From IMG/VR virus record IMGVR_UViG_3300017917_001910, positions 1-64,000 of that record: a stretch of 64,000 bases of DNA, one strand, 5' to 3'. Made by a program: the position numbers and the translations under genes. Source of the stretch: a virus. The notes under the pieces were generated by a model that was given only the letters and a program-made list of their open reading frames with translations, had not been told where the DNA came from and did not search any database. Of this stretch, positions 1-64,000 are shown in pieces (positions within the stretch are counted from its first letter, which is position 1; each line of letters opens with the position of its first letter).

Positions 1-98
1 ATGCTTTCAGTTTTTCAATTAAAGTTTTCATATATTTTAAATTTTAGTTTATCAAATCAAGTTCAGTGTAAGCACTACGCTTATACTCAACCGTTATA
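1..98 (-). repeat. Hairpin cassette element G, cut by the window edge
   Basis: On the minus strand this starts with the core TATAACGGTTG (93-98 and below) followed by a 5' arm at 70-87. The inner end of the matching 3' arm is just visible at bases 1-7, so the element continues outside the window. A start-like ATG at about 29-31 opens an ORF (MKTLIEKLK...) in the loop. The layout matches the complete elements further right. A smaller local hairpin (61-73 with 79-91) also exists. Confidence 0.6.
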
Positions 99-273
99 AA
101 ACATTTTTTAATTGGTTCTTCCAATATTCTTTCGTTCTATACAATTTAAAAGAATAATCCTGTTCCATTCTATCTCTTTTTTGTTCTCTTAAACTTTCTT
201 CATCTAAATACTTCAATTTCTTTTCAATTGTATCATATTCATCAGGTATCTTTAATAATTCTCTGTATATCAT
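94..273 (-). CDS. Small charged cassette protein, unknown function (59 aa)
   Basis: I do not recognise this protein. It starts MIYRELLKIPDEYD, is rich in Lys, Glu, Asp and Arg, and has no membrane segment or cysteine motif. The ATG lies about 17 bases downstream of the GTTATA core of the hairpin at 285-402, and the TAA stop falls inside the core of the next hairpin (93-98), so the ORF fills one cassette almost exactly. No Shine-Dalgarno sequence is visible. Its fit between two structured elements is the main reason for accepting so short an ORF. It is likely co-transcribed with the other cassettes from the promoter-like site near 2,052-2,087. Confidence 0.5.
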   Translation of the reverse strand: MIYRELLKIPDEYDTIEKKLKYLDEESLREQKRDRMEQDYSFKLYRTKEYWKNQLKNVL

Positions 274-284
274 AAAAAACGTTT

Positions 285-402
285 TATAACAACAAATATA
301 AGCAATTATTTCATTACTTTAAAATAAATGTTGTTGGTTAATAATTATTTTTGTTCTTCTAATTTAGTTTAGTTATAACTGCTTATATTTGTAACCGTTA
401 TG
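285..402 (-). repeat. Hairpin cassette element F (attC-like)
   Basis: Cores are GTTATG (397-402) and TATAAC (285-290). The arms 293-309 and 375-391 pair over about 17 bp, with a perfect 13 bp block (292-304 with 380-392). The single mismatch is G.T on the minus strand. Between core and arm there are 5 bases (GGTTA) on the 5' side and 2 on the 3' side, the same asymmetry as in the other elements. No ORF runs through this core; the next ORF starts downstream of it. Confidence 0.75.
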
Positions 403-499
403 TACAAGTGGGGTTGCCAGCTTCTCCAAGCCTGATGCGTTTTTAGTTTAAAGTCGGTATCCGTCACAACCGATTGCAGTTAATTACCCCCACCTGATA
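403..499. other. Cassette body without a convincing gene
   Basis: This interval between elements F and H has no ORF of normal size. It contains an extra inverted repeat: 397-413 pairs with 487-504 (GTTATGTA...GGTGGGG). A 36-codon minus-strand ORF (464..574) starts in the loop of element H and crosses its core in the same phase as the larger cassette ORFs, but it is too short to call as a gene. The 352 bp from 274 to 625 therefore hold only elements F and H and this body. Confidence 0.4.
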
Positions 500-630
500 C
501 ATAACAGCGTATATAAGAAATTGCGGTTTTGACTTTGGAAATGTAAGTCGCACAACTTTACATCTACACCCCATCAAAGTTACCATTTTGTGCAAAATAC
601 CGCAACTTCTCATATACGCAAAACGTTATA
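500..630 (-). repeat. Hairpin cassette element H (attC-like)
   Basis: Cores are GTTATA (625-630) and CATAAC (500-505). Arms 507-527 and 599-619 match at 19 of 21 positions and both mismatches are G.T on the minus strand. A nested hairpin in the loop pairs 541-547 with 556-562. At about 130 bp it is similar in size to the long attC sites of Vibrio integrons. The stop codon of the upstream cassette ORF (626-628) lies in its first core. Confidence 0.8.
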
Positions 631-841
631 AGCCATTTATGTAATCCTCAATAGCCTCTAAGTGTGCCAACATTAAAAATGCTTTATGGCATTGTTCATT
701 TTCTTTCGGTTGCTTACCTTCTTTTAATAGCGGTTCTGCTAATCTACCAGCGTTCACTTGCAATTTAAACTTTAAACGGCTTATAACATCGGCTATATGC
801 AATGCCTTTCCGTTTTCATCAAATACTTGTATATCAATCAT
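626..841 (-). CDS. Cassette protein whose frame crosses element A, unknown function (71 aa)
   Basis: I do not recognise it. I prefer the ATG at 841 (MIDIQVFDENGKA...) over the upstream ATG at 892, because 892 lies in the 5' arm of the hairpin. The chosen start is in the loop of element A. The frame then passes through the 3' arm and core, giving the segment LHIADVI, where GTT ATA of the core reads Val-Ile. The rest is soluble and charged, ending EDYINGL. The TAA stop lies in the first core of element H. Related segments (LHISDVM, LNISDVI, LLLSVVM) occur in other cassette ORFs. A start downstream of the core is also possible. Confidence 0.5.
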   Translation of the reverse strand: MIDIQVFDENGKALHIADVISRLKFKLQVNAGRLAEPLLKEGKQPKENEQCHKAFLMLAHLEAIEDYINGL

Positions 842-908
842 TTTTGTATATTTATTAAGTTTTGTGCAAGTTTCACCATCGGCACTGCACATAGCCGTAA
901 GCGTTATA
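782..908 (-). repeat. Hairpin cassette element A (attC-like)
   Basis: Cores are GTTATA (903-908) and TATAAC (782-787). Arms 790-806 and 881-897 match at 15 of 17 positions, with both mismatches G.T on the minus strand. Spacers are 5 and 2 bases. The loop contains the likely start codon of the ORF 626..841, so part of the element is translated. Confidence 0.8.
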
Positions 909-922
909 GGTAATAAAATTTA

Positions 923-1117
923 CTACCATTGTCGTATAATTGAAAGTATTTCTTCCAATTCCATTCCATCACTAATCATTTCCGATATATCAGTTTCTTG
1001 TGAAGTGGTGAAGGTTGGTTCTCCATCAGGTATCTTATCAATACCATATCGTTTCTCAATCAACTTTTCTTCCCTAACTTTCAGTTCTACTTGTTTGAAT
1101 AATTTATCTTGTTTCAT
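923..1117 (-). CDS. Small cassette protein, unknown function (64 aa)
   Basis: I do not recognise it. The sequence (MKQDKLFKQVELKVREEK...) is charged, with an acidic C-terminal half rich in Glu, Ser and Ile and the ending SIIRQW; no membrane segment. It has the layout of a conventional integron cassette: the ATG is about 20 bases past the core of element I (1138-1143), and the stop TAG is about 15 bases before the core of element A. This ORF lies wholly between two elements, unlike its neighbours that read through a core. Confidence 0.5.
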   Translation of the reverse strand: MKQDKLFKQVELKVREEKLIEKRYGIDKIPDGEPTFTTSQETDISEMISDGMELEEILSIIRQW

Positions 1118-1137
1118 ATCCGTAAATTTTACATACC

Positions 1138-1231
1138 TATAACAAAGTGTATAAGTAATGTGGCTAATAAAGTTTTGTTCTAAGTTGAAAGTATGTGCAA
1201 AGCCACACTACTCATACACTCAACCGTAATA
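1138..1231 (-). repeat. Hairpin cassette element I (attC-like)
   Basis: Cores are TATAAC (1138-1143) and a decayed GTAATA (1226-1231). Arms 1146-1165 and 1201-1220 match at 18 of 20 positions, and both mismatches are G.T on the minus strand. Spacers are 5 and 2 bases. At 94 bp it is one of the two shortest complete elements. Confidence 0.8.
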
Positions 1232-1468
1232 CATCATTCTTAACCAATTTGTATCCTTCTTGTTCAGCTATTTTTTCCAACCAATGTTTAATGTAAAAAT
1301 TCACATCATCATCTGCTTCTTCGTGTTCCCATCTTACAACTTGTCTTAAATTATATTCCCAAGAGTATTCTCATTGAATTTTTCCATAGCAGAACGATGT
1401 ATAACATCAGATATATTCAAGTTTTCTTCTGACTCGTTAAATCTTTTAATGTGTTTTAAATCTTTCAT
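1212..1468 (-). pseudogene. Frameshifted cassette ORF
   Basis: From ATG 1468 the frame reads MKDLKHIKRFNESEEN, then LNISDVI encoded by the 3' arm and core of element D, then HRSAMEKFNE. It stops at 1346-1348. A shift of one base near 1,360-1,370 opens a second frame (YSWEYNLRQVVRWEHEEA...), which runs on to a TGA at 1212-1214 inside element I. The smooth continuation suggests one gene of about 85 residues carrying a one-base deletion, either real or a sequencing error. Function unknown. The start lies in the loop of element D and the core is read in the same phase as in the other read-through cassettes. Confidence 0.45.
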
Positions 1469-1532
1469 CTTCGTATGTTATTTTAGTGTATATATTAAAA
1501 AGAAAACCTAAATATATCTGAGTATCGTTAGC
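1400..1532 (-). repeat. Hairpin cassette element D (attC-like)
   Basis: Cores are GTTAGC (1527-1532) and TATAAC (1400-1405). Arms 1407-1427 and 1501-1521 match at 19 of 21 positions; the two differences are one G.T and one T.G pair on the minus strand. The short spacer here is 1 base rather than 2. The loop holds the start codon of the frameshifted ORF 1212..1468. Confidence 0.75.
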
Positions 1533-1731
1533 GTAAATTGCCACTATTACAATATTTGTCTGTGCAAAATGGTTTTCCCATAGAATAACCACTTCTACCA
1601 CATTTTTGACAGTTATTAGGTGGCAACTGTCCACTAACACCAAATAAACGCAATAACCGTGCTTTTGCTTCATTTGATGTTATATGTCCTTCTCTAAGGT
1701 CTGATGCTATTTGTAAAATTTCTTCTTTCAT
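1528..1731 (-). CDS. Cassette protein with a possible zinc ribbon (67 aa)
   Basis: Starts MKEEILQIASDLREGHITSN in the loop of element E, runs through its 3' arm (ARLLRLFGV) and core (GTT AGT read Val-Ser), and ends in a cysteine-rich tail: CQKCGRSGY followed by CTDKYC. Four cysteines in two close pairs suggest a small metal-binding knuckle, but no function can be named. The TAA stop overlaps the first core of element D. The N-terminal part is encoded by hairpin sequence and the cysteine-rich part by the cassette body, so the protein is modular at the recombination-like core. Confidence 0.55.
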   Translation of the reverse strand: MKEEILQIASDLREGHITSNEAKARLLRLFGVSGQLPPNNCQKCGRSGYSMGKPFCTDKYCNSGNLR

Positions 1732-1763
1732 ATCGTTACTGCGTTTATTTGTGAACCGTTATA
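1633..1763 (-). repeat. Hairpin cassette element E (attC-like)
   Basis: Cores are GTTATA (1758-1763) and ACTAAC (1633-1638). Arms 1640-1657 and 1735-1752 pair over about 17 bp with one G.T wobble on the minus strand. The 5' spacer is GGTTC, as in the consensus. The loop includes the start and first 25 or so codons of the ORF 1528..1731. Confidence 0.75.
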
Positions 1764-1770
1764 AGTAATA

Positions 1771-1932
1771 TTATTTTTGTTTTGAATTTTTATAACTATC
1801 GTGTGTTTTATTAACAGCATCTTGAACACTTTCCATCCAAGTTCTAAATATTGGTCTGAAGTTAAATATACTCATCTCAGCATCCCAAATTACTTTTGGT
1901 ATTTCAATTTTAATAATTTTTCGGTTTTTCAT
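1771..1932 (-). CDS. First cassette ORF of array 1, unknown function (53 aa)
   Basis: I do not recognise it. The protein starts MKNRKIIKIEIPKVIWDAEM and ends KNSKQK; it is basic, with several Trp and Phe residues and no membrane segment. It is the first ORF downstream of the promoter-like site at 2,052-2,087 and starts about 45 bases past the TATAAC half-site at 1975-1980. The TAA stop is 8 bases before the core of element E. The position directly behind the promoter is where an integron would carry its most recently gained cassette. Confidence 0.5.
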   Translation of the reverse strand: MKNRKIIKIEIPKVIWDAEMSIFNFRPIFRTWMESVQDAVNKTHDSYKNSKQK

Positions 1933-1974
1933 AATTTAATTTTTTTATATGGTAAAACAAAAATAATACATACT

Positions 1975-2045
1975 TATAACAACAAGTTTGTGAAATAAAC
2001 CGCTTTCGATTTGTCCGTAAGTTAATCGGTTAATTGAATTTTTGT
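1975..2045 (-). repeat. Half element K at the head of array 1 (attI-like candidate)
   Basis: Only the downstream half fits the family: core TATAAC (1975-1980), a 2-base spacer and an arm-like CAAGTTTGTGAAATAAACC. The expected upstream half is weak (about 14 of 22 positions against 2032-2053) and lacks a GTTATA core. A one-sided site between the promoter and the first cassette is what an attI site would look like, but degeneration of a full element is equally possible. Confidence 0.4.
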
Positions 2046-2051
2046 GTTTCA

Positions 2052-2087
2052 TATACTTAAAGATAAGAAAAACATTTCATATTTACA
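2052..2087 (-). promoter_or_regulatory. Promoter-like element P1 heading array 1
   Basis: The minus strand carries AAATATGAAATG, a short gap, then CTTATCTTTAAGTATA. Closely related copies occur at 16,531-16,567, 28,317-28,354 and 29,349-29,384, with looser relatives at 8,721, 41,197 and 55,681. The TATCTTTA box resembles the Bacteroidetes -7 element TAnnTTTG. It sits between the last regular gene (2083..2586) and the cassette array. Confidence 0.55.
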
Positions 2088-2586
2088 AATAAAAGTCGCT
2101 GTGATATGGTAAAGTATTGTTATTCAATGTATTATTTTTAGTTTCATCCTCTAATATACGTTCTTCTGTAGAAAGAAGTCCTTTTCCGAACTTCTTTAAT
2201 CTTTTCCAATAACGTTCTTTAATACGGTTAGATATACGAATTGGATTTCCTTCATCATCAATTCGTACGAACTTCATTTTTGTATGAGTTACAATTTCTT
2301 GAATGCCTGTATATACGTTATGCTTTCTGGCTTCAATATATAATGTTATAGAAGTATTTCCGAATTCCGATACTTCTCCATAAATCTTTATAATATTTCC
2401 TAACTTTATGGGCTTTTTAAAGATAAACTCATCTACTTTTATAGTAATCATTCTAGGTGTATCGCAAATTTGAGCAGAATATACTGCAGAAGCTTCATCT
2501 ACCCACCCGACTAATGTACCTCCAAACATATTGTTATGAATACCAATATCCGATGCTTTACATATATGTGTACTTATTAGTTCCAT
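2083..2586 (-). CDS. Hotdog-fold acyl-CoA thioesterase-like protein
   Basis: Residues 1-115 resemble the YciA/BFIT-type hotdog domain, which hydrolyses acyl-CoA thioesters: FGGTLVGWVDEASA matches the central hotdog helix with its catalytic Asp, followed by strands VDEFIFKKPIKLGNIIKIYG and SITLYIEARK. The C-terminal 50 residues are charged and low in complexity. The ATG is one base past the stop of the LpxH-like gene (2588..3307), so the two are probably coupled. Phage thioesterases are uncommon. A role in changing host lipid or envelope metabolism together with the neighbouring LpxH-like enzyme is an inference. The gene is the last before the array promoter. Confidence 0.7.
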   Translation of the reverse strand: MELISTHICKASDIGIHNNMFGGTLVGWVDEASAVYSAQICDTPRMITIKVDEFIFKKPIKLGNIIKIYGEVSEFGNTSITLYIEARKHNVYTGIQEIVTHTKMKFVRIDDEGNPIRISNRIKERYWKRLKKFGKGLLSTEERILEDETKNNTLNNNTLPYHSDFYL

Positions 2587-2587
2587 G

Positions 2588-3307
2588 TTATTTATTATTG
2601 TGATAATCTATTAATTTCCATTTACCGTCTTTTGTTTCTACTAATGCCGTACAATTTTCACACCAATCTCCAGAATTCATATATTCGTCTTTTAAAGATG
2701 GTTGATGAATATGTCCGCATATTGCTACTTGACATCCTTTTCCCTTTGCTAATCTAACAGCATTTATTTCAAAGTCATTTATAAAGTTCGTAGCTTTCTT
2801 AATACCATTTTTAATATCCTTGGATATTGAATAGTATGGTAATTTTCTCCATGCTCTCCAACGATTATACCAACGGTTTATCCAAAGCGCAATATCATAT
2901 CCAATACTACCAATATAAGCTAACCACTTTACTTTTGTAATAAAGACATCTAATATATCTCCATGAAATATATAATAACGAATACTTCCGTGTTGATGTA
3001 TATAATCTTCTACGATTTTTATGTTTCCTAAGTCAAATGGAAGAAAGTCTTTTAAGAATTCATCATGATTACCTCTAAGCCAAATAACTTCTGTGTCCGT
3101 TTCTGATATTTTAAGAATCTTTCTTATAATTTTAGTGTCTTTTTTAGTCCATTTACTTCCTCTTTGTAAAGACCACCCATCAATAATATCTCCGTTTAAG
3201 ATTAATGTTTCCGTAGATATTTTATCTAAGAAATCTAGTATATCATCCCTTCTAGCAGCCTTACTTCCTAAGTGTAGGTCTGATATTATTACTGTATTAT
3301 ATTTCAT
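2588..3307 (-). CDS. LpxH-like UDP-2,3-diacylglucosamine diphosphatase / metallophosphoesterase
   Basis: Calcineurin-like phosphoesterase of 239 residues with the metal-binding motifs in order: ISDLHLGS (about 8-15), LNGDIIDGW, LRGNHDEF, FHGDILDV and CGHIHQPS. The middle region WLAYIGSIGYDIALWINRW and the ending NSGDWCENCTALVE resemble the Bacteroidetes UDP-2,3-diacylglucosamine diphosphatase group, which works at the inner membrane in lipid A synthesis. The stop overlaps the start side of the thioesterase gene by a one-base gap and the ATG overlaps the glycosyltransferase stop (3304), so three envelope-type enzymes form one transcription unit. The substrate is inferred from family likeness; a generic phosphoesterase is the alternative. 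Confidence 0.75.
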   Translation of the reverse strand: MKYNTVIISDLHLGSKAARRDDILDFLDKISTETLILNGDIIDGWSLQRGSKWTKKDTKIIRKILKISETDTEVIWLRGNHDEFLKDFLPFDLGNIKIVEDYIHQHGSIRYYIFHGDILDVFITKVKWLAYIGSIGYDIALWINRWYNRWRAWRKLPYYSISKDIKNGIKKATNFINDFEINAVRLAKGKGCQVAICGHIHQPSLKDEYMNSGDWCENCTALVETKDGKWKLIDYHNNK

Positions 3308-4002
3308 TTCCAGTAGTTATAATCTTCTTTGAAAAATGTATCATCATGTCTGTTAAACCAACATCTTATCATTAACTTACACATATATAATACTCCTTTA
3401 TTTTTAAATCTTCTCGAAGAAGTGCTGGCATAGAAATTAAAGATCTTAAAATATTTTGGATTAGCTTTCATTGATAAATGAAAATCTTCTGCAAACTTAT
3501 CTTCTTCATTAAACTGACCCAGCTCCTTAAAGTATTCTGAATTAAAAAGCATAAATCCTCCGACTGCAAATGGCGACTTAAATGATATAATCCACTGAAC
3601 TAAATCAAATACTTTATATACTAAAGCATATTTCATATCCCAGGTAGTTATATTGCAAGTAGCTAACTTAATGTCATTAATAATCATTTTAGATACTATA
3701 TAATGTAAAGGTACATCAGTTACATCCATATCAGCATCTAAGAATAAAACATAAGGTGTTTTAACTTCTTTAAATCCATTATTACGAGCAATTGCCGGAA
3801 GACCTCCTTTAACTACTTTAATGTCATTTATACCTAAAGCAACTAATTGATCTATATAATCTAATGTATCATCTGTAGAAGAATCTGCTATAATAATATT
3901 ACAACTATGCATGGATAGTAATTTTACTAATGTATTTGCTAATCCAACTCCTTCATTTTTACACGGAATAACAACTGTTAAGTTATCTTTAAGATTCATC
4001 AT
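3304..4002 (-). CDS. Family 2 glycosyltransferase
   Basis: The N-terminal LTVVIPCKNEGVGLANTL and IIIADSSTDDT are the nucleotide-sugar binding part of a GT-A fold (GT2 type), and LFLDADMDV is the DxD-like metal site at about residue 90-95. FAEDFHLSMK in the second half matches the ED motif that holds the catalytic base. No membrane segment is clear, so a cytosolic or membrane-associated enzyme is likely. The start overlaps the DUF3310-type gene (3989..4285) by 14 bases. Acceptor unknown; host surface glycan or phage component are both possible. Confidence 0.75.
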   Translation of the reverse strand: MMNLKDNLTVVIPCKNEGVGLANTLVKLLSMHSCNIIIADSSTDDTLDYIDQLVALGINDIKVVKGGLPAIARNNGFKEVKTPYVLFLDADMDVTDVPLHYIVSKMIINDIKLATCNITTWDMKYALVYKVFDLVQWIISFKSPFAVGGFMLFNSEYFKELGQFNEEDKFAEDFHLSMKANPKYFKIFNFYASTSSRRFKNKGVLYMCKLMIRCWFNRHDDTFFKEDYNYWK

Positions 4003-4285
4003 ATAATACCTCCGTAATTGGTTCTAAAGTACCGTAAATATCCATTTTAGTTTTTAATTCTTTTGCTTTATTAATATACCAAGAAGCTTTCTTAGCATCT
4101 TGTTCTAATGGTTGATCTGGTTTATCTCCCATACGCATTTTATATTTGAAAGCATTCATTTCACAAAACGCAATTGTTTTTTCAATGCCCCAAATATCTA
4201 TCATCATATTAATTACTTCTTTACTGAATGTATTATAATGCTTAGGATGATTAACGTGTTCGTAATTATTATTTGTTGTTGTCAT
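3989..4285 (-). CDS. DUF3310-like phage protein (98 aa)
   Basis: The motif VNHPKHYN near the N-terminus and the later KYKMRMGDKP...DAKKASWYINKAKEL match the small phage family annotated DUF3310, often found with nucleotide metabolism genes but without an assigned reaction. Length is typical. The C-terminus overlaps the glycosyltransferase start by 14 bases, which suggests translational coupling. No membrane segment. Confidence 0.65.
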   Translation of the reverse strand: MTTTNNNYEHVNHPKHYNTFSKEVINMMIDIWGIEKTIAFCEMNAFKYKMRMGDKPDQPLEQDAKKASWYINKAKELKTKMDIYGTLEPITEVLYDES

Positions 4286-4287
4286 TT

Positions 4288-4503
4288 TTATTTTATTTTA
4301 TTAAAGAATCTTCTTACGATATATCCTCGTGCTATTGATAAGAATGTAAATAATATTGTAGCCATTCCTAATTGACTGTAAGTATACTTCATTCCGACCA
4401 TACTGTATATAATAGGGCTAAAGATAAGAGTTGTTAAGATTCCAATGCCAGTATTAGTAATACTTTCGAGTATCGAATGTTTTTTAGTTTGTTGTCCCAT
4501 CAT
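4288..4503 (-). CDS. Small membrane protein (71 aa)
   Basis: Two hydrophobic stretches (about residues 16-32 and 40-58) with basic ends (KKHSILES, VRRFFNKIK) predict a two-pass inner-membrane protein. The layout recalls the DUF2061 group of small membrane proteins, but I cannot assign a function. It overlaps the next upstream membrane gene (4484..4747) by 20 bases, so both are probably translated together. A holin or superinfection-exclusion role cannot be excluded or supported from sequence. Confidence 0.5.
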   Translation of the reverse strand: MMGQQTKKHSILESITNTGIGILTTLIFSPIIYSMVGMKYTYSQLGMATILFTFLSIARGYIVRRFFNKIK

Positions 4504-4747
4504 TTTTATCTAAGTTACTGTATTTAGCTGATGTATATGTTCCAATCATACCTCCTATTGTTGCTGGTATTAATGCCCAATGATCTTCGATATAACTAAT
4601 AGCCGTAAATGCGCCGCATAACATAATTAAAGCCCCGAATATTGAAGCTTTGATGGCTTGATGTTTTGCCATTGCTTTAATATAAATGCCCCAAAAATAA
4701 TCTGTAGCCATCATTATAAAAAATACTAATATATAAGTATAGTCCAT
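4484..4747 (-). CDS. Small membrane protein (87 aa)
   Basis: Three hydrophobic segments can be seen (about 3-20, 33-52 and 58-72), followed by a polar tail KYSNLDKNDGTTN. The short loops carry few charges. The ATG is one base downstream of the clamp-loader small subunit stop, so it belongs to the replication operon by position. No catalytic motif. It is predicted to sit in the host membrane; a holin-like or regulatory role is speculation. Confidence 0.5.
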   Translation of the reverse strand: MDYTYILVFFIMMATDYFWGIYIKAMAKHQAIKASIFGALIMLCGAFTAISYIEDHWALIPATIGGMIGTYTSAKYSNLDKNDGTTN

Positions 4748-4748
4748 T

Positions 4749-5270
4749 TTATTTAGTTGTTTTTGTTTTTTTAGCAGCTACTTTCTTTGGCTTAGCTGTT
4801 GGTATTGTTTTATTTAATATAATAGCTTCGACTTGTGCTTCAGTATATCCATACTTAGAAACTATTTTAACAATTGCCTCTATATTATTAGATTCTGTTA
4901 AGATATTTAAGTATTCATATGCTTGAGTCTTCGAACATTCATATTCTTGGGCGATTAAGCTAGTTAGATGATCATTATAAGCACTATCTTTCGTTCCCTT
5001 TATCCAAGTACTATAATAACTTCTCTTTGGTAATAGCTCGTTAAAGAACGTATATACTTCCCTCGGAGATAAGTCTGATGATATGGCATAACGTTGAAAT
5101 TCATTACATATCTCTAATAAATCAGGATGCATCGAAAGAATCATAATAATCATGAAAGGTTCTACTGCATTCTTTTCTTCATCGCTAAGATCGGACCACT
5201 TTCTTTCTGTTGTGGTCATCACTTTTACAATATCAAATACACTTACTCTTTTATTTTCTTGTTCTGCCAT
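4749..5270 (-). CDS. 62: Clamp loader small subunit, gp62-like
   Basis: A 173-residue helical protein beginning with a flexible, charged leader and containing KSYYSTWIKGTKDS-like text near residue 100 (the local sequence is KRSYYSTWIKGTKDSAY) that resembles T4 gp62 relatives. T4 gp62 joins gp44 to load the gp45 sliding clamp. The C-terminal tail KPKKVAAKKTKTTK is strongly basic. The placement right beside the gp44-like and gp45-like genes supports the assignment more than the weak sequence likeness does. Its ATG overlaps the stop of the upstream zinc-knuckle gene. Confidence 0.65.
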   Translation of the reverse strand: MAEQENKRVSVFDIVKVMTTTERKWSDLSDEEKNAVEPFMIIMILSMHPDLLEICNEFQRYAISSDLSPREVYTFFNELLPKRSYYSTWIKGTKDSAYNDHLTSLIAQEYECSKTQAYEYLNILTESNNIEAIVKIVSKYGYTEAQVEAIILNKTIPTAKPKKVAAKKTKTTK

Positions 5271-5491
5271 TATGGTTGAGGAAATCTATTAGGAATAGAA
5301 CCACATGCACTGCATCTATATGTTTCTACAGGAATAAGTTCTTCTTTTCCTGACGGAGACATCATAGGCGATAATTCTTTAAAGAACATTACCGGAAAGA
5401 ATGTAGTATTCTCACATAAATTATGTTCTTCATCTAAAACAGCACACGTCATTGTTGGTTGTTCTGATAGTTTTATATTTAAATTTTCCAT
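5270..5491 (-). CDS. Small protein with cysteine pairs (73 aa)
   Basis: Unrecognised. Two cysteines lie near the N-terminus (CAVLDEEHNLC) and a CSAC pair near the C-terminus (YRCSACGSIP), so a zinc-binding fold is plausible. It lies between the two clamp-loader genes with a one-base overlap on the gp62 side and a 5-base gap on the gp44 side, and so is part of the replication operon. No membrane segment. Possibly an accessory of the clamp loader or a transcription modulator; neither is shown by sequence. Confidence 0.5.
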   Translation of the reverse strand: MENLNIKLSEQPTMTCAVLDEEHNLCENTTFFPVMFFKELSPMMSPSGKEELIPVETYRCSACGSIPNRFPQP

Positions 5492-5496
5492 GTTGT

Positions 5497-6438
5497 TTAT
5501 TTTTTATTAATTTCTCCTATGATTTGTCCGAACATTGCTGCTACGTTGATATCTTTATTTACGCTAAAACTATCCTTATACTGATATTCAGCAATGATTA
5601 ATATAATAGGCCCTATATGACCACTTCCATATGATTCAATTTCATCATACATTAATCTATACAAATCCGCAAAATCTTTTATCTTAGCATCTGCAATTGT
5701 TTGTCTAATATTCGTAAAGCAATCTTTAGGATTCTTTTCTGATTTAAGAATATCAATACATTTCATTGCATAGCTTCCGCGCTCTGCAATTCCTTTAGAT
5801 ATAGTTAATTCTCCGTTAGATGAATGTTGTTGACAAAGATTAATAACTTTCCTGATATCAGGATATCCTTCATTAACTAATGTTGCAACATCTTTAATAT
5901 CATATATAATGTTTTCGTTATTTAAAATCTTTACTATTCTTTCCGCAACTTCTTTTTTGCTAGGAGGAATGATTTGAAATACTTGACATCTACTTTGAAT
6001 AGCAGGAATAATTCTATCCACATAATTACAGGTCAGGATAAAACGAGCATGTTTACTAAACGTTTCCATTAAGTTACGAAGAGCGGCTTGACCGTTAATC
6101 GTTACATAATCACTTTCATCTAAAATAACTACTTTAAACTTATTAAAGCTAATAGTACTTACAAAAGATTTAATCTTATCTCTAATAACATCAACTGAGT
6201 TTTCATCGGATGCATTAATATAAAGAGTTTCAAACCCAAAGGTATTAGTAATTAATTTGGCACAGCTCGTTTTTCCTGTTCCTGGAGGACCGTATAATAA
6301 AAGATGCGGAATATCCTCTTTTTGAAGATATTGCCCGATCTTTTCTTTTATATGCTCATTCCCAATATAATCATTAATAGTTACTGGCCTGTATTTCTCG
6401 CAGAAAATGTCGTGTTCTTGATATATACTAATTGACAT
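5497..6438 (-). CDS. 44: Clamp loader ATPase subunit, gp44-like
   Basis: AAA+ protein of 313 residues, close to T4 gp44 (319). Walker A is GPPGTGKT at 50-57, Walker B VVILDESD at 103-110, and the SRC motif that supplies the arginine finger is at 149-151. The N-terminal EKYRP is the usual start of clamp-loader ATPases. It hydrolyses ATP to open and load the gp45-like clamp at primer ends together with the gp62-like subunit. It overlaps the small upstream ORF (6428..6730) by 11 bases. High confidence. Confidence 0.92.
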   Translation of the reverse strand: MSISIYQEHDIFCEKYRPVTINDYIGNEHIKEKIGQYLQKEDIPHLLLYGPPGTGKTSCAKLITNTFGFETLYINASDENSVDVIRDKIKSFVSTISFNKFKVVILDESDYVTINGQAALRNLMETFSKHARFILTCNYVDRIIPAIQSRCQVFQIIPPSKKEVAERIVKILNNENIIYDIKDVATLVNEGYPDIRKVINLCQQHSSNGELTISKGIAERGSYAMKCIDILKSEKNPKDCFTNIRQTIADAKIKDFADLYRLMYDEIESYGSGHIGPIILIIAEYQYKDSFSVNKDINVAAMFGQIIGEINKK

Positions 6439-6730
6439 TCTTAGAAGCTAAGTCGGTTGTAAACATATAACGATATCTCATTAATAATCTTTGCATCTTT
6501 TGACGAGATTTATATTCTTCAAAAGTCTCTACATCACTACGTTTGTTTGGTAATGCTGTAATATCATTAACTAATCTTAAGTTAGAATCTAAAGATTCAT
6601 CAATAATCCAATTTACAAATCTAAAGTGCTGTTTAGCACCGATTACATAACTTGGAACAGACATATTCATATTCTTTAAAAATGATTCTTTAAGTCTGTT
6701 TGTTTCGTGTATAATTGCTGTATTTATCAT
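6428..6730 (-). CDS. Unknown protein between clamp and clamp loader (100 aa)
   Basis: I do not recognise it. The sequence is helical and charged, with a basic C-terminal half (KSRQKMQRLLMRYRYMF). Its stop overlaps the gp44-like start by 11 bases and its start is 9 bases past the clamp stop, so it is co-transcribed with the replisome. In T4 this position is held by RegA, but no RegA motif is visible here. A small replication or translation-control protein is a guess from position only. Confidence 0.5.
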   Translation of the reverse strand: MINTAIIHETNRLKESFLKNMNMSVPSYVIGAKQHFRFVNWIIDESLDSNLRLVNDITALPNKRSDVETFEEYKSRQKMQRLLMRYRYMFTTDLASKNVN

Positions 6731-6739
6731 GATATAATG

Positions 6740-7456
6740 TTATTGTATGCTCAACTGAACTAAGTAATAAGTACTGTTAAAATCTTTACCTGTAAAGGTA
6801 ACTCTAGCTAATCCTTGCCCAGATACTTCAAATATTCCTGATTCTGCTCCTTTATTTGCAGTTAAGATTTCTTTAAAGATATTAGCAGAGAAACAAGTAG
6901 CACTTAATTTATTATGCGATGTAGCATCTACATTAAACTTAATTCTATTAGTATTTACTGTCGAATAGTTAAGTAAGATTTCTGATGATATTGCATCTGA
7001 TACTACTGCAAAATTTTCTGCTTCTGGCATACCATTCTTAGCTTTTAAGAATTTTTCAGAGAATTCTTTAGTAATATTAATGCTCACATCAAATTGAGGA
7101 AGTGTTTTTACTTTTGGAACTGCTTTAATAACAGATAAATCCGCTAACATATAAGTAATCGATGTATTCTTATCTTCAACAATCATCGAGAATACTTTAT
7201 CTCCAACTTTAACGAACTTAATCTCTACTGAATCATCTAATACAGAAAGCATTTTTAATAATTGACTCGTAGTATATACTGCCAATTCTGCATCTTCCAT
7301 ATCAACGGATTGTAATGTAACTTCTCCAATTACATTTTGATTTGCGGAAATAAAAGAACATAATAACTGTCCTTCTTTTACAACTAACTTAACACTGTCG
7401 GTATTACCAGCTAAATAATAGCGATTGATAAAACTAACTAATTTTTCTTTTTGCAT
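6740..7456 (-). CDS. 45: Sliding clamp, gp45-like
   Basis: A 238-residue protein of the size of T4 gp45 (228). The pattern of two similar domains of alternating strands, with VYTTSQLLKMLSVLDDSVEIKF in the first domain and a strand-rich second half, fits the trimeric PCNA-type clamp that tethers DNA polymerase and, in T4, activates late transcription. It directly precedes the clamp loader genes in transcription order. The start follows an AAGTTATG context, with no Shine-Dalgarno sequence. High confidence from sequence plus neighbourhood. Confidence 0.85.
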   Translation of the reverse strand: MQKEKLVSFINRYYLAGNTDSVKLVVKEGQLLCSFISANQNVIGEVTLQSVDMEDAELAVYTTSQLLKMLSVLDDSVEIKFVKVGDKVFSMIVEDKNTSITYMLADLSVIKAVPKVKTLPQFDVSINITKEFSEKFLKAKNGMPEAENFAVVSDAISSEILLNYSTVNTNRIKFNVDATSHNKLSATCFSANIFKEILTANKGAESGIFEVSGQGLARVTFTGKDFNSTYYLVQLSIQ

Positions 7457-7494
7457 AACTTATTTTTTATTTTCTTAATTATAATGATTTTATT

Positions 7495-8703
7495 TTAATT
7501 TTCAAAGAAACTACTTAAAATTTCTCTGTTTTGGCTAGGAACCCAATCTCCTCCATAATTTACATAGTAATGTCTATACTTTTCGTAAATTTTATATGCA
7601 TTATCTGGCTGATCAAACATTTCATGTATTGATTTAAGTATAATATACATATCATTAGGAACAACGCCTTGTAATAACTCTACATCTCCAGAACAAAAAT
7701 CTGCAATATCATACATACCTTTATTAAATACTAATAAGTTTTGAATAGTAGCTCTGTCATAATATTCTTGTTTATAATCATTAACTACGCCCATTGTAAA
7801 GTTTTTAGATACTGGTGTATGATAAAGAACAGGTATTGGTTTTGTTTCTGTATACTTAATATCTCTAGAAACATGCATTTGCGTCCAATTTAATGTTCCA
7901 AAATTCGGAGCTAAAATAATATCTCCATATACTGGAAATTGTCCTGGCGAAGAACTATCCGTCATTAATTGAATTTTACCACCATAATGCTTATTTAAAA
8001 GCGCTTGATAAGTTCCAAGTACAAAAAAATCAGATACTTTAGAAATACCTAACATATGAATAAATTCATTTCTTGGATTTTCAAATTCGCGATTCTCTAA
8101 GAATAAAGCAATAGTATAAATAAAATCTACTAATCTACGACTACCTCCAACACACCATCCTTTAAAATCAAAATGCTTAACGGTATCATACCATAAATTC
8201 CATTGACTAGGATTATTTCCTTGAAGTACGTTTAAGAATTTAGTTTTACCAGATTGTTTACTTGCAAAATATTTAAAATTATCATAACTAAAATCTAATG
8301 ATTCTTGGAATCGTCCTTCATATTGAGTACGTGGCGGAATATCTAAATTCGCAGCAACGTCTGAATTTTCTTCTAAGAATGCTAAGATTTGATCTCTAAT
8401 ACCTACGTCCCATTTAATTGCTCCTGTGGCAATCTGGAAACCTCCTGAATCGCCAAATGTAAATACATTCTCTAATCCGAATGTTATACGAGCATCCATC
8501 TTTTTATAAAAATGCCCTGCTGTAATTAAGAAGTATGGGTGGCGAAATTCTTCTGGAAAATCTTCCGCATAAAATCTAGTTGTTAAACCAGGTTCAACTT
8601 CTCTATTCTTTTTTAAAGACGCTGCTGTTCCTCCTGCGGATAATGAAGGAATAAATAATGGCTTTCTGTTTGGGTTTGGTGCTGTGATTTTTGATAAATC
8701 CAT
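7495..8703 (-). CDS. dpdA: DpdA-like DNA transglycosylase (TGT family)
   Basis: A 402-residue member of the tRNA-guanine transglycosylase fold. FGDSGGFQIATG (about 83-94) matches the DSGGFQ substrate-pocket motif, and LDIPP at 120-124 and LMTDSSSPGQF supply aspartates in the positions expected for catalysis. Family members encoded by phages, called DpdA, exchange guanine in DNA for a 7-deazaguanine. Genes for making the precursor (folE, queD, queE) lie in the same window, which supports a DNA rather than tRNA role. No zinc-site cysteine cluster typical of bacterial TGT is seen. Promoter-like P5 and a terminator lie just upstream. Confidence 0.75.
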   Translation of the reverse strand: MDLSKITAPNPNRKPLFIPSLSAGGTAASLKKNREVEPGLTTRFYAEDFPEEFRHPYFLITAGHFYKKMDARITFGLENVFTFGDSGGFQIATGAIKWDVGIRDQILAFLEENSDVAANLDIPPRTQYEGRFQESLDFSYDNFKYFASKQSGKTKFLNVLQGNNPSQWNLWYDTVKHFDFKGWCVGGSRRLVDFIYTIALFLENREFENPRNEFIHMLGISKVSDFFVLGTYQALLNKHYGGKIQLMTDSSSPGQFPVYGDIILAPNFGTLNWTQMHVSRDIKYTETKPIPVLYHTPVSKNFTMGVVNDYKQEYYDRATIQNLLVFNKGMYDIADFCSGDVELLQGVVPNDMYIILKSIHEMFDQPDNAYKIYEKYRHYYVNYGGDWVPSQNREILSSFFEN

Positions 8704-8720
8704 TTTATAACTTATTTTTT

Positions 8721-8759
8721 ATCTAATATAAAGATATTATTTCATATATCCTAATGTAT
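8721..8759 (-). promoter_or_regulatory. Promoter-like element P5 upstream of the dpdA-like gene
   Basis: On the minus strand ATTAGGATATATGAAATAA is followed by CTTTATATTAGATAA. The first half is shared with P3 and P4; the second half (TATATTAGATAA) is shared with P7. It lies directly downstream of a terminator (8766-8791) and upstream of the dpdA-like gene, as expected for a new transcription start. Confidence 0.5.
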
Positions 8760-8765
8760 GAACAT

Positions 8766-8791
8766 AAAAAAAGCCCTTAATTAGGGGCTTT
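8766..8791 (-). terminator. Rho-independent terminator
   Basis: Minus-strand hairpin AAGCCCCTAATTAAGGGCTT followed by a T-run, 13 bases past the stop of the gene 8804..9583. It would end the transcript of the two head-targeted genes before P5. Confidence 0.85.
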
Positions 8792-8803
8792 AATTATTTA
8801 TGA

Positions 8804-9583
8804 TTATTTCTTTAATCCGTCATTTATTAAATAAAAAAAGTTAGATTTACTATCTCGTTTAATTTCTGGATATACTTCTTTTAGTATATCGTATATTTTA
8901 AATGCTAACTTTGGGTCGATGCTGAATAAATTTAATTCTTCTTTACCAGATATATCTTGTTCTTTTAATTTCTTTTTAGGTCTTTTATTGAAACTAGCAA
9001 ATTTATCTACCGGTGCTGGTCCGGTTTTCTTTATTATGTATAAAGTAATAAACGAAAGGGTTGCAATAGTAAAGAATACAAAAAATGCATACATACCTAA
9101 TTTAAACCAAATACTTCCTTCAGTTGCTTGGGCGCCATACAAATCAACCATAATCTTCATTACATCAGATTCAGCCATTCCTTGGATTGTTTTGTAATAC
9201 CATTGATTGAATGATCTGTCTATGTATTGTAGACCACCGGCAACAGATAATAGTCCACTTACAAAAGAACCTATCCCTCCACCTAATAAACCACCTTTTG
9301 CAAATTGTTTAAGCCTGTCTACAAAGCCTTCATTTAAGCTTTGTGAGTCTGTTTCTAACTCCATTTGGGCTTTTTCCATAGATCCTTGTGGAAGGGGCTT
9401 AGTAGTTAAGTTATCTATATTAACGTGATTAGAAGCTTCTTCGTAGTTATCTTTAGCAGCCTTTACTGCCGCTGCTTTAATCTTTGATAAAAAGTCTGTT
9501 AGCTTAGATTCAGTTAGTTGTTGTTCAAATACTGCTAGTTGAATTTCTTCCTTAATGATCTTTTTTAAATCTGATTTTTTCAT
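8804..9583 (-). CDS. Head-targeted membrane-type protein with capsid-targeting-like N-terminus
   Basis: The first 21 residues (MKKSDLKKIIKEEIQLAVFE then QQ) form a charged amphipathic helix like those on several other proteins here and like the T4 capsid-targeting sequence. The middle carries a glycine-rich hydrophobic stretch (about 93-118) and a strong membrane segment (about 165-190, FFVFFTIATLSFITLYII) followed by basic residues. Function unknown. By analogy with T4 internal head proteins it may be packed in the capsid and reach the host membrane at injection, which is an inference. It directly follows another targeted gene with a one-base spacing. Confidence 0.6.
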   Translation of the reverse strand: MKKSDLKKIIKEEIQLAVFEQQLTESKLTDFLSKIKAAAVKAAKDNYEEASNHVNIDNLTTKPLPQGSMEKAQMELETDSQSLNEGFVDRLKQFAKGGLLGGGIGSFVSGLLSVAGGLQYIDRSFNQWYYKTIQGMAESDVMKIMVDLYGAQATEGSIWFKLGMYAFFVFFTIATLSFITLYIIKKTGPAPVDKFASFNKRPKKKLKEQDISGKEELNLFSIDPKLAFKIYDILKEVYPEIKRDSKSNFFYLINDGLKK

Positions 9584-10204
9584 TTATTTCTTTTTGAAGT
9601 TAGGATTTTTTAAGATAGCTTTTTTCATTAAAGCTATGTCACTATGATACTGAGCAATCCTATCTGTACTATTAACAGATGGATTACTAATTTGATACTT
9701 GTTTGTACCCTTCTTGATAAGAACTTTTTTATCTATCAATTCTTTTATCATTTGATCAAAGCTACCTTTGTATTGATACACATCTTTATTTTCACGTACT
9801 CTAATCATTCCTTGATCAGTACTTGCTTCTTTTTCCAAGTATGCAACTGTGATTCCGTTTGGACCACTACCCATCACTTCATAGGTTTTTGTATTGTAAG
9901 AACTTTCACTTTCTATAGTCCCTTGTATAAGTTCAAGTACAGCATCTAATGGACCAGTCATAGTTTCCTCTGCTTCCATAGTACCAGCAGCTAATTCTTT
10001 AGGATTTTCTAGACCAGCCTTTTTATAGATTCTTGCAAGAGTCATTTGCATATCGTCATGGGCACCTTCATCCTCTGGGTAACGTATACGTGATTTTAAA
10101 GCTGTTTTAAGTGCGGTTAATAAAGCAGGGTCAATAGTTACATTTTCCTTTAATACTTTACGAATCTCTTCTTTGATCAATTCTTTTAGTTCTAATTTTT
10201 TCAT
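9584..10204 (-). CDS. Head-targeted protein, unknown function (206 aa)
   Basis: Starts with MKKLELKELIKEEIRKVLKE followed by N, the same targeting-like helix with a LKE|N end that fits the (L/I)xE cleavage rule of T4 gp21. The rest is soluble, with an acidic region (GTMEAEETMTGPLD) and a basic, winged-helix-like C-terminal third (SFDQMIKELIDKKVLIKKG...). No known domain is certain. It is adjacent to and in line with the membrane-type targeted protein 8804..9583 and ends in FKKK. Confidence 0.55.
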   Translation of the reverse strand: MKKLELKELIKEEIRKVLKENVTIDPALLTALKTALKSRIRYPEDEGAHDDMQMTLARIYKKAGLENPKELAAGTMEAEETMTGPLDAVLELIQGTIESESSYNTKTYEVMGSGPNGITVAYLEKEASTDQGMIRVRENKDVYQYKGSFDQMIKELIDKKVLIKKGTNKYQISNPSVNSTDRIAQYHSDIALMKKAILKNPNFKKK

Positions 10205-10221
10205 ATTTATATTTAATATAA

Positions 10222-11316
10222 TTATTGTTCCAAATAAAAAACATTATCTTTTAACGCTTCTATTCTATAATAATTGGTATCTAAATGTTTTGCCCATTCT
10301 TCAATACCTTCTTTATATATATCATAGTTCTCCATACGGTCTTTGATATAATCTATAATTGTTGTATAATTTTCCGTGTAGTTTAAATAACTTAATGTCC
10401 ATTCCGACGGATATCTCCATTTTTCTGGAACTATTTCTTTAAAGTTTAATCTGTCAGGTGCTAATGGTATTGCTCCGTGCATTATAGCTTCAAAGGCTGT
10501 TATAGAAGAAGAATCAATTAAATCTAAGATTAATACGTATTTAGAAGAAGCTAATAATCCATGATATTGAGTTTCGTTTGGCATTTTATCTTCTATACAT
10601 ACCCATTCGTATTGAGGCATTGCTCGTTGCAGTTCACGAAATATAATCATGTTACGATCTACTGTACCTTTATCAGCAAATAAAATCATATCACGTTTCT
10701 TTGTTTTTTTAAATTGCTCAGCATAATCACGTACATGAGCCATTGGAGGTCCGGCTTTTTGAACTCGTCCCGGAGTATTAAATAAATTCTTTGCTCCGAA
10801 TGTTTTAAATAAGCTCTTAAGTAAAGATAAATGATAATCACTATCATAATAGTTATGATTAATAGCAGCTACTAAAGCTCGTTCTGCATTTTTTTGCCAT
10901 GTTAATGTTTTAGCAAATGCTAGATATGATGTTTTATTAAATGACCCAGTTTGCCAAAATCCATGAATCCAAACAGGTATACGATACACTGTAGATAAAT
11001 AACGTAATTGAAAGATAGCAGGGTTCCAAGCATCCATAAAAATAAAATGATCTCCTTGGTGTACTTCTTTATTGTAAAAAAGCTCCGCAAATCTGGTAGA
11101 CTGCGAAGCTTGTTGATTTACAATATCTTTAAATGTTAATGGACTATTATCTATAATTGATAATGGGTTCGGCTGAATATCATAAAGAGTCTTTACTTGA
11201 TACTTAAGTGATTTCTTTTGGATATACTCCTCTAAACAATCTCGAAGATTATTTTGCCAATTACGTATATATTTTAATTCAATAGTCTTACTGTCTAAGA
11301 TATATATCGTCTTCAT
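10222..11316 (-). CDS. GT-B type glycosyltransferase-like protein, paralogue 1
   Basis: I use the internal ATG at 11316 because it overlaps the upstream stop (TAATG) and aligns with the start of the paralogue at 18678..19733 (MKTIYILDSK against MKTLHLIDLE). The two share DAWNPxIxQxxYxS, an HGFWQTGS/HALWHAGS block, and the C-terminal EAIMHGAIPLAPDRL, which matches the donor-binding region of GT-B enzymes. The E-x7-E motif of GT4 enzymes is weaker here than in the paralogue. Sugar donor and acceptor unknown; modified DNA, a virion protein or host glycan are all possible. Confidence 0.6.
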   Translation of the reverse strand: MKTIYILDSKTIELKYIRNWQNNLRDCLEEYIQKKSLKYQVKTLYDIQPNPLSIIDNSPLTFKDIVNQQASQSTRFAELFYNKEVHQGDHFIFMDAWNPAIFQLRYLSTVYRIPVWIHGFWQTGSFNKTSYLAFAKTLTWQKNAERALVAAINHNYYDSDYHLSLLKSLFKTFGAKNLFNTPGRVQKAGPPMAHVRDYAEQFKKTKKRDMILFADKGTVDRNMIIFRELQRAMPQYEWVCIEDKMPNETQYHGLLASSKYVLILDLIDSSSITAFEAIMHGAIPLAPDRLNFKEIVPEKWRYPSEWTLSYLNYTENYTTIIDYIKDRMENYDIYKEGIEEWAKHLDTNYYRIEALKDNVFYLEQ

Positions 11317-11675
11317 TATACTAATTCGCAACGCGCACCATTTTCATTATCTTCCCAAACTTCGACCCAATTACATCCAAATTCATTAAGTATTTCTTTT
11401 GCGAGCATTTCGCAAGATCTATGATCAAATAAATGACTTCGAGAAGATTCATTATAATATTTTTCTTTAAGATAATCTATAATATCGCGCTTAAACATTA
11501 TAAATTCTTTATCTCGATCATCATGAAATACTTCTAACGAAGCTTTAAATGTGAATATGTGTCTATGATAGTCAGATAAGAATCCTACTTCTGGAAATAT
11601 ATCTTTTGCAGATTCCCATCTATGAATACCGTCTACATTAACGCTAACTATAACTGTTGTTTTTAAATCTCTCAT
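11316..11675 (-). CDS. Tunnel-fold (QueD/PTPS-like) candidate, 119 aa
   Basis: No certain family. The pattern VDGIHRWESA..., DYHRHIFTFKASLEV, DRDKEFIMFKRDI, SCEMLAKEIL and VEVWEDNENGA follows the order of 6-pyruvoyl-tetrahydropterin synthase-type folds (HxH, then a glutamate-bearing strand). The classical cysteine and the HGH motif are absent, so it is not a standard QueD. Its position between DNA polymerase and a glycosyltransferase, and the presence of other deazaguanine genes, make a pterin-like or purine-binding role plausible. The stop overlaps the next start. Confidence 0.45.
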   Translation of the reverse strand: MRDLKTTVIVSVNVDGIHRWESAKDIFPEVGFLSDYHRHIFTFKASLEVFHDDRDKEFIMFKRDIIDYLKEKYYNESSRSHLFDHRSCEMLAKEILNEFGCNWVEVWEDNENGARCELV

Positions 11676-11697
11676 CCTATAATATAATAAAAACTAA

Positions 11698-14241
11698 TTA
11701 AAATTCAAAGAAATTTTTTCCGTAATTATTCTTCGGCACTTCTGACCAACCTAATGCTCCAAAGAAATCATTAAGTTTATTTTCTAAGGAAGCTTCAAAG
11801 ATGCTCGTATAATCAATATGTTCCTTAACGATAGAATAGATATCCATTGGATCATTAAAGCCCGTTAAAGCTAAGGTTTCGATACCTAATCGATTAGGTT
11901 TTAGGTAAGTCCATTTTATTTTATCTCCGTCACTAATAGGTGCCATAGAATTAATTTTAAAGTGTTCTAATAAGTCATTAAAATTAGCAGCAGATTTTGC
12001 ATGAATAGGCATACCTTTTGGTCTTGTTTTAAATATAGACCCAGTTTTCTTACAAGGATACTTACTTAATTCTTTAATACCAGAGATGGTCATAATATCA
12101 TAAATGTCTAATGAAGGTAATGAATCTTTAAGATCAAATATCTTATCAACGATTTCTTGCTTTTCTGCTTTATTAAGAATATCAATAATAATGCCTGACA
12201 TAAATCCTCTAAATGCTTTTGGAAATGAAGATCTTACAACATCTAATCCTTTTACATCTAGTTTATATTCTTTTTTACCATTTGTCATTTTAGATATACT
12301 TACACCCTTTTCAGAAATAATTTTTTGAGCATATCGCTTTTTTGCAATCCACATTGCCGTTTCAGACACATATTCTTGTTTTGTTTGAAAATGATGTTCT
12401 GTTGCATTAAATGCGTTCTTTGCAAAATCATTAAACGTTGAATTAATAACACTTTCACAAGCTACGGCTAATTTAAAAGTAATATCTGCACATTCATCTC
12501 TAGTTAATTCACGTCCTTGGTTTCTTTGCATCTTTTTAATTAACGGCATTGCTGAGAAGAATGCAGAATCCGTATCAATATACAATACATAATCAATGCC
12601 ACTCGTTCCTAATTTTTGGTTTAGCCAATTATTAGCATAATTCGTTTTATGCATAATAACTGCTTTACCTCCTAATGTAGTTCCTTCAGCATTATCAATA
12701 TCATAAAATCTAAATCCAGCATTACCTAAAACACCATATAAAGAATTAGATAAGATTTTCATTGTTAATTGACGCGAATCAAAGAAACGATACATTTTTT
12801 CATTACCAGATTCACCATATTTCTTTGCAAGTTGTCGATATTCTGTTCTTTCCGTATCCCATTTTTCTAAGATAGATGGAACTAATCCTTTTGTTTTAAG
12901 ATCATAAATAACGCCAACGGCTGAGATAGAAAAGTTATTTTCTTCTAAGAATCTTCTTAGCTCCATTCCTTTCCAAGACTTAGATTTATACTTATATACA
13001 TAAGTTTCATCATTCTTCATGAATTTTGTATGGTCCCAATTTTCAATCTTACATACCTTAGTTTCTGGAGAAATATTAATTGTTCTTTGAGTTGAAGGAT
13101 ATAAGGCTTTTAAGTCCAAGTCAAATACCCATTCATACAATCCTGGTTTAGGATCTTTTACAAATGCTCCTTCAAATCCATTTTCGTCAGAATCTTCATC
13201 TTCGTCACTTTCTTCTCTTAAGGGTTTATTAGTAGCAATGATTCCTAATCGATTTAAGTAAGTAAGACAAGCTCCATCCAAATATCTACTAGATGCAAAT
13301 ACATCTTCATAAGGAACATGTCCTTTATGAGCAATGTTTCTTGCTAATGTAATAAAGTCTAGTTTCTCATCTAAGTCTACAACCAATTGAACGTCATTAA
13401 TATTATACTCAATAAACTTTTCTAAATCTTGTTTATAAAGATTATCTAAGTCTCCTTCATACTGAATCTTTCCGCGACCTAATTCTTTTTGAGATATAAA
13501 TTCTAAAGCATAAGAAGGTTCTTCGTTATAAGTAAATGCTTTATACAAATACATATAATCTAGTGCAGCTACGCCACCAATATTCATTCTGTCTTTACGG
13601 AAGTCTTTTGAAACTACTCCTACTGGACTTAATTGCTTTGCTACATTAGCACCTAAAAGCTTTTTAGTTCTGTGATAAATATAAGGAACGTCAAATCCAT
13701 CTATATTCCATCCAGTTAAAATATCTGGGCTAATTTCTAGATAAAGTTGAAAGAATCTATTTAATAAGTCCTTTTCTGTTGAAAATGCTTCAAATATATA
13801 CTTATCTGTTCTTTTATTTTTTGTAAGATGTTCTTTATCTAATAATAATACATTCCAATCTTTAGAAATATTATCATATAAAGTTATTGCCGTGACTTCA
13901 TTATCTGCATCCCATGGAGTAGAATAACCATCACCTTTTGATACTTCAATATCAAAAAACAATGTAGTTATATCTTCTGAAATATCATCTGTATCTCCGT
14001 AATTATCTATTAGAACACGTATTTCAGGTCTTATATCTGATTCATATATAATTCCTCTTTGTTCATCTTCTTTATCCCAATTATAAACTTTCTCTACACG
14101 ATTACCGTCTAAAGCAGTATGCTTTCCGTTTGGAGCTTTAATATAAGCATATTTCTTATACTTAAAATTAAGACGACCTTTTTTATCGTCCCAAACAATT
14201 ACTTCGTTTTGTTCTCTATTGTAATATACGTTTTTATACAT
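11698..14241 (-). CDS. 43: Family B DNA polymerase, gp43-like
   Basis: 847 residues, close to T4 gp43 (898). The 3'-5' exonuclease domain shows LFFDIEVS (95-101), TGWNIDGFDVPYIYHR and YNINDVQLVVD. The polymerase domain shows motif A DLDLKALYPST, motif B KILSNSLYGVLGN and motif C YIDTDSAFF with the catalytic Asp pair, then KKRYAQKI. It is the replicative enzyme working with the clamp, clamp loader, SSB and helicase in this window. The C-terminal tail (GKNFFEF) may be the clamp-binding peptide. Transcription enters from the recombinase side. The gene is intact, without intein or intron. Confidence 0.95.
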   Translation of the reverse strand: MYKNVYYNREQNEVIVWDDKKGRLNFKYKKYAYIKAPNGKHTALDGNRVEKVYNWDKEDEQRGIIYESDIRPEIRVLIDNYGDTDDISEDITTLFFDIEVSKGDGYSTPWDADNEVTAITLYDNISKDWNVLLLDKEHLTKNKRTDKYIFEAFSTEKDLLNRFFQLYLEISPDILTGWNIDGFDVPYIYHRTKKLLGANVAKQLSPVGVVSKDFRKDRMNIGGVAALDYMYLYKAFTYNEEPSYALEFISQKELGRGKIQYEGDLDNLYKQDLEKFIEYNINDVQLVVDLDEKLDFITLARNIAHKGHVPYEDVFASSRYLDGACLTYLNRLGIIATNKPLREESDEDEDSDENGFEGAFVKDPKPGLYEWVFDLDLKALYPSTQRTINISPETKVCKIENWDHTKFMKNDETYVYKYKSKSWKGMELRRFLEENNFSISAVGVIYDLKTKGLVPSILEKWDTERTEYRQLAKKYGESGNEKMYRFFDSRQLTMKILSNSLYGVLGNAGFRFYDIDNAEGTTLGGKAVIMHKTNYANNWLNQKLGTSGIDYVLYIDTDSAFFSAMPLIKKMQRNQGRELTRDECADITFKLAVACESVINSTFNDFAKNAFNATEHHFQTKQEYVSETAMWIAKKRYAQKIISEKGVSISKMTNGKKEYKLDVKGLDVVRSSFPKAFRGFMSGIIIDILNKAEKQEIVDKIFDLKDSLPSLDIYDIMTISGIKELSKYPCKKTGSIFKTRPKGMPIHAKSAANFNDLLEHFKINSMAPISDGDKIKWTYLKPNRLGIETLALTGFNDPMDIYSIVKEHIDYTSIFEASLENKLNDFFGALGWSEVPKNNYGKNFFEF

Positions 14242-14263
14242 ATTTTAATATAATGATAATACC

Positions 14264-15061
14264 TTATATAGGCAAATTTATTTTAGATAAAAGTTGATTT
14301 GATACATGAGTGTAAATTTCAGTAGTTTTAATATTAGAATGACCTGCAAGTTTTTGTATTATTCTAATATCCGTCCCGGATTCTAATAAGGCAGTAAAAC
14401 AAGAATGTCGTAGCGTATGAATATGTCCCGATGAATCTATATATTTTTTATAAATTTTTTGACAACTACCTATTGAATAATAAAGAGAATCTTGCCCGTT
14501 AAATAGATATTCTATAGGCTTATATTGTTTAAAATACTCTCTAAGTAATGTTAATACATTTTCTGAGAGCGGTACAATCCTATCTTTTCTGCCTTTAGCA
14601 TTTTTAATGTGTATAAGCATCCTTTTCGAGTCAATATCCTCAATTTTTAGATTGACTATTTCAGACACTCGTAATCCAACTGAGTAGGTTAGTGTTAAGA
14701 TTGCTTTATGTTTAAGATTTTCTATTTTTTGCAGTTGTGTTTTGATAAGATTACTATCAACTACCTTCGGTAATTTCTTTTCTGATTTTGGTCTTTCTAT
14801 TTTAGATAAATGAATGTCTTTTTTATTTAGTATATACTTAGAAAATAATTTCAATGCTCCTATATATTGATTTTGTTGACTACAAGAAGTATATGGATAT
14901 TTTTCAAGGAATGAGACTATCTGTTGAGTTCTTACTTGATATGGGTCTTTAATTTTTTCCGTTTCTAAAAAAAGTTTTAAATAAGAAATATATAACTTGA
15001 TACTGTTATTAGAATAGTTTTTATATCTTAATTTTTCTTCAAAAATTTTAAGAATTTTCAT
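14264..15061 (-). CDS. Tyrosine recombinase (XerC/D- or IntI-like)
   Basis: 265 residues. An N-terminal SAM-like DNA-binding domain (1-90) precedes a catalytic domain with Arg131 (GLRVSE), Lys in AKGRKD (about 156-159), H215-T-L-R218-H, His241 (LAGHSN) and the nucleophile Tyr250 (TEIYTH). It cuts and rejoins DNA at specific sites through a covalent phosphotyrosine. It lies at the downstream end of hairpin array 2, with a core-like GTTATATGCAATGC site about 50 bases upstream of its start, so it is the best candidate for moving the cassettes. The IntI-specific insert was not identified with confidence; ordinary phage integrase is the alternative. Confidence 0.85.
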   Translation of the reverse strand: MKILKIFEEKLRYKNYSNNSIKLYISYLKLFLETEKIKDPYQVRTQQIVSFLEKYPYTSCSQQNQYIGALKLFSKYILNKKDIHLSKIERPKSEKKLPKVVDSNLIKTQLQKIENLKHKAILTLTYSVGLRVSEIVNLKIEDIDSKRMLIHIKNAKGRKDRIVPLSENVLTLLREYFKQYKPIEYLFNGQDSLYYSIGSCQKIYKKYIDSSGHIHTLRHSCFTALLESGTDIRIIQKLAGHSNIKTTEIYTHVSNQLLSKINLPI

Positions 15062-15113
15062 GTTTAAATTATTGATTTTATTAGAGATTTAGGTAGGTTA
15101 TGTATATATAATA

Positions 15114-15180
15114 GTTATATGCAATGCTACGTTTCTGCTTCGTATTAAGTTTGGTGTATAATCTTTTTGTTTTATTTTTT
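15114..15180 (+). repeat. Core-like site L upstream of the recombinase; inverted partner near 15,690-15,757
   Basis: GTTATATGCAATGCTAC at 15114-15130 matches the element C flank GTTATAAACAATGCTAC (16508-16524) at 15 of 17 positions. Further on, a CTTTTTGTTTTATTTTT block recurs inverted on the far side of the GNAT gene, where GTTATATGCAGTGC also lies on the minus strand (15,744-15,757). So the GNAT gene is flanked by inverted core-like ends. No full hairpin of the cassette type is evident here. Confidence 0.4.
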
Positions 15181-15196
15181 CTTCCACCACACAAAA

Positions 15197-15634
15197 TTAA
15201 CGATTATATACCATAAAAGGTGCTGTTGAATCTGTTTCAAAATTGTTATCTTCTTCTGAAACTCTAAAACCATTTTTAATATACCAATCTACTAATTCTT
15301 GTTGATTTAAACCACCGCTTGTTTTAATATTATTTGATATTGATGCTCTTAAAGATAGTGGTACACCTGTTTTATCAGAATATTTTTTTAGTTTATTAAG
15401 TAATTTAGTTGCGTATCCTTTACCTTTAATATCAGACCAAATTTCAGATATATAAATAGAAACTTCACCATCAGATAATTGTTCAATATTTAATTCAGCG
15501 TGTGCATATCCATCATCAATTTTAACTTCGTCTAATTCAAAATACAATAATTTATTTAATCTTGAATTTTCAAATATTTTCTGTTCATTCAAATATTCAC
15601 GTATAGTAGTTGCTATAAATTTTCTTAATTCCAT
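15197..15634 (-). CDS. GNAT acetyltransferase-like protein with targeting-like N-terminus
   Basis: I use ATG 15634 (MELRKFIATTIREYLNE then QK) because this start gives the same N-terminal helix and L-x-E end as the other head-targeted proteins; the longer frame adds 23 hydrophobic residues with no such likeness. The body has strand YAHAELNI, YISEIWSDIKGKGYATKLLNKL (the acetyl-CoA binding motif, KGKGYAT) and VDWYIKNGFRV, which fit the GNAT fold. The substrate is unknown. It lies between the recombinase and cassette element J. Confidence 0.65.
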   Translation of the reverse strand: MELRKFIATTIREYLNEQKIFENSRLNKLLYFELDEVKIDDGYAHAELNIEQLSDGEVSIYISEIWSDIKGKGYATKLLNKLKKYSDKTGVPLSLRASISNNIKTSGGLNQQELVDWYIKNGFRVSEEDNNFETDSTAPFMVYNR

Positions 15635-15751
15635 ATTATCAAATAGTTTTATTCTATATATAAATATCCAAATTTTAATTTCCCACTCACAAAAATAAAA
15701 CAAAAAGGTTCATCTCTCGTATCAAAGTTTGTAGGTTAAAACCGCACTGCA

Positions 15752-15844
15752 TATAACAAAATGTATAAGAAAGTTTGCTATCAAGTTTAGTACTAATTTG
15801 AAAGTTCATCATAAGCAAACCTTCTCATACACCCAACCGTTATG
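15752..15844 (-). repeat. Hairpin cassette element J (attC-like)
   Basis: Cores are GTTATG (15839-15844) and TATAAC (15752-15757). Arms 15761-15779 and 15814-15832 match at 16 of 19 positions and all three differences are G.T on the minus strand. Spacers are 5 and about 2 bases. It ends array 2 on the GNAT side. Confidence 0.75.
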
Positions 15845-15853
15845 TTCAATGAA

Positions 15854-16147
15854 TCAAAAACCAATTTCTTCTAATCTTTTTTTAATCGCTTTAAGAACTT
15901 TACTTCTTATTTTATTTGATTTGTTCATACCACTCCAAAGACCTTGTAGTTTAACTAACTTTTCCATTCCTTTTTCACCATTACATTTAGATATATCAAA
16001 TAAAATATCTTCTAATTCCTTATCTTCCATTGTGTATATTTTCTTATCTTCCATTGTGTAGATTTTTGATTCACTAAACATAACATCAGATATATGTAAT
16101 TTTTTATCTGTGTTATCAAGTTCTGTGTTCTTATTATCTTTATTCAT
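15854..16147 (-). CDS. Cassette protein crossing element B, unknown function (97 aa)
   Basis: Starts in the loop of element B (MNKDNKNTELDN) and runs through the 3' arm and core as KLHISDVM, with GTT ATG read Val-Met. The ATG inside the core could be an alternative start. The first part of the body repeats KIYTMEDK twice (encoded by a short direct repeat near 16,019-16,060), followed by a helical, basic C-terminus (NKIRSKVLKAIKKRLEEIGF). The TGA stop is about 10 bases before the core of element J. No known domain. Acidic N-terminus and basic C-terminus suggest a nucleic-acid or protein-binding peptide, without proof. Confidence 0.5.
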   Translation of the reverse strand: MNKDNKNTELDNTDKKLHISDVMFSESKIYTMEDKKIYTMEDKELEDILFDISKCNGEKGMEKLVKLQGLWSGMNKSNKIRSKVLKAIKKRLEEIGF

Positions 16148-16206
16148 ATTATTTAAGTTTTGTGTTTCAATTTAAGAAAAAACTACATATATCTGTGACC
16201 GTTATA
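16079..16206 (-). repeat. Hairpin cassette element B (attC-like)
   Basis: Cores are GTTATA (16201-16206) and CATAAC (16079-16084). Arms 16087-16105 and 16177-16195 match at 18 of 19 positions with one G.T on the minus strand. Spacers are GGTCA and AT. The loop encodes the first 16 or so residues of the ORF 15854..16147. Confidence 0.8.
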
Positions 16207-16213
16207 CGTAATG

Positions 16214-16468
16214 CTAATCATACAGCGTTACCTTTCCATCTTTATAATCATAACTTCCACTACGACCCAACACCCAAAAAAGAACACCTGCGTCATTTGC
16301 ATATTCTTTCTGTGTTTCAATATCACCACATTCTCTTGCGTTTTCAAGTCCTGCCAACGCACATCGTAGTCGTTCTTCTATCTCAGAAGCACTACGCATA
16401 ACAACAGATAAAAGCAATTTTTCATCACTTCTATTTGAGTTATCTTGCATAATTTTACTTTCGTCCAT
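16214..16468 (-). CDS. Cassette protein crossing element C, unknown function (84 aa)
   Basis: Starts in the loop of element C (MDESKIMQDNSN) and crosses the 3' arm and core as KLLLSVVM (GTT ATG in frame). The remainder, RSASEIEERLRCALAG...DAGVLFWVLGRSGSYDYK, is soluble and predicted helical. I do not recognise it. The ATG within the core is an alternative start that would give a 61-residue protein. TAG stop lies about 10 bases before the first core of element B. It is the promoter-proximal ORF of array 2. Confidence 0.5.
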   Translation of the reverse strand: MDESKIMQDNSNRSDEKLLLSVVMRSASEIEERLRCALAGLENARECGDIETQKEYANDAGVLFWVLGRSGSYDYKDGKVTLYD

Positions 16469-16513
16469 TTTATTTAATTTTAGTTAAAACTGCTTTTATC
16501 TGCAACCGTTATA
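16397..16513 (-). repeat. Hairpin cassette element C (attC-like), first of array 2
   Basis: Cores are GTTATA (16508-16513) and CATAAC (16397-16402). Arms 16405-16421 and 16486-16502 match at 16 of 17 positions with one G.T on the minus strand. The promoter-like P2 ends only about 20 bases upstream of the first core, so a transcript would begin within or just before this element. Confidence 0.8.
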
Positions 16514-16530
16514 AACAATGCTACTTTTAT

Positions 16531-16567
16531 TATACTTAAAGATAAGGAAAACAATTCATATTTCCAA
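16531..16567 (-). promoter_or_regulatory. Promoter-like element P2 heading array 2
   Basis: The minus strand reads GGAAATATGAATTG, a short gap, then CCTTATCTTTAAGTATA. It differs from P1 at a few positions only. Both arrays therefore start behind the same type of sequence, and that type also precedes ordinary phage genes (P3, P4), which ties the arrays to the phage transcription programme. Confidence 0.55.
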
Positions 16568-16621
16568 ATTTTATTATAATTTTAATGTATTGATATTCAG
16601 TATGTAAGGCCTTACTATTCA

Positions 16622-17125
16622 TTATGAAAAATGTTTTTTTATTGTTATAGGATATAATCCTTTATTGTTTTGAGTAATATCAAACTGCAGAAGAATTGCT
16701 CCATTATAATTTATTTTCTTAAATAAAGTATCATTATTACTTAATAAAGCATCTACTACCAACTTTCGCATTTCATTTAAATCATACATTACATAGGTCT
16801 TAGTATATGTATTTACATGATAGATTCGGTCAGCTCGGCTCGAAAAGAACCAACCGAGCTTTCCGTGATCTTGAATCTCTACTTTAAAATGATGGTCCCA
16901 ATCGCAATACAAATTATTTTTACAGTCTAGATAATATTCTCGTAACCACTCTGGCTTCTTAATACTAAAGTCATAACCGCGCTTTTGATGTTCTACTTGG
17001 CCTGCATAATCAGTTACTTCATAACCATATGATTGTAATATTGATTTAAGCCATTCTTCTCCGATTTGTCCTTTGGTGCCAGTTACTGGAAATCTCTCTG
17101 TTAAGGTTGTATTGTATTGAGCCAC
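16622..17125 (-). CDS. PD-(D/E)XK nuclease-like protein (167 aa)
   Basis: The N-terminal GQIGEEWLKSILQSYGYEV helix-strand, then KRGYDFSIKK and LDCKNN, follow the E...D...xxK order of PD-(D/E)XK nucleases (Asp of GYDF about 51, DCK about 70). The C-terminal strands lack other known motifs. It is encoded just after the folE fragment, with a one-base gap. In phages such proteins serve as Holliday resolvases, homing-type nucleases or restriction-like enzymes; the sequence does not say which. P2 lies about 55 bases beyond its stop. Confidence 0.55.
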   Translation of the reverse strand: MAQYNTTLTERFPVTGTKGQIGEEWLKSILQSYGYEVTDYAGQVEHQKRGYDFSIKKPEWLREYYLDCKNNLYCDWDHHFKVEIQDHGKLGWFFSSRADRIYHVNTYTKTYVMYDLNEMRKLVVDALLSNNDTLFKKINYNGAILLQFDITQNNKGLYPITIKKHFS

Positions 17126-17126
17126 T

Positions 17127-17273
17127 TTATTTTAAATTCTTAACGAAATTATAAAATTCTTCTCTTACTTTAGCATCGTCTTTAAATGCTCCCGTTAATT
17201 TTGAAGTAATCATTGTCGAATCATGCTGAATACCTCTTAAACAAGCGCATTGATGACCTAATTTCTTTTCCAT
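17127..17273 (-). pseudogene. C-terminal fragment of a second folE
   Basis: Reads MEKKLGHQCACLRGIQHDST and on to FVKNLK, 48 codons. It aligns with the last 50 residues of the full FolE at 18037..18666 (HQCACLRGIQHDSTMMTSKLTG), with several substitutions, so it is a divergent copy and not a recent duplicate. The ATG overlaps the stop of the HNH endonuclease gene by one base (TAATG). It keeps one zinc-ligand cysteine but lacks the rest of the active site, so it cannot be an enzyme alone. Most likely a leftover of a folE allele broken by homing. Confidence 0.8.
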
Positions 17274-17869
17274 TATTTTAAATTTTGTTTTTGTTCCTGT
17301 CTTACACGCTTCATTGTTTCTGAAATACGTTGTTTAATATCATCTGGAGTTTTTTTACCTGCATTCCATGCTTTCCTACCTTTATGCATATTAGATAAAT
17401 TATCTTTAAACTCTTGAGAACGTACCTTACCGCTATTTGCATTACTAATTTTTAATTTTGTCGCATCGGTATGTTTCCAATTTGTTCTAGATTTTTTTCT
17501 TTTAGCAATGCATTCTGCACTCATTTTCTTACCAGTAAATAACTCACTACGTATACTTGATTGTTGAGTTTTTATCAACTCATATATTCTTGATGACGGG
17601 ATATATCTTTTTCCTGCCCGTCCTTTACTCGTAACCATACACCAAAGAGCATAAATTAACTGTTTATTACCTGGATATATTTCACAAAGTAACCGATGAC
17701 AAATAAAATGTTCTTTTGCAGTTAACATTACTAAATTATCACTATCATTATTACCGCCCAAACATTTAGGAATAATATGATGTTTTTCGTAATAATGTTC
17801 TTTAGTACGAATTCGTATTTCTGAATTAGCTTTTTGTATTATCTGATTGTATATTTTTTCGTAATTCAT
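17273..17869 (-). CDS. HNH homing endonuclease with NUMOD3 repeats
   Basis: 198 residues. The HNH core is KHHIIPKCLGG (30-39) with DNLVMLTAKEHFICHRLL, giving the His, Asn and His ligands in the expected spacing. The C-terminal half has repeated GKKMSAECIAKRKKS- and GKVRSQEFKDN-like segments (NUMOD3-type DNA-binding modules, about 114-190). It cuts DNA at a target near the folE 3' end by inference from its place: between the folE fragment (17127..17273) and the intact folE. A 53-codon ORF overlaps its start. Confidence 0.85.
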   Translation of the reverse strand: MNYEKIYNQIIQKANSEIRIRTKEHYYEKHHIIPKCLGGNNDSDNLVMLTAKEHFICHRLLCEIYPGNKQLIYALWCMVTSKGRAGKRYIPSSRIYELIKTQQSSIRSELFTGKKMSAECIAKRKKSRTNWKHTDATKLKISNANSGKVRSQEFKDNLSNMHKGRKAWNAGKKTPDDIKQRISETMKRVRQEQKQNLK

Positions 17870-17987
17870 AGTATTTTTCCATTGCTTTATCGTTTATAAT
17901 CTGTTTATTACGGTCATAATAAGATTTAGACCATTTACGTTGAGCTTCTTTAAGCTCTTCTTCGGTATATTTCTTTTTACGTCCCAT
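17826..17987 (-). CDS. Small basic protein overlapping the HNH gene start (53 aa)
   Basis: Starts MGRKKKYTEEELKEAQRKWS and continues KSYYDRNKQIIN. The sequence is basic and helical, of a kind often seen near phage homing genes. It overlaps the HNH gene by 44 bases in another frame. It could be a genuine peptide that couples translation of the nuclease, or the separated N-terminal DNA-binding part of it. No Shine-Dalgarno sequence. Confidence 0.4.
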   Translation of the reverse strand: MGRKKKYTEEELKEAQRKWSKSYYDRNKQIINDKAMEKYYELRKNIQSDNTKS

Positions 17988-18036
17988 ATTGCTTTATTAT
18001 AATTATATCACTAATAGAAAAATACTAATAGAATTA

Positions 18037-18666
18037 TTACTTATTTTTAAGATACCCAATGAACTTATAAAACTCATCGCGTGTTGCTGCATCTGATTTA
18101 AATGCTCCAGTTAGTTTAGAAGTCATCATTGTTGAATCATGTTGAATGCCTCTTAAACAAGCACATTGGTGATTTGCTTCAATTACTACAGCAACTCCTA
18201 AGTTAAACTCACAAGTGTTATTTAAATATGCACTAATTTGTTCTGTTAGGTTCTCTTGGACCTGCGGCATACGACAAAAATAATCTACAACGCGATTTAA
18301 TTTACTTAATCCAATTACTTTACCATTAGGCGCTGGAAGATATGCAACATACGCTTTACCGGTAAACGGCAAATGATGATGGCTACAAATAGATTTAACA
18401 TTAATATCTCCTTGAAAGACCATTCCATCATATCTATCTGTGTTAGAAAATGCTGTAATTTTAGGTGGTTCATTAAACTTTGATTTAATTAAGTCATTAA
18501 CAAAAGATTTAGATACTCTTCTCGGAGTATCTATTTCATGTGGATTATTATCAGGATCTAGTCCTAATGCTTTCATAAAATCATAATAGTGCTTACTTGC
18601 AGTTTGTATGATTGTTTCTTTTTCTTCTTCAGTGTATTGTTTAAAATTCTTCATTGTTGTTTTCAT
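18037..18666 (-). CDS. folE: GTP cyclohydrolase I (FolE)
   Basis: 209 residues with DTPRRVSKSF, CSHHHLPFTGKAYVAYLP, GLSKLNRVVDYF, QVQENLTEQI and HQCACLRGIQHDS, the usual FolE order with the zinc cysteines and histidine present. It converts GTP to dihydroneopterin triphosphate, which is the first step of both folate and 7-deazaguanine synthesis. Other genes here (queD, queE, dpdA-like) make the second pathway the likely use. The start is behind the stop of the GT-B gene. A divergent C-terminal fragment lies about 760 bases away beyond an HNH endonuclease. Confidence 0.93.
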   Translation of the reverse strand: MKTTMKNFKQYTEEEKETIIQTASKHYYDFMKALGLDPDNNPHEIDTPRRVSKSFVNDLIKSKFNEPPKITAFSNTDRYDGMVFQGDINVKSICSHHHLPFTGKAYVAYLPAPNGKVIGLSKLNRVVDYFCRMPQVQENLTEQISAYLNNTCEFNLGVAVVIEANHQCACLRGIQHDSTMMTSKLTGAFKSDAATRDEFYKFIGYLKNK

Positions 18667-18677
18667 ATAAATAGTTA

Positions 18678-19733
18678 TTACTTAAAAATTTTAATTAATA
18701 AGGTATCACACTTAAAAAATTCATTAAGCTTATTAATAAGTGTTGGTAATTTTTTAGAGTAAGAATCATACATATTCATTTTATTTTGTATAAATTTTAC
18801 AAGATAATCAGAATGTTCTAAATAACTTTCGTAAGATTCTGTCCAAATACTAGTATATTTAAATTCCGACATATACATTTCACTATAACTTAGTCTATCC
18901 GGTACTATTGGAAGTGCTCCAGATAAAGCTCCTTCATAACAAGAAATTCCTAGTGTTTCTTGTAAATTTGCAGAGAATACTATCTTTGCTTTACTTAAAA
19001 GATTATGATATTCTTTTTTAGTTAAGTTATGTTCCTGACAAACAATAAACTTATATTCAGGAAGCTTAGATTCTAAGTTTTTAAATATCTGTAACTGCTT
19101 TTCCGGGGCTAACCTATGAGGAAATAATATAATATCCTCTTTATGATTTTCAGTGCTTAATATGTTATTTAAGTACTCCATTGGCCACCCAGTTACAAAT
19201 AATTTAGAATCTTTAATATCAAATACGGTTTTAAATAAATCTACATGAAACTGAGTAGCAAACCAATTAAAATCAATTGCATTCATCATTGCTTTTTCTG
19301 TGTGACGAACCCATGGTTTATCTCCAATTAATCTACCTAAAAAGTCTTGAGGGTCATAACTGCCTGCGTGCCATAAAGCATGTATCTCTACAGGTATATT
19401 TAATAACTCACTCATATATTTTACTTGTAATATAGTCGGATTCCAAGCATCTGTATACAAGAACTTATCCCCTGCTTTTACTTGTCCATTACAAAACATT
19501 TCCGCAATCGTTATTAGCTGAGTCGATTTATAAATGTTAGTACCTCCAAAGTTTAAAAATGCACCTGGCGTAGTTGCGTCAGGAATATTATCTGACCCAT
19601 TAATAACTTTTAAATTCCATTCTAAGTTATTATCTAATATGTATTGATTTAATCGTTTAGGTAAGAATATCTTCCATTCTCCAGTATATCTACTTTCGAC
19701 AGCTTCTAAATCTATTAAGTGTAATGTTTTCAT
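18678..19733 (-). CDS. GT-B type glycosyltransferase-like protein, paralogue 2
   Basis: 351 residues. It shares its layout with 10222..11316: an N-terminal domain with DAWNPTILQVKYMSELLNIPVEIHALWHAGS, then ILFPHRLAPEKQ, and the GT4-like ETLGISCYEGALSGALPIVPDRL, which has the E-x7-E donor-binding motif. It likely transfers a sugar from a nucleotide donor. Neighbours are FolE, an alcohol-dehydrogenase-like and a Gfo/Idh/MocA-like enzyme, so a sugar-tailoring cluster is plausible. Acceptor unknown. The ATG overlaps the stop of the upstream 137-residue ORF by 4 bases. Confidence 0.7.
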   Translation of the reverse strand: MKTLHLIDLEAVESRYTGEWKIFLPKRLNQYILDNNLEWNLKVINGSDNIPDATTPGAFLNFGGTNIYKSTQLITIAEMFCNGQVKAGDKFLYTDAWNPTILQVKYMSELLNIPVEIHALWHAGSYDPQDFLGRLIGDKPWVRHTEKAMMNAIDFNWFATQFHVDLFKTVFDIKDSKLFVTGWPMEYLNNILSTENHKEDIILFPHRLAPEKQLQIFKNLESKLPEYKFIVCQEHNLTKKEYHNLLSKAKIVFSANLQETLGISCYEGALSGALPIVPDRLSYSEMYMSEFKYTSIWTESYESYLEHSDYLVKFIQNKMNMYDSYSKKLPTLINKLNEFFKCDTLLIKIFK

Positions 19734-20143
19734 ATAGTCGATATTTTACTGTCAAATTTATAATCATCAGGTGTTGATTGTTGCATTGTACATTTAACTG
19801 TATTAAATGTAGTAAACGGCTTTGTAACAATCTTTAATATATCATGCTTCTTTAATAACTCCAATTCAGGACAATCTAAAGATAACATAATTCTACTTCT
19901 GTTAAAAATAGTAGGCGGTATCATTTTTAGTAGTTCTGGGGTTACTTCTAATGTAACGATTTGTTTTTTATCTAAACAACTTTCAATTATATCCCAATAG
20001 TTTTTTTCAATATAACTGATACAAAAGTAAATATGAGGATATTTACTAATATCACTGGGTACTCTTGTTCTTACAAAACAAGTTTCTACATCGGCTAAAG
20101 GGCCCTCTACTTCTTTACCGTAAAAATATTCATTTCCAAACAT
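19730..20143 (-). CDS. Unknown protein of the sugar cluster (137 aa)
   Basis: I do not recognise it. It begins MFGNEYFYGKEVEGPLADVE and contains a central hydrophobic strand pattern (IVTLEVTPELLKMIPPTIFN) and the ending DDYKFDSKISTI. No membrane helix or catalytic motif is clear. It is encoded between the alcohol-dehydrogenase-like gene and GT-B paralogue 2, overlapping the latter by 4 bases, so it probably works with them. A radical-SAM-like or TIM-barrel fragment was considered and not supported. Confidence 0.5.
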   Translation of the reverse strand: MFGNEYFYGKEVEGPLADVETCFVRTRVPSDISKYPHIYFCISYIEKNYWDIIESCLDKKQIVTLEVTPELLKMIPPTIFNRSRIMLSLDCPELELLKKHDILKIVTKPFTTFNTVKCTMQQSTPDDYKFDSKISTI

Positions 20144-20183
20144 AAATTAATATAAGTAATATACTTGTAGATTCCAAATATTT

Positions 20184-21095
20184 TTACCATTTTATGTAAC
20201 TTCTAACAAACGGTTTAGTTGTTTTACGTAACACCGATTCTTCAAATGCACGTTTAAAATCACTAGCTTTATATTCATGTGTCCATGCCCATTCAACATT
20301 AATGTAGTTTAAATATATACAAGCTTCTGATTTTTTCATATATTTATGAAAGTTTTTATCTCGTGGAGATGGAAATAATAAAGTATAGTTATTCCATAAC
20401 ATGTTCCAAAACGTTGTTGTTAATGGCTCATCTAATGCAGCTCCTACACAAATATTAGCCCCTGTGGCTGCAATTGTTAATATTTGTTCTAGATTACTAC
20501 GTTTACCTGATAATTCTACAATATTTTTAAATTTCATATTCGAAGCAGTGTTCCAATCAATAAATTTAGTATCTATATCTTGCCATTGTTTTTTATTATG
20601 AGACCCAATTACATATATATTAATATTTTTATGTAAATGACGTATGTATTGAGCTGCTATATTAGCTATAAACCCAGAACCAACAAATAAAATATTTGAA
20701 TCTTCTTGTATAAATGATAACATACGTTCTGCAATGTTTACAGAACAAGCTATTGGTTCAATAATATATTTTGTATTATTTTCTGAAACTTTTATAGTAT
20801 TATGTTCATCTGCATAAAAATACTCTGAAAATGCAGGGTCATTTCTTGAAGCTACATAATCTCCTATTTTAAAATCGTTAACTTCTGCTCCAACATCAAT
20901 CACCTCTCCTATAGATTCATGACCAAAATGCCCGTACGGAATTTCGATATGTCCTAAGTATTGATCAATATCGCTTCTACATATACCTGTATAAGTAGTT
21001 TTTATTAACATTTGATTTGGAAGCATTTCTCCTAAATCAAATTCATATTCGTTTATTTCGTTATTTCCGTAACTGTGTAAGATTTTAGTTTTCAT
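20184..21095 (-). CDS. Zinc-type alcohol dehydrogenase family (MDR) oxidoreductase
   Basis: 303 residues. TGICRSDIDQYLGHIEIPYGHFGHESIGEV carries the Cys and Glu of the catalytic zinc site (CRSD and GHE), followed by VGAEVNDFKIGDYV. The nucleotide-binding part NILFVGSGFIANIAAQYI has a GxGxxA-like turn (GSGFIA), a weak Rossmann motif. The structural zinc cysteine lobe is missing, which shortens it. It probably oxidises or reduces a sugar or polyol. Overlaps the Gfo/Idh/MocA gene by 11 bases. Substrate unknown. Confidence 0.75.
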   Translation of the reverse strand: MKTKILHSYGNNEINEYEFDLGEMLPNQMLIKTTYTGICRSDIDQYLGHIEIPYGHFGHESIGEVIDVGAEVNDFKIGDYVASRNDPAFSEYFYADEHNTIKVSENNTKYIIEPIACSVNIAERMLSFIQEDSNILFVGSGFIANIAAQYIRHLHKNINIYVIGSHNKKQWQDIDTKFIDWNTASNMKFKNIVELSGKRSNLEQILTIAATGANICVGAALDEPLTTTFWNMLWNNYTLLFPSPRDKNFHKYMKKSEACIYLNYINVEWAWTHEYKASDFKRAFEESVLRKTTKPFVRSYIKW

Positions 21096-22029
21096 GTATT
21101 ATTTTATCTATTAAATGTCTGCAAGGTTCATTTTTAAAATTATCAAGTATATTATGTATTGCAACATCATACTTCATATAGTCGTTATAATCCGAATCTG
21201 TAACATTCATATATGTGTCAATCATTTTTACATAAGCTTCTTCTGGACAAAGTCCTGCAACATATGTTATATGTAATCCTGAATTGAATTTTACTCTCCA
21301 TTCTACACAATCTTTAGAAATGTTATCATGCTTCCAAGTAGCTGCACATTCTATATCAATATTATTGATTTTAGTAGAAAAATATGATTGATCATCTACA
21401 TTATATACTCCATTTAATTTAGCAGTGCCCCAACTATTTGTAGTTATATCACTTAAAGAATACATTTGTTCATGTAGTGCGGTATACTCCGAGTCAATAT
21501 TTGGTGTAGATAACAGGGTTTGAACTACACTTAACGTATGTGGTATTAAATCTTTAGATACACCGCCATACGATAACTCTTTATTCGTAAACCAACTACC
21601 GGCGCCGGGCACTCGATCTTTATTAATCCATAATATCTTTATAGATTCGATTTCATTTAAAATTTGTATATTAGATACTGATTTATAAAAGTCTGTACGA
21701 AACATATTATTCTTTACCATAAATAACTTTACTCCGTAAGAGTTTTGAAAATCAACCCAATGTTTTGTAGATTCGAAACCAGGTTTTTCTACTACAATAC
21801 GATCTGTGTACTTAACTAACTTTTTAGCAGTTGATTCATGTAAATAATTAGGCAAACAAATAATTGCCATGTCGAATTTTAAATGACTAGGCAAGTCATC
21901 AATTGATAAATAATTAGCATTTAACGTTGGGTTGTGATCTATAGTTACTATATTATACCCCAACGTTTTAGCTACACTTACATATAATGTTCCGATTCCT
22001 AATCCTACTATACATACTGTTTTTGTCAT
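21085..22029 (-). CDS. Gfo/Idh/MocA family oxidoreductase
   Basis: 314 residues. Residues 4-14 (VCIVGLGIGTLYVS) form a Rossmann start with GxGxG-like spacing, and MAIICLPNYLHESTAKKL followed by RIVVEKPGF contains the EKP motif diagnostic of this NAD(P)-dependent sugar-dehydrogenase family. GGVSKDLIPH in the second half holds the catalytic His region. It likely reduces or oxidises a nucleotide sugar, working with the MDR enzyme and the GT-B transferase next to it. Substrate not determined. Overlaps the MDR gene start. Confidence 0.8.
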   Translation of the reverse strand: MTKTVCIVGLGIGTLYVSVAKTLGYNIVTIDHNPTLNANYLSIDDLPSHLKFDMAIICLPNYLHESTAKKLVKYTDRIVVEKPGFESTKHWVDFQNSYGVKLFMVKNNMFRTDFYKSVSNIQILNEIESIKILWINKDRVPGAGSWFTNKELSYGGVSKDLIPHTLSVVQTLLSTPNIDSEYTALHEQMYSLSDITTNSWGTAKLNGVYNVDDQSYFSTKINNIDIECAATWKHDNISKDCVEWRVKFNSGLHITYVAGLCPEEAYVKMIDTYMNVTDSDYNDYMKYDVAIHNILDNFKNEPCRHLIDKIIHEN

Positions 22030-22065
22030 ATCATTAATATAAGAGAAACAACTGTAAAAACCAAA

Positions 22066-22365
22066 TTACAGAACCATTAATAATTCAGATTCTCTTAAAA
22101 TAATATAATCTTTGCCGTCAATCTTAATATCATTTCCTTGATGATATGGAGGAAGAACTACTTTATCTCCTACTTTTACAGACATAGGAATCGGTGTTCC
22201 GCTTTGAGTAAAAATGCCATCACCTACGGCTACTACTGTTGTAAATTTTACATCTTCTGTTGATGCTGAGTCAGGAATAAAAAATCCTGCTTCTGTTGTT
22301 TTTTCTTCGTTTTTAGGAAGAGCTTCTACTAAAACTCTATCTCCTAATGGTTTACTTGTTATCAT
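22066..22365 (-). CDS. groES: GroES-like co-chaperonin
   Basis: 99 residues with KPLGDRVLVEALPKNEEKT, GFFIPDSASTE (the mobile loop region), VVAVGDG, VKVGDKVVLPPYHQGNDIKIDGKDY and the ending ILRESELLMVL. Length and layout match GroES. It would cap the GroEL of the same phage (37484..39100), which lies 15 kb away, not in an operon. It is more divergent in the mobile loop than housekeeping GroES, as expected for a phage version such as T4 gp31, which supports capsid protein folding. Confidence 0.9.
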   Translation of the reverse strand: MITSKPLGDRVLVEALPKNEEKTTEAGFFIPDSASTEDVKFTTVVAVGDGIFTQSGTPIPMSVKVGDKVVLPPYHQGNDIKIDGKDYIILRESELLMVL

Positions 22366-22388
22366 AACTTTATTTTATTTATTAATGT

Positions 22389-22910
22389 TTATTTAATTTT
22401 AGCTATATATAGCCCTGGCTTACCCATGAATTTACTAGTATCCCAATAATATCCAATACTATTTAATAAAGATTCATTACCATGTAATATAGAAGCATAA
22501 ATACTTAATTTCTTTTTAGCTTCAATATCATTCTTACCAAACGGTATTACAGTAACTACATCTGGATTGTTTTGTTTAATCCATTCTAAGGTTGATTTAA
22601 CTACTATTCCTAGTATATTGGCTAATGTATTATAGTCTGTTTTATATTTTTGTATTGTAGAATCTTCAATATCAAATCCAATATTATAATATGTATTAGG
22701 ATTGAATTTATTATATAGAATAGATCCTCGCTGAAACATTATTTTGCCATCATGGTCAAATTTTTCTATTTTTACTCCAACATCTAAATCTTTAACTTTA
22801 AATCTAACATCTTGATTTAATTTTAAAGTAATAGGTGTTGATTTTTCAAAATCAATAGACTCTGCTAATTGATTATAGAGAGTGTTATATTTTATTTTAT
22901 TAATGCTCAC
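22389..22910 (-). CDS. Unknown protein (173 aa)
   Basis: Unrecognised. The N-terminal half is strand-rich (TLKLNQDVRFKVKDLDVGVKIEKF), the second half contains LANILGIVVKSTLEWIKQNNPDVVTVIPFG and NSIGYYWDTSKF. This second half resembles the last part of small GNAT-like phage proteins such as 33007..33462, which suggests a shared fold, but no acetyl-CoA motif is visible. No membrane segment. It is the first of a run of small genes up to 23932 preceded by AAGTTATG-type starts. Confidence 0.45.
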   Translation of the reverse strand: MSINKIKYNTLYNQLAESIDFEKSTPITLKLNQDVRFKVKDLDVGVKIEKFDHDGKIMFQRGSILYNKFNPNTYYNIGFDIEDSTIQKYKTDYNTLANILGIVVKSTLEWIKQNNPDVVTVIPFGKNDIEAKKKLSIYASILHGNESLLNSIGYYWDTSKFMGKPGLYIAKIK

Positions 22911-22949
22911 AATTTATATTTTTATTATATTTTTCTTTTAAAGAAACAT

Positions 22950-23393
22950 TTATATATTAAAATTTTCGTTTTTTAACATTATAAAATCCTGCATATCTTT
23001 TTTACGAGCATATTTTTTCTTAGCTTCGATTATTTCATTTATAGGAACTAAAGGATACTTAACATTATTATAAGTATAATATAATGAACCTATATTACCT
23101 GTATAATTATCAATGCATAATATATTTAGATATAAATCTGATTTCTTAAATTTAAAATTATTATCTCCAGGAGAACCGCCATTAATATTAAAAAACTCTA
23201 ATCCTTTTAAATATATTTTTTGATCTCTTGTAGGATTGACTATTATTATATCTAAATCTCCTACAGATCTAGAAAAATTTAATCCTAATAATTTTAGAAC
23301 CAATGTTCCGCCTAATCTAACATTAGATTGGTATTCTGATAAATCTTTAATTATTATATTAAAGGTATCTAAGTATTTGTTTAATTCTTTCAT
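22950..23393 (-). CDS. Nucleotidyltransferase-fold protein (147 aa)
   Basis: VRLGGTLVLKLLGLNFSRSVGDLDIIIVN (about 26-53) contains the GG..(x15-20)..DxD pattern of the polymerase-beta nucleotidyltransferase fold seen in AbiEii-type and minimal NTases. The rest is basic (IIEAKKKYARKKDMQDF), where such proteins bind substrate. It might modify a small RNA, protein or nucleotide; toxin-like roles known for AbiEii relatives are possible but no antitoxin-like partner is obvious. Next genes in the run are of unknown function. Confidence 0.6.
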   Translation of the reverse strand: MKELNKYLDTFNIIIKDLSEYQSNVRLGGTLVLKLLGLNFSRSVGDLDIIIVNPTRDQKIYLKGLEFFNINGGSPGDNNFKFKKSDLYLNILCIDNYTGNIGSLYYTYNNVKYPLVPINEIIEAKKKYARKKDMQDFIMLKNENFNI

Positions 23394-23396
23394 AAT

Positions 23397-23633
23397 TTAT
23401 ATATTTAATAATTCATTTTTTAATTGAAGGCAATATTCATAATCTTCAATACTAATTGCCTCTTGTAATTCTTGGCCCAACCATTCTTTTTTAGTAAGAG
23501 GGGCGCCCAATCTAATAAATAAATCAGCAATATAGTTATCTAATATTGCGTTTGAAGTTATTTTCATCTCATATACACCCTTCCAATAGTTAAACACGAA
23601 TTTATTATATTTTTCTTCTAAAGAAGTATTCAT
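23397..23633 (-). CDS. Small protein with a UVR-like motif (78 aa)
   Basis: The C-terminal LQEAISIEDYEYCLQLKNEL follows the UVR (UvrB-UvrC interaction) pattern of two helices with D/E-x-x-x-A/C-x-x-L spacing. The N-terminal 50 residues show no motif. Such a motif often mediates protein-protein contacts in repair or stress proteins. Position in a run of small ORFs and the AAGTTATG start support it as a gene. Function unknown. Confidence 0.45.
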   Translation of the reverse strand: MNTSLEEKYNKFVFNYWKGVYEMKITSNAILDNYIADLFIRLGAPLTKKEWLGQELQEAISIEDYEYCLQLKNELLNI

Positions 23634-23644
23634 AACTTATACAT

Positions 23645-23932
23645 TTAATGTTTTATCCCAAGATCTTCTAACTGCTCAGGTGTTAGTTTTGTAATGTGTG
23701 GTTTATTACTAACATCAGGTTTAGGTTCAGCTAAAAACATTTCTTTAGCTGATGTTGGTGTTTTATGTATGCGCGACAAAGGCTCTTTTTTAAAAGAATA
23801 TCCTGTAATATCAACATATCTAAGCAATTCTTTATCCCCATCAATTGTTATACCAGGTATTTCACCTCCAATTTTAATCATTGCTATTTTATAACCCATC
23901 TTATGAGTTAGCCATTTAATTAGTTTTATCAT
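23645..23932 (-). CDS. Unknown protein (95 aa)
   Basis: Starts MIKLIKWLTHKMGYKIAMIK and ends LTPEQLEDLGIKH. The body has an N-terminal basic stretch and a strand-rich centre (PGITIDGDKELLRYVDITGY). No known domain or membrane helix. Its start overlaps the stop of the 45-codon ORF upstream (ATGA), which indicates translational coupling. Conserved start context. Confidence 0.45.
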   Translation of the reverse strand: MIKLIKWLTHKMGYKIAMIKIGGEIPGITIDGDKELLRYVDITGYSFKKEPLSRIHKTPTSAKEMFLAEPKPDVSNKPHITKLTPEQLEDLGIKH

Positions 23933-24066
23933 AACTTATATATTTTTAATTCTGAGTATTTTTTTCGTATATCATTAGCTTTAGAAATACCATATTCATT
24001 TTCTAATGAAATTCCTTTTCGATGACTATGTTTCATATTAATATCTTTAATATAAATATCTGACAT
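23929..24066 (-). CDS. Very small ORF upstream of 23645..23932 (45 aa)
   Basis: Codes for MSDIYIKDINMKHSHRKGIS and continues LENEYGISKANDIR with the ending KIYKL. The TGA stop overlaps the start of the downstream gene in the ATGA pattern, the best reason to take it as real. It is too short to assign. Basic and hydrophilic. Confidence 0.4.
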   Translation of the reverse strand: MSDIYIKDINMKHSHRKGISLENEYGISKANDIRKKYSELKIYKL

Positions 24067-24095
24067 CTAAGGTTTTATTCCATACAAAATATACT

Positions 24096-24971
24096 TTATT
24101 TATTTAATACCTGATTCCAAGCCGAAATGTGTAATCTTGTTAAGCCTCTAAATTTATACTTCTTAGCCATCTCTAATACAAATTGAGTACGCTCTTCAAA
24201 ATTAGATACATCATCTAATCCCGGCATACAAACTACATTTTTAAGCGGTATGCTAAATGGTACAACAAAGTCACGGAATAATTCTTTAACATCTTCTTCA
24301 TTTGAAATAACAAATTTAAATTGGTAATTGGAATGTTCCATTATGCGCTTGATTGCGTCTGGATTGATACGTTGTTTCTCAGTCATACCTGAGTTGGATA
24401 ACTTTGGTGAGCAGTTGATTTGATTAATAATATCGAATAGAGGTTTCTCAATTACTACTGTACCATTTGTTTCTATTTCATGATATCCTAATATTATCCC
24501 TCCATTTGATGCTTTCATATTTTCATAGGTGGATATTATTGATTCTACTGAGTATCTCCAATATACGTTGAAATTATAGATAGCTTCCTGATGTCCTTTG
24601 ATTGTAGGTTCACCACCAGTCCAAATGATATGGATAGTACCATTCTTAATATCTTCATAGATACCTTGTTCTTTCCATCTATCAATTAGATATTGAAACT
24701 CTTTATCTTCACCTCTCCATAGCCATTGAGATGTACTATCACAAGTCCATGTTGCTTTACCTTCCTTGTGTAAGTCACCTTCAAATATTTCACCATCTTC
24801 TAGTGATTGTTCTTTCATTAAATTGTTAGTGAATGCTCTACTCATTCCGCAAGTTAAATTGCATATTCCTAATCTTACAAAATATGATGGTATTCCTGAT
24901 GAAATGCCCTCGCCCTGAATGCTCATAAAATCACTACTAATTAGTAGTTTATTACTATTTATTTTACTCAT
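24096..24971 (-). CDS. queE: 7-carboxy-7-deazaguanine synthase (QueE), radical SAM
   Basis: 291 residues. SIQGEG at 17-22 and TGGEPTIKGHQE are QueE signatures. The iron-sulfur cysteines are C37, C41 and, unusually, C77: 35 residues separate the second and third cysteine, where QueE normally has CxxxCxxC. The inserted part SRAFTNNLMKEQSLEDGEIF... is charged, and the third cysteine sits in WTCDS, the normal WCDT site. It converts 6-carboxytetrahydropterin to 7-carboxy-7-deazaguanine. A truncated second N-terminus lies beyond an endonuclease (see 25687..25764). The ORF overlaps that endonuclease by 8 bases. Confidence 0.88.
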   Translation of the reverse strand: MSKINSNKLLISSDFMSIQGEGISSGIPSYFVRLGICNLTCGMSRAFTNNLMKEQSLEDGEIFEGDLHKEGKATWTCDSTSQWLWRGEDKEFQYLIDRWKEQGIYEDIKNGTIHIIWTGGEPTIKGHQEAIYNFNVYWRYSVESIISTYENMKASNGGIILGYHEIETNGTVVIEKPLFDIINQINCSPKLSNSGMTEKQRINPDAIKRIMEHSNYQFKFVISNEEDVKELFRDFVVPFSIPLKNVVCMPGLDDVSNFEERTQFVLEMAKKYKFRGLTRLHISAWNQVLNK

Positions 24972-24973
24972 AA
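24940..24973. repeat. 34-bp direct repeat, queE copy
   Basis: The first 33 coding bases of queE plus the preceding base are identical to 25733-25766, the start of the broken queE copy. The two copies flank the EDxHD endonuclease gene. This is the pattern left when a gene segment is duplicated or partly replaced around an inserted homing endonuclease. Confidence 0.9.
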
Positions 24974-25659
24974 TCTTTAAAATTTATATTTAATTTAATT
25001 AATTCTTCCCTAACTTCCAAATTATTTCTTGCATTAAATGAATATCTAAAGACTTTCCATCCTAGTGAAGTTAAATATTCATCTCTTTTTTTATCTCTTT
25101 CAATAGCTTCTGGAGATGAGTGCCAATATATACCGTCATATTCAAAGTTTAATTTATGCTCTGGTATCGCGATATCCAAATAATATTTTTTACCTGGTGC
25201 CGGGATTTCATATTCTAATTTAGCAGTCGGGAACATTTCTTTTATCATTTCATATAATAGGCGCTGCCCTTTACTAATATTATTTCCAGTAAAGTATTTT
25301 CTAGGATTATTTTCTTTCCAAAATTTTGATGCTTGTGCTTTTTTAGAAATTACCTTTTCAGGGGACATCCATTCTTCATACTTCATACCTTTATATTTGT
25401 TAGGACGACCTTTAGTTTTACCATGTCCTTTACCGGCCCTTGTATTATCTTTATATTTAACATTATCTTCAACACTTCCAAACTTTTTCATGAAATCACG
25501 TGCTGTTGGGTGTGAACATAATATTAAATGTTTATCTTGCATTTGTTTTGATGTTAATCCTTGCCAAATTAATGGTTTTATTACATCATTATAATACTGT
25601 TCTTTTTCTTGAAATGTAAGACGTAATTTACGCCATTGCATGTTATTTTTATATTCCAT
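24964..25659 (-). CDS. EDxHD (Vsr-like) homing endonuclease
   Basis: 231 residues. The C-terminal domain shows the EDxHD order: E137 (LLYEMIK), D162 (YYLDIAIP), E173/D175 with H180 (NFEYDGIYWH) and Asp in ERDKKRDEYL, followed by GWKVFRYSF. This matches Vsr-like endonucleases found in phage fractured genes and in the I-Bth0305I type. The N-terminal 120 residues are basic with GRPNKYKG-like DNA-binding text. It is inserted at the start of queE, between an intact queE and a broken copy. It probably cleaves an uninterrupted queE allele. Confidence 0.8.
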   Translation of the reverse strand: MEYKNNMQWRKLRLTFQEKEQYYNDVIKPLIWQGLTSKQMQDKHLILCSHPTARDFMKKFGSVEDNVKYKDNTRAGKGHGKTKGRPNKYKGMKYEEWMSPEKVISKKAQASKFWKENNPRKYFTGNNISKGQRLLYEMIKEMFPTAKLEYEIPAPGKKYYLDIAIPEHKLNFEYDGIYWHSSPEAIERDKKRDEYLTSLGWKVFRYSFNARNNLEVREELIKLNINFKDYE

Positions 25660-25686
25660 ATTCTTTTAATATAAATATGGTCATTT

Positions 25687-25764
25687 TTACTTTTTACACC
25701 GTGTATTATGAATTGAATAGAAGTCAGAAGAGATTAGTAGTTTATTACTATTTATTTTACTCAT
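25687..25764 (-). pseudogene. Truncated second queE start
   Basis: Reads MSKINSNKLLISSDFYSIHN and TRCKK then stop (25 codons). The first 33 bases are identical to queE; then the copies diverge, and this one keeps the more usual QueE text DFYSI (the intact copy has DFMSI), breaking off where QueE would continue QGEG. It is the leftover N-terminus of the original queE interrupted by the homing endonuclease gene next to it. Confidence 0.85.
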
Positions 25765-25766
25765 AA
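25733..25766. repeat. 34-bp direct repeat, broken queE copy
   Basis: Partner of 24940-24973. The two repeats bracket the endonuclease gene at a spacing of 793 bp. Confidence 0.9.
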
Positions 25767-25779
25767 CTTTTTATTTATT

Positions 25780-26088
25780 TTATTCGACTTCGAATTCTTT
25801 TTTAAGTTTTAGATATTGTGTATATCTATTCTTTTTTAATAATGCATCTGTAGATCGGGCTCTTTCCATTCTATCCTCATATTCTTCGTCAGTTTCTTCA
25901 ACCATTCTTTCAACACAACAATAGAAAAACATATCCCATGAATTAGTTTCATCACTATAATATGATTCTTCAGAATTTATATTAATGATATCATCATCTT
26001 CAAATTTGAAATCTTTAATTTCTTTCCAAGTAATAGGCGTATCCTTTTCAAGGAAAAAGACGTCTTTTTTTATTTTAATCTTACTCAT
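25780..26088 (-). CDS. Acidic unknown protein (102 aa)
   Basis: A strongly acidic protein (many Glu and Asp; stretch KFEDDDIININSEES) ending LKLKKEFEVE. No domain recognised; the N-terminus MSKIKIKKDVFFLEK resembles the queE N-terminus only by common composition. It lies between the broken queE start and the esterase, preceded by an AAGTTATG context. A DNA-mimic or protein-binding role is possible but not shown. Confidence 0.5.
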   Translation of the reverse strand: MSKIKIKKDVFFLEKDTPITWKEIKDFKFEDDDIININSEESYYSDETNSWDMFFYCCVERMVEETDEEYEDRMERARSTDALLKKNRYTQYLKLKKEFEVE

Positions 26089-26103
26089 AACTTTTTTATT
26101 TAC

Positions 26104-26733
26104 TTAAATATATAATAAATTTTTATTTCTTTTCAAAGCTTCCGTAATAAAATTTAATTCATTTGCAACGTTTTCAATATCTGGTAATATTTCGTTAAAT
26201 CTAGAAAATCTATGCCCTGCATTTTCAAACTTCTTTAAAGTTTTTCTATACGGGAAGTATTGATCTAGTTTATCAAACGTTAAACGTTCATCGTCAGAAG
26301 AAATATAAAAATGTAAATTTGATGATGTAATAGATGATGATTGAATAGCATCAAATAAAAACTTTAATGAATCTAAATATTCTTTTTTAAATTCATAAGG
26401 TTCTCCATTTCCGTAACGAGTATGTGTTCCTATATCTTTAGCTAAAGACATATGAGGTTCTAAGGAAGGATTAATTACAAATGCTGGTACATCAAATCTA
26501 GCTGCGCAATATAAAGCATAAAATCCACCTAATGAAGTGCCTACAACAATCACAGGACCTTTAGTACCTTTAATAATTGAAGATAATGTACTTACTGCTT
26601 CTTTAGGATTAGCTGATAATGTAGGACTAATTATGTTTACCTTAGGCCCGTATTTTGAAAAGTACTTTATAAGTTGATTGGATTTATCATTATCTCCGGA
26701 AGATTTAAATCCATGTATATAAATTATATTCAT
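26104..26733 (-). CDS. Alpha/beta-hydrolase, YqiA-like esterase
   Basis: 209 residues. IYIHGFKSSGD is the oxyanion-hole region, GTSLGGFYAL carries the nucleophile Ser (GxSxGG), SSDDERLTFDKL gives the acid and NAGHRFSRF the catalytic His. This fits the small YqiA/UPF0227 esterase group. The substrate is unknown. It overlaps the GNAT-like gene by one base, and so is coupled to it. No signal peptide. Confidence 0.75.
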   Translation of the reverse strand: MNIIYIHGFKSSGDNDKSNQLIKYFSKYGPKVNIISPTLSANPKEAVSTLSSIIKGTKGPVIVVGTSLGGFYALYCAARFDVPAFVINPSLEPHMSLAKDIGTHTRYGNGEPYEFKKEYLDSLKFLFDAIQSSSITSSNLHFYISSDDERLTFDKLDQYFPYRKTLKKFENAGHRFSRFNEILPDIENVANELNFITEALKRNKNLLYI

Positions 26734-27302
26734 TATTTTGTATGTGTTTTTGTATATTTAAAGTCCTCAATATTTTCATACCCGGCTATTTTACCTACGA
26801 TTACTTTTTCATATGGAACACCGCTTATTAATCTTGTGTAATGTATACCATCTGGATTAAGATTTAAAATTTCTTTATTTAAAATTTCAGCAGCATACTT
26901 ATTAGGAATTGGTTTAAATCCTTGTTTAAGTTTAATATGCTCCGTTTTTCCAGATACTTCCGTCCATGCTCTATTTAATTTTAAATCTTCTGCCCATAAA
27001 TCATAAAGTGCTTTCTTACCTTCTTCAGACCCATCACTACCAGCGCCAATTCCTTTTCTTCCTTTAAAATCTTTATATAAAGATATAGCTACTATTTTAC
27101 CATTACGGCGTACTAATTTCCATAGACTAGATGTTTCAATTAATTCTTCTATAGATGAAGCGCCTTTATATCCTCCAATGTCTTCGTATGAAGTTTGGAG
27201 CATGTCCCACACTAACTGACCGTATTTTCTTTTGTCAGCACTATCTGTGATATTAACATATCTTTCTAAAAGTAACTCATTATAAAGCCTTTTTAATTTC
27301 AT
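26733..27302 (-). CDS. GNAT-like protein with targeting-like N-terminus (189 aa)
   Basis: Starts MKLKRLYNELLLERYVNIT, a short basic amphipathic helix of the kind found on head-targeted proteins, though without a clear L-x-E end. The body has strand patterns KIVAISLYKDFKGRKGIGAG and AWTEVSGKTEHIKLKQGF, where GRKGIGAG may be the acetyl-CoA loop, in a GNAT-like order. Function unknown. The gene lies between the esterase and a small unknown ORF with overlapping ends. Confidence 0.45.
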   Translation of the reverse strand: MKLKRLYNELLLERYVNITDSADKRKYGQLVWDMLQTSYEDIGGYKGASSIEELIETSSLWKLVRRNGKIVAISLYKDFKGRKGIGAGSDGSEEGKKALYDLWAEDLKLNRAWTEVSGKTEHIKLKQGFKPIPNKYAAEILNKEILNLNPDGIHYTRLISGVPYEKVIVGKIAGYENIEDFKYTKTHTK

Positions 27303-27571
27303 TTTATTATTTCATTATATGATGTCCATCGAAATTGCTCTTCGGTATCATCAGGTAATGGAGGTACTGGCATTGCCAACATTATCTCATTATCAACACT
27401 TCTACCGATTGCAATAAATCCATAACCTTCGCATATCTCTGGTACATACGTATCCGGTTGTAAAGAATCTGCTTTTTCTAAGATATCAAAATCCCATTCG
27501 ATACCATTGGGGTCATTATTTTCAACCCATTGTTTACTGTAATTTGCCATAACTTGTTTTTTTGTTAACAA
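27299..27571 (-). CDS. Unknown protein (90 aa)
   Basis: Starts MLTKKQVMANYSKQWVENND, with a second candidate start at residue 8 (MANYSKQW), which follows AAGTTATG and is more likely by context. The centre has GYGFIAIGRSVDNEIMLAMP and it ends SYNEIIK. No recognised domain. It overlaps the GNAT-like gene by 4 bases and the queD stop side by 7, so it belongs to the queD operon. Unknown function. Confidence 0.45.
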   Translation of the reverse strand: MLTKKQVMANYSKQWVENNDPNGIEWDFDILEKADSLQPDTYVPEICEGYGFIAIGRSVDNEIMLAMPVPPLPDDTEEQFRWTSYNEIIK

Positions 27572-28089
27572 CCGTAATGTTGTTCATGATTAATTGTTTG
27601 ATTTGTATTATTTATTTTAATGTTATCCTCATAATAGATTGAACTATTCTTATTATTCTCAAAACACTCTACTTTAACAACTTTAACTCTGCCACCTTCT
27701 GTTTTAGAAAATACATCATTAAACTTATCAAATACGAGCTTAGCTGCACTTTCTGCTCCAATTCTATCTAAGAATACTGGTTTAGCTAATCCCATTTGAC
27801 CCATTTGTTCAAATATGTCATAGTAAGGATCATCCTTTTCAATTAGCATAGTATGGTCAAACATATCGTTCATCCAATCTTTTAATCCGTTACGGCTAAA
27901 GATACCATAATCTACAATCCAATTCATTTCATCTAATTGTTCTTCATCTACACCATCTACAGATTCAAACCATACTTTAAATTCTAACGCATATCCATGT
28001 AAGAGTTGGCAATGAGAATGTTTTGCTTTCCATTGTCTAATCGCGACACTATAATTATCAAAGCGCTTTGTTGATTGATATTTTCTCAT
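27565..28089 (-). CDS. queD: 6-carboxytetrahydropterin synthase (QueD)
   Basis: I use the ATG at 28089, two bases past the upstream stop, giving 174 residues; the longer frame adds 28 residues from inside the upstream ORF. AKHSHCQLLHGYALEFKVWF has the active-site Cys27 and His31, but the usual HGH is HGY, as in some phage homologues. NWIVDYG, FDHTMLI, RIGAESAAKLVFD and VVKVECFEN follow the QueD order. It makes 6-carboxytetrahydropterin from the FolE product, then used by QueE. The C-terminal 20 residues are a polar tail. Confidence 0.82.
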   Translation of the reverse strand: MRKYQSTKRFDNYSVAIRQWKAKHSHCQLLHGYALEFKVWFESVDGVDEEQLDEMNWIVDYGIFSRNGLKDWMNDMFDHTMLIEKDDPYYDIFEQMGQMGLAKPVFLDRIGAESAAKLVFDKFNDVFSKTEGGRVKVVKVECFENNKNSSIYYEDNIKINNTNQTINHEQHYGC

Positions 28090-28090
28090 A

Positions 28091-28309
28091 TTAGTTATTA
28101 ATGCTATATTTTTTCTTGTTTTTAATAGTGTTAAAGTATATCTCATCCACTCTATATAAATAGTTTGGGTCATGAATTTTACGTCCTAATAAGTTTTTTG
28201 ATTCTAATTCTTTTTTAGTTTCAAACTTAATAATTTCATTTTCAAAAGATCTAACAGCATTGCTAAAATGATCTACATAACCTCTTTTTTTACCCATAAA
28301 CTTTATCAA
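28091..28309 (-). CDS. Small basic protein upstream of queD
   Basis: The frame reads MIKFMGKKRGYVDHFSNAVR; the second Met (28297) gives a more typical start MGKKRGYV. Basic and hydrophilic, ending NKKKYSINN. No domain recognised. The stop is two bases before the queD start, so the two are probably co-translated. Promoter-like P3 lies just upstream, making this the first gene of the queD operon. Confidence 0.45.
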   Translation of the reverse strand: MIKFMGKKRGYVDHFSNAVRSFENEIIKFETKKELESKNLLGRKIHDPNYLYRVDEIYFNTIKNKKKYSINN

Positions 28310-28316
28310 TTTGTAA

Positions 28317-28354
28317 TATACTTAAATATAAGTAATACATTTCATATTTCCTAA
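28317..28354 (-). promoter_or_regulatory. Promoter-like element P3
   Basis: The minus strand carries ATTAGGAAATATGAAATG, then TATTACTTATATTTAAGTAT. It is nearly identical to P4 (29,349-29,384) and close to P1 and P2. It follows a terminator (28374-28403) and precedes the queD operon. Confidence 0.6.
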
Positions 28355-28373
28355 TGTTTTTTAAAATAAGAGT

Positions 28374-28403
28374 AAAAGAGCCCGAAGTTTTACGTTCGAG
28401 CCC
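28374..28403 (-). terminator. Rho-independent terminator after the 28416 gene
   Basis: Minus-strand GGGCTCGAACG...TTCGGGCTC hairpin with G.U pairing in the stem, followed by TTTTAC. It lies between the gene 28416..28823 and P3. A near copy follows the gene 29451..30548 at 29401-29430. Confidence 0.75.
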
Positions 28404-28415
28404 ATTTTTAAAATA

Positions 28416-28823
28416 TTATTTAAAGTTATTTATAGCAACTGCTAATTTTTTGAATTTTTCACCTATAAGGTTTAAGTCCATTTTATATATTATACGAGAT
28501 AATTCTCGTAAAGCAATGTCAATGCCTCTCCATCTAGCTTGTTGTTCTGGATTTAAATTTGCAAGACCTGACAACTCATACGTGTCAACTTGTGATTCTT
28601 CCATTGTTTCAAATATAGACTCATCATTAGTTTTTACTGCATTTTCTAATGCTTTTATATCTTCTATTGTTTCATCAACAATATAAGGTTCATATAACTT
28701 AAGTTTACTAGCTAAAGTATATATTTTCTTTAGTTTTTGATAATCAATAGTATTAATTTCATTTTCTTTTAATACTTCTTTAATGCTCTCTTTTATAAGA
28801 GATTTTAGTTGTGATATTTTCAT
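28416..28823 (-). CDS. Head-targeted protein, unknown function (135 aa)
   Basis: The first 20 residues MKISQLKSLIKESIKEVLKE are identical to those of the next gene, 28849..29181, and end in the (L/I)xE pattern. The body is helical and acidic (DETIEDIKALENAVKTNDE) with no known domain. The identity extends into the upstream DNA (97 bp repeat at 28762-28858), so these two genes share a duplicated start module with different bodies. Presumed to be carried in the capsid, by analogy with T4 internal proteins. Confidence 0.6.
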   Translation of the reverse strand: MKISQLKSLIKESIKEVLKENEINTIDYQKLKKIYTLASKLKLYEPYIVDETIEDIKALENAVKTNDESIFETMEESQVDTYELSGLANLNPEQQARWRGIDIALRELSRIIYKMDLNLIGEKFKKLAVAINNFK

Positions 28824-28858
28824 GTTATTGTTATTTTATATATATATGTTATACTTTA
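28762..28858. repeat. 97-bp direct repeat, copy 1
   Basis: Identical to 29120-29216. It covers the upstream region and the codons of the 21-residue N-terminal helix in two different genes. It also includes the last codon and stop of the upstream gene. Confidence 0.95.
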
Positions 28859-29181
28859 AGAGTATCAAAAATATTACCTTCATTTAAATTGCGCCCTGAT
28901 GAATCATAAAAAATGCCTCGGTTACCTGTATCAAAAAATTCTTCTACTGCTTCATCAAATGCATTTTCTAAATTATTATCTTCTAATTTATCTTTCACAT
29001 TTTGAATTAGTTCGATAGCAGAAGCAATCTTCCTTTTATTTAATAATTTAATTAATACATCTAAATTTTCTTCAGAGTTGCGATAATTTTCATTTAATAA
29101 TGAAACAGTTGATATTTGTTTTTCTTTTAATACTTCTTTAATGCTCTCTTTTATAAGAGATTTTAGTTGTGATATTTTCAT
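28849..29181 (-). CDS. Head-targeted protein, unknown function (110 aa)
   Basis: N-terminus MKISQLKSLIKESIKEVLKE is identical to that of 28416..28823, but the rest (EQISTVSLLNENYRN..., ending IFDTLKV) is unrelated. It is acidic and helical with no recognised domain. A hydrophilic internal head protein is the likely class by its N-terminus. The last residue and stop lie in copy 1 of the 97-bp repeat. Confidence 0.6.
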   Translation of the reverse strand: MKISQLKSLIKESIKEVLKEKQISTVSLLNENYRNSEENLDVLIKLLNKRKIASAIELIQNVKDKLEDNNLENAFDEAVEEFFDTGNRGIFYDSSGRNLNEGNIFDTLKV

Positions 29182-29216
29182 GTTATTGTTATTTTATATA
29201 TATATGTTATACTTTA
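29120..29216. repeat. 97-bp direct repeat, copy 2
   Basis: Identical to 28762-28858, at a spacing of 358 bp. The shared start modules with unrelated gene bodies point to recombination that attaches new bodies to a fixed head-targeting start. Confidence 0.95.
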
Positions 29217-29355
29217 TTTTTTCTTGTCGTAACTGCCGTTTCTAATTTCGACCCATTTATAAAAATATGATCTCCTTTGAATTGTGCTATAGCCTTAGAT
29301 AATCTATAATTTTGACATCTAACTGAATTAAATACTGAATCAGCACTATTTAAAT
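29208..29355 (-). pseudogene. C-terminal gene remnant without a start codon
   Basis: An open minus-strand frame reads VFNSVRCQNYRLSKAIAQFK and continues GDHIFINGSKLETAVTTRKNKV to a stop at 29208. It has no ATG and meets the P4 region at its start. The final bases coincide with the 97-bp repeat, as if it were the remnant of a third targeted gene whose beginning has been lost. The interval 29182-29450 otherwise contains P4 and a terminator. Confidence 0.3.
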
Positions 29356-29384
29356 ATAAGTAATACATTTCAAATTTCCTAATA
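29349..29384 (-). promoter_or_regulatory. Promoter-like element P4
   Basis: Near identical to P3 (the minus strand reads ATTAGGAAATTTGAAATG, then TTACTTATATTTAAAT). With the terminator beside it, the pair forms a duplicated terminator-promoter module of about 60 bp at 28,330-28,400 and 29,350-29,430. Confidence 0.55.
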
Positions 29385-29400
29385 TTTTTTAAAATAAGAG

Positions 29401-29430
29401 TAAAAGAGCTCGAAATTTTTATATTCGAGC
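29401..29430 (-). terminator. Rho-independent terminator
   Basis: Minus-strand hairpin GCTCGAATAT...TTTCGAGC followed by TCTTTTAC, a short distance past the stop of 29451..30548. Near copy of the one at 28374-28403. Confidence 0.8.
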
Positions 29431-29450
29431 ACTTTAAAGTTGTACATTAT

Positions 29451-30548
29451 TTATACCTTTTCTTTAATATAAATACCCCCTTGAGAGATTTTAGAAAATT
29501 CAAATTCTGTGGTAATTTTTGGCCCATCCGGCCTAAATACTATAAATGGAATTTCATTCCCTACAATTGAATTTACAGCTTCTTGCATATCCATTTCAAA
29601 CTCTTTAGGGTTTCTTACGTATTTTAATCTTTTTAATTCGATAGTTAAACTTTCAGAAATACCGCGTTGTTTTAAATTTAAAGTAACGCTTTTCTTTAAG
29701 TTAGCAGGTACTTCGTCTACTGTATATGATATTGGTTCTATATTTGGCCCTCTGAAAGTTACGTATGTATATCCTGTCGCACTTGATTGAGATGCTGTAT
29801 TAAAATCAACATAAAGTTGTTTTAATTTTTTAATATCATCTTTATTTAATTCTCCTTTTGATATCATATCAATACGAGAATAAATATCCATTATTAATTT
29901 TTTTAAACTTTCACTAGGTCTTAAGTATTGAAGTGCTGTATATCCAGACTGTGATGCATCAGCATTTGTTGCTACTAAATTATTAACAACATCTAATGTT
30001 TTAATAATTTCCTTCCAAAATTCAAATCTTGTAACTTTGCCTTTAGTCCCTAAACGAATCGGATCTGATTTTGCTCTTCTATAGTCTTTTATTTCATATT
30101 TTTTATTTCCTATAGATAAGTCAAATGATTCTCCGCCGCCTGATACTTTTGAATTTCTTAATAACACTGCTAAAAATAACTCCGCCTTTCCAATTCCTTT
30201 TGGTTCTAACTCATACAATCTAGAACCGAATCCTGAAGAATAATCTTCTGCATTAATATCTGCAACAGATTTTTTAGAATATAAAAGATTTACGAATTCA
30301 TCTTGTTCTTTAGGTTTTAAAGAATTTAAAAAATTAGACATCGCAACTGAAGAAGCCCCTCCGGGTAAATTATTTATGAATGTTTTAAAATCAAGTTCTT
30401 TGCCGGCTTTAATAATCTTTTGTTGTAAAGATTTTGGAATGATTAATGATGTATCTTCTTTTTTAGATTTAAGAGCATCATTAATCATGCCATGAACATC
30501 TTCTTTAGTAAGCTGTATACGTTCTAATATTTTACTTATCATACTCAT
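29451..30548 (-). CDS. PD-(D/E)XK nuclease-like phage protein (365 aa)
   Basis: Around residues 120-160 the sequence GKAELFLAVLLRN...SFDLSIGNKKYEIKDYRR follows the pattern of a PD-(D/E)XK core: an acidic helix, then Asp, then E-I-K on the next strand. The C-terminal part (TIELKRLKYVRNPKEFEM) is basic and strand-rich. The N-terminal 90 residues are helical. The role is unknown; virion-borne nucleases of this type are known in marine T4-like phages, but this is inference. The gene is placed between dUTPase and a terminator. Confidence 0.5.
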   Translation of the reverse strand: MSMISKILERIQLTKEDVHGMINDALKSKKEDTSLIIPKSLQQKIIKAGKELDFKTFINNLPGGASSVAMSNFLNSLKPKEQDEFVNLLYSKKSVADINAEDYSSGFGSRLYELEPKGIGKAELFLAVLLRNSKVSGGGESFDLSIGNKKYEIKDYRRAKSDPIRLGTKGKVTRFEFWKEIIKTLDVVNNLVATNADASQSGYTALQYLRPSESLKKLIMDIYSRIDMISKGELNKDDIKKLKQLYVDFNTASQSSATGYTYVTFRGPNIEPISYTVDEVPANLKKSVTLNLKQRGISESLTIELKRLKYVRNPKEFEMDMQEAVNSIVGNEIPFIVFRPDGPKITTEFEFSKISQGGIYIKEKV

Positions 30549-30577
30549 ATTATATAATATAAATATCAGAGATTAAA

Positions 30578-31003
30578 CTATTTCCCGCTACTTCCAAACC
30601 CACCCTCGCCTCTTACTGTTTCTGTTAAATTATCTAACTCCACAAATTCTACTTCTGGGTATGGCATTATGATGATTTGTCCAACACGGTCTCCTACTTC
30701 ATAACGCTTAGAAGGTATTCCTCCATTCTTATTAAACGTAAATTGTATTTCTCCTCTGTAACCGCTATCAATTACTCCGACACAATTTGATAATGAAATT
30801 TCATAATTACGAATAGAACTTCTTGGAAATAATAATCCAACATATCCTAATGGAATTTCCATTGCTAGACCTGTTCTATAGGTAACTTGAAAGCTTTCAT
30901 CGTTAATAACTTCTACTGCAGTTAAATCTAATCCTGCATCTCCCGGTTTTGAATACTTTGGTATTACTGCATCCGGATGTAACTTTTTAATTCCTACTTT
31001 CAT
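30578..31003 (-). CDS. dut: dUTPase
   Basis: 141 residues with all five trimeric dUTPase motifs: PGDAGLDL, PRSS, GVIDSGYRGEI, GDRVGQIII and RGEGGFGSSGK. It hydrolyses dUTP to dUMP, keeping uracil out of DNA and feeding thymidylate synthesis. It ends 27 bases ahead of the nuclease-like gene and directly follows the class II reductase, so both belong to a nucleotide-metabolism block. Confidence 0.95.
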   Translation of the reverse strand: MKVGIKKLHPDAVIPKYSKPGDAGLDLTAVEVINDESFQVTYRTGLAMEIPLGYVGLLFPRSSIRNYEISLSNCVGVIDSGYRGEIQFTFNKNGGIPSKRYEVGDRVGQIIIMPYPEVEFVELDNLTETVRGEGGFGSSGK

Positions 31004-31012
31004 TTTTTATTT

Positions 31013-32869
31013 TTATTTTACTTCACAACCTGCTGCGCCACAAGCAATTTCTCCGGCAAGATTAGTATCATCTACTAATTCTACTACTTGAGTCAAATCA
31101 ACATTAACTAATGATTCCATCAATTCATTATATCTTTCTTCTGTAATATCTTCAAATGGAGCTTGAATATATGTATGGTCTGCATAAGGAAGAACTGATA
31201 ATCCGTTATAACAATTTTTATTCTCCCACATCCATTCTCCAACGCTTTCCCATTCATTATCTTTAATAGATACTGTAGCAGATATATTATGAGTATTTTG
31301 TCCTGTTCTGTGACCTGGCTTAATCCAATTAGTATAGAACCATTTAACACGACTTAATAAATCTAATGCTGATTCTGTCCTTAAAATAGAACCTTCTGGA
31401 GCTTTTTGTGGTACTGAAATAACTGCAGTATCATGAGGTCTAAAATATTCATCTTCAATAAGCTCCGGATGATTTATTAATAAATGAGTATATAATGATT
31501 CATTTTTTCCAATACGCATTCTTCTAATATAATAATCATTGTGCCAAGCGTGAATACCACTTGATGTTCCTAATACTAATGAAGATGTTCCGCTAGGTTT
31601 AATTGTAGTTGTTCTAGCAGCTTTATTAATACCAATAAGATTGGCTACTCTTTCGTTTTCTTCTTTTACGATTTCAGCAGCTTCATTCATATCATATTGT
31701 TGAGCTTTACCAGAACCTACTCCTGTAATACCAACTCCAATTAAAGCTTCTTTTTCTGTCGTTCTTTGCCAAATTGGTCTTAAGTAATGAAAATCTGTAT
31801 ATCCTGCTTGAAGTGTTCCTATAAATGCTGCGACCTTAACTCTATTATTTAAATCTTCTTGTGATTCAATATTACTTACATTTACTTCACATAGGTTACA
31901 AAACTGAAATGGACGTAGTGCAATTTCACAACAAGGATTAGTTCCCCAATCTTTATCATTGTTTAAATAAATTCCAGGTTCTCCTGCTCCAGAAGCTTTA
32001 ATCTTGTCCCATATTGACATAAAGAATTCTTTAGTAACTCGATTACGTAATAATACTGCTGAGTTATTTGCTCTTCCTCTTTGTGGATTTAGTTCCCACC
32101 AATTACCTGTTTTAGATGAAATCATATCATCATCATCTGCGCTAAATAATGAAATTAAAGCAGCTCTTCTAATACCACCTGCTAATACTGCGTCTGCAAT
32201 ATGGCATACAATATCATGCGTTTCTATAGGAGTTAACTTTTCTCCGTCAGATTTAGTATCTAAAATACCTTGAATCTTAACAATACATTCTTTTAATGGT
32301 TGAGGACCTGGAGCCTTACCACCAGAAGTTACAAGTAATGCTCCTTTTGGTCTAATATCAGAAAAATCAAATAAAATACTTGAACCGCCTTCAAAATAAG
32401 ACTTCATTAGTACTTTAATTGCATCTGCCCATCCTTCAATAGAATCACCAATTAAAAATCTTCTATGTTTTACAGGATTTGGTTTTCTTATTTCCGGTAA
32501 TTTTTCTACGTGATGTTTTTGAACTGAATATCCGACTCCTGTGCCGCCTAATAATAAGAACATTGTTTCGCCAAACGCTCTGTAATCATCTATTGGAAGA
32601 TAAGCACAGTTATAAACTCTGTTTGGAGAAAGCTCAATTGATTTACCTCCGAATTGTAAACTTCTCATTGAAGGAAGTACTTTTCTGTCATAAACCAATT
32701 GATATGCATTTTCTATTTCAGCTTCCATATGCGGATACTTTCTAATATGCATTTCTTTGTTTCTTGTTACAATTTGCCACCAATCTTCTCGGCGACTTAA
32801 CTCACTTTTATATTTTGCATACTTACTGTATACAGTAATATCGGAGAGTATCTTGTTTGAAATTTCCAT
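31013..32869 (-). CDS. nrdJ: Class II (B12-dependent) ribonucleotide reductase
   Basis: 618 residues. VLPSMRSLQFGG, NCAYLPID, LLLGGTGVGYSVQ, NPCCEIALRPFQFCNLCEVN, and the C-terminal redox pair ACGAAGC match adenosylcobalamin-dependent ribonucleoside-triphosphate reductase (Lactobacillus RTPR and cyanophage type). It reduces ribonucleoside triphosphates to deoxy forms without a small subunit, so it does not need oxygen or a radical subunit but needs host cobalamin. No intein is present at the GTNPC site, where some phage homologues carry one. A 10-base gap separates it from the ACP-like mini-gene. Confidence 0.93.
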   Translation of the reverse strand: MEISNKILSDITVYSKYAKYKSELSRREDWWQIVTRNKEMHIRKYPHMEAEIENAYQLVYDRKVLPSMRSLQFGGKSIELSPNRVYNCAYLPIDDYRAFGETMFLLLGGTGVGYSVQKHHVEKLPEIRKPNPVKHRRFLIGDSIEGWADAIKVLMKSYFEGGSSILFDFSDIRPKGALLVTSGGKAPGPQPLKECIVKIQGILDTKSDGEKLTPIETHDIVCHIADAVLAGGIRRAALISLFSADDDDMISSKTGNWWELNPQRGRANNSAVLLRNRVTKEFFMSIWDKIKASGAGEPGIYLNNDKDWGTNPCCEIALRPFQFCNLCEVNVSNIESQEDLNNRVKVAAFIGTLQAGYTDFHYLRPIWQRTTEKEALIGVGITGVGSGKAQQYDMNEAAEIVKEENERVANLIGINKAARTTTIKPSGTSSLVLGTSSGIHAWHNDYYIRRMRIGKNESLYTHLLINHPELIEDEYFRPHDTAVISVPQKAPEGSILRTESALDLLSRVKWFYTNWIKPGHRTGQNTHNISATVSIKDNEWESVGEWMWENKNCYNGLSVLPYADHTYIQAPFEDITEERYNELMESLVNVDLTQVVELVDDTNLAGEIACGAAGCEVK

Positions 32870-32878
32870 TGTTGTTTG

Positions 32879-33022
32879 TTAATTAAATTGTTTGTATTTT
32901 ATTAAATTGATTAGTTCTTGTATAGAATTAATTTCTTCAACCTCTTCATCTTTTATTTCAATATTATATTTAGATTCAATAAGATTTAATATTTCTATTT
33001 TATAAATTATATTTTCTTCCAT
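32879..33022 (-). CDS. Truncated acyl-carrier-protein-like mini-gene (47 aa)
   Basis: Starts MEENIIYKIEILNLIESKYN and runs IEIKDEEVEEINSIQELINLI. This follows the C-terminal half of an acyl carrier protein (helix II-IV: ELVMALEEEFGIEIPDEE..., ITTVQxAIDYI). The phosphopantetheine serine of the DSL motif is missing because the first half is absent. It overlaps the upstream GNAT-like gene by 16 bases and ends 9 bases before nrdJ. It could be a relic or a small helical adaptor. Confidence 0.45.
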   Translation of the reverse strand: MEENIIYKIEILNLIESKYNIEIKDEEVEEINSIQELINLIKYKQFN

Positions 33023-33462
33023 ACATGTAAAATTATATTACCATACTTTTCTTCGAAATGTTGATAGTCTGAAAAATGTTTAGTTAAATAATAATTATAT
33101 AGTTTAGATCTAACATCTCCCTCTGCGCCGTATTCAAATTGTTGAATACTATGTTTATCTACCCAATATCTAATTAACCCAAAAATAGCAGCTAAAATTC
33201 TAGATGAGTATGGAGAATTTAATAATTGAGTTAAGTTTAGATTTTTATATTCATTGTCAGTACTACCAAAGTTTATTGATGGTCGTTTAGGATTAAATAT
33301 AGGTAATATAGTTAAAGTATAATATTGATCTTTATATTTTAAATCAACCCTGAAACGATTAGAAGAATCCCTATCAATTTTATATTCAATATTCTTAGAA
33401 TTTAATTCTTCTGGAGAATATATATCTATAATTTCTTTTAGTATTGGCAATAATTTTATCAT
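33007..33462 (-). CDS. Unknown protein with targeting-like N-terminus (151 aa)
   Basis: Starts MIKLLPILKEIIDIYSPEEL, an amphipathic helix that resembles head-targeting leaders but without the L-x-E end. The body (KYKDQYYTLTILPIFN..., RILAAIFGLIRYWVDKHSIQQFEYGAEGDV) resembles a GNAT-like or related phage fold also seen at 22389..22910. No catalytic motif is certain. Located between the mini-ACP gene and the helicase C-terminal half. Confidence 0.45.
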   Translation of the reverse strand: MIKLLPILKEIIDIYSPEELNSKNIEYKIDRDSSNRFRVDLKYKDQYYTLTILPIFNPKRPSINFGSTDNEYKNLNLTQLLNSPYSSRILAAIFGLIRYWVDKHSIQQFEYGAEGDVRSKLYNYYLTKHFSDYQHFEEKYGNIILHVWKKI

Positions 33463-33500
33463 ATTATTTGGGTATTAATAAATATTGTTTAAGCCACATT

Positions 33501-34667
33501 TTATCCTAAAGAATTTCCTAAAAGTTCTGAATATTTTGTAGCTAAAGATTTTCGTGTTACTGAATCTTCATCCATCTCTGTTTTTGTTTCTCTTCCTTTA
33601 ACAGATGATTCTTGATACATATCAATTCTACCATTTGACATATTAAGTTTAGTTGGTAATGTTAATCCATCTGGCCCGAAACGATTCTTAATAAAATGCA
33701 CTCTTCCTGTACCTGCAATCTTATCTGTTGTTTTTCTTGCTAATGAAATAATAACATCTCCAATCATAATCTTACTAAATGAAGAAGCTACTTGATCTGA
33801 TGTAATAATATCAGATTCTACAGAAGATCTATTTGCTTGAGATGCCGTAACAACTGGTATTTGATATTCTCCGGCTAATCCTCTTAAATCTTCATATGTA
33901 GTTTCTAATTCTTCATGAAGTTTTTCTTTTGCTTTTGCTGAACGTAATAAATCTGCATAATCTACAATAACAATATCAGGTTTTACTCCTTGCATTATCA
34001 TTTTATCTAAATGAGCTTTTAATGTCGTTACAGATGCTGTTTTTGTCGGAAAGAACTTTAAATATAATTGTCCTTTTAATTTAGATAATTCATGCTCAAC
34101 TTCTTCTAAGTTATATTTTAAATTTGCAGTCGCTATTCCAGTAACTACTGAGTCATATCTTTGAGCTACATAGGGCTCTGATAATTCCATTGTATAATGG
34201 ACTACTGTTTTTCCTTGTCTTAATAAATGAGCTCCTACATTAATCATCGAAGTAGAGTTATGTGATAAAATACCATTACTATAATAACAATTAACTTCGT
34301 CTACTGTAATATCATATAAAGATTCATACTTATCTAAATATTTCAACTCTTTTAGATATGTCGTTCCTAATTCAGTTTCTATAATATCAGAAGGTTTAAT
34401 ATTTAATACTTTAGTCCAGCCATCTTGTGTTTTTAATAAATGATGTGATGAACATTGTAAAGTTTTATTATTTCCGAAATAACATGTTACTTTTTGTTGA
34501 ATTTCTGTTCTAAATAAAGAAGTTATACTTTTATATCCATATGGAGTAAGTACTTTAACATGGATATCAGGTATAACTTCTATATTAGGCGTATTTGGTA
34601 TTTGATATTTATCAAATAATTCTTTAATAGTTATAGTTTCTTGTTTATTTCGTTTAATTAATTTCAT
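33501..34667 (-). CDS. 41: Helicase C-terminal half with C-intein (gp41/DnaB-like)
   Basis: Residues 1-137 are the C-intein: TPYGYKSI (41-48), block B-like CSSHHLLKTQDGW (72-84), and YDITVDEVNCYYSNGILSHN ending in the splice-site His-Asn, followed by Ser138 as the +1 residue. Residues 138-388 are the helicase RecA-like core: STSMINVGAHLL completes the Walker A motif after splicing, PDIVIVDYADLL is Walker B, and VVTASQANRSS the sensor. The protein is expected to splice in trans with the product of 35602..36390. The start overlaps the endonuclease stop by 14 bases. Confidence 0.85.
   Translation of the reverse strand: MKLIKRNKQETITIKELFDKYQIPNTPNIEVIPDIHVKVLTPYGYKSITSLFRTEIQQKVTCYFGNNKTLQCSSHHLLKTQDGWTKVLNIKPSDIIETELGTTYLKELKYLDKYESLYDITVDEVNCYYSNGILSHNSTSMINVGAHLLRQGKTVVHYTMELSEPYVAQRYDSVVTGIATANLKYNLEEVEHELSKLKGQLYLKFFPTKTASVTTLKAHLDKMIMQGVKPDIVIVDYADLLRSAKAKEKLHEELETTYEDLRGLAGEYQIPVVTASQANRSSVESDIITSDQVASSFSKIMIGDVIISLARKTTDKIAGTGRVHFIKNRFGPDGLTLPTKLNMSNGRIDMYQESSVKGRETKTEMDEDSVTRKSLATKYSELLGNSLG
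34257..34667 (-). other. C-intein segment (137 residues)
   Basis: Codons 1-137 of 33501..34667, ending SHN before Ser138 (34254-34256). It already contains ITIKELFDKY and VKVLTPYGYKSI, text that in most inteins belongs to the N-terminal half, so the break lies unusually close to the intein's start. Confidence 0.8.
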
Positions 34668-35559
34668 ATATAAATTTTATGACTTGATCTAATATAATAT
34701 CTTTTTTGGATTTCCAATCCGATTCCCATATAATAAAAATGGAATAATTAAGTGCTTCTAGGTCTTTGCATCGAGAAGCATCTTTATTCCATTGGTCATC
34801 AACAAGATACATTCCTCCTGGCTTTTTAATATAATCTCCAGACTTATATATTTTTGGATTACAGTGCCAATAATCTCCATTTACTTCAATAATTTTATTA
34901 TCAACTTGAATATCTACAATATATGAAGTATTAGATATCTTTTTATTAAATTTAAACACTTTATCTTTGCAAAGAGATTTAATATTTTCCTGAATTAATC
35001 TTTCTAATTTAGATACACATCCGGTATTATTATGTTGATCACCAAAATTTTTATCTAACCATGCTTCTTTACCAATTAATGCAATTTCATTTAATTTATT
35101 TCTTCTTGTAGCATTACTTTGCTTTATTTTAGCTTCTTTGGTATGTGAATGACCTAAGAACTTTTTTGATTTAGCACTGGCTATTGATTGATATTCTTTT
35201 AATTTATTACTAGCTTCTTCATGAGACAATCCGTTATTTAAATAATAATCAATAGATCTTTTAGAACCTTTTTTACTTTTTAATTTTGAAGCTTCTTGTA
35301 TTTTTAAAATTTCTACGGGGTCTGATATATTACGTTTAGCATAATATTCATCACAGAATTTATTTCTTTCTCTCTGACTAATGGACACTTGCAATTTAGA
35401 TTCTTCTTCAGTATATCCTAAAGCTAGCCAATATTCTATTCTATTATTGTTAATAGGAGGCGTGCCATTAGAATTAAATCTTTTCTTTTGATCTTCCCAT
35501 TTACGAAGACCTTCTACTTCGCCGTACTTTTTAATCCAAGCTTGTTTTACAGATGCCAT
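34654..35559 (-). CDS. EDxHD (Vsr-like) homing endonuclease between the intein halves
   Basis: 301 residues. The motif order is E186 (SKLERL), D216 (YIVDIQ), E225/D229 with H232 (IIEVNGDYWHCNP) and the later Asp/Arg text WNKDASRCKDL, then FIIWESDW, as in Vsr-like homing enzymes. Basic repeats in the first half (SKLKSKKGSKRSID, SATRR-like) probably bind DNA. It is encoded between the N-terminal and C-terminal helicase genes, as in the fractured genes with split inteins described by Dassa and colleagues. It likely cuts an uninterrupted helicase allele. Confidence 0.85.
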   Translation of the reverse strand: MASVKQAWIKKYGEVEGLRKWEDQKKRFNSNGTPPINNNRIEYWLALGYTEEESKLQVSISQRERNKFCDEYYAKRNISDPVEILKIQEASKLKSKKGSKRSIDYYLNNGLSHEEASNKLKEYQSIASAKSKKFLGHSHTKEAKIKQSNATRRNKLNEIALIGKEAWLDKNFGDQHNNTGCVSKLERLIQENIKSLCKDKVFKFNKKISNTSYIVDIQVDNKIIEVNGDYWHCNPKIYKSGDYIKKPGGMYLVDDQWNKDASRCKDLEALNYSIFIIWESDWKSKKDIILDQVIKFIYEIN

Positions 35560-35601
35560 ATTCTTTATTATAAATATATAAATAATAAAGTTTTTATATA
35601 T

Positions 35602-36390
35602 TTATTTTTCCTGGACCTGGACCTGTAAAAGGTTAATTACTTCATGCCCTTGAATTTTATGATTATCTATTTCATATATGGTAAATGGATCAATCCAAAA
35701 TATAAAAGGCATTCCTTGAGAATTAATCATTTCAATACCTAACTCTTCATACTGTATATCTATAGACGTATTAGGCCCTATACATTTACCAGCACCAGGC
35801 CCTGCCACAAATATAATAAGCTCTCCTTTACCAATACCGCCATCAACCAATTCATTAAATGCAGTCCAAGGTGTAGGTAAAGTTATTCTAGCTGATTCTT
35901 CATAACGTAATTTAACATCTTTTAAATATTCTAATCCAATATCTTGATTAGCCCCTGCTTTCATTGCAGTATCAATTTTCTTTTTGATATTATCATATTC
36001 TCCTGATTGTAATAACTCAACAGATTCGATAATAGCTTTTTTAATACATTGATTTTTACAGAAGTTAACACACTCTGTTTTGACAAAATCTAAATCTTCT
36101 GCTTCAACATATCTTAATATATCTTTTAAAGATTCTACAATAGACAATTTTAAAGGTTCAGATGTAAGTTCTAATGCCTTTACTTTAAATACTTCTAATG
36201 TAGGTACTGTTTTATATTCTGGATAGTATTTCATAATAATACCTACAATCCAAATATTAGCTTCAGAATCAAAATATTCAGGTATTAAAATATCGAATAT
36301 TTGTTGAAGAAATGTTTTATCTTTTATAAGTGCCGCAATTATTTTTAATTGAAAGGTCTTTCCGTACTGCGTAAATCTATCTTGACTCAT
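35602..36390 (-). CDS. 41: Helicase N-terminal half with N-intein (gp41/DnaB-like)
   Basis: Residues 1-202 are a DnaB/gp41-type N-terminal domain and linker followed by the start of the ATPase domain (LPTPWTAFNELVDGGIGKGELIIFVAGPGAGK). At residue 203 the Walker A motif GPGAGK stops and Cys203 opens the N-intein CIGPNTSIDIQYEELG. The last 45 or so residues (MINSQGMPFIFWIDPF...) are not typical intein text. Splicing with 33501..34667 would rebuild GPGAGKST. The replicative helicase therefore depends on protein trans-splicing. Confidence 0.85.
   Translation of the reverse strand: MSQDRFTQYGKTFQLKIIAALIKDKTFLQQIFDILIPEYFDSEANIWIVGIIMKYYPEYKTVPTLEVFKVKALELTSEPLKLSIVESLKDILRYVEAEDLDFVKTECVNFCKNQCIKKAIIESVELLQSGEYDNIKKKIDTAMKAGANQDIGLEYLKDVKLRYEESARITLPTPWTAFNELVDGGIGKGELIIFVAGPGAGKCIGPNTSIDIQYEELGIEMINSQGMPFIFWIDPFTIYEIDNHKIQGHEVINLLQVQVQEK
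35605..35784 (-). other. N-intein segment (60 residues, functional part probably shorter)
   Basis: Codons 203-262 of 35602..36390. Only the first 16 or so residues resemble the conserved intein start C-x-x-x-x-T-x-I. The rest lacks the usual block text, which is found instead at the start of the C-intein. An out-of-frame GPGPGK is encoded just before the stop codon (about 35,608-35,625). Confidence 0.7.
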
Positions 36391-36421
36391 ATTCCTAATA
36401 TATAATATACTTTTCTAAAGA

Positions 36422-37477
36422 TCAAGAATTATTATTTGTTCCTAGCGCAAATATATTTAATTGATTAAAGATGTTTAAAAATGTAATAGGATCGTTAATA
36501 TAGTTATATCCTTTATCCGTAGCTAATATTTGTATAAATTCGTTTTTATTAATTAATGATATAGGCTCGTTAAACTTATCAATTAAGAATAGTTTATGCG
36601 TACCTGATATATCTACATTATGTAGTTGCATTAATTTATAATTACGTGTTATAATGTCTTTATTGTTAATGATTTTTTTGTATAATTTATCATCTTGTTT
36701 ATCTTCACAAAAAGATAAAAATTCTTCTAAACCAACTACCCTATTTTCTTGCAAAATAGGCATCTTTCCTACGGTCTTAGGGCCGATTCCAGGCACTCCG
36801 GGTATATTATCTCCATCGTCTCCAATAAACACTTTATAGAGGTGATAATTCTCTGCAGGCACTCCAAATCTTACTTTAACATCTTCTAATTTATATAAAC
36901 GCTTTTCTACTGGTCTATATACATTAACTTTCTCATTTACAAGTTGTAGATAATCTTTGTCGTCTGAAACTATCATTACATTATTACTTCTTGTATTAAG
37001 AATATCTGTAGTTAAATACGCTACCATATCATCTGCTTCAATATGGTCTGCAGTAATTACTGATACTGGTAAGCAACGTAAGTATTGTATTAATCTTACA
37101 AATTGATGCTTCATCGAAGCACTTTCATCTTCTGCGTTTTCAAATATCTCTGCTCTGTTAAAAGATTTAGGAGCTAAACGATTGCCTTTATATTCAGGAT
37201 ATAGCTCTTTTCTTTTTTTAGAGCCTCCTTTACCATCAAACGTAATAATAATTCTTGTGGGTTTGAATGTTTTAACATAAGAAGCTAGTGACTTTAAGAA
37301 TCCTAAAGACCCTCCTAAATGCTCCCCATTATCATTCATTACGGGATTGGCCATGAAACATCTCAAGTAAAAATTAGTCCCGTCCACTAACATAACCCTG
37401 GAGTTAATATTTAGTGAAACGGGACTTTCTTTTTCTTGTTGAATCTCTGCTAATAACTCAACAAATCTATTTAACAT
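36422..37477 (-). CDS. 5'-3' exonuclease / RNase H-like (FEN family)
   Basis: 351 residues. VMLVDGTNFYLRCF, IIITFDGKGGSKKRKELYPEYKGNR, DHIEADDMVAYL, VSDDKDYLQLV and GDDGDNIPGVPGIGPKTVGKM give the acidic metal-site pattern of FEN-type nucleases such as T4 RNase H, which removes RNA primers. The helix-hairpin-helix DNA-binding part is at about 220-240. It lies beside GroEL and the helicase genes. The start MLNRFVELL... fits; a later start at about residue 27 is possible. Confidence 0.85.
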   Translation of the reverse strand: MLNRFVELLAEIQQEKESPVSLNINSRVMLVDGTNFYLRCFMANPVMNDNGEHLGGSLGFLKSLASYVKTFKPTRIIITFDGKGGSKKRKELYPEYKGNRLAPKSFNRAEIFENAEDESASMKHQFVRLIQYLRCLPVSVITADHIEADDMVAYLTTDILNTRSNNVMIVSDDKDYLQLVNEKVNVYRPVEKRLYKLEDVKVRFGVPAENYHLYKVFIGDDGDNIPGVPGIGPKTVGKMPILQENRVVGLEEFLSFCEDKQDDKLYKKIINNKDIITRNYKLMQLHNVDISGTHKLFLIDKFNEPISLINKNEFIQILATDKGYNYINDPITFLNIFNQLNIFALGTNNNS

Positions 37478-37483
37478 AACTTA

Positions 37484-39124
<1,641 letters not shown>

Positions 39125-40279
39125 TTAAAAATCATCTCCGCCATCTGGCGTCGTAACTATTTGAATTCCTTCATCTGGATTTGCAGGGTCATACTTCATA
39201 ATATATTCTTCACAAAGCTTTTCATATACTTGCTTTTTCAATCTAGGATCTTCGGCAAACTTTGTTAGTATATTTGCTGATGTAAATACTACTTCTTCTC
39301 CTGTTTCTGTATCTACATAATCATAATAAGCCCCGCGCTTCTTAACTAATTTATGCTTTGTTAATTCGTCAATCCAACTTGGCGCTGAATCAATACCAGA
39401 GTCAAAATAAATATCATATTCTACTTCTCTGCTTGGAGGTCCTAAACGATTCTTCTTAATCTTTAACTTTGTTTTAGCTCCAATTACAGTTCCGTCAGAT
39501 TTCTTAATCATTCCTAAATTATATAATGATAATCTAACTGATGCATGGAATCCGACTGCTTTACCACCAGATGTTTGAGTCTTTTCACCAAAGCCCATAA
39601 CACCTACTTTATCACGTAATTGATTTGTTAAGATTAAGCATACTTTTTGACGACCAATCATATTAGTAATCTTACGCATTGCTTTTGATAATACAATAGC
39701 TTTTGTAGTTGCATAACCATCTTTTTCGTAATCTGCTTCTTGCTCCACTTTTGTTGTAGCACCCATAATAGAATCAATAGCAATACATACTAATCTATTT
39801 TTGTCAGCATTTCTTACTTTCTCGATAATAGTTTCTACAATTGCAAATGCATCTTCTATAGTTTCTACTGGAGCATAAATCATTTTACTTAAATCCATAC
39901 CTAGCATTTCAAAGAATTCATTTGCTACGGCATTTTCTGTATCAATATAAATTGATAATCCTCCTTTACGTTGACATTGAGCTAATATATTTGCTGTTAG
40001 TAAAGATTTACCAGCAGCACTTTCGCCCATAATCTCTATAATACGACCTACTGGCAATCCGCCATATGGTCTATTTGATATTGCTAAATCTACAATATCA
40101 TTTCCCGTTGTTATCCAATCTGTTACATTACTAGGTGAATCAGCATCTTTATCTAAAAAATACGCTACTTTCATGTTAGTTTCTTTAAACTTTGCATTAA
40201 GCGTATCTGCTAATAATGATGCCAAATCTTCATGCATTGCACCAGATGATATTCCGTCATCCGTTTTCTTTTTTGCCAT
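39125..40279 (-). CDS. uvsX: UvsX/RecA-like recombinase
   Basis: 384 residues. Walker A is GESAAGKS (85-92), Walker B CIAIDSI, and LTNQLRDKVG with QTSGGKAVGFHASVRLSL gives the L1/L2 loops of UvsX. It binds ssDNA as a filament and drives strand exchange and recombination-dependent replication. The C-terminal 90 residues include an acidic tail ending TTPDGGDDF, likely contacting gp32 or helicase. Directly downstream of the SSB gene with a terminator between them. Confidence 0.92.
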   Translation of the reverse strand: MAKKKTDDGISSGAMHEDLASLLADTLNAKFKETNMKVAYFLDKDADSPSNVTDWITTGNDIVDLAISNRPYGGLPVGRIIEIMGESAAGKSLLTANILAQCQRKGGLSIYIDTENAVANEFFEMLGMDLSKMIYAPVETIEDAFAIVETIIEKVRNADKNRLVCIAIDSIMGATTKVEQEADYEKDGYATTKAIVLSKAMRKITNMIGRQKVCLILTNQLRDKVGVMGFGEKTQTSGGKAVGFHASVRLSLYNLGMIKKSDGTVIGAKTKLKIKKNRLGPPSREVEYDIYFDSGIDSAPSWIDELTKHKLVKKRGAYYDYVDTETGEEVVFTSANILTKFAEDPRLKKQVYEKLCEEYIMKYDPANPDEGIQIVTTPDGGDDF

Positions 40280-40298
40280 AATATTTTGGTTTATAGTA

Positions 40299-40332
40299 AA
40301 ATAAGAGGAGTAGATGATTCTAACTCCCCTTA
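40299..40332 (-). terminator. Terminator between SSB and UvsX genes
   Basis: Minus-strand hairpin GGGGAGTTAGAATCATCTACTCCTC followed by TTATTTT. Placed 15 bases past the SSB stop and just before uvsX, so UvsX expression may depend on read-through. Confidence 0.7.
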
Positions 40333-40346
40333 CTTACTTTATGTTT

Positions 40347-41138
40347 TTAGTTTTTAAATAAATCGTCAAATGCACTAGAAATATCCTCTACTGATTTTGT
40401 TTCAGCGGGCTTTGTAGGTGTCGACACTTTAGCTTCTGTACCTGTAGATGCTGTTCCTTCTTGAACTCCTTCAGTATCGCGATTTAACCAATTGGTCAAT
40501 ACTACCTTTAAATCTTCATATGAAGGTTCTTTAAAGATTTCTGTTAAATTTTTCTGGCCAGTTGCAATCTTTGTGATAATTTCCTTATCTGTATGTACCG
40601 GAGTTTGATTTGGTTTAATACGAATAGAAGTTTCTGGAAAATCTTTTCCCGTTTGTTCTTTAGTTTTGAATTCTACTGTAATATCTCTTCCACTAACTGG
40701 ATCTGTAATATCACCATAATCTGGATCTGCAATAAATGCTAATAATTCTTGGTATACTGTTTTACCGAATCCCCAATATTTAACACCTTCATGTTCTTTT
40801 CCACGAATAACGATTGGAGCATAAACGCGCATTTTAGGTTCGATCTTTTTACCTAATTTCCATTCTTCTTTTTTTCCTGTAGATTGAAGCTTTTCTGCGA
40901 ACTCAACTACTGGATCTGGTTTACCAAATGTAGCTGGAGATAAATACTGCTTATTTCCAAATTCATAATGGAAATAAAGTTCATTGAATGGATTGTCTTT
41001 GTTGAATTGATAAGGTACAATTCTAACTACTTGTGTACCTGGTTCTGGTTTCCATAAGGTGTCTTGTCTTTCACCTTTTCCTGTGTTTTTTTGCAAATCG
41101 CCTAGTTTCGCGCGAATTGCGTCTAAATTAATCGCCAT
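40347..41138 (-). CDS. 32: Single-stranded DNA-binding protein, gp32-like
   Basis: 263 residues. N-terminus AINLDAIRAKLGDLQ is basic and likely supports cooperative binding. The central OB-type region has LYFHYEFGNKQYLSPATFG and PEMRVYAPIVI-like text (here PKMRVYAPIVIRGKEHEG). The C-terminal tail SVEDISSAFDDLFKN is acidic, as in gp32, where it binds the other replication proteins. No clear zinc motif, unlike T4 gp32. Promoter-like P7 lies upstream. Confidence 0.8.
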   Translation of the reverse strand: MAINLDAIRAKLGDLQKNTGKGERQDTLWKPEPGTQVVRIVPYQFNKDNPFNELYFHYEFGNKQYLSPATFGKPDPVVEFAEKLQSTGKKEEWKLGKKIEPKMRVYAPIVIRGKEHEGVKYWGFGKTVYQELLAFIADPDYGDITDPVSGRDITVEFKTKEQTGKDFPETSIRIKPNQTPVHTDKEIITKIATGQKNLTEIFKEPSYEDLKVVLTNWLNRDTEGVQEGTASTGTEAKVSTPTKPAETKSVEDISSAFDDLFKN

Positions 41139-41196
41139 TTTTCTTTTTGTTTTTAATTGTTTAACTTACTAAATATCTAACTGATATCTAAATTTC

Positions 41197-41234
41197 TTAT
41201 CTAATATAATATCTTATCTCTTATTTTCCTAATT
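41197..41234 (-). promoter_or_regulatory. Promoter-like element P7 upstream of the SSB gene
   Basis: The minus strand carries AATTAGGAAAATAAG, then TATTATATTAGATAA. The second half matches P5 (dpdA). It is about 60 bases from the SSB start. SSB is made in large amounts in T4-like phages, which fits a dedicated promoter. Confidence 0.45.
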
Positions 41235-41619
41235 ATTTTATATGAATTATTTTGTATATTTGCAATTCATGTAAAATTAATTTCTTATCTGTTACTAAAA
41301 TAGCTGTATTTGAATAATCTTCCCAATTCACTTTATAATTCTTATCTAATATATTATTATTAAGTGATTTTATCAAGAAATTTAATCCATTAATGGTATA
41401 AAGCGTATTAGTTTCTTTTCTTCTGTGTATTGAAATAGTGTTATCTAACAAATCATTAAGATTGCCAGACTCTATATTGTACGTGCAAGCCAACTCAGGA
41501 TTCTCGCTCATTTGCAGAACGAAAATTTTACCGTTAAGTATATTATAATTACTTACGATATTATCAATTGTTGGTTGTAAATCATTCTCTAAAGTGAATG
41601 TGCAAAGTAAACGTATCAC
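41233..41619 (-). CDS. Unknown protein (128 aa)
   Basis: I do not recognise it. Starts MIRLLCTFTLENDLQPTIDN, with hydrophobic strands and the ending HELQIYKIIHIK. No catalytic motif or membrane helix. It lies between the SSB gene and the family A polymerase-like gene, so it may belong to replication. A cap-domain or Rossmann-like fold is possible but not supported by motif. Its stop falls inside P7. Confidence 0.45.
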   Translation of the reverse strand: MIRLLCTFTLENDLQPTIDNIVSNYNILNGKIFVLQMSENPELACTYNIESGNLNDLLDNTISIHRRKETNTLYTINGLNFLIKSLNNNILDKNYKVNWEDYSNTAILVTDKKLILHELQIYKIIHIK

Positions 41620-41645
41620 GTATATAGATTATTTATTATAAATAT

Positions 41646-42998
41646 CTACATACTTACATTTTTTAAGTTATTATAATCATATCCGGCCTGAACTTTTACT
41701 GGATATTTTCCATTACATTCTAATATTCTTTGACATTGCTTAATATACTTACCTCCGTCATCTTTATGGAAGTCGATCAATAACGAATCATAAGTATATA
41801 ATATCATCTTACTCTTAAATCCTTTGTTAAAGCTCATTAAAGTATCTAATATTCCCATAGTTTCTTCCATCTCTAATGATTGAATTAAATAATTAAGAAG
41901 CTTCTGAGAATTCATTTCAGTAAAGAATGTATTTTTTAATGTTCTTTTATATATTGGTGTTTCTAAGTATTTTTGATCTTTATAAAGTTTCCAGTTAATT
42001 TTTGTAAAATCGTCTACTAATTTAAAAAATGGAATTTCTAAAAACTCTTTTTCAATACCTCCGTACAATAATTTAAAAGTTATGCCCTTACTTTGATCAT
42101 ATTCTTCCGGAGTTAATTCTTCTTTTCCAAAATATTGACGCCCTAAATGTTCGTGCATATTTACTTTGCCTGGAAATTGATATCCTAATAATTCTCCTAA
42201 TAATCTAATATGATAAGCATCATAATCAAACTGCAGTAAAAATCCATCTTTACCAAAACGAGACTTAAATGATTTTCTTACTCCCGTTTCTTTATTTAGT
42301 GCCGCATAATTTACAGAATCAAATCTATTTGAAGGTCTTCCTGTTGTTGTATAAGGATTATATTCTGTATATACAAAGTTATTTGTTATTGTTACATTTG
42401 GAAATGTTTCTTTAAGTATATCAGGATTTACATACATACCATTTACTTCTATATGATGTAAAGTTTTAACTACATTATTATATTTTAAGAATGTGTCTGA
42501 TATTGTAAATGCTTTAAATTCTTCTTTATATTCTTTAATAAGATTGCCAAACTTTTCGTGATGTTTTACAATTGGTATAAGATGATTAAGGTTTTTTAAG
42601 TTGGAATATTTTTGATTAAAGTAATCATGTACAGGCGTATCAAACTCCTCAACATCTATAGATTTATTTGTTAAGAAGTATATGACCATATTTGCATCAT
42701 ATATATGATCACAAGTAATCTTACTTAATAAATATTTAAGATTTAAAACAAAGCACTCTTTACTAGAACATAATAAATCACTTAATAATGATTCTTTTAT
42801 TGAAAGTGCCTCGGAATGATTAAAACTTACAATACATTCTTTGTTTATTGTAAGATCATATAAATAAAGTAATGAAAGCTCATTTATACTGTAGTGAAGA
42901 AACGGGTCTTTTAAAACCGGCGCAACAAAGATACGATGATCTTTAATCTCTGTTATAAGGTCAAATAATTCAGTTTCGGTTTCTACAATTGGTAGCAT
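41646..42998 (-). CDS. Divergent family A DNA polymerase-like protein (450 aa)
   Basis: TTTGRPSNRF at 217-226, motif A LLQFDYDAYHIRLLGELLG (254-272, usual text DYSQIELR), motif B SKGITFKLLYGG (303-314), LLNYLIQSLEMEETMGIL (the NxxIQGxA helix equivalent) and motif C MILYTYDSLLIDF (398-410, usual VHDE) follow family A DNA polymerase order. Motif C has YDS instead of HDE, so one of the two metal-binding carboxylates differs. No exonuclease or 5' nuclease domain is certain; the N-terminal 180 residues are unlike known domains. The phage also has a family B replicase, so this is probably a repair or accessory enzyme. Confidence 0.65.
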   Translation of the reverse strand: MLPIVETETELFDLITEIKDHRIFVAPVLKDPFLHYSINELSLLYLYDLTINKECIVSFNHSEALSIKESLLSDLLCSSKECFVLNLKYLLSKITCDHIYDANMVIYFLTNKSIDVEEFDTPVHDYFNQKYSNLKNLNHLIPIVKHHEKFGNLIKEYKEEFKAFTISDTFLKYNNVVKTLHHIEVNGMYVNPDILKETFPNVTITNNFVYTEYNPYTTTGRPSNRFDSVNYAALNKETGVRKSFKSRFGKDGFLLQFDYDAYHIRLLGELLGYQFPGKVNMHEHLGRQYFGKEELTPEEYDQSKGITFKLLYGGIEKEFLEIPFFKLVDDFTKINWKLYKDQKYLETPIYKRTLKNTFFTEMNSQKLLNYLIQSLEMEETMGILDTLMSFNKGFKSKMILYTYDSLLIDFHKDDGGKYIKQCQRILECNGKYPVKVQAGYDYNNLKNVSM

Positions 42999-43012
42999 AC
43001 CAGAAATATAAG

Positions 43013-43564
43013 TTATTTTTTATATAACTCCAAATAATTTCTTAAGTATTTTTGTAAGCCAGGCAATTCTTCGTTATATTTACGTACAACTTTAAAGTTA
43101 GTTTGTTCAACGTCAGATTCATTTCCTGTTAATTTCCACGGAAGAGATGTTTTTAAATATAAGAATGGGTCAATTCTACTTCCTATTAAGTTCCATTGTT
43201 TTTTATCAATCTCTATAATTCTGGCATCTACATTATTAGATTTTCTTAGAAAGTAACGAGTTACATATCCTTGGTCATAATCTTGTTTTGATGGTTGTGG
43301 ATAATATTGTTGTGGAGTAGTATAATCTTTAACGTTAGTTTGAGTTAACGTATCATACTTAAAAGAAGATTGTGGTTGATATGGTATTAAATATTCAGAA
43401 GTAAATTCGTTATAACTAAAGCCAGTCATTATCATACCATCTTTATAAGTATGATAATACCCTTTAAACTCAGTACCGTCTCGTAACATCCATTCTTTAC
43501 CAGATGTTTTAAGTCCTACTGTTATTTGGTCTTGAGGATAATATATTTTAGGTCTTTTTGCCAT
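43013..43564 (-). CDS. Unknown structural-block protein (183 aa)
   Basis: Unrecognised. It is rich in Tyr, Gln and Lys (GYYHTYKDGMIMTGFSYNEF, TPQQYYPQPSKQDYDQ), with an FHxN-free C-terminal NYLELYKK. Encoded directly after the large baseplate-type gene with a one-base gap, so it is likely a tail or baseplate component or its chaperone. Soluble, no signal peptide. Weak evidence beyond position. Confidence 0.5.
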   Translation of the reverse strand: MAKRPKIYYPQDQITVGLKTSGKEWMLRDGTEFKGYYHTYKDGMIMTGFSYNEFTSEYLIPYQPQSSFKYDTLTQTNVKDYTTPQQYYPQPSKQDYDQGYVTRYFLRKSNNVDARIIEIDKKQWNLIGSRIDPFLYLKTSLPWKLTGNESDVEQTNFKVVRKYNEELPGLQKYLRNYLELYKK

Positions 43565-43565
43565 T

Positions 43566-45731
43566 TCATGAAATTACTCTATATATAGTTTCTAATTCTG
43601 TTGTCCAATCATTATTTTGTATCATGTGACGAATTTTAGTTACTGTCCAATAAACATTCTTTTCTCGGTATTGTGTTGGTACCCAATTTGTTTTAATAGC
43701 ATTTCCGTATTGAAACCCCTCGATGCCGTCCATTGTTATTTTAAGTTTTATTGGAAATATTGCTGTTTTTAAATTTGATAAACTATATGCACTTATAGCT
43801 GAACCTTTACCTGCTAATACACCGCCTTGTTGAATATTAAACATTTGAAGATATATTGCTCGTACTTGAGATTGCCAACTAGTTAATGAAGTTTGAGTTT
43901 CATTTTTTTCATGTTCAATATTTTCCATAAATGCACCATTAAGTTTAATCAATTCATCTCTTAATTCTTTTAAATTTGAAGATAATTCGTCTGAACTTGC
44001 ATCATTTCCTACATAACTTATCCCCGCTCGAGTATATGTAGCTACTTCCGTTTGAATTGCATCGGGTACAGACGATTCGACGCTCAACCCACGTACTATA
44101 GAACCTTTTACAAATGCAGGAATTGGGCAAGGGTCTAATTTAAGACTTTCACCCTCGTAATTTTGATTTAAAATTTGTATATACTCAGATTTTCCTGATA
44201 TTTTATTTATTGGGCTATCATTTACAGTTAATCTAATATGACCTCCAGTATCAGTTTCTAACTGTTGAAATATACTATTTAAAAATGTAATAATCTTTTT
44301 ATCTGTTAAACTTTTATTATTACTTAATATAGATTTTATTTCTCCATATAAAAAATTAACATTTAGTAAAACTAGATCTGCTATTTTCTGTAAGCCATTT
44401 GCTCGTACAGTTCCCTCGTCAGCACTAACGTTAAAATCGAAGCGTGGTGCAGAATTTCCATTAATTTGCGTAGTAAATGCAAATTTTGAAAAATCTACAG
44501 GCCCCATTCCTATAAAAAATACATTTCCATTAATTTTACATATATCTTCGTCTAAAATATCGCCGGTCTTATCATCAAATCCGTTAAATGTATAATGTGG
44601 TACATCCGTCTTAAAAGCATTATCAAGTTGTAAATTAATTAAATTAATAAAATTTCTTAATGTTATATATGTTACTTTAGTGGCGTCAGTTTTTTCTTCG
44701 ATATCAGCTGTATATCCAAAGCCGCCAAGTAATCCTTCTCCAAGTATTACACTAGCCCATGTTCCAAACGTAAATGATTTTTCTACAGGTAATTCAAATA
44801 TATATGTATTTACTTTATCATATTCAATATCTGGAAGTGTGTTAGTTGAAGTAGAAGTCGAATTTGTAATAGTACTTAAAAATGCATCATATACACTTCT
44901 TTTTTTACATGTGGCTAATGATGTGGGTTCTGTTCCTGCATCATTATCTGTTATATCCATAAGAGTTTTAAATATTTCTTCTAAATGTAATCCTTTTTTA
45001 GCAGTTAAGGTAGTACCATTTCTATCATTTGTACCATGTTGATCTAAATCAAATCCATATGTCATTGATGATGGTCCTAGAGCATGTAATGTACAGTCCC
45101 AACTTCCATCCTCTTTAGCAGAAAATGTAAAGTTATAAACAGTGCCTCGTATTTTACCTCTATTAACATTTATATTTTCGTTAATTGTCCACCCATATTC
45201 TAATCCAATATCCTGCCCCGGAGTTAAAAAATTTTTAATATATCGGTCCATTTCTCTTACGTCAAATACAGTAAAATTAACAGTAATTCGTAGTATCGAG
45301 CCATATGTTCCATCAGAAGAAATTTCTGCAGAGTTTAATATTGCATCTTTAATTGTACCATTAGAATTTGTATAATTTGGACCATATAAATCTAATATAG
45401 GCGCCATAGGATTTACCATCCTAGATTGTTCTGTATACGTAGTAATTGTTTCAGTTGCAGGTTCAGATGAAGGAGGCCATGGCTGTCCATCGCCTGGTAC
45501 GGTAGGAGTAATAGGCTTTCGAAGCACACCTAATCCTTGACCTTGTATTGTAAATCGTTCATAGGTTTCTTTTTTTAATGATGTAAGTCTTAAGTATGCC
45601 GTTTTTTGATAGTTCCAAGCTAATGTTTCATTATTAATATGACCGTCTGGCCAATAATATTCCTGTCTTCTTTTTAACTCATCTCGGATATCATTACTAA
45701 CATCATTTATAAAATTATAATTTAATGCCAT
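43566..45731 (-). CDS. Large baseplate-type protein (721 aa)
   Basis: A strand-rich protein with SILRITVNFTVFDVREMDRYIKNFLTPGQDIGLEYGWT, a patch typical of myophage baseplate or hub proteins that make ring contacts, and a C-terminal KIRHMIQNNDWTTELETIYRV that resembles the end of phage late-control gene D-like proteins. No enzyme motif. Position beside the LysM-type and repeat-containing tail genes supports a baseplate role. The exact T4 counterpart (for example gp27 or a wedge protein) is not established. Confidence 0.6.
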   Translation of the reverse strand: MALNYNFINDVSNDIRDELKRRQEYYWPDGHINNETLAWNYQKTAYLRLTSLKKETYERFTIQGQGLGVLRKPITPTVPGDGQPWPPSSEPATETITTYTEQSRMVNPMAPILDLYGPNYTNSNGTIKDAILNSAEISSDGTYGSILRITVNFTVFDVREMDRYIKNFLTPGQDIGLEYGWTINENINVNRGKIRGTVYNFTFSAKEDGSWDCTLHALGPSSMTYGFDLDQHGTNDRNGTTLTAKKGLHLEEIFKTLMDITDNDAGTEPTSLATCKKRSVYDAFLSTITNSTSTSTNTLPDIEYDKVNTYIFELPVEKSFTFGTWASVILGEGLLGGFGYTADIEEKTDATKVTYITLRNFINLINLQLDNAFKTDVPHYTFNGFDDKTGDILDEDICKINGNVFFIGMGPVDFSKFAFTTQINGNSAPRFDFNVSADEGTVRANGLQKIADLVLLNVNFLYGEIKSILSNNKSLTDKKIITFLNSIFQQLETDTGGHIRLTVNDSPINKISGKSEYIQILNQNYEGESLKLDPCPIPAFVKGSIVRGLSVESSVPDAIQTEVATYTRAGISYVGNDASSDELSSNLKELRDELIKLNGAFMENIEHEKNETQTSLTSWQSQVRAIYLQMFNIQQGGVLAGKGSAISAYSLSNLKTAIFPIKLKITMDGIEGFQYGNAIKTNWVPTQYREKNVYWTVTKIRHMIQNNDWTTELETIYRVIS

Positions 45732-45736
45732 ATAAC

Positions 45737-46045
45737 TTATTGATTTTGATTAAAATTATTTATTTGAATAATATATTCTCTAAATTTATTAGGATCTGGT
45801 ATACGTAATTGTTTTCCTTCTTCAATATTTAAAGTTCCTAGTCCTATATTATTAGCAGTTGCTATTATAGGCCATGCAGTTACATCTCCGTAAAATTGAT
45901 TTGCTAATAAATCTAATCTATCAGATGGGTCAGTAATAACATAAATATCATTATCTGATTTGTCAAAAAATGGAACAAACGTAGTTGTATATTTACGTCG
46001 CCCATTTAAATCTTTTATAATTGGAAGGTCTTGATATCTATTCAT
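45737..46045 (-). CDS. LysM-like baseplate wedge protein (102 aa)
   Basis: FVPFFDKSDNDIYVITDPSDRLDLLANQFYGDVTAWPIIATANNIG...IEEGKQLRIPDP has the pattern of a LysM-like fold found in gp53-type baseplate wedge proteins, where it forms part of the wedge rather than binding peptidoglycan. It lies between two large tail genes. Short, soluble; ends YIIQINNFNQNQ. Moderate confidence. Confidence 0.6.
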   Translation of the reverse strand: MNRYQDLPIIKDLNGRRKYTTTFVPFFDKSDNDIYVITDPSDRLDLLANQFYGDVTAWPIIATANNIGLGTLNIEEGKQLRIPDPNKFREYIIQINNFNQNQ

Positions 46046-46072
46046 ATATTAATAAATATCAGAGATAATGTA

Positions 46073-49000
46073 TTATTCTTTTGTTTCTACGTTATAATTA
46101 GCAAATTGACGTCTTCCTCGTAATCCTTCATTTCCCAATGGATATAAATTACCTTGATTATAATGAGTTGAATTTGTAATTCCTTCTGGCGTAGCTATTT
46201 GATCAGATTTGCTAGTTTCACTTTCCGGGCGTGTTTCTCCGAATATTTGCATCGATACTTGAACAGATACTATCATAGGTAATTCCCCAACAGAATTTGA
46301 ATTTAACATCGCACCGCCTCCACCATATACTCCTGAATTACTTAGGTTAATTTCCCATGGAGTTTCATTATCAACTGTATAAGATAATGACTTAATAAAT
46401 GCCGGAGTATTTATAAACCAATTGCCTAAAGTAAATTTAATTAACGGCCCTTTCATTTTAGCATCAGTTTGATATTGTGGTACTGTTGTTTTTGCCAATC
46501 TTTCTAATTGGTCCCACATTAGCATTAAATCCCCTCTAGATAATGCAGCAGCTTTGAATGATATACTTAAACTACGTTCAAAACCTTGATAAATATAAGG
46601 GCTATCTGCTCTTCCTAGGATTTTTACTTCTTGCCAGTTAGGATTAAAATCCTCAGATACATTTTCGATGTAAGCTCTAAATCTAAATCTTTCGTTAGTA
46701 TTTAAATCATGAAACATGAATTTTATAAAATCATCAACAGCTTCTTCATCCGTTTGGTTTATTTGCCAAATTGGATCTGTCATACCAATACTTCCAGGGC
46801 CTTTATAAGTATATTGAAAGTTATCAGAGTCTGGCATTGTCGGTTGAGGATTTGTTAAATCTTTACCACGTTTACCATAATCTGGTACTCGAAGCTTGCT
46901 ACGTTTATGTTGACTTGTTTCTGCATAATTTTGTATAACAGTATTACCATAATCTCCCTCAGTAGGAATCCATTTAGCATTACTATCTGGAGATACTAAT
47001 AAGAAATTTTGTATAGACGTTGTATTAACTAATGAACTTGCTAATATCCTTATATCATCATATCCTAGTGTATAATATTGTTGAGGGTCTCCACTAAGCG
47101 TTGATTTATTTTTAATAGCAAGTTTAGAGGTACCTGAATTATTAAAATTAAATATTCCATTAGGAATTGACTTTGCTACTGCTCCTTTTCCAGCAAATGC
47201 CGAGCCTTCTAATTTTAGACTTAATTCTTTATAATATTTCTTAATATCTTCTATTTCTAAAGGTTCTTCATTATAGATAAATACAGAATTATATATATTT
47301 TCTGTAATTGTTTTTTTATCTTTAGTAGTAAATACAGGCCCCCTTTTAAAGCTGTTATATGTAAATGGTCCTGTACTATTAACAACTCTTCTAATATTTG
47401 TAACTCCAATTCCATATAACGATTGAGGGCCGCCCAATCCAGTACTTATGATATCTATGTTTGAAGGCCTTAAATCAATTAACCTTCTTGTAAGTGAAGT
47501 TAATCGGTTTAATATTAGGCTTTGATTTACTGATTTTATACCTCTTCCAGAAGATGGGTCTATACCTGCAAGGCCAAACATTACACCTGAATATGTTGTT
47601 CTAGGCACAATTGGAACTGCATCTTTTCTAAATCTAAGACCTAAATGCTGCGTTGCTGTATTAGCTAATGAACTTATTAATGTTAACGCGCCATTACCAG
47701 CTCTCTTACCAACTAAAGGATCAGCTTCTGTATTAGGAGCTGAAGCTTGAAGACCTGCTTGACGAGCTATAAATAATAATCCTTTAACAGAAGAAAACCA
47801 TTTTCCAATACGAAGAACATCTACAATAGCTCTTTGAGTAGATGTAACAACACCGCCTCTAATAAACCCATCATCAAATTTCCATGTCTCCCATGGATAA
47901 AATCCTGTTTTTACAAAGTCTTTACGTTGTATACCAGTTAAGATTAATGGTTGATTGAATAAAACTAATCCAGTATTAAATGAATTATCTCTTAAATTAA
48001 ATGAGCTATATAAAATATCTCTAGCTGAGGGAGAATTAGTTCTAAAGAAATATTTTTCTAAAGTATCTCCAGTTATGCCTGTAGATGATATATATGGTGT
48101 ATTACTATTATATACTGTTCTTGTATATTTAGTATTGCCCAGACGATTAGAGAATGTAACCTTTAAAGGCCATTGTTGAGCGCCTTTTATTTTAGTACTA
48201 TCACTTAATCTTCCTTCTCTTACTGTTTTAGGATATGTATATGTATTACCGCTTATTCCTAAGAATGCTGTTTGTCCTTCTTTTTGATTTATTATAAAGC
48301 CTTTAGCTCCAGACGTTAAATCATTAAAATAGTTAAATGATGGCGGATACTTACCTCTATATAATAATCTTAATCTATTTGATACATTTCTAAATCCTAA
48401 GATTTCTTTTCTAGTATCATATATACTGTTTTTATTATCAATTAGTTTTTGAATATATTGACTAATCTTTGCCAACATATTAGGTCTTTGATCTTTATAT
48501 AAACTTAGTTTAAGTAATGCTCGTGGAGATTGATCTTTATATAAACTTAATTTGTCAAGCAATGGAGGTAATTGATCTTTGTATAAACTTAGTTTATCTA
48601 TAATAGCAGGTAATTGATCTTTGTATAAACTAAGCTTAAGTATATCAATTGGTAATTGATTTTTATACAAACTAGTCTTTGTAAGATTTCTCGGAAACTG
48701 TTCTTTGTATTTACTTATTTTATCTTTTAAAATAGTTTTAAGTATTTCTATTGTAGATATGTGTTGAATACCTCTTGGAGTAAATTTTATAAACTCAGAT
48801 ACTTTATTTATTTCTTTTACTCTTTGTTCTTTATATTGCGAAACTTTATTTAAAATAGTATCGCCGAATAATGTAGATATAGCAGGTATTCCTCTATTTC
48901 TTTTTGCATTAATAGAGAATGGTTTATAATCTATTTTTTTAGCGCCTGGCACTTGAATAGACGTAGAATTATCTACTTTATTTATCTTTATATCAGTAGG

Positions 49001-49132
49001 AGGTTTAAGTTCATTAGACGTGCTATAAACAGCTTTTATTGGAGATTCAGAAAGTTTCTTTTTTTCTCCAGCTTCTACTGTTGTCGGCTTACGCCATTGA
49101 GATAAATTTGATTTTAAATCTAGTATTGCCAT
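46073..49132 (-). CDS. Large tail/baseplate protein with 14-residue tandem repeats (1019 aa)
   Basis: Residues 97-236 consist of about ten consecutive 14-residue units with the consensus xSLYKDQxPxxLxK (for example LSLYKDQLPAIIDK). The five best copies are encoded by a 42-bp period near 48,489-48,700. The rest is strand-rich, with a C-terminal region (residues 750 on) of DDFIKFMFHDLNTNERFRF and WQEVKILGRADSPYIYQGF, as in baseplate or tail-fibre-linked phage proteins. The repeats probably form a repetitive rod or a scaffold that holds partner subunits. The gene overlaps the tape-measure-like gene by one base. Confidence 0.6.
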   Translation of the reverse strand: MAILDLKSNLSQWRKPTTVEAGEKKKLSESPIKAVYSTSNELKPPTDIKINKVDNSTSIQVPGAKKIDYKPFSINAKRNRGIPAISTLFGDTILNKVSQYKEQRVKEINKVSEFIKFTPRGIQHISTIEILKTILKDKISKYKEQFPRNLTKTSLYKNQLPIDILKLSLYKDQLPAIIDKLSLYKDQLPPLLDKLSLYKDQSPRALLKLSLYKDQRPNMLAKISQYIQKLIDNKNSIYDTRKEILGFRNVSNRLRLLYRGKYPPSFNYFNDLTSGAKGFIINQKEGQTAFLGISGNTYTYPKTVREGRLSDSTKIKGAQQWPLKVTFSNRLGNTKYTRTVYNSNTPYISSTGITGDTLEKYFFRTNSPSARDILYSSFNLRDNSFNTGLVLFNQPLILTGIQRKDFVKTGFYPWETWKFDDGFIRGGVVTSTQRAIVDVLRIGKWFSSVKGLLFIARQAGLQASAPNTEADPLVGKRAGNGALTLISSLANTATQHLGLRFRKDAVPIVPRTTYSGVMFGLAGIDPSSGRGIKSVNQSLILNRLTSLTRRLIDLRPSNIDIISTGLGGPQSLYGIGVTNIRRVVNSTGPFTYNSFKRGPVFTTKDKKTITENIYNSVFIYNEEPLEIEDIKKYYKELSLKLEGSAFAGKGAVAKSIPNGIFNFNNSGTSKLAIKNKSTLSGDPQQYYTLGYDDIRILASSLVNTTSIQNFLLVSPDSNAKWIPTEGDYGNTVIQNYAETSQHKRSKLRVPDYGKRGKDLTNPQPTMPDSDNFQYTYKGPGSIGMTDPIWQINQTDEEAVDDFIKFMFHDLNTNERFRFRAYIENVSEDFNPNWQEVKILGRADSPYIYQGFERSLSISFKAAALSRGDLMLMWDQLERLAKTTVPQYQTDAKMKGPLIKFTLGNWFINTPAFIKSLSYTVDNETPWEINLSNSGVYGGGGAMLNSNSVGELPMIVSVQVSMQIFGETRPESETSKSDQIATPEGITNSTHYNQGNLYPLGNEGLRGRRQFANYNVETKE
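48489..48690. repeat. 42-bp tandem repeat in the tail gene
   Basis: TGATCTTTRTATAAACTTAG recurs at 48489, 48531, 48573, 48615 and 48657, a constant 42-bp period. It encodes the 14-residue LSLYKDQ unit. More degenerate protein-level units continue on both sides. Confidence 0.9.
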
Positions 49133-51366
49133 TATCCTAATCTATTATATGAATTACCTACACCAGCATTATAACTATTATTCATTGAAATTTTATTTCC
49201 TATTTCTTTAATTGCTGTATTACCTACTACTAAAGAAACATTAACGGTTGGTTGAGAATTTGTTGTACCTGGCTTATTTGGTGTTGCTATTAAACCATCT
49301 CCTGCACTAGTTACTCCAATATTACCTTTTCTATCTGTAATAGTAAATGGTCCATTTGATGCCGGGGCGACGCCATCTTGTACCATTTGGACCGCCCCAA
49401 TAACAGCGCCAGCAGCAACAGCAACTCCAGCAGCAATAGCAAATCCCATTAATCCGCCTGATAATGCTGTTGTTAAACCAGCAGCTGCTATAGCAGCTTT
49501 TAATAATCCGATACCTATTATAACTATTGCAGCACCTATTCCTACTAAAACAGGCCCTAAAAATTTAAACCCTTTAGTCATCATTTCAATTAATGAATTC
49601 ATCTTTTCTTGAGTCGTTAATGCTTCATTATCAGCTTCATATTTCTGTGCTGCTAGATCACCCTCTTTTGCCATTTGAGCTATTCTTTCTTGATGTCCCT
49701 TTAAAGAATGTTGTAATCCCTCTGCAGTTTGATTTTCTGCAGCTGCCATGTCAATATTTAATTTTCTAGCTAATTCTTGTTGAGAAACAAATTTTGCCAT
49801 TTGATCAACATTCATACCTAATGCAGCTGCCGTTGATTGTTTCTCAACACGATTCATTTTTGAATATGAATTATAATCAATTTCTTGCTTAACTAACTCA
49901 TCCATTAAACCATTCATGTCATCTTGTAATGCAAACATTCTGGCTTTATCCATATTAATATTTCTTCCAGTTACTAATTGAGCTGTTACTTGATTCTCGA
50001 TTGATGATTCAATATTTAATAATTGATCTGCAATACCGTTTAAATCTTCTAATGTCGTTCCTAACATTTTAGCTTTCATTACGGCATGAGTTAATTCTGT
50101 ATCGCTGCCTCTAAATTGTATACGTATTGAGTCTGATACTTTAGATACAGCTCGTAATACTGCTGATAATGATTGTGTTGAACCAGTAGCTTTATTAAAT
50201 CCAGTTGCGATTGCAAACACTTCTTTCTTTACAACTTCTGTATCTTTACCAGCTATTTTTGCTGTTCTTTGAAAGTTAGATGCATCTTCTGCTTGAAGTC
50301 CATAAGCTTTAGTTAATTTAACTTGCTGGTCAACTAACGTTTCATTTTCTGCTCCATATGTACCAAAATCATCTACTAGTTCTGCAGAAGCTTTTCTAGC
50401 TTCTTCCATAGACGTAACCATTGACTTAGAACTAAATAATAAGCGACTTTGCATTGAGTCAACTGCGTTAGATTGCTCATTTGTCAATCCTATAGATCTT
50501 TGTTGATCTTTCATGTCTTGTTCACGCTTCAAAGTCATTTTTAGACCTGTTTTGGCCAATCCTATACCGCCACTTATCAATCCTAAAGCAGGTCCTGCTT
50601 GAAGTTTTGACATAGCATTCATTAAACCTTTATCGTTTCTGAAATATTTGTAAAACTTTGCAGTTAATTTTCTTTGTGCTTTTCGACTCATTAATGTATT
50701 AGCCATAAAGTCTCCAACTAAAGGAATTTTCCTCATATTAGATTCAAGACCAGATACATATTCTTTAGCAGCCGTCATCTGAGCTTTTTTAATTTTATGT
50801 TCTAAATCTAATTGTTTTTGTTTTAATTTAATCTCTATTTCATTGAGTTCTATTGAATCTTGTAACGCTCTATTTTTCTCTTTATATTCTTTTTTAAGTT
50901 GTTTTAATAAAGTTTCATTTATTTGTATTTCTCCATCTTTTTCTGTTACTGCTTGTTTTAATAAGTGCTGATACTTATAAGCAAGATTTAATTGTTTCTG
51001 CCCATCTTCAGATATAGTTCTTTCAGCTTTCGCTTTCTTTTTTAAAGATAATAATTGATCATGTAATGAATCTTTAAAGGATTCGTATAATTGTTCTTGC
51101 TTTTCGGCGGCCTTTTTTTGAATGTCTGCAGCCTTTTCTTGAGCGATATTCGCACGTTCTTGTTGACGTATTCTTTGTTCTTCAATAGAAGCTAAACGTT
51201 CTTGAATAGCCAGTTCTCTTTCTATTAAAACTAATTGTCGTTTTTTGGCAGCTTCTTTTTCTTTAGCGCTTTTACGATCATTATCAATAATCGTTTGTTG
51301 TCTGTCAATTTCTAAACGAGTTTCTTCTAATCTATCTTTTACGATATCTTCACGAGATCTAGCCAT
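49132..51366 (-). CDS. Tail tape-measure-like protein (744 aa)
   Basis: The first 200 residues are a long charged coiled coil (KEKEAAKKRQLVLIERELAIQERL..., rich in Glu, Lys, Arg, Gln). The central part is helical, and a hydrophobic stretch near 600-660 (VLVGIGAAIVIIGIGLLKAA and GLMGFAIAAGVAVAAGAVIG) forms two to three membrane-type helices. This layout is that of tail tape-measure proteins, which fix tail length and can enter the host membrane at injection. No lytic domain is seen. Its place in the tail gene block supports this. Confidence 0.7.
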   Translation of the reverse strand: MARSREDIVKDRLEETRLEIDRQQTIIDNDRKSAKEKEAAKKRQLVLIERELAIQERLASIEEQRIRQQERANIAQEKAADIQKKAAEKQEQLYESFKDSLHDQLLSLKKKAKAERTISEDGQKQLNLAYKYQHLLKQAVTEKDGEIQINETLLKQLKKEYKEKNRALQDSIELNEIEIKLKQKQLDLEHKIKKAQMTAAKEYVSGLESNMRKIPLVGDFMANTLMSRKAQRKLTAKFYKYFRNDKGLMNAMSKLQAGPALGLISGGIGLAKTGLKMTLKREQDMKDQQRSIGLTNEQSNAVDSMQSRLLFSSKSMVTSMEEARKASAELVDDFGTYGAENETLVDQQVKLTKAYGLQAEDASNFQRTAKIAGKDTEVVKKEVFAIATGFNKATGSTQSLSAVLRAVSKVSDSIRIQFRGSDTELTHAVMKAKMLGTTLEDLNGIADQLLNIESSIENQVTAQLVTGRNINMDKARMFALQDDMNGLMDELVKQEIDYNSYSKMNRVEKQSTAAALGMNVDQMAKFVSQQELARKLNIDMAAAENQTAEGLQHSLKGHQERIAQMAKEGDLAAQKYEADNEALTTQEKMNSLIEMMTKGFKFLGPVLVGIGAAIVIIGIGLLKAAIAAAGLTTALSGGLMGFAIAAGVAVAAGAVIGAVQMVQDGVAPASNGPFTITDRKGNIGVTSAGDGLIATPNKPGTTNSQPTVNVSLVVGNTAIKEIGNKISMNNSYNAGVGNSYNRLG

Positions 51367-51370
51367 ATTT

Positions 51371-51631
51371 TTATTTAACTCTTAATTCTTTTTTATGAAT
51401 AGCAATTTTATTTTTATGAGTTTCTATCGCTTTCTTATATTTCTCAGTTTTTTTAGATGCGCCGTATTTCTTTTCATATGAATCAACAGTTGCCTGGGCT
51501 TTTCTACGTTGCTTATCAGCAGCTTTAAGAGCCTTTAACACTTCTGGATCTTTTTTCCATTTATTTTTAGCGTCATGATAATTAGGGCCAAATAATGTTC
51601 CTAATACAGTTGCAAATAATCCTCCTAACAT
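51371..51631 (-). CDS. Small lysine-rich protein with hydrophobic N-terminus (86 aa)
   Basis: Starts MLGGLFATVLGTLFGPNYHD, a short hydrophobic or glycine-rich helix, followed by a strongly basic helical part (KAADKQRRKAQATVDSYEKKYG). It lies four bases upstream of the tape-measure start (in transcription order) and just downstream of a terminator. May be a tail chaperone or minor tail protein by position, but no family is recognised. Confidence 0.5.
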   Translation of the reverse strand: MLGGLFATVLGTLFGPNYHDAKNKWKKDPEVLKALKAADKQRRKAQATVDSYEKKYGASKKTEKYKKAIETHKNKIAIHKKELRVK

Positions 51632-51671
51632 ACTTTATAGTCTTTTATATTATTAATTATCGTTATACAGT

Positions 51672-51698
51672 AAAAAAGCCCTTTTTATTAGGGCTTTC
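51672..51698 (-). terminator. Rho-independent terminator, overlapping the 51688 stop
   Basis: Minus-strand hairpin AAAGCCCTAATAAAAAGGGC followed by TTTTTTAC. The TAA stop of 51688..51882 lies within it. Confidence 0.85.
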
Positions 51699-51882
51699 TT
51701 TTATTGAAGTTTGGTTTAGAAATCTTCGGCATTTTACTTTTTGCTTCTGAAGTTTGTTTTTCAATTTCTTCATTTTCTTTATTAATAAAGTCATTGATTT
51801 GTTTAATATAGAATCTTCGAAGCCACACGGGAAAGGAATACACGCTCTCCCACGTAAATCCTCCTTTGCCATGATATACCAA
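51688..51882 (-). CDS. Small baseplate hub protein next to the gp26-like gene (64 aa)
   Basis: The frame contains HGKGGFTWESVYSFPVWLRRFYIKQINDF, which matches small proteins that follow the gp26-like hub gene in T4-type phages (described as gp51-like). The first codon is TTG (51880-51882) because no ATG exists in this frame upstream of the conserved part; TTG gives (M)VYHGKGGF. The C-terminus is basic (KPNFNKRKP). It is likely a hub assembly factor. A longer overlapping ORF in another frame (51663..51989) is not a real gene. Confidence 0.65.
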   Translation of the reverse strand: MVYHGKGGFTWESVYSFPVWLRRFYIKQINDFINKENEEIEKQTSEAKSKMPKISKPNFNKRKP

Positions 51883-51916
51883 GTTAAATATCTCGGTATG
51901 CAGAATGGGCCTATAG

Positions 51917-52771
51917 TTAGGCCCCAGGCCAAAAAAAGTCCACTCCCACAGGTAAATTTACTTTCCCTTCGTAGAAGCACTCTTGACATAAAAAATCAAC
52001 ATTAAAATCTACACCTGGAGATATAGTTTTAATATGTTCTCTTAAAGCCCTTGAATCCTGAGCAAATAATTCACTATCAACAAAATCACTAATATATTTT
52101 CTATCGTCATTACCATCAACTGCAATAATAATATATTTTAATCTTGTAGTAAGGTCTTTACTAATACCTGATTTATTTGTCTTTTTAAGATTTTCAAGTT
52201 CTAATTGTATTTTCTTTTCATCTCCGTGAGTAAGTAATTTAAATATTACTTCTCTGTTTGAAGCTGGAAGAATAAATTTGAATTCATTTGCATTAATCAT
52301 TTCGGCTTTTTCAATATCAAATTCCTTTTCTTTTAATGTATTTAAATCAAACGATACTTTAGATTCTTTATCACATTCAGGGCAAGTGCAAGTAGCATCA
52401 TACATTTTTCCGTATCCTAAAATTCTCGCAGCAATCATAATAGCATCTTTATCAGCGCCAATTAAATCATTATACTTAATAGGAGTTACGATTAATGCTT
52501 GAAATAATTTGTCTAATACAACACCTTGTTTAATTAATGATTGTGTTGTAAGAATATCTTCTTCAGCAGCAGTCATATATTTTAATTCAATAGTGCCACT
52601 TCTTAATGGAGAATCTTCTGGATATAATAATCCTTTAGATGGTAATGAAATTACTTCTGTTGGGAAATTATGTGTTCTAACTTCTTTTTGCTTGTATTCT
52701 TGAATAATACTGTTTTTTAAATCTTGGATAGATGATTTATCCATTGGATAATTGTCGTTTACTATACTCAT
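51917..52771 (-). CDS. 26: Baseplate hub assembly protein, gp26-like, with zinc fingers
   Basis: 284 residues. TEVISLPSKGLLYPEDSPLRSGTIELKYMTAAEEDILT is the conserved start of T4 gp26-type hub proteins. Zinc sites are CTCPEC and CQEC(F)YEG near the end, with VDFFWP at the C-terminus as in relatives. It takes part in building the central hub of the baseplate. The gene precedes the small gp51-like gene, as in related phages. High confidence in family, moderate in exact function. Confidence 0.8.
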   Translation of the reverse strand: MSIVNDNYPMDKSSIQDLKNSIIQEYKQKEVRTHNFPTEVISLPSKGLLYPEDSPLRSGTIELKYMTAAEEDILTTQSLIKQGVVLDKLFQALIVTPIKYNDLIGADKDAIMIAARILGYGKMYDATCTCPECDKESKVSFDLNTLKEKEFDIEKAEMINANEFKFILPASNREVIFKLLTHGDEKKIQLELENLKKTNKSGISKDLTTRLKYIIIAVDGNDDRKYISDFVDSELFAQDSRALREHIKTISPGVDFNVDFLCQECFYEGKVNLPVGVDFFWPGA

Positions 52772-52815
52772 AACGTATTTATTTTATTATAATTATTTAA
52801 GATGAAAGATAGTAA

Positions 52816-53412
52816 TTATACTATTTTTTGTGCCATAGCTTGAATTTCTGATGCCTTTATACCTAACAATCCGCCTTCACCTGCTAATGTAGCTAATGAA
52901 TGTATATCTGGTAAGCCAGAAACAGTTGCAATTGCACAGGCAGATAAGATAGTTAAATATAATCCATGCGCATGTTTGTATAAAAGAGAACTTTTATCCT
53001 CCCAATTTTGAAGGCGGTATTTATCTGGAAATGCGGCTTGTAATAATGAAGCTAATCCAGATATATATGCATCATGTAATTCATGTCCCCATTTTTTAAG
53101 CGTATTACCAAACTTAGTCTCTGCATAAGGATCATTTTTTATATATTTTACTAGATTATTAGTAGCATTTCCTAAAGCTTCTAATATACCTGGTGCGCTA
53201 GCAATTGCCCCGAATGTTAATGCTAATCCTTCTTGTAATTCTTCTTCTTGAGGTTCAATTGTTTTAGCATCTTGTTTAATTGATTGTATAGATTGTTTAA
53301 AGGCTTGAATTAAATCTTCAGATTCGCCTTCCATTAATCTATTATATTCACTTAATGTAATAATTCCAGCTTGTTTTTGAAATCTTAATTTTTCTTTTAA
53401 TGTTAAGCTCAT
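52816..53412 (-). CDS. Head-targeted-type protein with a second N-terminal motif (198 aa)
   Basis: Starts MSLTLKEKLRFQKQAGIITL with SEYNRLMEGE, a second leader type shared with 53428..54846 (LTLKExLxxQxxAxIITxSxY). The LME|G end fits an L-x-E cleavage rule. The body is helical with two hydrophobic regions (about 66-85 and 150-185), the latter ending AMAQKIV. Function unknown; a virion-borne membrane-interacting protein is plausible. Confidence 0.55.
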   Translation of the reverse strand: MSLTLKEKLRFQKQAGIITLSEYNRLMEGESEDLIQAFKQSIQSIKQDAKTIEPQEEELQEGLALTFGAIASAPGILEALGNATNNLVKYIKNDPYAETKFGNTLKKWGHELHDAYISGLASLLQAAFPDKYRLQNWEDKSSLLYKHAHGLYLTILSACAIATVSGLPDIHSLATLAGEGGLLGIKASEIQAMAQKIV

Positions 53413-53427
53413 GTTAATATTTATATT

Positions 53428-54846
53428 TTATGCTATATTAGATATGTCTTGTTGGGTTGGTACTTTTATATTATTTGATGCAATCGTATTCATAAGATCT
53501 ATAAAATTTTTCTTTTTTTGCTGTTCATTACCTTTTAAAGAATTCATAATATCTTGAAAATGTGTATTATCTTTAATTTTATCACTATTCATCATTTTAT
53601 TATAATCTTTTTCAGTAAAATCACTTTTTCTAGCATCATATATATTTAACTTTTGTAACAAATATCTTACAGGCTGTAGTCTATTAATAAATTCAGTCGG
53701 AGTAGTAACATAATCAAATTCCCTACCACCAGATCTATATTCTTTAGATTGATTACCGCCATTAGTATATTTATAAATTTTTTCTTTAGTAGAAGCGGGT
53801 ATTCTATAACCCCCATCGTCGACTGCATGTCCTAATTCATGCGCTGGTATAGTCTCATATCCAGGAGTATTAAATCCTTTTTCAATATAAATATTCCCTT
53901 GTTTATCGTATTTTTTTTTATTTGAACTTGGCTCGTATTTATTCTTAACCCATTTTTGTTGTACATAATCCCATCTTTCTCCTTCATATTTTTTACCTAT
54001 ATACATTCCACTGAAATATCCTGGTTCTTTTCCTATTGCATTAACAAACTGCGTTTTATTTTTTACGCTTTGTAAATTATTAAGTCTAACATCTCTCTCA
54101 TTTTCAATCCATTTTTTATCTTTACCAGGAAATTCTTTTTGTAGTCTTTGTAAATATTGTGGAGATTGAAGATAGGAAAGCCACCAATTATATTGACTTG
54201 CTAATTCTTCTTTAGCATTTGGGCTTGTTTTTATTACAGTTTCAATTGCAGGTTCTTTACGTAAAACGTCTCTCTGCGCAGCGGTTAATGAAGGGCTACC
54301 TAATACTGCAGATATAATACCTAAAGTTAACATTCCTTGTTTAGCATATGATTTTAATTTATCTAATAAAGTGTTAAATGCTCCTTCATTTAAAGTGCTT
54401 AATAAATCATCTACAATTTTTTGTTCTTTATCAGATAATTCATTAGATTTTTCTTTTTCAAATTCTTTTAAATCTTGTGTTACTGGCATATCATTAATTA
54501 TTAGATCTGTACCACTCTCAAATCCAACAATATTACCTATCTTTAATATCTTACCACGAGAGTCTCTTAACATTAATTTAAGATTACCTTTAGGTTTAAC
54601 ATAATTATCTTGAAAAATTTCTATTATATCATCAACATCCCATTTACCTGTTATGGTAGTTGGTTTAGAATCTATATCAAAAGTAACTTCTTTTTTTGTG
54701 TTGTTATCAGTAACGGTCAATTGGTAGTCTTTATATGACTTATGTTGACCTTGTTTGAATTCTTCTAACTTTTGTTTATATTGAGATTCTGTAATGATTC
54801 TTGCTGTTCTTTGCAAGTCTAATCGTTCTTTTAAAGTTAAGTTCAT
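53428..54846 (-). CDS. Zinc metalloprotease-like protein with head-targeting-type N-terminus (472 aa)
   Basis: N-terminus MNLTLKERLDLQRTARIITE with SQYKQKLEE is the second leader type. Near residue 335 the motif HELGH occurs in TIPAHELGHAVDDGG, followed by VTTPTEFINRLQPVRYLL, whose Glu could be the third zinc ligand. This suggests a gluzincin-type peptidase. A short hydrophobic segment at 170-182 may contact membrane. A peptidase carried in the virion could act on capsid or host proteins after entry. Function is inferred from the motif alone. Confidence 0.6.
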   Translation of the reverse strand: MNLTLKERLDLQRTARIITESQYKQKLEEFKQGQHKSYKDYQLTVTDNNTKKEVTFDIDSKPTTITGKWDVDDIIEIFQDNYVKPKGNLKLMLRDSRGKILKIGNIVGFESGTDLIINDMPVTQDLKEFEKEKSNELSDKEQKIVDDLLSTLNEGAFNTLLDKLKSYAKQGMLTLGIISAVLGSPSLTAAQRDVLRKEPAIETVIKTSPNAKEELASQYNWWLSYLQSPQYLQRLQKEFPGKDKKWIENERDVRLNNLQSVKNKTQFVNAIGKEPGYFSGMYIGKKYEGERWDYVQQKWVKNKYEPSSNKKKYDKQGNIYIEKGFNTPGYETIPAHELGHAVDDGGYRIPASTKEKIYKYTNGGNQSKEYRSGGREFDYVTTPTEFINRLQPVRYLLQKLNIYDARKSDFTEKDYNKMMNSDKIKDNTHFQDIMNSLKGNEQQKKKNFIDLMNTIASNNIKVPTQQDISNIA

Positions 54847-54879
54847 ATTAAATGATTTATTATAATTATCTTAAATCAT

Positions 54880-54907
54880 GAAAAAAGCCCGCATTTTATT
54901 GCGAGCT
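54880..54907 (-). terminator. Rho-independent terminator
   Basis: Minus-strand hairpin AGCTCGCAATAAAATGCGGGC followed by TTTTTTC. It lies between the genes 54952..55293 and 53428..54846, separating their transcripts. Confidence 0.8.
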
Positions 54908-54951
54908 AATTTCGGGGTAACTTCGGGAAAAGTTAATATTGTTATTATTTA

Positions 54952-55293
54952 TTATAATTCATTATTAGATTGGACTAATCCAGATTTAGCTAACAATCGT
55001 ATGATATCCTGACCGTTATTAAAAAATCCATTTAAATACTCAGCATTAAAAGATTCTGTTGTATCAAAGTCAGGTGCTTGACACCATTCTTGCATACCTA
55101 AAAAGAATTCTCTACCCTTCGGAGTAAATATTACATCATTTAAAGTTATTGATTCTTTAACTGGTTCTTCTTTTTCTTGTTTAGATTCGTACTCATCCAT
55201 TACTTCTTGAATAGTAGGTAATGGTTTGCCAGGTTTACGTTCCCATGCATATCCTTCTTTAAGAAGTGATTTTAGTTTTATTTGTTTTGACAT
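54952..55293 (-). CDS. Unknown protein with short leader (113 aa)
   Basis: Starts MSKQIKLKSLLKEGYAWERK with an L-x-E-like LKE end, similar to the targeted leaders but shorter. The rest is soluble and acidic (EYESKQEKEEPVKESI) with a C-terminal helix NGQDIIRLLAKSGLV. No known domain. Directly downstream (in transcription) of the DUF5856-like gene. Confidence 0.45.
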   Translation of the reverse strand: MSKQIKLKSLLKEGYAWERKPGKPLPTIQEVMDEYESKQEKEEPVKESITLNDVIFTPKGREFFLGMQEWCQAPDFDTTESFNAEYLNGFFNNGQDIIRLLAKSGLVQSNNEL

Positions 55294-55300
55294 TTTTAGT

Positions 55301-55672
55301 TTAACTTAAAAATCTTAATTTATATAATGTGCTTGTTATCAACGTAACAATATTATCTATTTCATTTTGAAGGTTTGAATCTTCTTTAACAGAGCCCCTT
55401 AAATCTTCAACGGTTTTTAATAATGCTTTAAAATATTTTATAGTATTAGCAGTATTTTCATAATTATTAAGAGCATAATTTTCATAGCTATTTATAATAT
55501 CATACTTACCTTGAAACGATTCTACTAACGTATCTACTAATCCAACTATTAAATCATAATATTCATTTAATGCTTTATGTTCAGCATATGATTTAGTTTG
55601 TAAATGAAATATATGTACCTGCGTAGAAGAATGTAACAGATATGAAATTAATTTTATAAATTCTTTGTTCAT
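55301..55672 (-). CDS. Ferritin-like DUF5856-type protein (123 aa)
   Basis: A four-helix pattern with HIFHLQTKSYAEHKALNEYYDLIVGLVDTL matches the small phage family described as DUF5856, which resembles Dps/ferritin bundles. Some His and Glu positions could bind iron but a complete di-iron site is not visible. It is the first gene after P6. A Dps-like DNA-protection or structural role is inferred from fold only. Confidence 0.65.
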   Translation of the reverse strand: MNKEFIKLISYLLHSSTQVHIFHLQTKSYAEHKALNEYYDLIVGLVDTLVESFQGKYDIINSYENYALNNYENTANTIKYFKALLKTVEDLRGSVKEDSNLQNEIDNIVTLITSTLYKLRFLS

Positions 55673-55680
55673 CGTTTATT

Positions 55681-55717
55681 GTAAATATAAATGAAAAATC
55701 TCAAAATGCCTAATGAT
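55681..55717 (-). promoter_or_regulatory. Promoter-like element P6
   Basis: The minus strand reads CATTAGGCATTTTGAGAT, then TTTCATTTATATTTAC. It shares ATTAGG and the TATATTTA box with P3 and P4. It precedes the DUF5856-like gene. Confidence 0.45.
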
Positions 55718-55743
55718 TTTGTTATTTTTAAATTAAGTAAAAA

Positions 55744-56235
55744 TCAATAGTTAAGTATAGCATAATCATAGGTAACGGTAACTGTAATAGTAACAGCTTC
55801 TCCGTCATTCGCCCAATCCATTTCATTGAAGTTAGCATCTGAACACCAAGCACCTTTTAATACCCATTCTTCTACTTTATCACCTACAGGACCTAACATG
55901 TTAAATGTAACGTCTTTTTTATAGAAGTCACTATAACCATCACGACCTGTTACGCTTTCATGTCCTAGACGAATCCATTCCATTACTGCTTGAGCTCCTG
56001 AAGGAACAATTGGGTCATATAAAGTAATAGTGAGATCTTGCCAACGAGACTTACCTTTTACTTTTCTGTCTACGTTAATATGATCTAACGTTGTAACAGT
56101 TGATGTTAATTGAGGTCTTCCTGCTGCTTTAATAATAAAAGAAGGAATTCCTTCAATATACATGAAGAATCTATTTGTTTGTTTTGGTTCCCAACTCTGG
56201 AACATTATTTCAGCTGGGTCTAAAATTTCTGGCAT
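55744..56235 (-). CDS. 19: Tail tube protein, gp19-like
   Basis: 163 residues, the same size as T4 gp19. WEPKQTNRFFMYIEGIPSFIIKAAGRP, KGKSRWQDLTITLYDPIVPSGAQAVMEWI and the strand-rich C-terminus are typical of the myophage tube. It polymerises into the inner tube within the sheath (58259..61180). High confidence. Confidence 0.9.
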   Translation of the reverse strand: MPEILDPAEIMFQSWEPKQTNRFFMYIEGIPSFIIKAAGRPQLTSTVTTLDHINVDRKVKGKSRWQDLTITLYDPIVPSGAQAVMEWIRLGHESVTGRDGYSDFYKKDVTFNMLGPVGDKVEEWVLKGAWCSDANFNEMDWANDGEAVTITVTVTYDYAILNY

Positions 56236-56297
56236 AGTATTATATGTTTAAATTTGTTATTTATTATAATTATTGTTAAGTGTTAAAAACTAATGTA

Positions 56298-56924
56298 TTA
56301 TTTCTTACGTAAGAACGTATCTAATAAAACGCCTATTTGAGCTGCATGAGTCTTTAAACTATCATATGCTTCGTCACTTAATTCTTTTTTACGTTTTATT
56401 GATTCTGCTGAAAGAACTCCGATCATTTTGCCGTCAATATTCTTAAGAGCAAACATATATGAAGATTTACAGTTTGTTTCTTCTGCTAAATATCGTAGTC
56501 CGTAAGTAGCTGTTTCTTCATTTTTATAATCAGTGATAGTAATTTTATCATGATCTAAAAGTCTATTAATAGATTTACTAAATAAGTTTATTGGTATATT
56601 TTGAAAGTTATGTCTTATTGATTCTGCTTCAGCAGTTACTGCTTCGTAAATCATTGAAAACTTTTGAATAGATTTACCTGTAGGATAAAAATGTCCTCCA
56701 TTATGGAATTGAGTTATCCATACACGATCTAAACCCGTTTCATCTAAGATTTGATCTAATACTTTACAAATAATTTCTCCGTTTGCTGCCGCATCTTTAA
56801 TAGGGTCTTTAGTTTTTTTATGTTCTTGAAGATAATGCCTTACTATTAATATTAATATAGGCCCTAGAACACCGGTTAAGAACGCCGGTAATGAACTAGA
56901 TATGATATTTAATATACTTTCCAT
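56298..56924 (-). CDS. Membrane-anchored GAF-like protein (208 aa)
   Basis: An N-terminal membrane segment (SLPAFLTGVLGPILILIV, about 10-28) is followed by a soluble GAF-like region: DRVWITQFHNGGHFYPTGKS, KSSYMFALKNIDGKMIGVLSAES, and AAQIGVLLDTFLRKK. GAF domains sense small ligands or dimerise. In phages such proteins are encoded near structural genes; their role is unknown. A sensor or lysis-related function cannot be read from the sequence. Confidence 0.6.
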   Translation of the reverse strand: MESILNIISSSLPAFLTGVLGPILILIVRHYLQEHKKTKDPIKDAAANGEIICKVLDQILDETGLDRVWITQFHNGGHFYPTGKSIQKFSMIYEAVTAEAESIRHNFQNIPINLFSKSINRLLDHDKITITDYKNEETATYGLRYLAEETNCKSSYMFALKNIDGKMIGVLSAESIKRKKELSDEAYDSLKTHAAQIGVLLDTFLRKK

Positions 56925-56949
56925 TGATTAATAATACAGTTCGTTAGAC

Positions 56950-57615
56950 TTAAGATATTTTAGTTAGTTGTGGAGTATATTTTGAGATCTTAACTCCTTT
57001 TAATTCAGGACGAGCTTTAATATCTTTAGACATTGAAAATGCTCCAGGCCCATTTAATTTAAGTATAAGATCATTTGGATTTCCTTTTGATGGAAGCATA
57101 GTTACTTTTACTTCTGGAAATTTTTTGCTTTTACCCGTTGTTAAGTTATCTAATAAAGCTTTAATGTTTATCATAGCTTCATCTCTATTTCCAGGAACTG
57201 TTAAACGATAAGCTACTGCTGTATCATAATCTACTGATTCAGATATTTTTGGCACTTTACCTTCTTCAGATGCCATTTTTGATATACGATTAAATACATC
57301 ATGATCTTTTTCATCCCATGTATTTTCTGGCTTCTTAGATAAAAAGAAGTCAGGCCCCATTAACTGAGCTATAATTTTATGTTTTGGAGTGGTATTAGTT
57401 TGTTCTGATATTACTTCTTTAATGACTTCTTGAATCATTTTAGTTAGCTCTGATTTTTTCATAGTATTAGTTTTACCTTCATTAGCATTTGCATATAATG
57501 CTTTTAGTTGAGCCTCTGCTTTTTTATGAGACATTGGTTCTTTTGAAAATTCTTTAGATGTTCCTTTTTTGAACACTTTATATCCTTCTCCGGATTTTTT
57601 TATTTCGTATGGCAT
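56950..57615 (-). CDS. Protein with a YKVxxKG domain and an internal head-targeting-like start
   Basis: I start at 57615 (MPYEIKKSGEGYKVFKKG); the longer frame runs into the upstream gene. Residues 1-48 resemble small viral proteins with the text YKVxxK...FSKxPMSKKKAEAQLKALYA. At 57462 an in-frame ATG opens MKKSELTKMIQEVIKEVISE then QT, the same kind of head-targeting leader as elsewhere. So either the two are fused, or two start codons give two products. The C-terminal part (FPEVKVTMLPSKGNPNDLILKL) is of unknown fold. Confidence 0.55.
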   Translation of the reverse strand: MPYEIKKSGEGYKVFKKGTSKEFSKEPMSHKKAEAQLKALYANANEGKTNTMKKSELTKMIQEVIKEVISEQTNTTPKHKIIAQLMGPDFFLSKKPENTWDEKDHDVFNRISKMASEEGKVPKISESVDYDTAVAYRLTVPGNRDEAMINIKALLDNLTTGKSKKFPEVKVTMLPSKGNPNDLILKLNGPGAFSMSKDIKARPELKGVKISKYTPQLTKIS

Positions 57616-57641
57616 ATTAATTATTTTTATGTTTATTTTTA

Positions 57642-58013
57642 TTACCAAGCTTTGCAACTCCAGTAGCGTGCTTTCCAACGAGGTCCGGGAGTATCGCACT
57701 TATGACGTGCTCTGAATGATTTTCTTCTCGCAGGAATGTTTTTCTTTATTCTCATATTTGGGTCGCCAAAGTTTACTTTAACAACATTACCTTTATCGTT
57801 CTTAACATATACACTACGCTTTTTAGGGCCGCCTGGAGTTAAGAATGGCTTTCCTAATGATACCTTTCTTCCTTGATATTCAGCTTCTCCAATTATTGGA
57901 TTGGCTTTAAGCTCTTGAAGAAATTTAATGGCACATGAATTGCACATTGTTTGCTCAGATTCCATTTCTTCTAAGCATTCTCTTATTAATGATTCAAGTA
58001 ATAGTTTTTTCAT
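57642..58013 (-). CDS. Head-targeted protein with conserved phage DUF domain (123 aa)
   Basis: Leader MKKLLLESLIRECLEEMESE then QT is the targeted type. The body GRKVSLGKPFLTPGGPKKRSVYVKND and NFGDPNMRIKKNIPARRKSFRARHKCDTPG, ending KARYWSCKAW, belongs to a conserved phage family (positively charged, with CD...C Trp-rich end). It is likely a virion component that binds DNA or matures in the capsid. The stop overlaps the start of the preceding ORF, and the next gene is the tail sheath. Confidence 0.65.
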   Translation of the reverse strand: MKKLLLESLIRECLEEMESEQTMCNSCAIKFLQELKANPIIGEAEYQGRKVSLGKPFLTPGGPKKRSVYVKNDKGNVVKVNFGDPNMRIKKNIPARRKSFRARHKCDTPGPRWKARYWSCKAW

Positions 58014-58165
58014 CTTCCTTGACCTCTATATGGTTTTTTATAATATTTTGATTTTTTATTATTGCTCGTTCTTTTTTTAGAAACAATACCCGAGCGCTTT
58101 TTCTTAGCTTTTTTATGAAACGCTTTAATATTAGTTGAAGATTTTTTATCTGGTTTCTTTGCCAT
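58010..58165 (-). CDS. Small very basic phage protein (51 aa)
   Basis: MAKKPDKKSSTNIKAFHKKA with the ending YYKKPYRGQGR and almost only Lys, Arg, Ser and Gly. The TGA stop overlaps the start of the next targeted gene in the ATGA pattern. Small basic proteins with such an end are common in T4-like phages of Bacteroidetes and may bind DNA. Too short for certainty. Confidence 0.6.
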   Translation of the reverse strand: MAKKPDKKSSTNIKAFHKKAKKKRSGIVSKKRTSNNKKSKYYKKPYRGQGR

Positions 58166-58192
58166 TGATTTTTATAATAAATATCGTATGTA

Positions 58193-58230
58193 CAAAAAAA
58201 CAGCCCTATATTTTTTAGATATAGAGCTGC
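58193..58230 (-). terminator. Rho-independent terminator after the sheath gene
   Basis: Minus-strand hairpin CAGCTCTATATC...GATATAGGGCTG with a T-run, about 30 bases past the sheath stop (58259). Confidence 0.85.
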
Positions 58231-58258
58231 TCTTGTTAAGTTAGATTTATGTTATAAA

Positions 58259-61180
58259 TTAAGCAGGAAATTCAGCACCGGTTGGGGTTAGATTAAAGTT
58301 AATTACTATAAACTCCGCAGTTTTTGCCGGTTGTAAGTAAATATCACCTACTAATAAATTTCTGTCAATTACGGCAGGAGTATTATTAGTGTCATCCATT
58401 ACAACTTTAAATGCATATAATCCTTGTCTTTGTTGGATTGATTCTAAGTAAGGATTAACGATGCTTAAGAATCTATTTCTTGTTGCTGCGGTATTTTGTT
58501 CAAATACTAAGTATCTAGAAGTAGATGCGATATATTTCTTAACAGTTATTAATAATCTTCTTACGTTGATTCTATCTAATGCACTAGGCTTTTGTTGTAA
58601 GGTTTTTTGACCCCATGCACAAATTCCTTGACTAGGGAAAGAAGCAATTGGATTTACTTGATTTTCATATAATGTATCACGCTCTGAATGATTTAATTTT
58701 GTTTCAATATTAATAGCATCTGTAATACCACCTCTATTTAAACCTGCAGGTGCATACCACTCTGCTGCTACTGAATCATTATAAGCTAATACTCCTGGCA
58801 TTAATACGCTTGGCGGAACCCAAATAGGCTTATTAATAGAAGTATCTAATACTTGCATCCAAGGATAATATGTCGCAGCATAATTACTATCCATATTAGC
58901 TGTTTGATTTGCTGCTGTTGCAATACTATCTCCTTTAGCTGTATTATCAACGATTACAAATGTATCTTGACGTCCTTCTGCTGTTGATATCATATAATTT
59001 GCTACATATGGATGTAATCTTCTAATAACACCTGGAGCTAATAACATATTAATATCATATTCGTCTTGATTTGAAAGCATATCAAATGCATCTGTATATT
59101 TAATACTTCCGTTTGATGTTGCGGTTGATAAGTCATATCCGAATGAATTTGCGGCAGTAATATCACCACTAGATAATTTAACTCTAGCAGGACTCATACC
59201 ATCTGAACCACCTTGCATTGGAACTGTAAACTGAACGTTATTAGCAGTTGGGCCAGTAACACCAGTGATATCAACTCTTGCTTTTAAATCACCTGTATAT
59301 GTAAATCCTGAATTAATTGGCATTACTAAATTATCAACAACAAAATCTGAATTAATTGCTGATACTTCAATTGATGCTGATGTAGGAATTGCTTTTAAAT
59401 AATTAACATTATCTACTGCTCCAAAATCCCATCCTAAGAATCTATTAGATACATATGATTGATCAGAATCATTTTGAGATACTATATAAGATGCAGGAGG
59501 CATATTAGCATTTGTAAATCCAATAAACGTTTGTTTTAGTTTTCTAAATCCTCTAGGAGATAAAGTTTCGCTTACAGCTTTTGAATCTACTGCAGGATCC
59601 ATTTCTATTCTTACGTATTTAGAAACGTTATTGTAATTACCATACTCGACAACTTTATTTGTTGAAGTAACAAATTCTTTATACTTATCTCCAATTACAC
59701 GAGCAATATATTGAGGACTATCTGGGTCTAAATTAACGCCTCTATATTGTTCTAATATACTAGGTCTGTTATCAGTATCGCTATAGCTTCTAACTAATAA
59801 ATCAAATGTAGAATAACTACCAGAGCTAAATTCTCTTAAGTTAGTAATGCTAATTTTAACATCTGTATTAGTATCATTACCGTCACTTAAATGATGAACT
59901 TTAAATAAGTTTTGTGTTGTTTTAACACTAAAACCATTAAGACCTGATGTAATCCATGGAGTAGAAGCATGATTATAATCAGGGAATGTTACATTATATG
60001 ATGACGTTAAAACTGTTACTGTTGGTATAAATGATGTAGGCGTGCTACTTCCAGAAATTACAGGGTATACTACTTTTGTAGGAGTTATTGTTCCTAGGAA
60101 AGGTAAGCTAGTTGTATTAATGTTATATGTAGTATTAGAATAACTAGACCATACTATATCACCATTTAAATACATAGTAAATGTACCTGAGCCTGAATTA
60201 TAAGTAGTTAATGTTGGAATATAATCATAATATGATTCATTTAATATAGCTGGGTTGGATGTTGTTTCTAATCCAATATTTAAATATTGAGGAGAACCTG
60301 TTATAAAGTTAAACGACTCTATTGGCATTGCTGCTTTTATAGATGCTGTTGTTAACGTAGCTATAAATATTTCAGAATTTAATGCCCAATTTTGAGTAGC
60401 AGTCGGAGTAGATGACCATCCGCTTGATGCTGTTAAAAAACTATTACTAGTAGAGCTAGTTACTGAAAATGCGGTAGTATAGTTATTATTAGCTGTTCCT
60501 AATAAAGTAAAGCTACTTGAACCATTACTTACAGATACGCCATATCCATTTGCTATATTAGTACTAAAATCTTCAAACGTCACATATGAATAAATTCCAT
60601 TATTATAATTTGTATTACTTATTTTAGTAGAATCTGGAGTGCTTCCAATTACTTTACTAATAAAGGTAGTGTTTTGACGATTGATAGATACGGTATAAGT
60701 TTTAGCAGTTAAATTACTTCCTGATGCTACTAATGTGAAGTTATTGGAAATATTACCGCTTATTGCTGTTGATGCTCTTAAGTCAAAATTAGTACTGGTA
60801 TTGTTTTTTGCTGGATGTAATCCCGAAACAATTTGATATGTAATTGTTGACCCCGTTGAAGCAACTGCCACAGCAGCTAATTTATTTGTGTCTGTTGTAA
60901 ATGTCCAACCGCCATTACCTAAAATACGAACTACCATAGCAGAACTAGCATTCTTAAGATAATTTTTGATTGCATAAGGTATGTAAGTTTGAGTTGAATC
61001 TTCGCCTCCGAACATTACTTGATAGTCTTGAAAGCTTGTTACCTGCATTGGTACTAAAGCTGGCCCTTTTAACGTAGGTCCTACGAAGGCTGCTCCTATC
61101 TGAGCTATACCAGCGGGAAGAAACGATAGGTCGTTCTCGTTGGTAAATACGCCTGGGCTAATAATTCTTTCTGTTGCCAT
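58259..61180 (-). CDS. 18: Tail sheath protein, gp18-like
   Basis: 973 residues, larger than T4 gp18 (659), with extra strand-rich domains in the middle. The N-terminus ISPGVFTNENDLSFLPAGIAQIGAAFVGPT and the C-terminal IDRNLLVGDIYLQPAKTAEFIVINFNLTPTGAEF are conserved sheath regions that join neighbours and bind the tube. The sheath contracts to push the tube into the cell. The gene is followed by a terminator. High confidence. Confidence 0.93.
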   Translation of the reverse strand: MATERIISPGVFTNENDLSFLPAGIAQIGAAFVGPTLKGPALVPMQVTSFQDYQVMFGGEDSTQTYIPYAIKNYLKNASSAMVVRILGNGGWTFTTDTNKLAAVAVASTGSTITYQIVSGLHPAKNNTSTNFDLRASTAISGNISNNFTLVASGSNLTAKTYTVSINRQNTTFISKVIGSTPDSTKISNTNYNNGIYSYVTFEDFSTNIANGYGVSVSNGSSSFTLLGTANNNYTTAFSVTSSTSNSFLTASSGWSSTPTATQNWALNSEIFIATLTTASIKAAMPIESFNFITGSPQYLNIGLETTSNPAILNESYYDYIPTLTTYNSGSGTFTMYLNGDIVWSSYSNTTYNINTTSLPFLGTITPTKVVYPVISGSSTPTSFIPTVTVLTSSYNVTFPDYNHASTPWITSGLNGFSVKTTQNLFKVHHLSDGNDTNTDVKISITNLREFSSGSYSTFDLLVRSYSDTDNRPSILEQYRGVNLDPDSPQYIARVIGDKYKEFVTSTNKVVEYGNYNNVSKYVRIEMDPAVDSKAVSETLSPRGFRKLKQTFIGFTNANMPPASYIVSQNDSDQSYVSNRFLGWDFGAVDNVNYLKAIPTSASIEVSAINSDFVVDNLVMPINSGFTYTGDLKARVDITGVTGPTANNVQFTVPMQGGSDGMSPARVKLSSGDITAANSFGYDLSTATSNGSIKYTDAFDMLSNQDEYDINMLLAPGVIRRLHPYVANYMISTAEGRQDTFVIVDNTAKGDSIATAANQTANMDSNYAATYYPWMQVLDTSINKPIWVPPSVLMPGVLAYNDSVAAEWYAPAGLNRGGITDAINIETKLNHSERDTLYENQVNPIASFPSQGICAWGQKTLQQKPSALDRINVRRLLITVKKYIASTSRYLVFEQNTAATRNRFLSIVNPYLESIQQRQGLYAFKVVMDDTNNTPAVIDRNLLVGDIYLQPAKTAEFIVINFNLTPTGAEFPA

Positions 61181-61257
61181 TATTTGTTAAAGTTTATAAA
61201 TTTTGTTGGTTTGTGTAGAGAGAATCTTTCTACAAATATAATTATAGTATCTTAAGA

Positions 61258-61533
61258 TCAAACCTCCGAAATAAATTCACCTGACTCTAAATTTACAGTA
61301 CCTAGACCATATTTTTTAGTAAATGCTTCCTGAACTTTAGATTCTTGCTCTTTTAATTCTAAAAACACGCCTTGTAATTTAGAAAGCTCATCATCCATAC
61401 CAGATAATGCTAATGTTAAATTAATCTTCTCTAAGTGTATTTGACCTAGTTGAGCTGTTAATTCTAAATACTTGTTTTGAATGCTTTTTAATTCATCTAA
61501 CTCTTCTTGTGTTAGTTTTTTTGTTGTTGTCAT
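61258..61533 (-). CDS. Coiled-coil protein upstream of the sheath gene (91 aa)
   Basis: A helical protein with heptad-like leucines (LDELKSIQNKYLELTAQLGQIHLEKINLTLALSG) and acidic composition. Unrecognised. The minus-strand intergenic space to the sheath gene (61181-61257) holds a short inverted repeat TGTAGA...TCTACA and a TATATTTG box that could be a promoter. A structural scaffold or assembly role is suggested only by its place between sheath and neck genes. Confidence 0.5.
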   Translation of the reverse strand: MTTTKKLTQEELDELKSIQNKYLELTAQLGQIHLEKINLTLALSGMDDELSKLQGVFLELKEQESKVQEAFTKKYGLGTVNLESGEFISEV

Positions 61534-61534
61534 T

Positions 61535-61933
61535 TTATTGTTTTTCTATTAAGTTTTGTAATATAAATATATAAGCTTCTTCCGTTTCTATTTTTTCTAG
61601 TACTGAAAATGGAATTGGTTTATATTGAAGTTCTTTTTCTTGAGTAAGTAAAGTACTAAATTCTTGTTGGAATTGCTCAAATTTAGGATTGATGATTTCT
61701 TTTTCAGTATCTATATAATATGGTATAATAATATTACCATCTGCATTAGGAGTGCCGTATGTTTTAATAAGCTCATCTCGTAAAGATTCGATAATAGGTT
61801 TAATTTCTTGAACTTGTTTATTAAGTTCTAATAGCCAAAATTTTGTTGATAATGAAATCTTTTCATTAAGCAGTTTTGTTAACTCTTCTTCTAGTACGAA
61901 GATGTTTGTAAGTTGAATTTTTAATGTTTCCAT
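61535..61933 (-). CDS. Coiled-coil protein (132 aa)
   Basis: Largely helical with LFVLEEELTKLLNE-like heptads (here NIFVLEEELTKLLNEK), charged and without cysteine or membrane segment. Unrecognised. It is directly followed by another coiled-coil gene with a one-base gap; the two probably make a complex. Their place between the neck genes and the sheath suggests tail assembly. Confidence 0.5.
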   Translation of the reverse strand: METLKIQLTNIFVLEEELTKLLNEKISLSTKFWLLELNKQVQEIKPIIESLRDELIKTYGTPNADGNIIIPYYIDTEKEIINPKFEQFQQEFSTLLTQEKELQYKPIPFSVLEKIETEEAYIFILQNLIEKQ

Positions 61934-61988
61934 ACGTTATAACTTCTTGTAATATAATAAATTAAAGTAGTAAGTCCTAATTAATTAT

Positions 61989-62813
61989 TTAGTAATTAGA
62001 AGAACCGCTAGTGTTTTGAAGTTTTACAGGTTGCAACGGAATAGTTGTTTCATTAAAACTAACTACTACTTTATTAGCAGGTATTAATTTTTGAATTGTA
62101 GGTCTATTTCTTTCATCTTCATTAATTAAATAAGCTTTAGTAGTAAATTGAAACTTTGCTTTTACGAATCTATCACTTCCAATATCATTACTTAATTCAA
62201 ATGACGGAGATGAAATCATTGTTGGAAATTTTTGAGTATCTCCAAATGCTGTACCATTAAAAAACATAATTTGTTCTACTAACTCATTCATTTGTTCTAA
62301 GAATTCTGTCCAACAAATTATATCGTATGTTATATGGATATATCTCGGAATATCCATTGCATAATATTCTTTAATAGGTTTAGTGTTTGTTAAAACATCA
62401 AAGGGAGTATATTTATTTTTTGAAGAATATGTTCTTTCAAATATCCATTGATTTCCTTCATTCTTTAATACTTCATTCTTCATGTAATCTTGACGCTGTT
62501 CAAATCCAGTTCTGTTAAGAACAATTACAGGTGCCATGATCTTATCATTATTATCTCTTAAATATCCTTGAGTTTGAACTCCGCTCCATTTTTCTGGTGT
62601 AGCAAATAATACAGGTACTTTTTTAGTTCCTTGATTAGTGTTTATTTGAACTTGAATAACGTTCTCTAAATGCCATTTAATTGCAGCATCAACATCATAC
62701 AATCCAATTTTAACTGCACGCAAATTTTCGTTGTTAGCAACTTGATTTACACGTACACCCGGATTAATATTATCTCTGTATTGATTTTGTTTTTTTGTAA
62801 TTTGCTTAGCCAT
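61989..62813 (-). CDS. 15: Tail completion and sheath stabiliser, gp15-like
   Basis: 274 residues, like T4 gp15 (272). Matching features are KKVPVLFATPEKWS (T4 RVPITYASKEHF), PRYIHITYDIICWTEFLEQMNELVEQIMFFNG (T4 KMIYELSIFTRYEDDMFQIVEQILP) and the strand following it, RFVKAKFQFTTKAYLI. It caps the tail and joins it to the neck. It lies between neck and tail genes as in T4. Confidence 0.75.
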   Translation of the reverse strand: MAKQITKKQNQYRDNINPGVRVNQVANNENLRAVKIGLYDVDAAIKWHLENVIQVQINTNQGTKKVPVLFATPEKWSGVQTQGYLRDNNDKIMAPVIVLNRTGFEQRQDYMKNEVLKNEGNQWIFERTYSSKNKYTPFDVLTNTKPIKEYYAMDIPRYIHITYDIICWTEFLEQMNELVEQIMFFNGTAFGDTQKFPTMISSPSFELSNDIGSDRFVKAKFQFTTKAYLINEDERNRPTIQKLIPANKVVVSFNETTIPLQPVKLQNTSGSSNY

Positions 62814-62817
62814 TTAG

Positions 62818-63342
62818 TTAAATATTTAAAGGTAAATCATAATCTTGATTATTGATACCATAGTTTAAATCTAATAATTGAAGTTGCGATTCTCTTACTT
62901 GATGCCCATTACACATAAATGATAAACTTCCACCGAAGTTATTACCTTTTATCCATGTATCAGGATTTTTTCCAGCAAAGTATTGGTTTTCTGTAGTATT
63001 GTCAATCTCGTAATATTTATCGTCCCAATTAATAATGTCGCCAATTTCCGGTACGATATTTAATGTTAACATTGTATCTCTTAAAATATAAAACTCAATA
63101 GCTACCATTGCATCAATACCGGCATCCGTTTGAACGGCATCATTAGGACTTCTGCTAATATAAATAGGTGTTCTTACTGGTTGATAATATACTTTAGAAA
63201 TTCCTTCTCCGTATAAATTAACACGAGATTGATCTAAGACGAATTTATAATATCCGACTTCTGTATCTACTAGTTTATAAACAAGCTCTCTGTTAAATTT
63301 TGTTACTAAAGAATAATCACGAGCTGAACCAAATAATGACAT
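62818..63342 (-). CDS. Neck protein, gp14-like candidate (174 aa)
   Basis: VYKLVDTEVGYYKFVLDQSRVNLYGEGISKVYYQPV and IVPEIGDIINWDDKYYEIDN follow the pattern of myophage neck or head-closure proteins, shorter than T4 gp14 (256). It is flanked by a gp15-like and a gp13-like gene, the same order as in T4. The strand-rich C-terminus ends NQDYDLPLNI. Assignment rests mostly on gene order; head-closure function is inferred. Confidence 0.6.
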   Translation of the reverse strand: MSLFGSARDYSLVTKFNRELVYKLVDTEVGYYKFVLDQSRVNLYGEGISKVYYQPVRTPIYISRSPNDAVQTDAGIDAMVAIEFYILRDTMLTLNIVPEIGDIINWDDKYYEIDNTTENQYFAGKNPDTWIKGNNFGGSLSFMCNGHQVRESQLQLLDLNYGINNQDYDLPLNI

Positions 63343-63343
63343 T

Positions 63344-63706
63344 TTATTTTCTTTCTATTAATTGTATTGTATCTTCTCTTGCAATAAGACCGACTAGACC
63401 ATGTACTTTATACTTGCCAGTATCTCCTAATCCTTTTGTTGCCGTTTCTCTAATATCATTTAAAGAATCTAAAGGCGTTTCTTTATATGATAAAAACTTT
63501 ATTTTTAATTGAGCATAATCATATAACTCATTACTTCGTTTCTCAATAAAATCAGAATGCTTTGGCTGTGCAGTAACAATATATGGTATTGCTCTTATTT
63601 CATCGTATGCATCTGATAATTTAGTTCTTTCCTTTTTTATTTTTACAATTGCCATACATTCGTAAAAATCTAAAGTTTCTTCTTTAAGTATAATTTTGTG
63701 TTTCAT
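63344..63706 (-). CDS. Small conserved neck-region protein (120 aa)
   Basis: I start at 63706 (MKHKIILKEETLDFYECMAIVK), one base past the upstream stop; the frame's upstream Met lies within that gene. The body has KIKKERTKLSDAYDEIRAIPYIVTAQPKHSDFIEKRSNELYDYAQLKIKFL, with a compact helix-strand layout often seen next to myophage neck genes. No enzymatic motif. A neck or connector accessory is likely. Confidence 0.6.
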   Translation of the reverse strand: MKHKIILKEETLDFYECMAIVKIKKERTKLSDAYDEIRAIPYIVTAQPKHSDFIEKRSNELYDYAQLKIKFLSYKETPLDSLNDIRETATKGLGDTGKYKVHGLVGLIAREDTIQLIERK

Positions 63707-63707
63707 T

Positions 63708-64000
63708 TTACCCCACATAAATTTTTAATGGTATCTTATTTAATGTTGTTTGCACAGCATCATTCTCTGCTTGTTGCTTTTCAAGTTGAGCTTGACGCGA
63801 TACTTTATCTAATGCTCCACGTAAATCAGTAACTAATGTAGTTTGGTTTTCACGTCCTTGAGTTACTAAATCAGCTCCGTTCATACGAATCTCTGCATTT
63901 GGAATAGGAATTGAATCGTACTTATTACGAACATTACCTAATGTTTCCGTTGCTAATGCTAACGTATATTTTAAAATCCATTGCTTTCCTACATCATTAA
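63708..64000 (-). CDS. Neck protein, gp13-like, C-terminal part
   Basis: The visible frame reads GKQWILKYTLALATETLGNV, RNKYDSIPIPNAEIRMNG and ADLVTQGRENQTTLVTDLRG, ending LKIYVG then stop at 63708. The start is beyond the window. The text WIxKYxLALAxExLGxxRxKxxxIPIPxxEI with DLVxQGRE matches neck proteins of T4-like phages, which join head and tail. The next gene follows with one base of spacing. Confidence 0.7.
   Translation of the reverse strand, partial: NDVGKQWILKYTLALATETLGNVRNKYDSIPIPNAEIRMNGADLVTQGRENQTTLVTDLRGALDKVSRQAQLEKQQAENDAVQTTLNKIPLKIYVG

Follow-up and report, generated by a model that had tools for sequence, protein, structure and literature searches.

The 64-kb window analysed here (the whole stretch of DNA under study, from a T4-like phage) very probably carries a phage-encoded, integron-like cassette platform, with recombination inferred and no laboratory demonstration to date. 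The original prediction had proposed an integron-like cassette array, possibly of a distinct family. We found this supported, and considerably strengthened by a tyrosine recombinase and an attI-like site, neither of which had been reported. The system is an integron by architecture and by cassette exchange, but it is not canonical by strict definition, because it has no IntI domain, lacks the usual pattern of extrahelical bases and carries its genes in reversed orientation. Phage markers in the same record include a gp43-like polymerase, a clamp loader and a gp23 capsid protein.

Two attC-like arrays lie in the window, array 1 at 1-1985 and array 2, absent from the original prediction, at 15114-16512. 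On the minus strand their hairpins share one plan, with TAAC/GTTA cores and spacers that measure ~5 nt on the 5' side and ~2 nt on the 3' side. The plain core-distance pattern was not significant in the window (11 matches versus 6.6 expected), so arm pairing was scored in the hairpin scan. This returned nine hits, eight of them true elements, versus 0-2 hits per strand (mean ~0.45) in 20 shuffled 64-kb sequences, confirming the predicted hairpin rule. Array 1 was expected to hold seven elements and a half element; the half element at 1975-1985 stands, while the seven become six complete hairpins and a partial one at 60-97. Nor does every element precede one small ORF with its stop at or near the next core, as had been claimed; this is the usual arrangement, with exceptions at 401-500 and 1212-1468. 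A near-identical sequence, CTTATCTTTAAGTATA, heads both arrays (~2052-2069 and 16531-16548). The contig ends at position 1, and no recombinase lies alongside array 1 on it. The features of array 1 are as follows.

1975-1985, minus strand: half attC (element K) heading array 1, with the R'' side alone
1771-1932, minus strand: cassette ORF, 53 aa; DNA 83% identical to a cassette of phage contig L014, the match ending at the core
1634-1762, minus strand: attC-like hairpin (hairpin scan)
1528-1731, minus strand: cassette ORF, 67 aa; start within the hairpin
1401-1531, minus strand: attC-like hairpin (hairpin scan)
1212-1468, minus strand: cassette ORF, frameshifted, in pieces 1346-1468 and 1212-1304
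1139-1230, minus strand: attC-like hairpin with variant R' core ATTAC
923-1117, minus strand: cassette ORF, 64 aa
783-907, minus strand: attC-like hairpin (hairpin scan and folding)
626-892, minus strand: cassette ORF, 88 aa; start within the hairpin, stop TAA within the next core
501-629, minus strand: attC-like hairpin (hairpin scan and folding)
401-500, minus strand: 100-bp cassette without a convincing ORF, its two ends pairing mutually
286-401, minus strand: attC-like hairpin (hairpin scan and folding)
94-273, minus strand: cassette ORF, 59 aa; stop TAA within the core
60-97, minus strand: partial, one-core attC with R' core and short arms, R'' absent

Array 2 lies beside the recombinase.

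16531-16570, minus strand: head sequence common to array 1 (CTTATCTTTAAGTATA), a possible promoter (function not tested)
16398-16512, minus strand: attC-like hairpin of cassette 1, containing the ORF start (hairpin scan and folding)
16214-16468, minus strand: cassette 1 ORF, 84 aa
16080-16205, minus strand: attC-like hairpin of cassette 2, holding the ORF start codon (hairpin scan and folding)
15854-16147, minus strand: cassette 2 ORF, 97 aa; the hairpin encodes its N-terminus (KKLHISD, then V)
15753-15843, minus strand: attC-like hairpin of cassette 3 (hairpin scan and folding)
15197-15637, minus strand: cassette 3 ORF, weakly GNAT acetyltransferase-like (below Pfam cutoffs)
15097-15118, minus strand: attI-like site ATAACTATTATATATACATAAC, core ATAAC at 15114-15118, ~53 nt 5' of the recombinase start
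14264-15061, minus strand: tyrosine recombinase, 265 aa, presumed cassette integrase (Pfam Phage_integrase, 1e-34)

The window recombinase has the catalytic set R131, K156, H215, R218, H241 and Y250, and these residues are invariant in 25 relatives. Against NCBIfam it scored 185.6 bits to recomb_XerA and 157.4 bits to integrase_gron, both below cutoff. At least 80 IMG/VR contigs carry relatives with 41-88% identity; all relatives are on metagenomic contigs, and no close relative was found in isolated phages (best 40%). A gp23 or terminase match exceeded the cutoff in 22 of 50 relative contigs tested. The IntI-specific additional domain (~42 residues, near patch III) occurs in IntI1 and in three further IntIs but is missing from the window protein and its relatives; known integron integrases are described as requiring it (PMC9668308, citing Messier and Roy 2001). 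A quick tree separated the phage clade from IntI sequences by a branch with SH-aLRT 100. Judged by their sequences, the phage recombinases are a virus-enriched clade adjoining Bacteroidota XerA-like recombinases.

Of the 51 usable related loci, 42 have at least two hairpins immediately 5' of the recombinase. Array elements number 267 upstream, 3 downstream and 6 on the other strand, and the arrays beside the recombinase are tandem with attC sites facing one way, as required of an integron. The attI-like motif TAACTATTATATATA was found within 130 nt of the recombinase start in 59 of 67 viral loci (0.015 expected), as a conserved site ~50 nt before the start codon. This conservation, together with a junction between contigs L008 and L009 at the same site, meets the attI criterion; cassette entry itself is inferred. 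The phage system thus resembles canonical integrons (IntI1, the Vibrio chromosomal integron) in having small cassettes arrayed in tandem together with a tyrosine recombinase and, next to it, an attI-like site; it also shares their layout, the array lying at the 5' side of the recombinase and the bottom strand being the recombinase sense strand.

Known systems offer two further comparisons. Clusters of attC sites (CALINs) and integron fragments are known from phage genomes, including those of virulent phages, one of them a Polaribacter phage (Qi et al., 2023, PMC9892861), so the claim that integron-like arrays were undescribed in phages of this type needs correcting. We found no description of the present platform in the literature, subscription papers and preprints not being covered. 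The published virulent-phage clusters are likewise attC-like arrays but have no integrase, whereas in the present system dozens of contigs show inter-phage exchange and possess both a recombinase and an attI-like site. The second comparison is with chromosomal XerA-like recombinases of Bacteroidota and Bacillota that accompany attC arrays (L099, L101, L106, L120 and L128). These share the recombinase type without the IntI domain and have homologous attCs of the same polarity, but their arrays lie 3' of the recombinase, their cassettes keep the classical gene-then-attC order, and they fall in separate tree clades. The phage attCs are homologous over ~130 nt to those of Bacteroidota arrays beside recombinases of the same type.

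This homology leaves some room for the view that the arrays are relics of host integrons acquired by the phage, next to an unrelated phage integrase. Array 1 taken alone fits a cluster without an integrase, having no adjoining recombinase on this contig, and such clusters do occur in virulent phages; array 2 has a recombinase, albeit not an IntI. Relics would not account for a virus-enriched recombinase clade with a 5' array in most loci and a common attI-like site, nor for cassette genes oriented opposite to those of the bacterial arrays (201:1 versus 2:10). We consider this explanation very improbable.

Of the features in the published definition of attC sites (PMC2727003), R boxes, an asymmetric unpaired central spacer, a G after AAC and a variable terminal structure are all present in the hairpins, and R and L boxes are shared with canonical sites. 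In 95% of elements the AAC of R' is directly followed by G, matching the canonical attC bottom strand (PMC2727003). The 5-versus-2 spacer had been taken to set these elements apart from canonical attC; this needs correcting, as the asymmetry resembles that of the unpaired spacer in canonical sites (PMC2727003). Sharper departures are the lack of an IntI domain and the inverted orientation of the genes. A further criterion, the 2-3 extrahelical bases expected in the R''-L'' arm, is not met: among 168 unique core-anchored elements, 89 had no bulge, and the common bulge (31 elements) was on the arm opposite the canonical one. These counts are alignment-based, and a minority could conceal canonical bases.

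One strand is favoured. All 14 non-Watson-Crick pairs in the eight detected window elements are G-T on the minus strand, with no A-C (P ~6e-5 if the side were random), which argues for a favoured strand in the window hairpins. Folding on both strands, as the original prediction had suggested, gave lower DNA folding energy for the minus strand in 6/6 window elements tested. Since spacers vary by one base, a fixed-register pair table blurs the wobble positions, and a gapped table replaced it.

Each cassette gene has its attC-like hairpin at its 5' side and is encoded on the structured (bottom) strand. The ORF lies on the structured strand in 201 of 202 clear phage cassette cases, so that, unlike in canonical integrons, the gene is reversed relative to attC and attC sits at the gene start. 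About a third of cassette ORFs (83/255) have their start codon within the hairpin or loop, and some leaders are encoded in frame by attC. One such leader is common to unrelated genes, an observation that cutting at R' alone does not explain and that counts against the integron reading.

Coding-strand structure, start codons in loops and in-frame leaders could be expected if the hairpins were mRNA structures, for example controlling translation or processing between small phage genes, rather than recombination sites. RNA control, however, gives no reason for the TAAC/GTTA cores to stay constant while the arms change, for identity to break at the 5' core, for the attI-like site to be conserved or for a recombinase to be linked; an Rfam scan gave no match for the hairpins. 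As a full explanation this appears highly improbable, and a secondary RNA role is not excluded. A tRNA scan of the window found nothing.

Evidence for cassette exchange comes from comparisons between phages. Had all relatives carried the same genes in the same order, the integron interpretation would have been refuted; instead, cassettes vary, 227 of 255 cassette ORFs are non-redundant, and identity switches on and off exactly at TAAC cores. The predicted hairpin was found elsewhere in phages and in Bacteroidota, with content differing between phages at the cores. A 309-bp cassette is 100% identical in the otherwise unrelated arrays of L008 and L027, its identity starting and stopping at a TAAC core, and between L008 and L009 the 1200 bp starting at the attI core are identical, while the sequence preceding the core is unrelated. 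Other whole-cassette matches ending at cores include L010/L080 (98%), L025/L045 (97%), L008/L057 (93%) and window/L014 (83%). Exchange between arrays with junctions at R' cores, a property of canonical integrons, is thus satisfied. Ordinary homologous recombination between attC repeats, without any site-specific step, has in its favour that T4-like phages recombine strongly and that attC families are repeated and homologous, but it is very hard to sustain because the 309-bp cassette and L008/L009 junctions have only the ~5-bp TAAC core in common, which is too short.

Some candidate observations were set aside. We dropped a cut at the 3' (R'') core, by which one cassette's hairpin would serve the next gene, since it is the 5' (R') core that bounds shared cassettes on either side. 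An apparent array rearrangement in L022 was rejected as possibly chimeric, since its attI region differs from that of L026 and its recombinase start is mismatched; a rearrangement between L025 and L026 is only weak evidence, as identical 50-bp attCs could create false assembly joins. The cargo consists mainly of unknown small proteins; some acetyltransferases and orphan DNA methyltransferases also occur, and we infer that this content would fit a counter-defence store. No relatives of the GNAT-like cassette (15197-15637) were found in viral contigs.

We think it likely, with less assurance than for the platform itself, that the phage system represents a distinct, virus-adapted integron class. 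This is a joint reading: the phage would perform its own cassette capture, recognising folded attCs without the IntI domain or canonical extrahelical bases; strand choice would rest on wobble pairs and the one-sided spacer; cassettes would be of inverted polarity, with an attC that can carry start codon and leader peptide; and phages would exchange cassettes with one another, drawing on an attC pool common with overlooked Bacteroidota chromosomal integrons.

Under the mechanism we propose, phage replication would expose single-stranded DNA in which the attC minus strand folds, its choice probably set by G-T wobbles and the one-sided spacer instead of canonical extrahelical bases. The recombinase is inferred to bind the paired core and arm regions and to cleave the R' core (AA^C). 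The cassette would then be joined to double-stranded attI, leaving the newest cassette beside the recombinase; alternatively, attC x attC joining may excise or shuffle cassettes. Each cassette would bring its own hairpin upstream of its gene, with the stop codon often at or near the next core, and the inserted genes, running in the same direction as the recombinase, could be read from an upstream phage promoter. Array 1 would be a second array of the same phage, its recombinase absent on this contig.

The same kit occurs with differing genes in dozens of metagenomic virus contigs, and therefore the viruses probably acquire and exchange small genes much as bacteria do by means of integrons. If the mechanism is as inferred, integrons would also be an active gene-acquisition tool of lytic phages, and a virus-enriched integrase lineage would have been overlooked by standard searches because these demand the IntI domain. 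What in IntI reads the folded attC would become a directly testable question, since the phage system appears to manage without that domain and without the bases it is thought to read. That attC families are shared suggests a possible trade in cassettes between phages and Bacteroidota, and the arrays amount to a ready-made inventory of small phage proteins, most of them unknown and some being DNA methyltransferases.

The source virus record is 115,252 bp long. The window covers its first 64 kb and encodes a clamp loader and a polymerase, both T4-like, and the rest of the record includes a T4-type gp23 capsid gene. Using a detector that combines core, spacer and arm-pairing scores, we found eight hairpins in the window, where shuffled windows gave a mean of ~0.45 hits per strand. 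Array 1 holds five of the eight and one additional hairpin of variant core (1139-1230), upholding the original prediction of a cassette array there; a second array, with the other three (15753-16512), was missing from that account. The heads of the two arrays are nearly the same in sequence. All 14 non-Watson-Crick arm pairs in the eight hairpins are G-T on the minus strand, which was also the better folder in 6/6 hairpins tested. Within array 1, 100 bp between two cores (401-500) have mutually pairing ends and no convincing ORF, and are perhaps a non-coding cassette, while a frameshift breaks one cassette ORF (1212-1468, minus strand), by either gene decay or sequencing error. Another viral contig (L007) likewise carries a second array (8946-9699), ~7 kb from its recombinase; more than one array per phage may be common.

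A gene for a 265-aa tyrosine recombinase, whose catalytic residues do not vary across 25 relatives, directly adjoins array 2 on its 3' side and has the same strand; 22 bases separate it from the DNA polymerase gene. The top profiles for the recombinase, XerA at 185.6 bits and integron integrase at 157.4 bits, each fell below their own cutoff. Alignment to IntI1 and three further IntIs revealed that the IntI-specific segment (~42 residues) is absent. XerA structures ranked first against the predicted model (pLDDT 86), with attC-bound VchIntIA a close second. A quick tree built from 120 proteins grouped three MAG contigs with 24 viral representatives in one clade (SH-aLRT 99) amid Bacteroidota XerA-like proteins, separate from IntI (SH-aLRT 100). 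Elsewhere in the window, an HNH endonuclease carries a duplicate end of the GTP cyclohydrolase gene (17127-18666, minus strand):

18037-18666, minus strand, GTP cyclohydrolase, complete gene
17273-17869, minus strand, HNH homing endonuclease, after the GTP cyclohydrolase gene
17127-17273, minus strand, second copy of the GTP cyclohydrolase C-terminal tail, after the endonuclease

At least 80 recombinase relatives occur in IMG/VR. Among the matches listed, after removal of duplicates and of loci with less than 1.2 kb upstream, 42 of 51 loci had two or more hairpins upstream of the recombinase. Overall, 267 elements lay upstream in recombinase orientation, three downstream and six on the opposite strand. 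Also among these matches, TAACTATTATATATA or a near variant precedes the recombinase start codon by ~50 nt in 59/67 loci, making this motif, from its sequence, a candidate attI. A gp23 or terminase match exceeded the cutoff in 22 of 50 records tested, many being fragments.

Fixed cassette content and order among relatives would have refuted the original prediction; instead, cassettes differ between phages, switching at cores. Two viral loci (L008 and L009) are unrelated ahead of the attI core; from this core onward, through the recombinase gene, they match exactly over 1200 bp. L008 also shares a 100% identical 309-bp cassette with L027, bounded by TAAC on both sides and with different neighbours. 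Further whole-cassette matches bounded by cores range from 77 to 98% identity, and one links array 1 to L014 (83%). Very short attCs (~50 bp) in L014, L022, L025 and L026 are near-identical in adjacent cassettes and a likely source of assembly errors.

On the structured strand, elements read R' (NTAAC), a spacer near GGTTG, arm, loop, arm, a short T-ending spacer, R'' (GTTA) and the gene. In 95% of elements a G directly follows AAC, and the same G is conserved on the canonical attC bottom strand (PMC2727003); we therefore identify the structured strand as the bottom strand. Viral cassette genes lie on this strand in 201/202 clear cases, and in bacterial relatives two do so versus ten on the opposite strand. 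Linkage, a conserved attI-like site, strand-biased hairpins and exchange at cores are all directly documented; by inference, the folded minus strand would be cleaved at AA^C and cassettes would insert at the attI next to the recombinase. Canonical strand choice depends on extrahelical bases in the R''-L'' arm (PMC2727003), whereas 89/168 phage elements lack extrahelical bases and, where a bulge does recur, it lies in the opposite arm. G-T pairs concentrate ~13 and 18-19 nt from the core. An asymmetric spacer can still polarise a site without extrahelical bases (PMC2727003). We hypothesize that the recombinase's lack of the IntI domain and the sites' lack of extrahelical bases fit together.

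Cassette ORFs are short (median 87 aa) and mostly non-redundant (227/255). Of the 255, 83 start within the hairpin, 49 stop at the core's TAA and another 126 stop within ~20 nt of it. Among 100 scanned, known domains were few: three DNA methyltransferases, two GNAT acetyltransferases, an RNA ligase and an exoribonuclease. Some attC families encode leader peptides (e.g., KKLHISD, ENLNISD) in frame with unrelated gene bodies, recalling the near-identical attCs of Vibrio arrays. Leader-encoding hairpins occur at many loci (e.g., L006:6568-6694, L027:4901-5031 and window 16080-16205); how one leader came to precede many bodies is unexplained.

Proteins matching the recombinase family at 1e-40 were found in 143/395 Bacteroidota genomes, and several bacterial chromosomes carry attC arrays adjoining such a gene on its 3' side, in classical gene orientation. 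Phage and bacterial attCs share 72-79% identity over ~130 nt in several pairs, with matching polarity. In five chromosomes of Bacteroidota and Bacillota (L099, L101, L106, L120, L128), attC arrays lie 3' of an XerA-like recombinase (at 8001) without the IntI domain, and such arrays are possibly overlooked chromosomal integrons. No IntI exceeded the cutoff in eight bacterial genomes tested, six with attC arrays at the recombinase. In published scans, Bacteroidetes almost never had complete integrons (PMC9024848), perhaps, we infer, owing to an IntI domain requirement.

Integron fragments and attC clusters were reported in phages in 2023, and laboratory work showed IntI1 recombining some of them (PMC9892861). 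The literature searched contained no phage platform that combines inverted cassettes with a recombinase lineage of its own in which the IntI domain is missing. The phage system is not a canonical integron, because it was tested for the IntI domain, placement in the IntI clade, extrahelical bases and gene orientation and met none of these. It is a noncanonical integron, and one that likely functions as an integron.

Follow-up and report, generated by a model that had tools for sequence, protein, structure and literature searches.

Results

A recombinase module and its cassettes

The window, i.e. the whole stretch of 64,000 nucleotides that was analyzed, is part of a 115,252-base virus record. 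Its source is a T4-like phage infecting Bacteroidota; the T4-type genes of this phage are those for PolB, Gp23, a T4-type portal, a prohead protease and a sheath protein. Nearly all genes in the window are located on the minus strand. An earlier sequence-only reading of the window had described a tyrosine recombinase at 14264-15061, next to an array of hairpins and cassettes at 15114-16567 (array 2). The recombinase is as described: it lies on the minus strand, has 265 amino acids and resembles XerA. The array turned out to be one end of a 2.38-kb module (14250-16629), which contains a promoter-like site, three cassettes made of a hairpin and an ORF, an attI-like site and the recombinase gene.

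The three hairpins that the reading had called C, B and J were recovered on the minus strand by a core scan and by a covariance model. The attC-like hairpins J (16399-16511) and C (16081-16204) are long and encode leaders, and B (15754-15842) is compact. The first cassette ORF (16214-16468, minus strand, 84 amino acids) starts in the loop of hairpin J with the leader MDESKIMQDNSNRSDEKLLLSVVM; the second (15854-16147, minus strand, 97 amino acids) starts in the loop of hairpin C with the leader MNKDNKNTELDNTDKKLHISDVM. These are the two cassette ORFs of the sequence-only reading, which saw them end beside a GNAT gene. Both ORFs are present, but the supposed neighbor is itself the third cassette ORF of the array (15197-15634, minus strand, 145 amino acids), with a likely start at the ATG at 15634 and an N-terminus, MELRKFIATTIREYLNEQ, that is common to unrelated cassettes. 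The label GNAT is also weak; the protein is GNAT-like at best, since its match to Pfam Acetyltransf_7 reaches 16.7 bits against a cut-off of 27 bits. Searches of Pfam, NCBIfam and PHROGs gave no firm assignment for the cassette proteins of the window. Recognized cargo among the phage cassettes includes a DNA methylase, an RNA ligase and a 3'-5' exoribonuclease.

The promoter-like site of this array (16531-16563, minus strand) is akin to that of array 1 (2052-2084, minus strand), as had been claimed. It is not found on the attI side, where the promoter of an integron platform would be, but at the far end of the array, and the cassette genes point toward attI. By chance, 0 matches to the motif are expected in the window. 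Further copies occur on the minus strand at 28317-28349 and 29345-29377; because of the copy at 28317-28349 we consider the motif to be a general type of phage promoter. These two copies are near two similar ORFs (28416-28823 and 28849-29181), which both start with MKISQLKSLIKESIKEVLKE.

Two other regions of the window are of separate interest. The ORF at 37484-39100 reads as a GroEL-like chaperonin of 538 amino acids. A replicative helicase at 33501-36390 is apparently in two parts, split around the P-loop (GPGAGK|C ... HN|STSMINVG); intein-like sequence flanks both sides of the split and an endonuclease-like ORF (34654-35559) lies in between. From the ORF translations, this region is probably a split intein with a free-standing homing nuclease.

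A relative with an empty site

A collinear relative (L177) has a PolB that is 97% identical to that of the window phage, and about 90% DNA identity with the window. In this relative the ORF equivalent to 16622-17125 runs directly into PolB, without the DNA of 14250-16629. Promoter, array, attI and recombinase therefore form one discrete block; judged from the aligned sequences, this module was either acquired in the window phage or deleted in L177. Array 1 is likewise missing from L177. An 85-bp stretch at 16525-16609 is 96% identical to positions 21106-21190 of L177, a promoter region elsewhere in that genome, where the counterpart of the array-2 promoter precedes a different gene. This suggests that the module may have taken up a phage promoter. 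The empty site and the missing IntI domain of the enzyme (see below) were both beyond the view of the sequence-only reading.

Hairpins with a fixed irregularity

Scanning the window for paired TAAC/GTTA cores joined by a long stem gave exactly nine clustered hairpins, namely J, C and B (15754-16511) and six in array 1 (287-1761), together with two further low-scoring unclustered matches. Shuffled sequence gave zero hairpins in the core scan at the same threshold. A covariance model from bacterial chromosomes alone found the same nine hairpins and a tenth at 1-102, which is cut by the contig start. The array 1 hairpins are all on the minus strand; the six found by both methods are at 287-400, 502-628, 784-906 (with the leader MIDIQVFDENGKALHIADVI), 1140-1229 (compact), 1402-1530 (with the leader MKDLKHIKRFNESEENLNISDVI) and 1635-1761. 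No family in Rfam matched the hairpins.

The stem, of 18 bp, was analyzed in 104 distinct hairpins. Counting from TAAC, most of positions 5-23 show Watson-Crick pairing in 81-100% of the hairpins, with all pair types. The exceptions are two positions at which the coding strand has G.T, namely position 17 in 97% of the hairpins and position 12 in 47%. An A.C on the coding strand was never observed at these two positions. The scan demands TAAC, GTTA and pairing, so that the conservation of these features is partly by construction; the fixed G.T position is therefore more telling. Since the irregularities are G.T pairs on the coding strand, the minus strand (the mRNA sense) folds unbroken and the plus strand folds with symmetric mismatches. 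In this ungapped-stem scan, which would miss rare bulged sites, there were no extrahelical bulges at a fixed place; what is conserved instead is a 1x1 G.T on the coding strand, or A.C on the other. The hairpins share with attC sites the inverted repeat, a core, an R box and the 18-bp stem, with a core that is GTTA and not strictly GTTRRRY.

The attI-like site and the turnover of cassettes

The attI-like site (15096-15127, minus strand) was located by alignment and by loci that switch cassettes. It consists of a cassette end, GCATTGCATATAAC, joined to a conserved half, TATTATATATA, and its crossover core TAAC appears as GTTA on the plus strand at 15114-15117. In an alignment of 52 such sites the half on the recombinase side, TAAC-TATtATATATA, is conserved; on the cassette side conservation is limited to a short R box, AtTGnnn(a/c)TAAC. 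The sequence-only reading had seen a core-like site upstream of the recombinase. This site is indeed present at 15114 and, because it lies at the junction of the conserved half with variable sequence, it is the boundary between attI and the cassettes, which that reading had not noticed.

Some loci share an identical recombinase and about 50 identical upstream bases, and have unrelated DNA past TAAC; the switch occurs exactly at the core (L028/L031/L034 and L005/L006). In two other pairs (L041/L042 and L020/L025) recombinase and attI are 98-99% identical and the sequences diverge abruptly at TAAC. The conserved half-site and the exact switch of cassettes upstream of the recombinase gene thus point, by comparison of the loci, to an attI next to its integrase.

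The cassette unit was analyzed by comparing, over 12 bases, the sequence after the leading GTTA with the reverse complement of that before the trailing TAAC. On average, the two ends of one cassette agree in 7.36 of 12 bases, whereas two ends that together form a hairpin agree in 4.3 and random pairs in 4.2. At least 9 of 12 bases match in 83 of 176 cassettes and in only 3 of 123 neighboring ends that share one hairpin. Because the ends of a cassette match each other and not those of its neighbor, the cassettes are circularizable units. One-gene cassettes common to different phages indicate exchange between arrays; one of them, present in L005 and L024, has retained its 5' hairpin, with a similarity of 0.94 upstream and 0.55 downstream. 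We rejected the idea that the preceding gene takes the hairpin along, since the long matches begin at TAAC and include the 5' hairpin.

Linkage of hairpins and recombinase in viral contigs

With the recombinase as query, viral contigs yielded 80 relatives, which are 41-88% identical. For 62 of these loci 1 kb or more of upstream sequence was available, and 57 of the 62 have hairpins upstream of the recombinase gene; the arrays reach up to 14 sites. In total, 397 kb upstream of the recombinase contained 208 hairpins and 564 kb downstream contained 5. All 129 model matches in phage loci (56 sources) were on the strand opposite to the recombinase gene. In comparison, 79 loci around related phage polymerases with no detectable relative of the recombinase gave one hairpin match in 1.1 Mb. 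Two more viral contigs (L267 and L290) have recombinases that are just 43% identical to that of the window and adjoin arrays of 6-10 hairpins; the phage family is therefore wider than the 80 loci studied.

The sequence-only reading had named the recombinase as the candidate enzyme for the TATAAC/GTTATA cores of both arrays, and had suggested co-occurrence and phylogeny as checks. The co-occurrence described above supports this candidate role, and so does the phylogeny. In a tree of 63 rows, in which the window protein is represented by a protein that is 88% identical to it (L002), three IntI proteins form one clade (99/97), which is separate from a clade of the phage and Bacteroidota enzymes (97/93). 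Many of the chromosomal recombinases in the latter clade are beside homologous hairpin arrays. Two integrases of Bacteroidota temperate phages are near the clade of the phage enzymes, on long branches.

A recombinase without the I2 domain

The catalytic set of the recombinase is complete: R131, K156, H215, R218, H241 and Y250 are invariant in 29 family members. The distance from the K-beta motif to HxxRH is 59 residues, compared with 106-107 in IntI1 and IntIA. The enzyme is hence shorter than IntI by about 47 residues, which correspond to the IntI-specific domain (I2, around patch III); an alignment to IntI4 falls into two pieces. The AlphaFold model (pLDDT 87.5) does not contain the extra I2 helix, and its best solved match in Foldseek is the attC-bound IntI4. 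The matches in Pfam and PHROG are to generic phage integrases, and the nearest matches in isolated phages are temperate-phage integrases with about 40% identity. We found no tRNA gene in the window; the conserved site is a cassette junction and not an attP of the tRNA type.

Related arrays in Bacteroidota chromosomes

Relatives of the recombinase in Bacteroidota genomes are 41-65% identical. Many of them are followed by genes between which lie hairpins of about 126 nt; these hairpins show the core and the mismatch signature seen in the phages. A model built from 24 of these Bacteroidota hairpins had 5-81 matches in each of the 12 Bacteroidota genomes examined; these genomes were picked for carrying the related recombinase, so that this is not an estimate of prevalence. 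The model also matched phage hairpins with E values down to 1e-22, and the hairpins of the window with 7e-12 to 4e-3. The fact that a model from chromosomes alone detects every hairpin of the window means that phages and hosts share an integron-like lineage.

The direction of the genes relative to the hairpin is the usual one in the chromosomes and the opposite one in 181 of 189 phage cassettes (181 vs 3). As a consequence of this reversal the site is at the 5' end of each phage gene. No exchange of entire cassettes between the arrays of phages and hosts could be shown; apart from recombinases, the sole match was a DNA methylase-like protein. In the Bacteroidota genomes L095, L100, L101, L107, L112, L115, L160 and L166, XerA-like recombinases of about 350 amino acids lie beside arrays of the ~126-nt hairpins.

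From their sequences, the Bacteroidota chromosomal arrays look like an unrecognized type of superintegron. In a survey with IntegronFinder 2.0 almost no integrons were reported in Bacteroidetes (PMC9024848), and the hairpins in 12 of 12 recombinase-carrying genomes contrast with this near-absence. Phage integrons with IntI and phage CALINs have been described by Qi et al. 2023 (PMC9892861). Our hairpin model had no match in three of their phage records (two with an integron integrase and one CALIN) or in a class 1 integron plasmid, and gave only E = 0.64 for a fourth record, Polaribacter phage P12002L.

Hairpins that encode leaders

Long hairpins make up roughly half of the total, and most of them provide the start codon and an N-terminal leader for the protein encoded by the cassette to which they belong. 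Of 109 distinct long hairpins, 95 have a reading frame that runs from the first loop ATG through the core without a stop. The phase of the leader stays open for a median of 53 codons beyond the core, compared with 9 and 2 codons in the other phases. The leader families, which include MNKDNKNTELDNTDKKLHISDV, MKDLKHIKRFNESEENLNISDV and MSKEMRKYIDTFKQRLTESENLNISDV, are fused to different proteins. Many cassettes with a short hairpin start with MELRKFIATTIREYLNEQ or MSKEMREHIDxxKNFKQFxNEN. The shared N-termini are similar to those of other proteins of the window phage and to T4-type cleavage sites.

Discussion

The comparative data make it very probable that the T4-like Bacteroidota phage carries an integron-like platform for the capture of cassettes. 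The XerA-type recombinase (14264-15061) would join the core GTTA of folded attC-like hairpins to the attI-like site upstream of its own gene; we infer that this enzyme is the catalyst and that a single folded strand takes part in the reaction. Circular one-gene cassettes would enter and leave at the attI-like site and would be transcribed as an operon from the distal promoter of the array, in the direction of attI and the recombinase. The cargo may benefit the phage. The evidence for recombination is comparative sequence, and all relatives are metagenomic contigs; from this comparison come the linkage, the cassette unit, the exact junctions, the turnover, the conservation of the stem and the empty site.

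The enzyme also raises a question about the mechanism. In IntI the extrahelical bases of single-stranded attC are docked by means of the I2 helix (PMC7790495), and recombination of a single strand by an enzyme without I2 is therefore not a given. In addition, a recombinase of the host could supply the activity in trans. The cassettes of array 1 have no adjoining recombinase in the window contig. We call the system integron-like and do not file it as an integron, because the I2 domain and the extrahelical bases are missing and the geometry differs. From its sequence features, the type appears to be undescribed in the literature searched (most subscription papers and preprints were outside the search). 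I2 is held to be the innovation that enabled the use of single-stranded sites (PMC7790495), and a family with integron architecture and no I2 makes this claim testable.

A different reading, which we consider unlikely even though several data fit it, is that the sites recombine as double-stranded GTTA boxes in the style of Xer/dif, and that the stems have an RNA function, for example in translation control or mRNA stability. The XerA-like enzyme without I2 would suit such sites. The mRNA strand folds free of mismatches and many hairpins contain start codons, which is what a role in RNA would predict. However, the chromosomal hairpins have homologous stems that bear the same signature, and there the genes have the opposite direction relative to the hairpin; a role as 5'-leader RNA can therefore not be the common function. 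Double-stranded sites also do not account for the finding that the cores of neighboring cassettes pair by folding alone, as in attC, or for attC-bound IntI4 as the best structural match.

It is improbable that the array consists of passive, CALIN-like cassettes from a host integron, with an unrelated phage recombinase and with mobility from host enzymes. The chromosomal arrays do have the same hairpins and phage CALINs are known (PMC9892861), but the position and strand of the hairpins are tightly linked to the phage recombinase and the attI half-site is conserved; moreover, the reversed direction of the genes means that the phage cassettes are not simply host cassettes. Finally, we consider it very improbable that the enzyme is a phage integrase of the ordinary kind and that the hairpins are repeats or terminators unrelated to it: the generic database matches, the ~40% identity to temperate-phage integrases and the two such integrases on long branches near its clade agree with this, but the hairpins track the recombinase and are nearly absent where no relative of it was found, cassettes switch exactly at the core adjoining it, Gp23, portal and prohead protease mark the phage as T4-like, no tRNA was found in the window, and a terminator role leaves the matching cassette ends unexplained.

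The integron-like platform may have a further use in the phage. As a conjecture by analogy, the proteins tagged with leaders might be loaded into the capsid. A broader and more speculative reading, to which we give little weight as a whole, is that Bacteroidota and their large phages have a separate integron lineage, with an I2-less enzyme that acts on folded sites, and that the phage sites fuse N-terminal tags to exchangeable effector or anti-defense proteins, which would be packaged and injected into the host. As a part of this same doubtful combination, some tags would resemble T4-type segments for capsid targeting and prohead cleavage (LTE|S, FNE|S and YLNE|Q). If the sites also serve as N-terminal fusion modules, they would represent a new route to the diversification of phage proteins.

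Comparison with known systems

Internal proteins of T-even phages that carry a capsid targeting sequence (PMC3012670) are also diverse proteins with only a short N-terminal segment in common, and the window phage has a T4-type prohead protease. The difference is that here the shared N-terminus is encoded by, or beside, a recombination hairpin.

Among the closest parallels to the array are integrons with IntI, attI and attC, to which the phage integrons and CALINs of Qi et al. 2023 belong (PMC9892861). In integrons and in the phage system alike a tyrosine recombinase is beside an attI or attI-like site; the cassettes have a single gene and one imperfect inverted-repeat site with GTT core boxes, their ends rebuild a longer palindrome, and many different cassettes surround near-identical families of sites. 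In contrast to integrons, the phage enzyme has no IntI-specific domain, symmetric G.T/A.C mismatches replace the extrahelical bases, and the core is GTTA(T/G) instead of GTTRRRY. The phage cassette genes also face attI, with the promoter at the far end, and the hairpins are at the 5' end of the genes, where many of them encode leaders. In typical integrons the integrase and the cassettes diverge from attI. In the chromosomal integrons of Treponema they have the same direction (PMC3607928), as in the phage; however, intI points toward attI and the cassettes away from it in Treponema, whereas the phage cassettes point toward attI and the recombinase away, and the Treponema enzymes are IntI proteins. 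The archaeal XerA/Xer proteins (PDB 4a8e, 5hxy) are the closest full-length relatives with a solved structure and have the same minimal domain layout. Xer acts at a single dif site on chromosome dimers, whereas the phage enzyme accompanies arrays of cassettes.

What the first reader, a model, noticed from the sequence alone, without database searches (positions are those of the whole stretch)
33501..36390. Replicative helicase split inside Walker A by a split intein
The N-terminal protein ends ...FVAGPGAGK|C and the C-terminal protein begins an intein ending ...SHN|ST. Trans-splicing would restore GPGAGKST. An EDxHD homing endonuclease is encoded between the halves, as in fractured genes described in metagenomic phage data. 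Phage replication would depend on protein trans-splicing at the ATP-binding loop.
Basis: partly seen in the sequence, partly recalled or inferred. Interest (0 to 1): 0.75.

Follow-up and report, generated by a model that had tools for sequence, protein, structure and literature searches.

The report
Helicase split by trans-splicing intein
In this phage the gene for the enzyme that unwinds DNA is cut in two inside its ATP-binding loop by a mobile DNA element, and everything in the sequence says the two protein halves are stitched back together by a self-removing linker (a split intein); the arrangement is of a known kind, but it is a new family, found in about 18 phage lineages, with an odd copy of the target sequence in front of the element's DNA-cutting gene.

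Summary
Confirmed. The DnaB-like helicase is encoded as N-half (36390-35602, minus strand) and C-half (34667-33501), with an EDxHD/Vsr-type homing endonuclease gene between them. The break falls between GPGAGK and ST of Walker A. Joining the exteins gives 454 codons, colinear without gaps with uninterrupted helicase genes of close relatives (98.9-99.1% aa). The 115-kb record holds no second helicase. The intein has C1, an SxxH block B, terminal HN and S+1. It is atypically split: IntN 60 aa, IntC 137 aa. Contiguous homologues at the same site (L241, L228) show the split lies where the endonuclease gene sits; the family's model has the HINT fold. I found about 18 lineages with this split intein at this site, with the endonuclease intact, decayed or deleted. 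Two phages share 99-100% identical intein DNA within 78-85% identical exteins, indicating recent homing. Intein halves are under strong purifying selection. Trans-splicing itself was not tested. Two additions: (1) some relatives carry a second, canonical split intein, so their helicase is in three pieces; (2) a P-loop-like sequence precedes the endonuclease gene in most endonuclease-bearing lineages and in none that lost it, resembling the I-TevI operator. New variant of a known kind.

The parts
35785..36390 (-). N-extein of the DnaB-like replicative helicase, 202 aa, ending ...FVAGPGAGK (Walker A up to its Lys)
   Evidence: PHROG 19 positions 159-366; 98% identical and colinear with intact helicases
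35602..35784 (-). IntN, 60 aa plus stop; begins CIGPNTSIDIQY; residues 1-53 correspond to the contiguous intein of L241, residues 54-60 are tail
   Evidence: homologous IntN in about 18 lineages; contiguous homologue L241; dN/dS 0.08
35591..35626 (-). target-like element: ACAGGTCCAGGTCCAGGAAAA (peptide FTGPGPGK in the -1 frame) followed by ATAAATATATAAAAA; overlaps the end and stop of IntN and lies 47 nt upstream of the endonuclease start
   Evidence: 15/21 nt identical to the window's own P-loop DNA; same element in other endonuclease-bearing lineages, absent from endonuclease-less ones
34654..35559 (-). EDxHD/Vsr-type homing endonuclease, 301 aa (E186, D216, H232, D260 invariant)
   Evidence: hmmsearch to Vsr endonuclease E=8e-4; Foldseek top hit I-Bth0305I catalytic domain; A9 alignment
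34257..34667 (-). IntC, 137 aa, MKLIKRNKQETITIKELF...GILSHN; start overlaps the endonuclease stop by 14 nt
   Evidence: Pfam Intein_splicing E=4e-6, below the curated cut-off; PDB inteins DnaX, gp41-1, CatC, VidaL; dN/dS 0.04
33501..34256 (-). C-extein of the helicase, 251 aa plus stop, beginning STSMINVGA (Walker A Ser/Thr = +1 nucleophile)
   Evidence: PHROG 19 positions 367-601 and Pfam DnaB_C; 99.6-100% identical to intact relatives

Best explanation
A mobile class-1 (C1, S+1) split intein with a free-standing EDxHD homing endonuclease gene lies in the Walker A codons of the phage's DnaB-like replicative helicase. The N-half ends in IntN and the C-half starts with IntC. After separate translation IntN and IntC associate, complete a HINT fold and splice: acyl shift at Cys1, transfer to Ser+1, Asn cyclisation. 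This restores GPGAGK-ST and a 453-aa helicase. The endonuclease most likely cuts the intact P-loop sequence of intein-free phages in mixed infection and copies the insert into them. The split probably arose when the endonuclease gene entered a contiguous mini-intein in the loop after its first strands. Shown: anatomy, exact empty site, contiguous homologues, HINT and Vsr-type folds, purifying selection, recent horizontal transfer in sister phages. Inferred: that splicing occurs, that the endonuclease cuts the P-loop, and the order of events.
For: Exact split at PHROG 19 positions 366|367. Colinear joined exteins and empty site in relatives at 96.4-97.9% nt identity; about 120 loci with an intact gene at the same place. 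Intein motifs and PDB intein matches. AF2 model of the contiguous homologue L241, pLDDT 90, matching intein structures at Z 15-19. Contiguous inteins at the same site in L241 and L228. Endonuclease matches Vsr and I-Bth0305I. dN/dS of IntN/IntC 0.04-0.08, near the exteins and below the endonuclease's 0.09-0.25. L056 and L057: intein DNA 99-100% identical, exteins 78-85%. No second helicase in the record. The endonuclease is lost in L056, L221, L229, L251 and L258 while both intein halves persist, as expected if splicing is indispensable.
Against: No splicing was measured. The block-F histidine found in most relatives (VHCYY) is Asn in the window (VNCYY); L250 has Gly there, so its loss is probably tolerated but could slow Asn cyclisation. 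The record is 115 kb against 197 kb for a relative, so a second helicase elsewhere is not strictly excluded. Cleavage by the endonuclease is inferred only.
Confidence: 0.93

Rival explanations
1. The halves are not spliced but reassemble non-covalently, as reported for the split nrdA of phage Aeh1 and the split DNA polymerase of Aeromonas phage 25; the intein remnants are relics.
For: Such split genes with inserted endonucleases exist (PMC2988022).
Against: The break separates Lys from Ser/Thr of Walker A, with 60 and 137 foreign residues at the two ends. Cys1, SxxH, HN and S/T+1 are kept and the intein has dN/dS 0.04-0.08. Sequences keep both halves after losing the endonuclease.
Confidence: 0.03
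2. The gene is a pseudogene in a defective genome or an assembly artefact, and the phage uses another helicase.
For: The record is incomplete.
Against: Independent contig with the same arrangement; exteins under strong purifying selection (dN/dS 0.01-0.04); same architecture in about 18 lineages; no other helicase in the record.
Confidence: 0.02
3. The intervening sequence is an RNA-level element (group I or II intron).
For: EDxHD endonucleases also occur in group I introns (I-Bth0305I, from memory; an outgroup in phage group II introns, PMC12350094).
Against: No Rfam match in the window; reading frames run into recognisable intein parts at both ends; contiguous in-frame homologues exist.
Confidence: 0.01
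4. About the P-loop-like element only: it is a leftover of the endonuclease gene's original insertion next to a P-loop sequence, or is refreshed by gene conversion with the P-loop, not an operator.
For: Another EDxHD gene in a close relative (L026) has a copy of its target gene's start on each side. The core often resembles P-loops of related phages. Deletions in L056 and L221 begin inside it.
Against: A neutral leftover should have decayed over the divergence seen (IntC 42-60% identical to the window's in other lineages), yet it is recognisable in most endonuclease-bearing lineages and tied to the endonuclease.
Confidence: 0.35

Closest known systems
Fractured genes with split inteins and EDxHD endonucleases (Dassa et al. 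2009; gp41-1, gp41-8, NrdJ-1, IMPDH-1)
   Same: Gene broken in two by a split intein with a free-standing Vsr-like EDxHD endonuclease gene between the halves, in phage metagenomes; helicase among the hosts; 6QAZ gp41-1 is a sequence and fold match.
   Different: Those inteins are split at the canonical site with a long IntN (from memory; PMC7090010, lists them as split at site S2). Here the split is between blocks A and B and the insertion is inside Walker A. The original paper was not held, so whether it contains a Walker A case could not be checked.
Atypically split inteins: AceL-TerL (IntN 25 aa), VidaL, PolB16 OarG (IntN 15 aa)
   Same: Short IntN, long IntC carrying blocks B, F and G; VidaL is the best profile and Foldseek match.
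   Different: IntN here is 55-74 aa with an extra conserved segment (FWIDPF...GxxV); host gene, site and the accompanying endonuclease differ.
P-loop (site b) inteins of bacterial DnaB, e.g. M. smegmatis DnaBi1
   Same: Inserted in the P-loop of a DnaB-family helicase, with the P-loop Ser serving as +1 nucleophile (PMC6195587).
   Different: DnaBi1 is contiguous, class 3 and without endonuclease; here the intein is split, has Cys1, and lies in a T4-type phage helicase.
I-TevI operator (T4 td intron)
   Same: A homing-site-like sequence just upstream of the endonuclease gene: 15/20 nt there (PMC2988022), 15/21 nt to its own P-loop here.
   Different: Different nuclease family (GIY-YIG), intron not intein; no promoter or binding shown here.

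Membership tests
Split intein (HINT superfamily) | N-terminal Cys/Ser nucleophile, C-terminal Asn (usually HN), Ser/Thr/Cys at +1 | tested here: met
   C1, HN, S+1 in the window and in the relatives examined
Split intein (HINT superfamily) | HINT fold formed by IntN plus IntC | tested here: met
   AF2 of the contiguous homologue L241 (its IntC part 54-56% identical to the window's), pLDDT 90; Z 15-19 to intein structures. The window's own two-chain complex was not modelled.
Split intein (HINT superfamily) | Removal restores an uninterrupted host protein | tested here: met
   Joined exteins colinear with intact helicases, 0 indels
Split intein (HINT superfamily) | Protein trans-splicing activity | not testable with these tools
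   needs co-expression
Atypically split intein | Split between blocks A and B, block B on IntC | tested here: met
   IntN 60 aa, IntC 137 aa carrying the SSHH block B; L241 contiguous alignment
Fractured gene | Endonuclease gene between the two halves, encoded separately | tested here: met
   ORF 35559..34654
EDxHD/Vsr homing endonuclease | Vsr-like catalytic domain with E, D, H, D | tested here: met
   hmmsearch Vsr E=8e-4; Foldseek 3r3p I-Bth0305I, E=2e-3; E186, D216, H232, D260 invariant in A9
EDxHD/Vsr homing endonuclease | Cleavage at or near the intein-free target | not testable with these tools
   only the sporadic distribution and recent transfer were seen
Endonuclease autorepressor (I-TevI-like) | Homing-site-like sequence upstream of the endonuclease gene | tested here: met
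   P-loop PSSM p<=0.011 in 9/14 endonuclease-bearing lineages, 0/5 endonuclease-less
Endonuclease autorepressor (I-TevI-like) | Overlap with a promoter; binding and repression | tested here: inconclusive
   An ATAAAA-like stretch follows the element, but no genome-wide promoter motif was recognised; binding needs experiment

The most novel reading that the evidence does not exclude
The EDxHD endonuclease of this split-intein family represses its own gene by binding a non-cleaved mimic of its P-loop target kept just upstream. Intein-associated endonucleases and unrelated intron endonucleases such as I-TevI would then have reached the same control independently. In some relatives the helicase is assembled from three polypeptides by two different split inteins.
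Probability: 0.45. Interest if true: 0.65.

Novelty: new variant of a known kind. Interest (0 to 1): 0.57.

Why it matters
An essential replication enzyme that is dead until two polypeptides are spliced at its ATP-binding loop ties phage replication directly to a mobile element. The family shows contiguous, split-with-endonuclease, decayed-endonuclease and endonuclease-free states at one site, a nearly complete series for how an endonuclease turns an intein into a split intein. It provides many new atypically split inteins, and phages with two different split inteins in one protein (natural orthogonal pairs). The target-like element makes autorepression by an intein-associated endonuclease directly testable.

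Tried and rejected
(1) I first thought the IntN tail GHEVINLL was a copy of the extein GELIIFV; the contiguous inteins of L241 showed that this segment belongs to the intein, so only the GxGK-like stretch is kept as the target-like element. (2) DNA local alignment of insert against target was not significant one locus at a time; the conserved element appeared only with more lineages. (3) A similar element before uvsX endonucleases: a hint in L041 only, none in L044, L266 or L267; none before the second helicase endonuclease of L222. (4) A genome-wide late-promoter motif matching the ATAAAA stretch: not found. (5) RNA introns: no Rfam match. (6) genome contigs: 37 pattern matches, none a relative. 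(7) Dassa et al. 2009 was not held, and paper searches found no description of a Walker A split intein in a phage helicase; absence from this library is weak evidence of novelty. (8) Foldseek of the endonuclease gave only marginal E-values for the catalytic domain, and the model's N-terminal part is low confidence.

Full report
OBSERVATION. The three reading frames are as described. The helicase N-half (36390..35602, minus) ends its extein at GPGAGK and continues with C1 of IntN at 35784. The C-half (34667..33501) starts with 137 aa of IntC ending SHN and resumes helicase at Ser (codon starting 34256). The PHROG 19 helicase profile is split with no residue missing or repeated, positions 159-366 and 367-601. 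The endonuclease lies at 35559..34654; its stop overlaps the IntC start by 14 nt.

EMPTY SITE. Searches of viral contigs gave the same split gene in one near-identical contig (L025+L002, 98-99% aa) and many relatives with an uninterrupted helicase. Joining the window's exteins gives 1362 nt, equal in length to the intact genes of L003 (96.4% nt, 98.9% aa) and L026 (97.9% nt, 99.1% aa), with GPGAGK|STSM continuous. About 120 loci are intact at this site (some contigs are counted more than once as overlapping loci). The window's 115-kb record has no other helicase, only this intein and only this endonuclease. The 197-kb relative has one helicase, uninterrupted.

IT IS AN INTEIN. IntC matches the Pfam intein model weakly and PDB inteins (DnaX, gp41-1, CatC, VidaL); the family profile matches VidaL and gp41-1 best. 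Two relatives carry contiguous, in-frame inteins at the same Walker A position: L241 (188 aa) and L228 (172 aa). The L241 model (AF2, pLDDT 90) matches intein structures at Z 15-19. Alignment with L241 places the split after residue ~53, where the endonuclease gene sits. Block B is thus on IntC, the atypical split arrangement known from AceL-TerL, VidaL and PolB16 (PMC11766414, PMC10189870).

THE ENDONUCLEASE. The profile matches Vsr endonucleases (E=8e-4); the best structural match is the I-Bth0305I catalytic domain, then Vsr. E186, D216, H232 and D260 are invariant.

FAMILY AND MOBILITY. IntC searches and scripts gave about 18 lineages with the split intein at this site. The endonuclease is intact in the window, L057-L059, L218-L220, L222-L224, L237, L238, L242, L244 and L250, a remnant in L041, and absent in L056, L221, L229, L251 and L258. 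L056 and L057 share 99-100% identical intein DNA in exteins of 78% and 85% identity, so the element moved recently. Between more distant lineages intein and extein divergence are similar or the intein is somewhat closer. dN/dS is 0.04-0.08 for intein halves, 0.01-0.04 for exteins and 0.09-0.25 for the endonuclease: the intein is needed, the endonuclease less so.

MECHANISM. Until splicing, Walker A is broken between Lys and Ser/Thr, so neither half can be an ATPase (inference). The P-loop Ser doubles as +1 nucleophile, as in M. smegmatis DnaBi1 (PMC6195587). Trans-splicing is inferred from anatomy and selection, not shown. The window has Asn where most relatives have the block-F His; this might slow the last step.

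THE TARGET-LIKE ELEMENT. At or just after the IntN stop, upstream of the endonuclease gene, stands DNA that reads like the P-loop: GPGPGK (window), PGIGKS (L041), SGIGKS (L057), VGIGKT (L058), TGIGK (L220, L222), GSGKTT (L223), GNGKS (L238), DSGKST (L237). Its frame relative to IntN varies, so it is not conserved as part of IntN. A matrix built only from 77 distinct intact P-loop 21-mers finds it at p<=0.011 in 9 of 14 endonuclease-bearing lineages (L041's endonuclease is a remnant), and in none of five that lost the endonuclease (p 0.12-0.65). The strict pattern GGNNNNGGNAAR occurs in 10/14 against 0/5 (Fisher p=0.011; about 0.1 expected in total from shuffles). Caveats: lineages are related, the pattern was noticed in the first few, and L244, L224 and L250 lack it or have it eroded. 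The closest precedent is I-TevI, whose operator upstream of its ORF matches its homing site at 15/20 nt and mediates autorepression; I-TevII and I-TevIII have similar putative sites (PMC2988022). The window's element matches its own P-loop at 15/21 nt. I favour an operator at 0.45; a leftover or gene-converted copy is the main rival. uvsX endonucleases show no consistent equivalent.

THREE-PIECE HELICASES. L222 and L224-L226 have, besides the Walker A split intein, a canonical split intein at SQxxR|C...HN|S; L222 has a second EDxHD gene there. Their helicase is encoded in three pieces and needs two trans-splicing reactions. L228 and L241 combine a contiguous Walker A intein with the second split one.

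VERDICT. The kind (fractured gene, split intein, EDxHD endonuclease) is known, and P-loop inteins in DnaB are known; the combination, its atypical split and its spread are a new variant. I could not read the founding paper, so a Walker A case there cannot be excluded.

Noticed in passing
L026:1740-3080 (197-kb relative of the window's phage): The 5'-3' exonuclease gene carries a different EDxHD endonuclease gene. The original gene start (up to VDGTNF, then TAA) lies to its left and a diverged second copy of the start (...MVIDGTNF) to its right, apparently rebuilding the gene's beginning, with a possible frameshift in a T10 run.
   Followed up: partly
L222:2007-5810; L224:1932-4595; L225, L226: Helicase encoded in three pieces by two different split inteins (Walker A, atypical; SQxxR|C, canonical), in L222 with two EDxHD genes.
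   Followed up: partly
L041:303-2293, L044:1126-2893, L266, L267: uvsX recombinase split at GDxW|TTSGG by another atypical split intein with an IntN of only 15-20 aa and its own EDxHD endonuclease.
   Followed up: partly
L241:347-1600: uvsX region with two inteins in a row, one of them the contiguous form of the GDxW|TTSGG intein; the same phage also has a contiguous helicase P-loop intein and a second split intein.
   Followed up: no
L223:4245-5876: Next to the fractured helicase, the ribonucleotide reductase gene is apparently broken by another split intein (IntN-like end), followed by a GIY-YIG-like ORF.
   Followed up: no
window:37484-39100: The phage encodes a GroEL-like chaperonin of 538 aa.
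   Followed up: no
L056 and L221, junctions after IntN: Independent deletions of the endonuclease gene both begin inside the target-like element and keep the IntC start, as if the element were a break point.
   Followed up: partly
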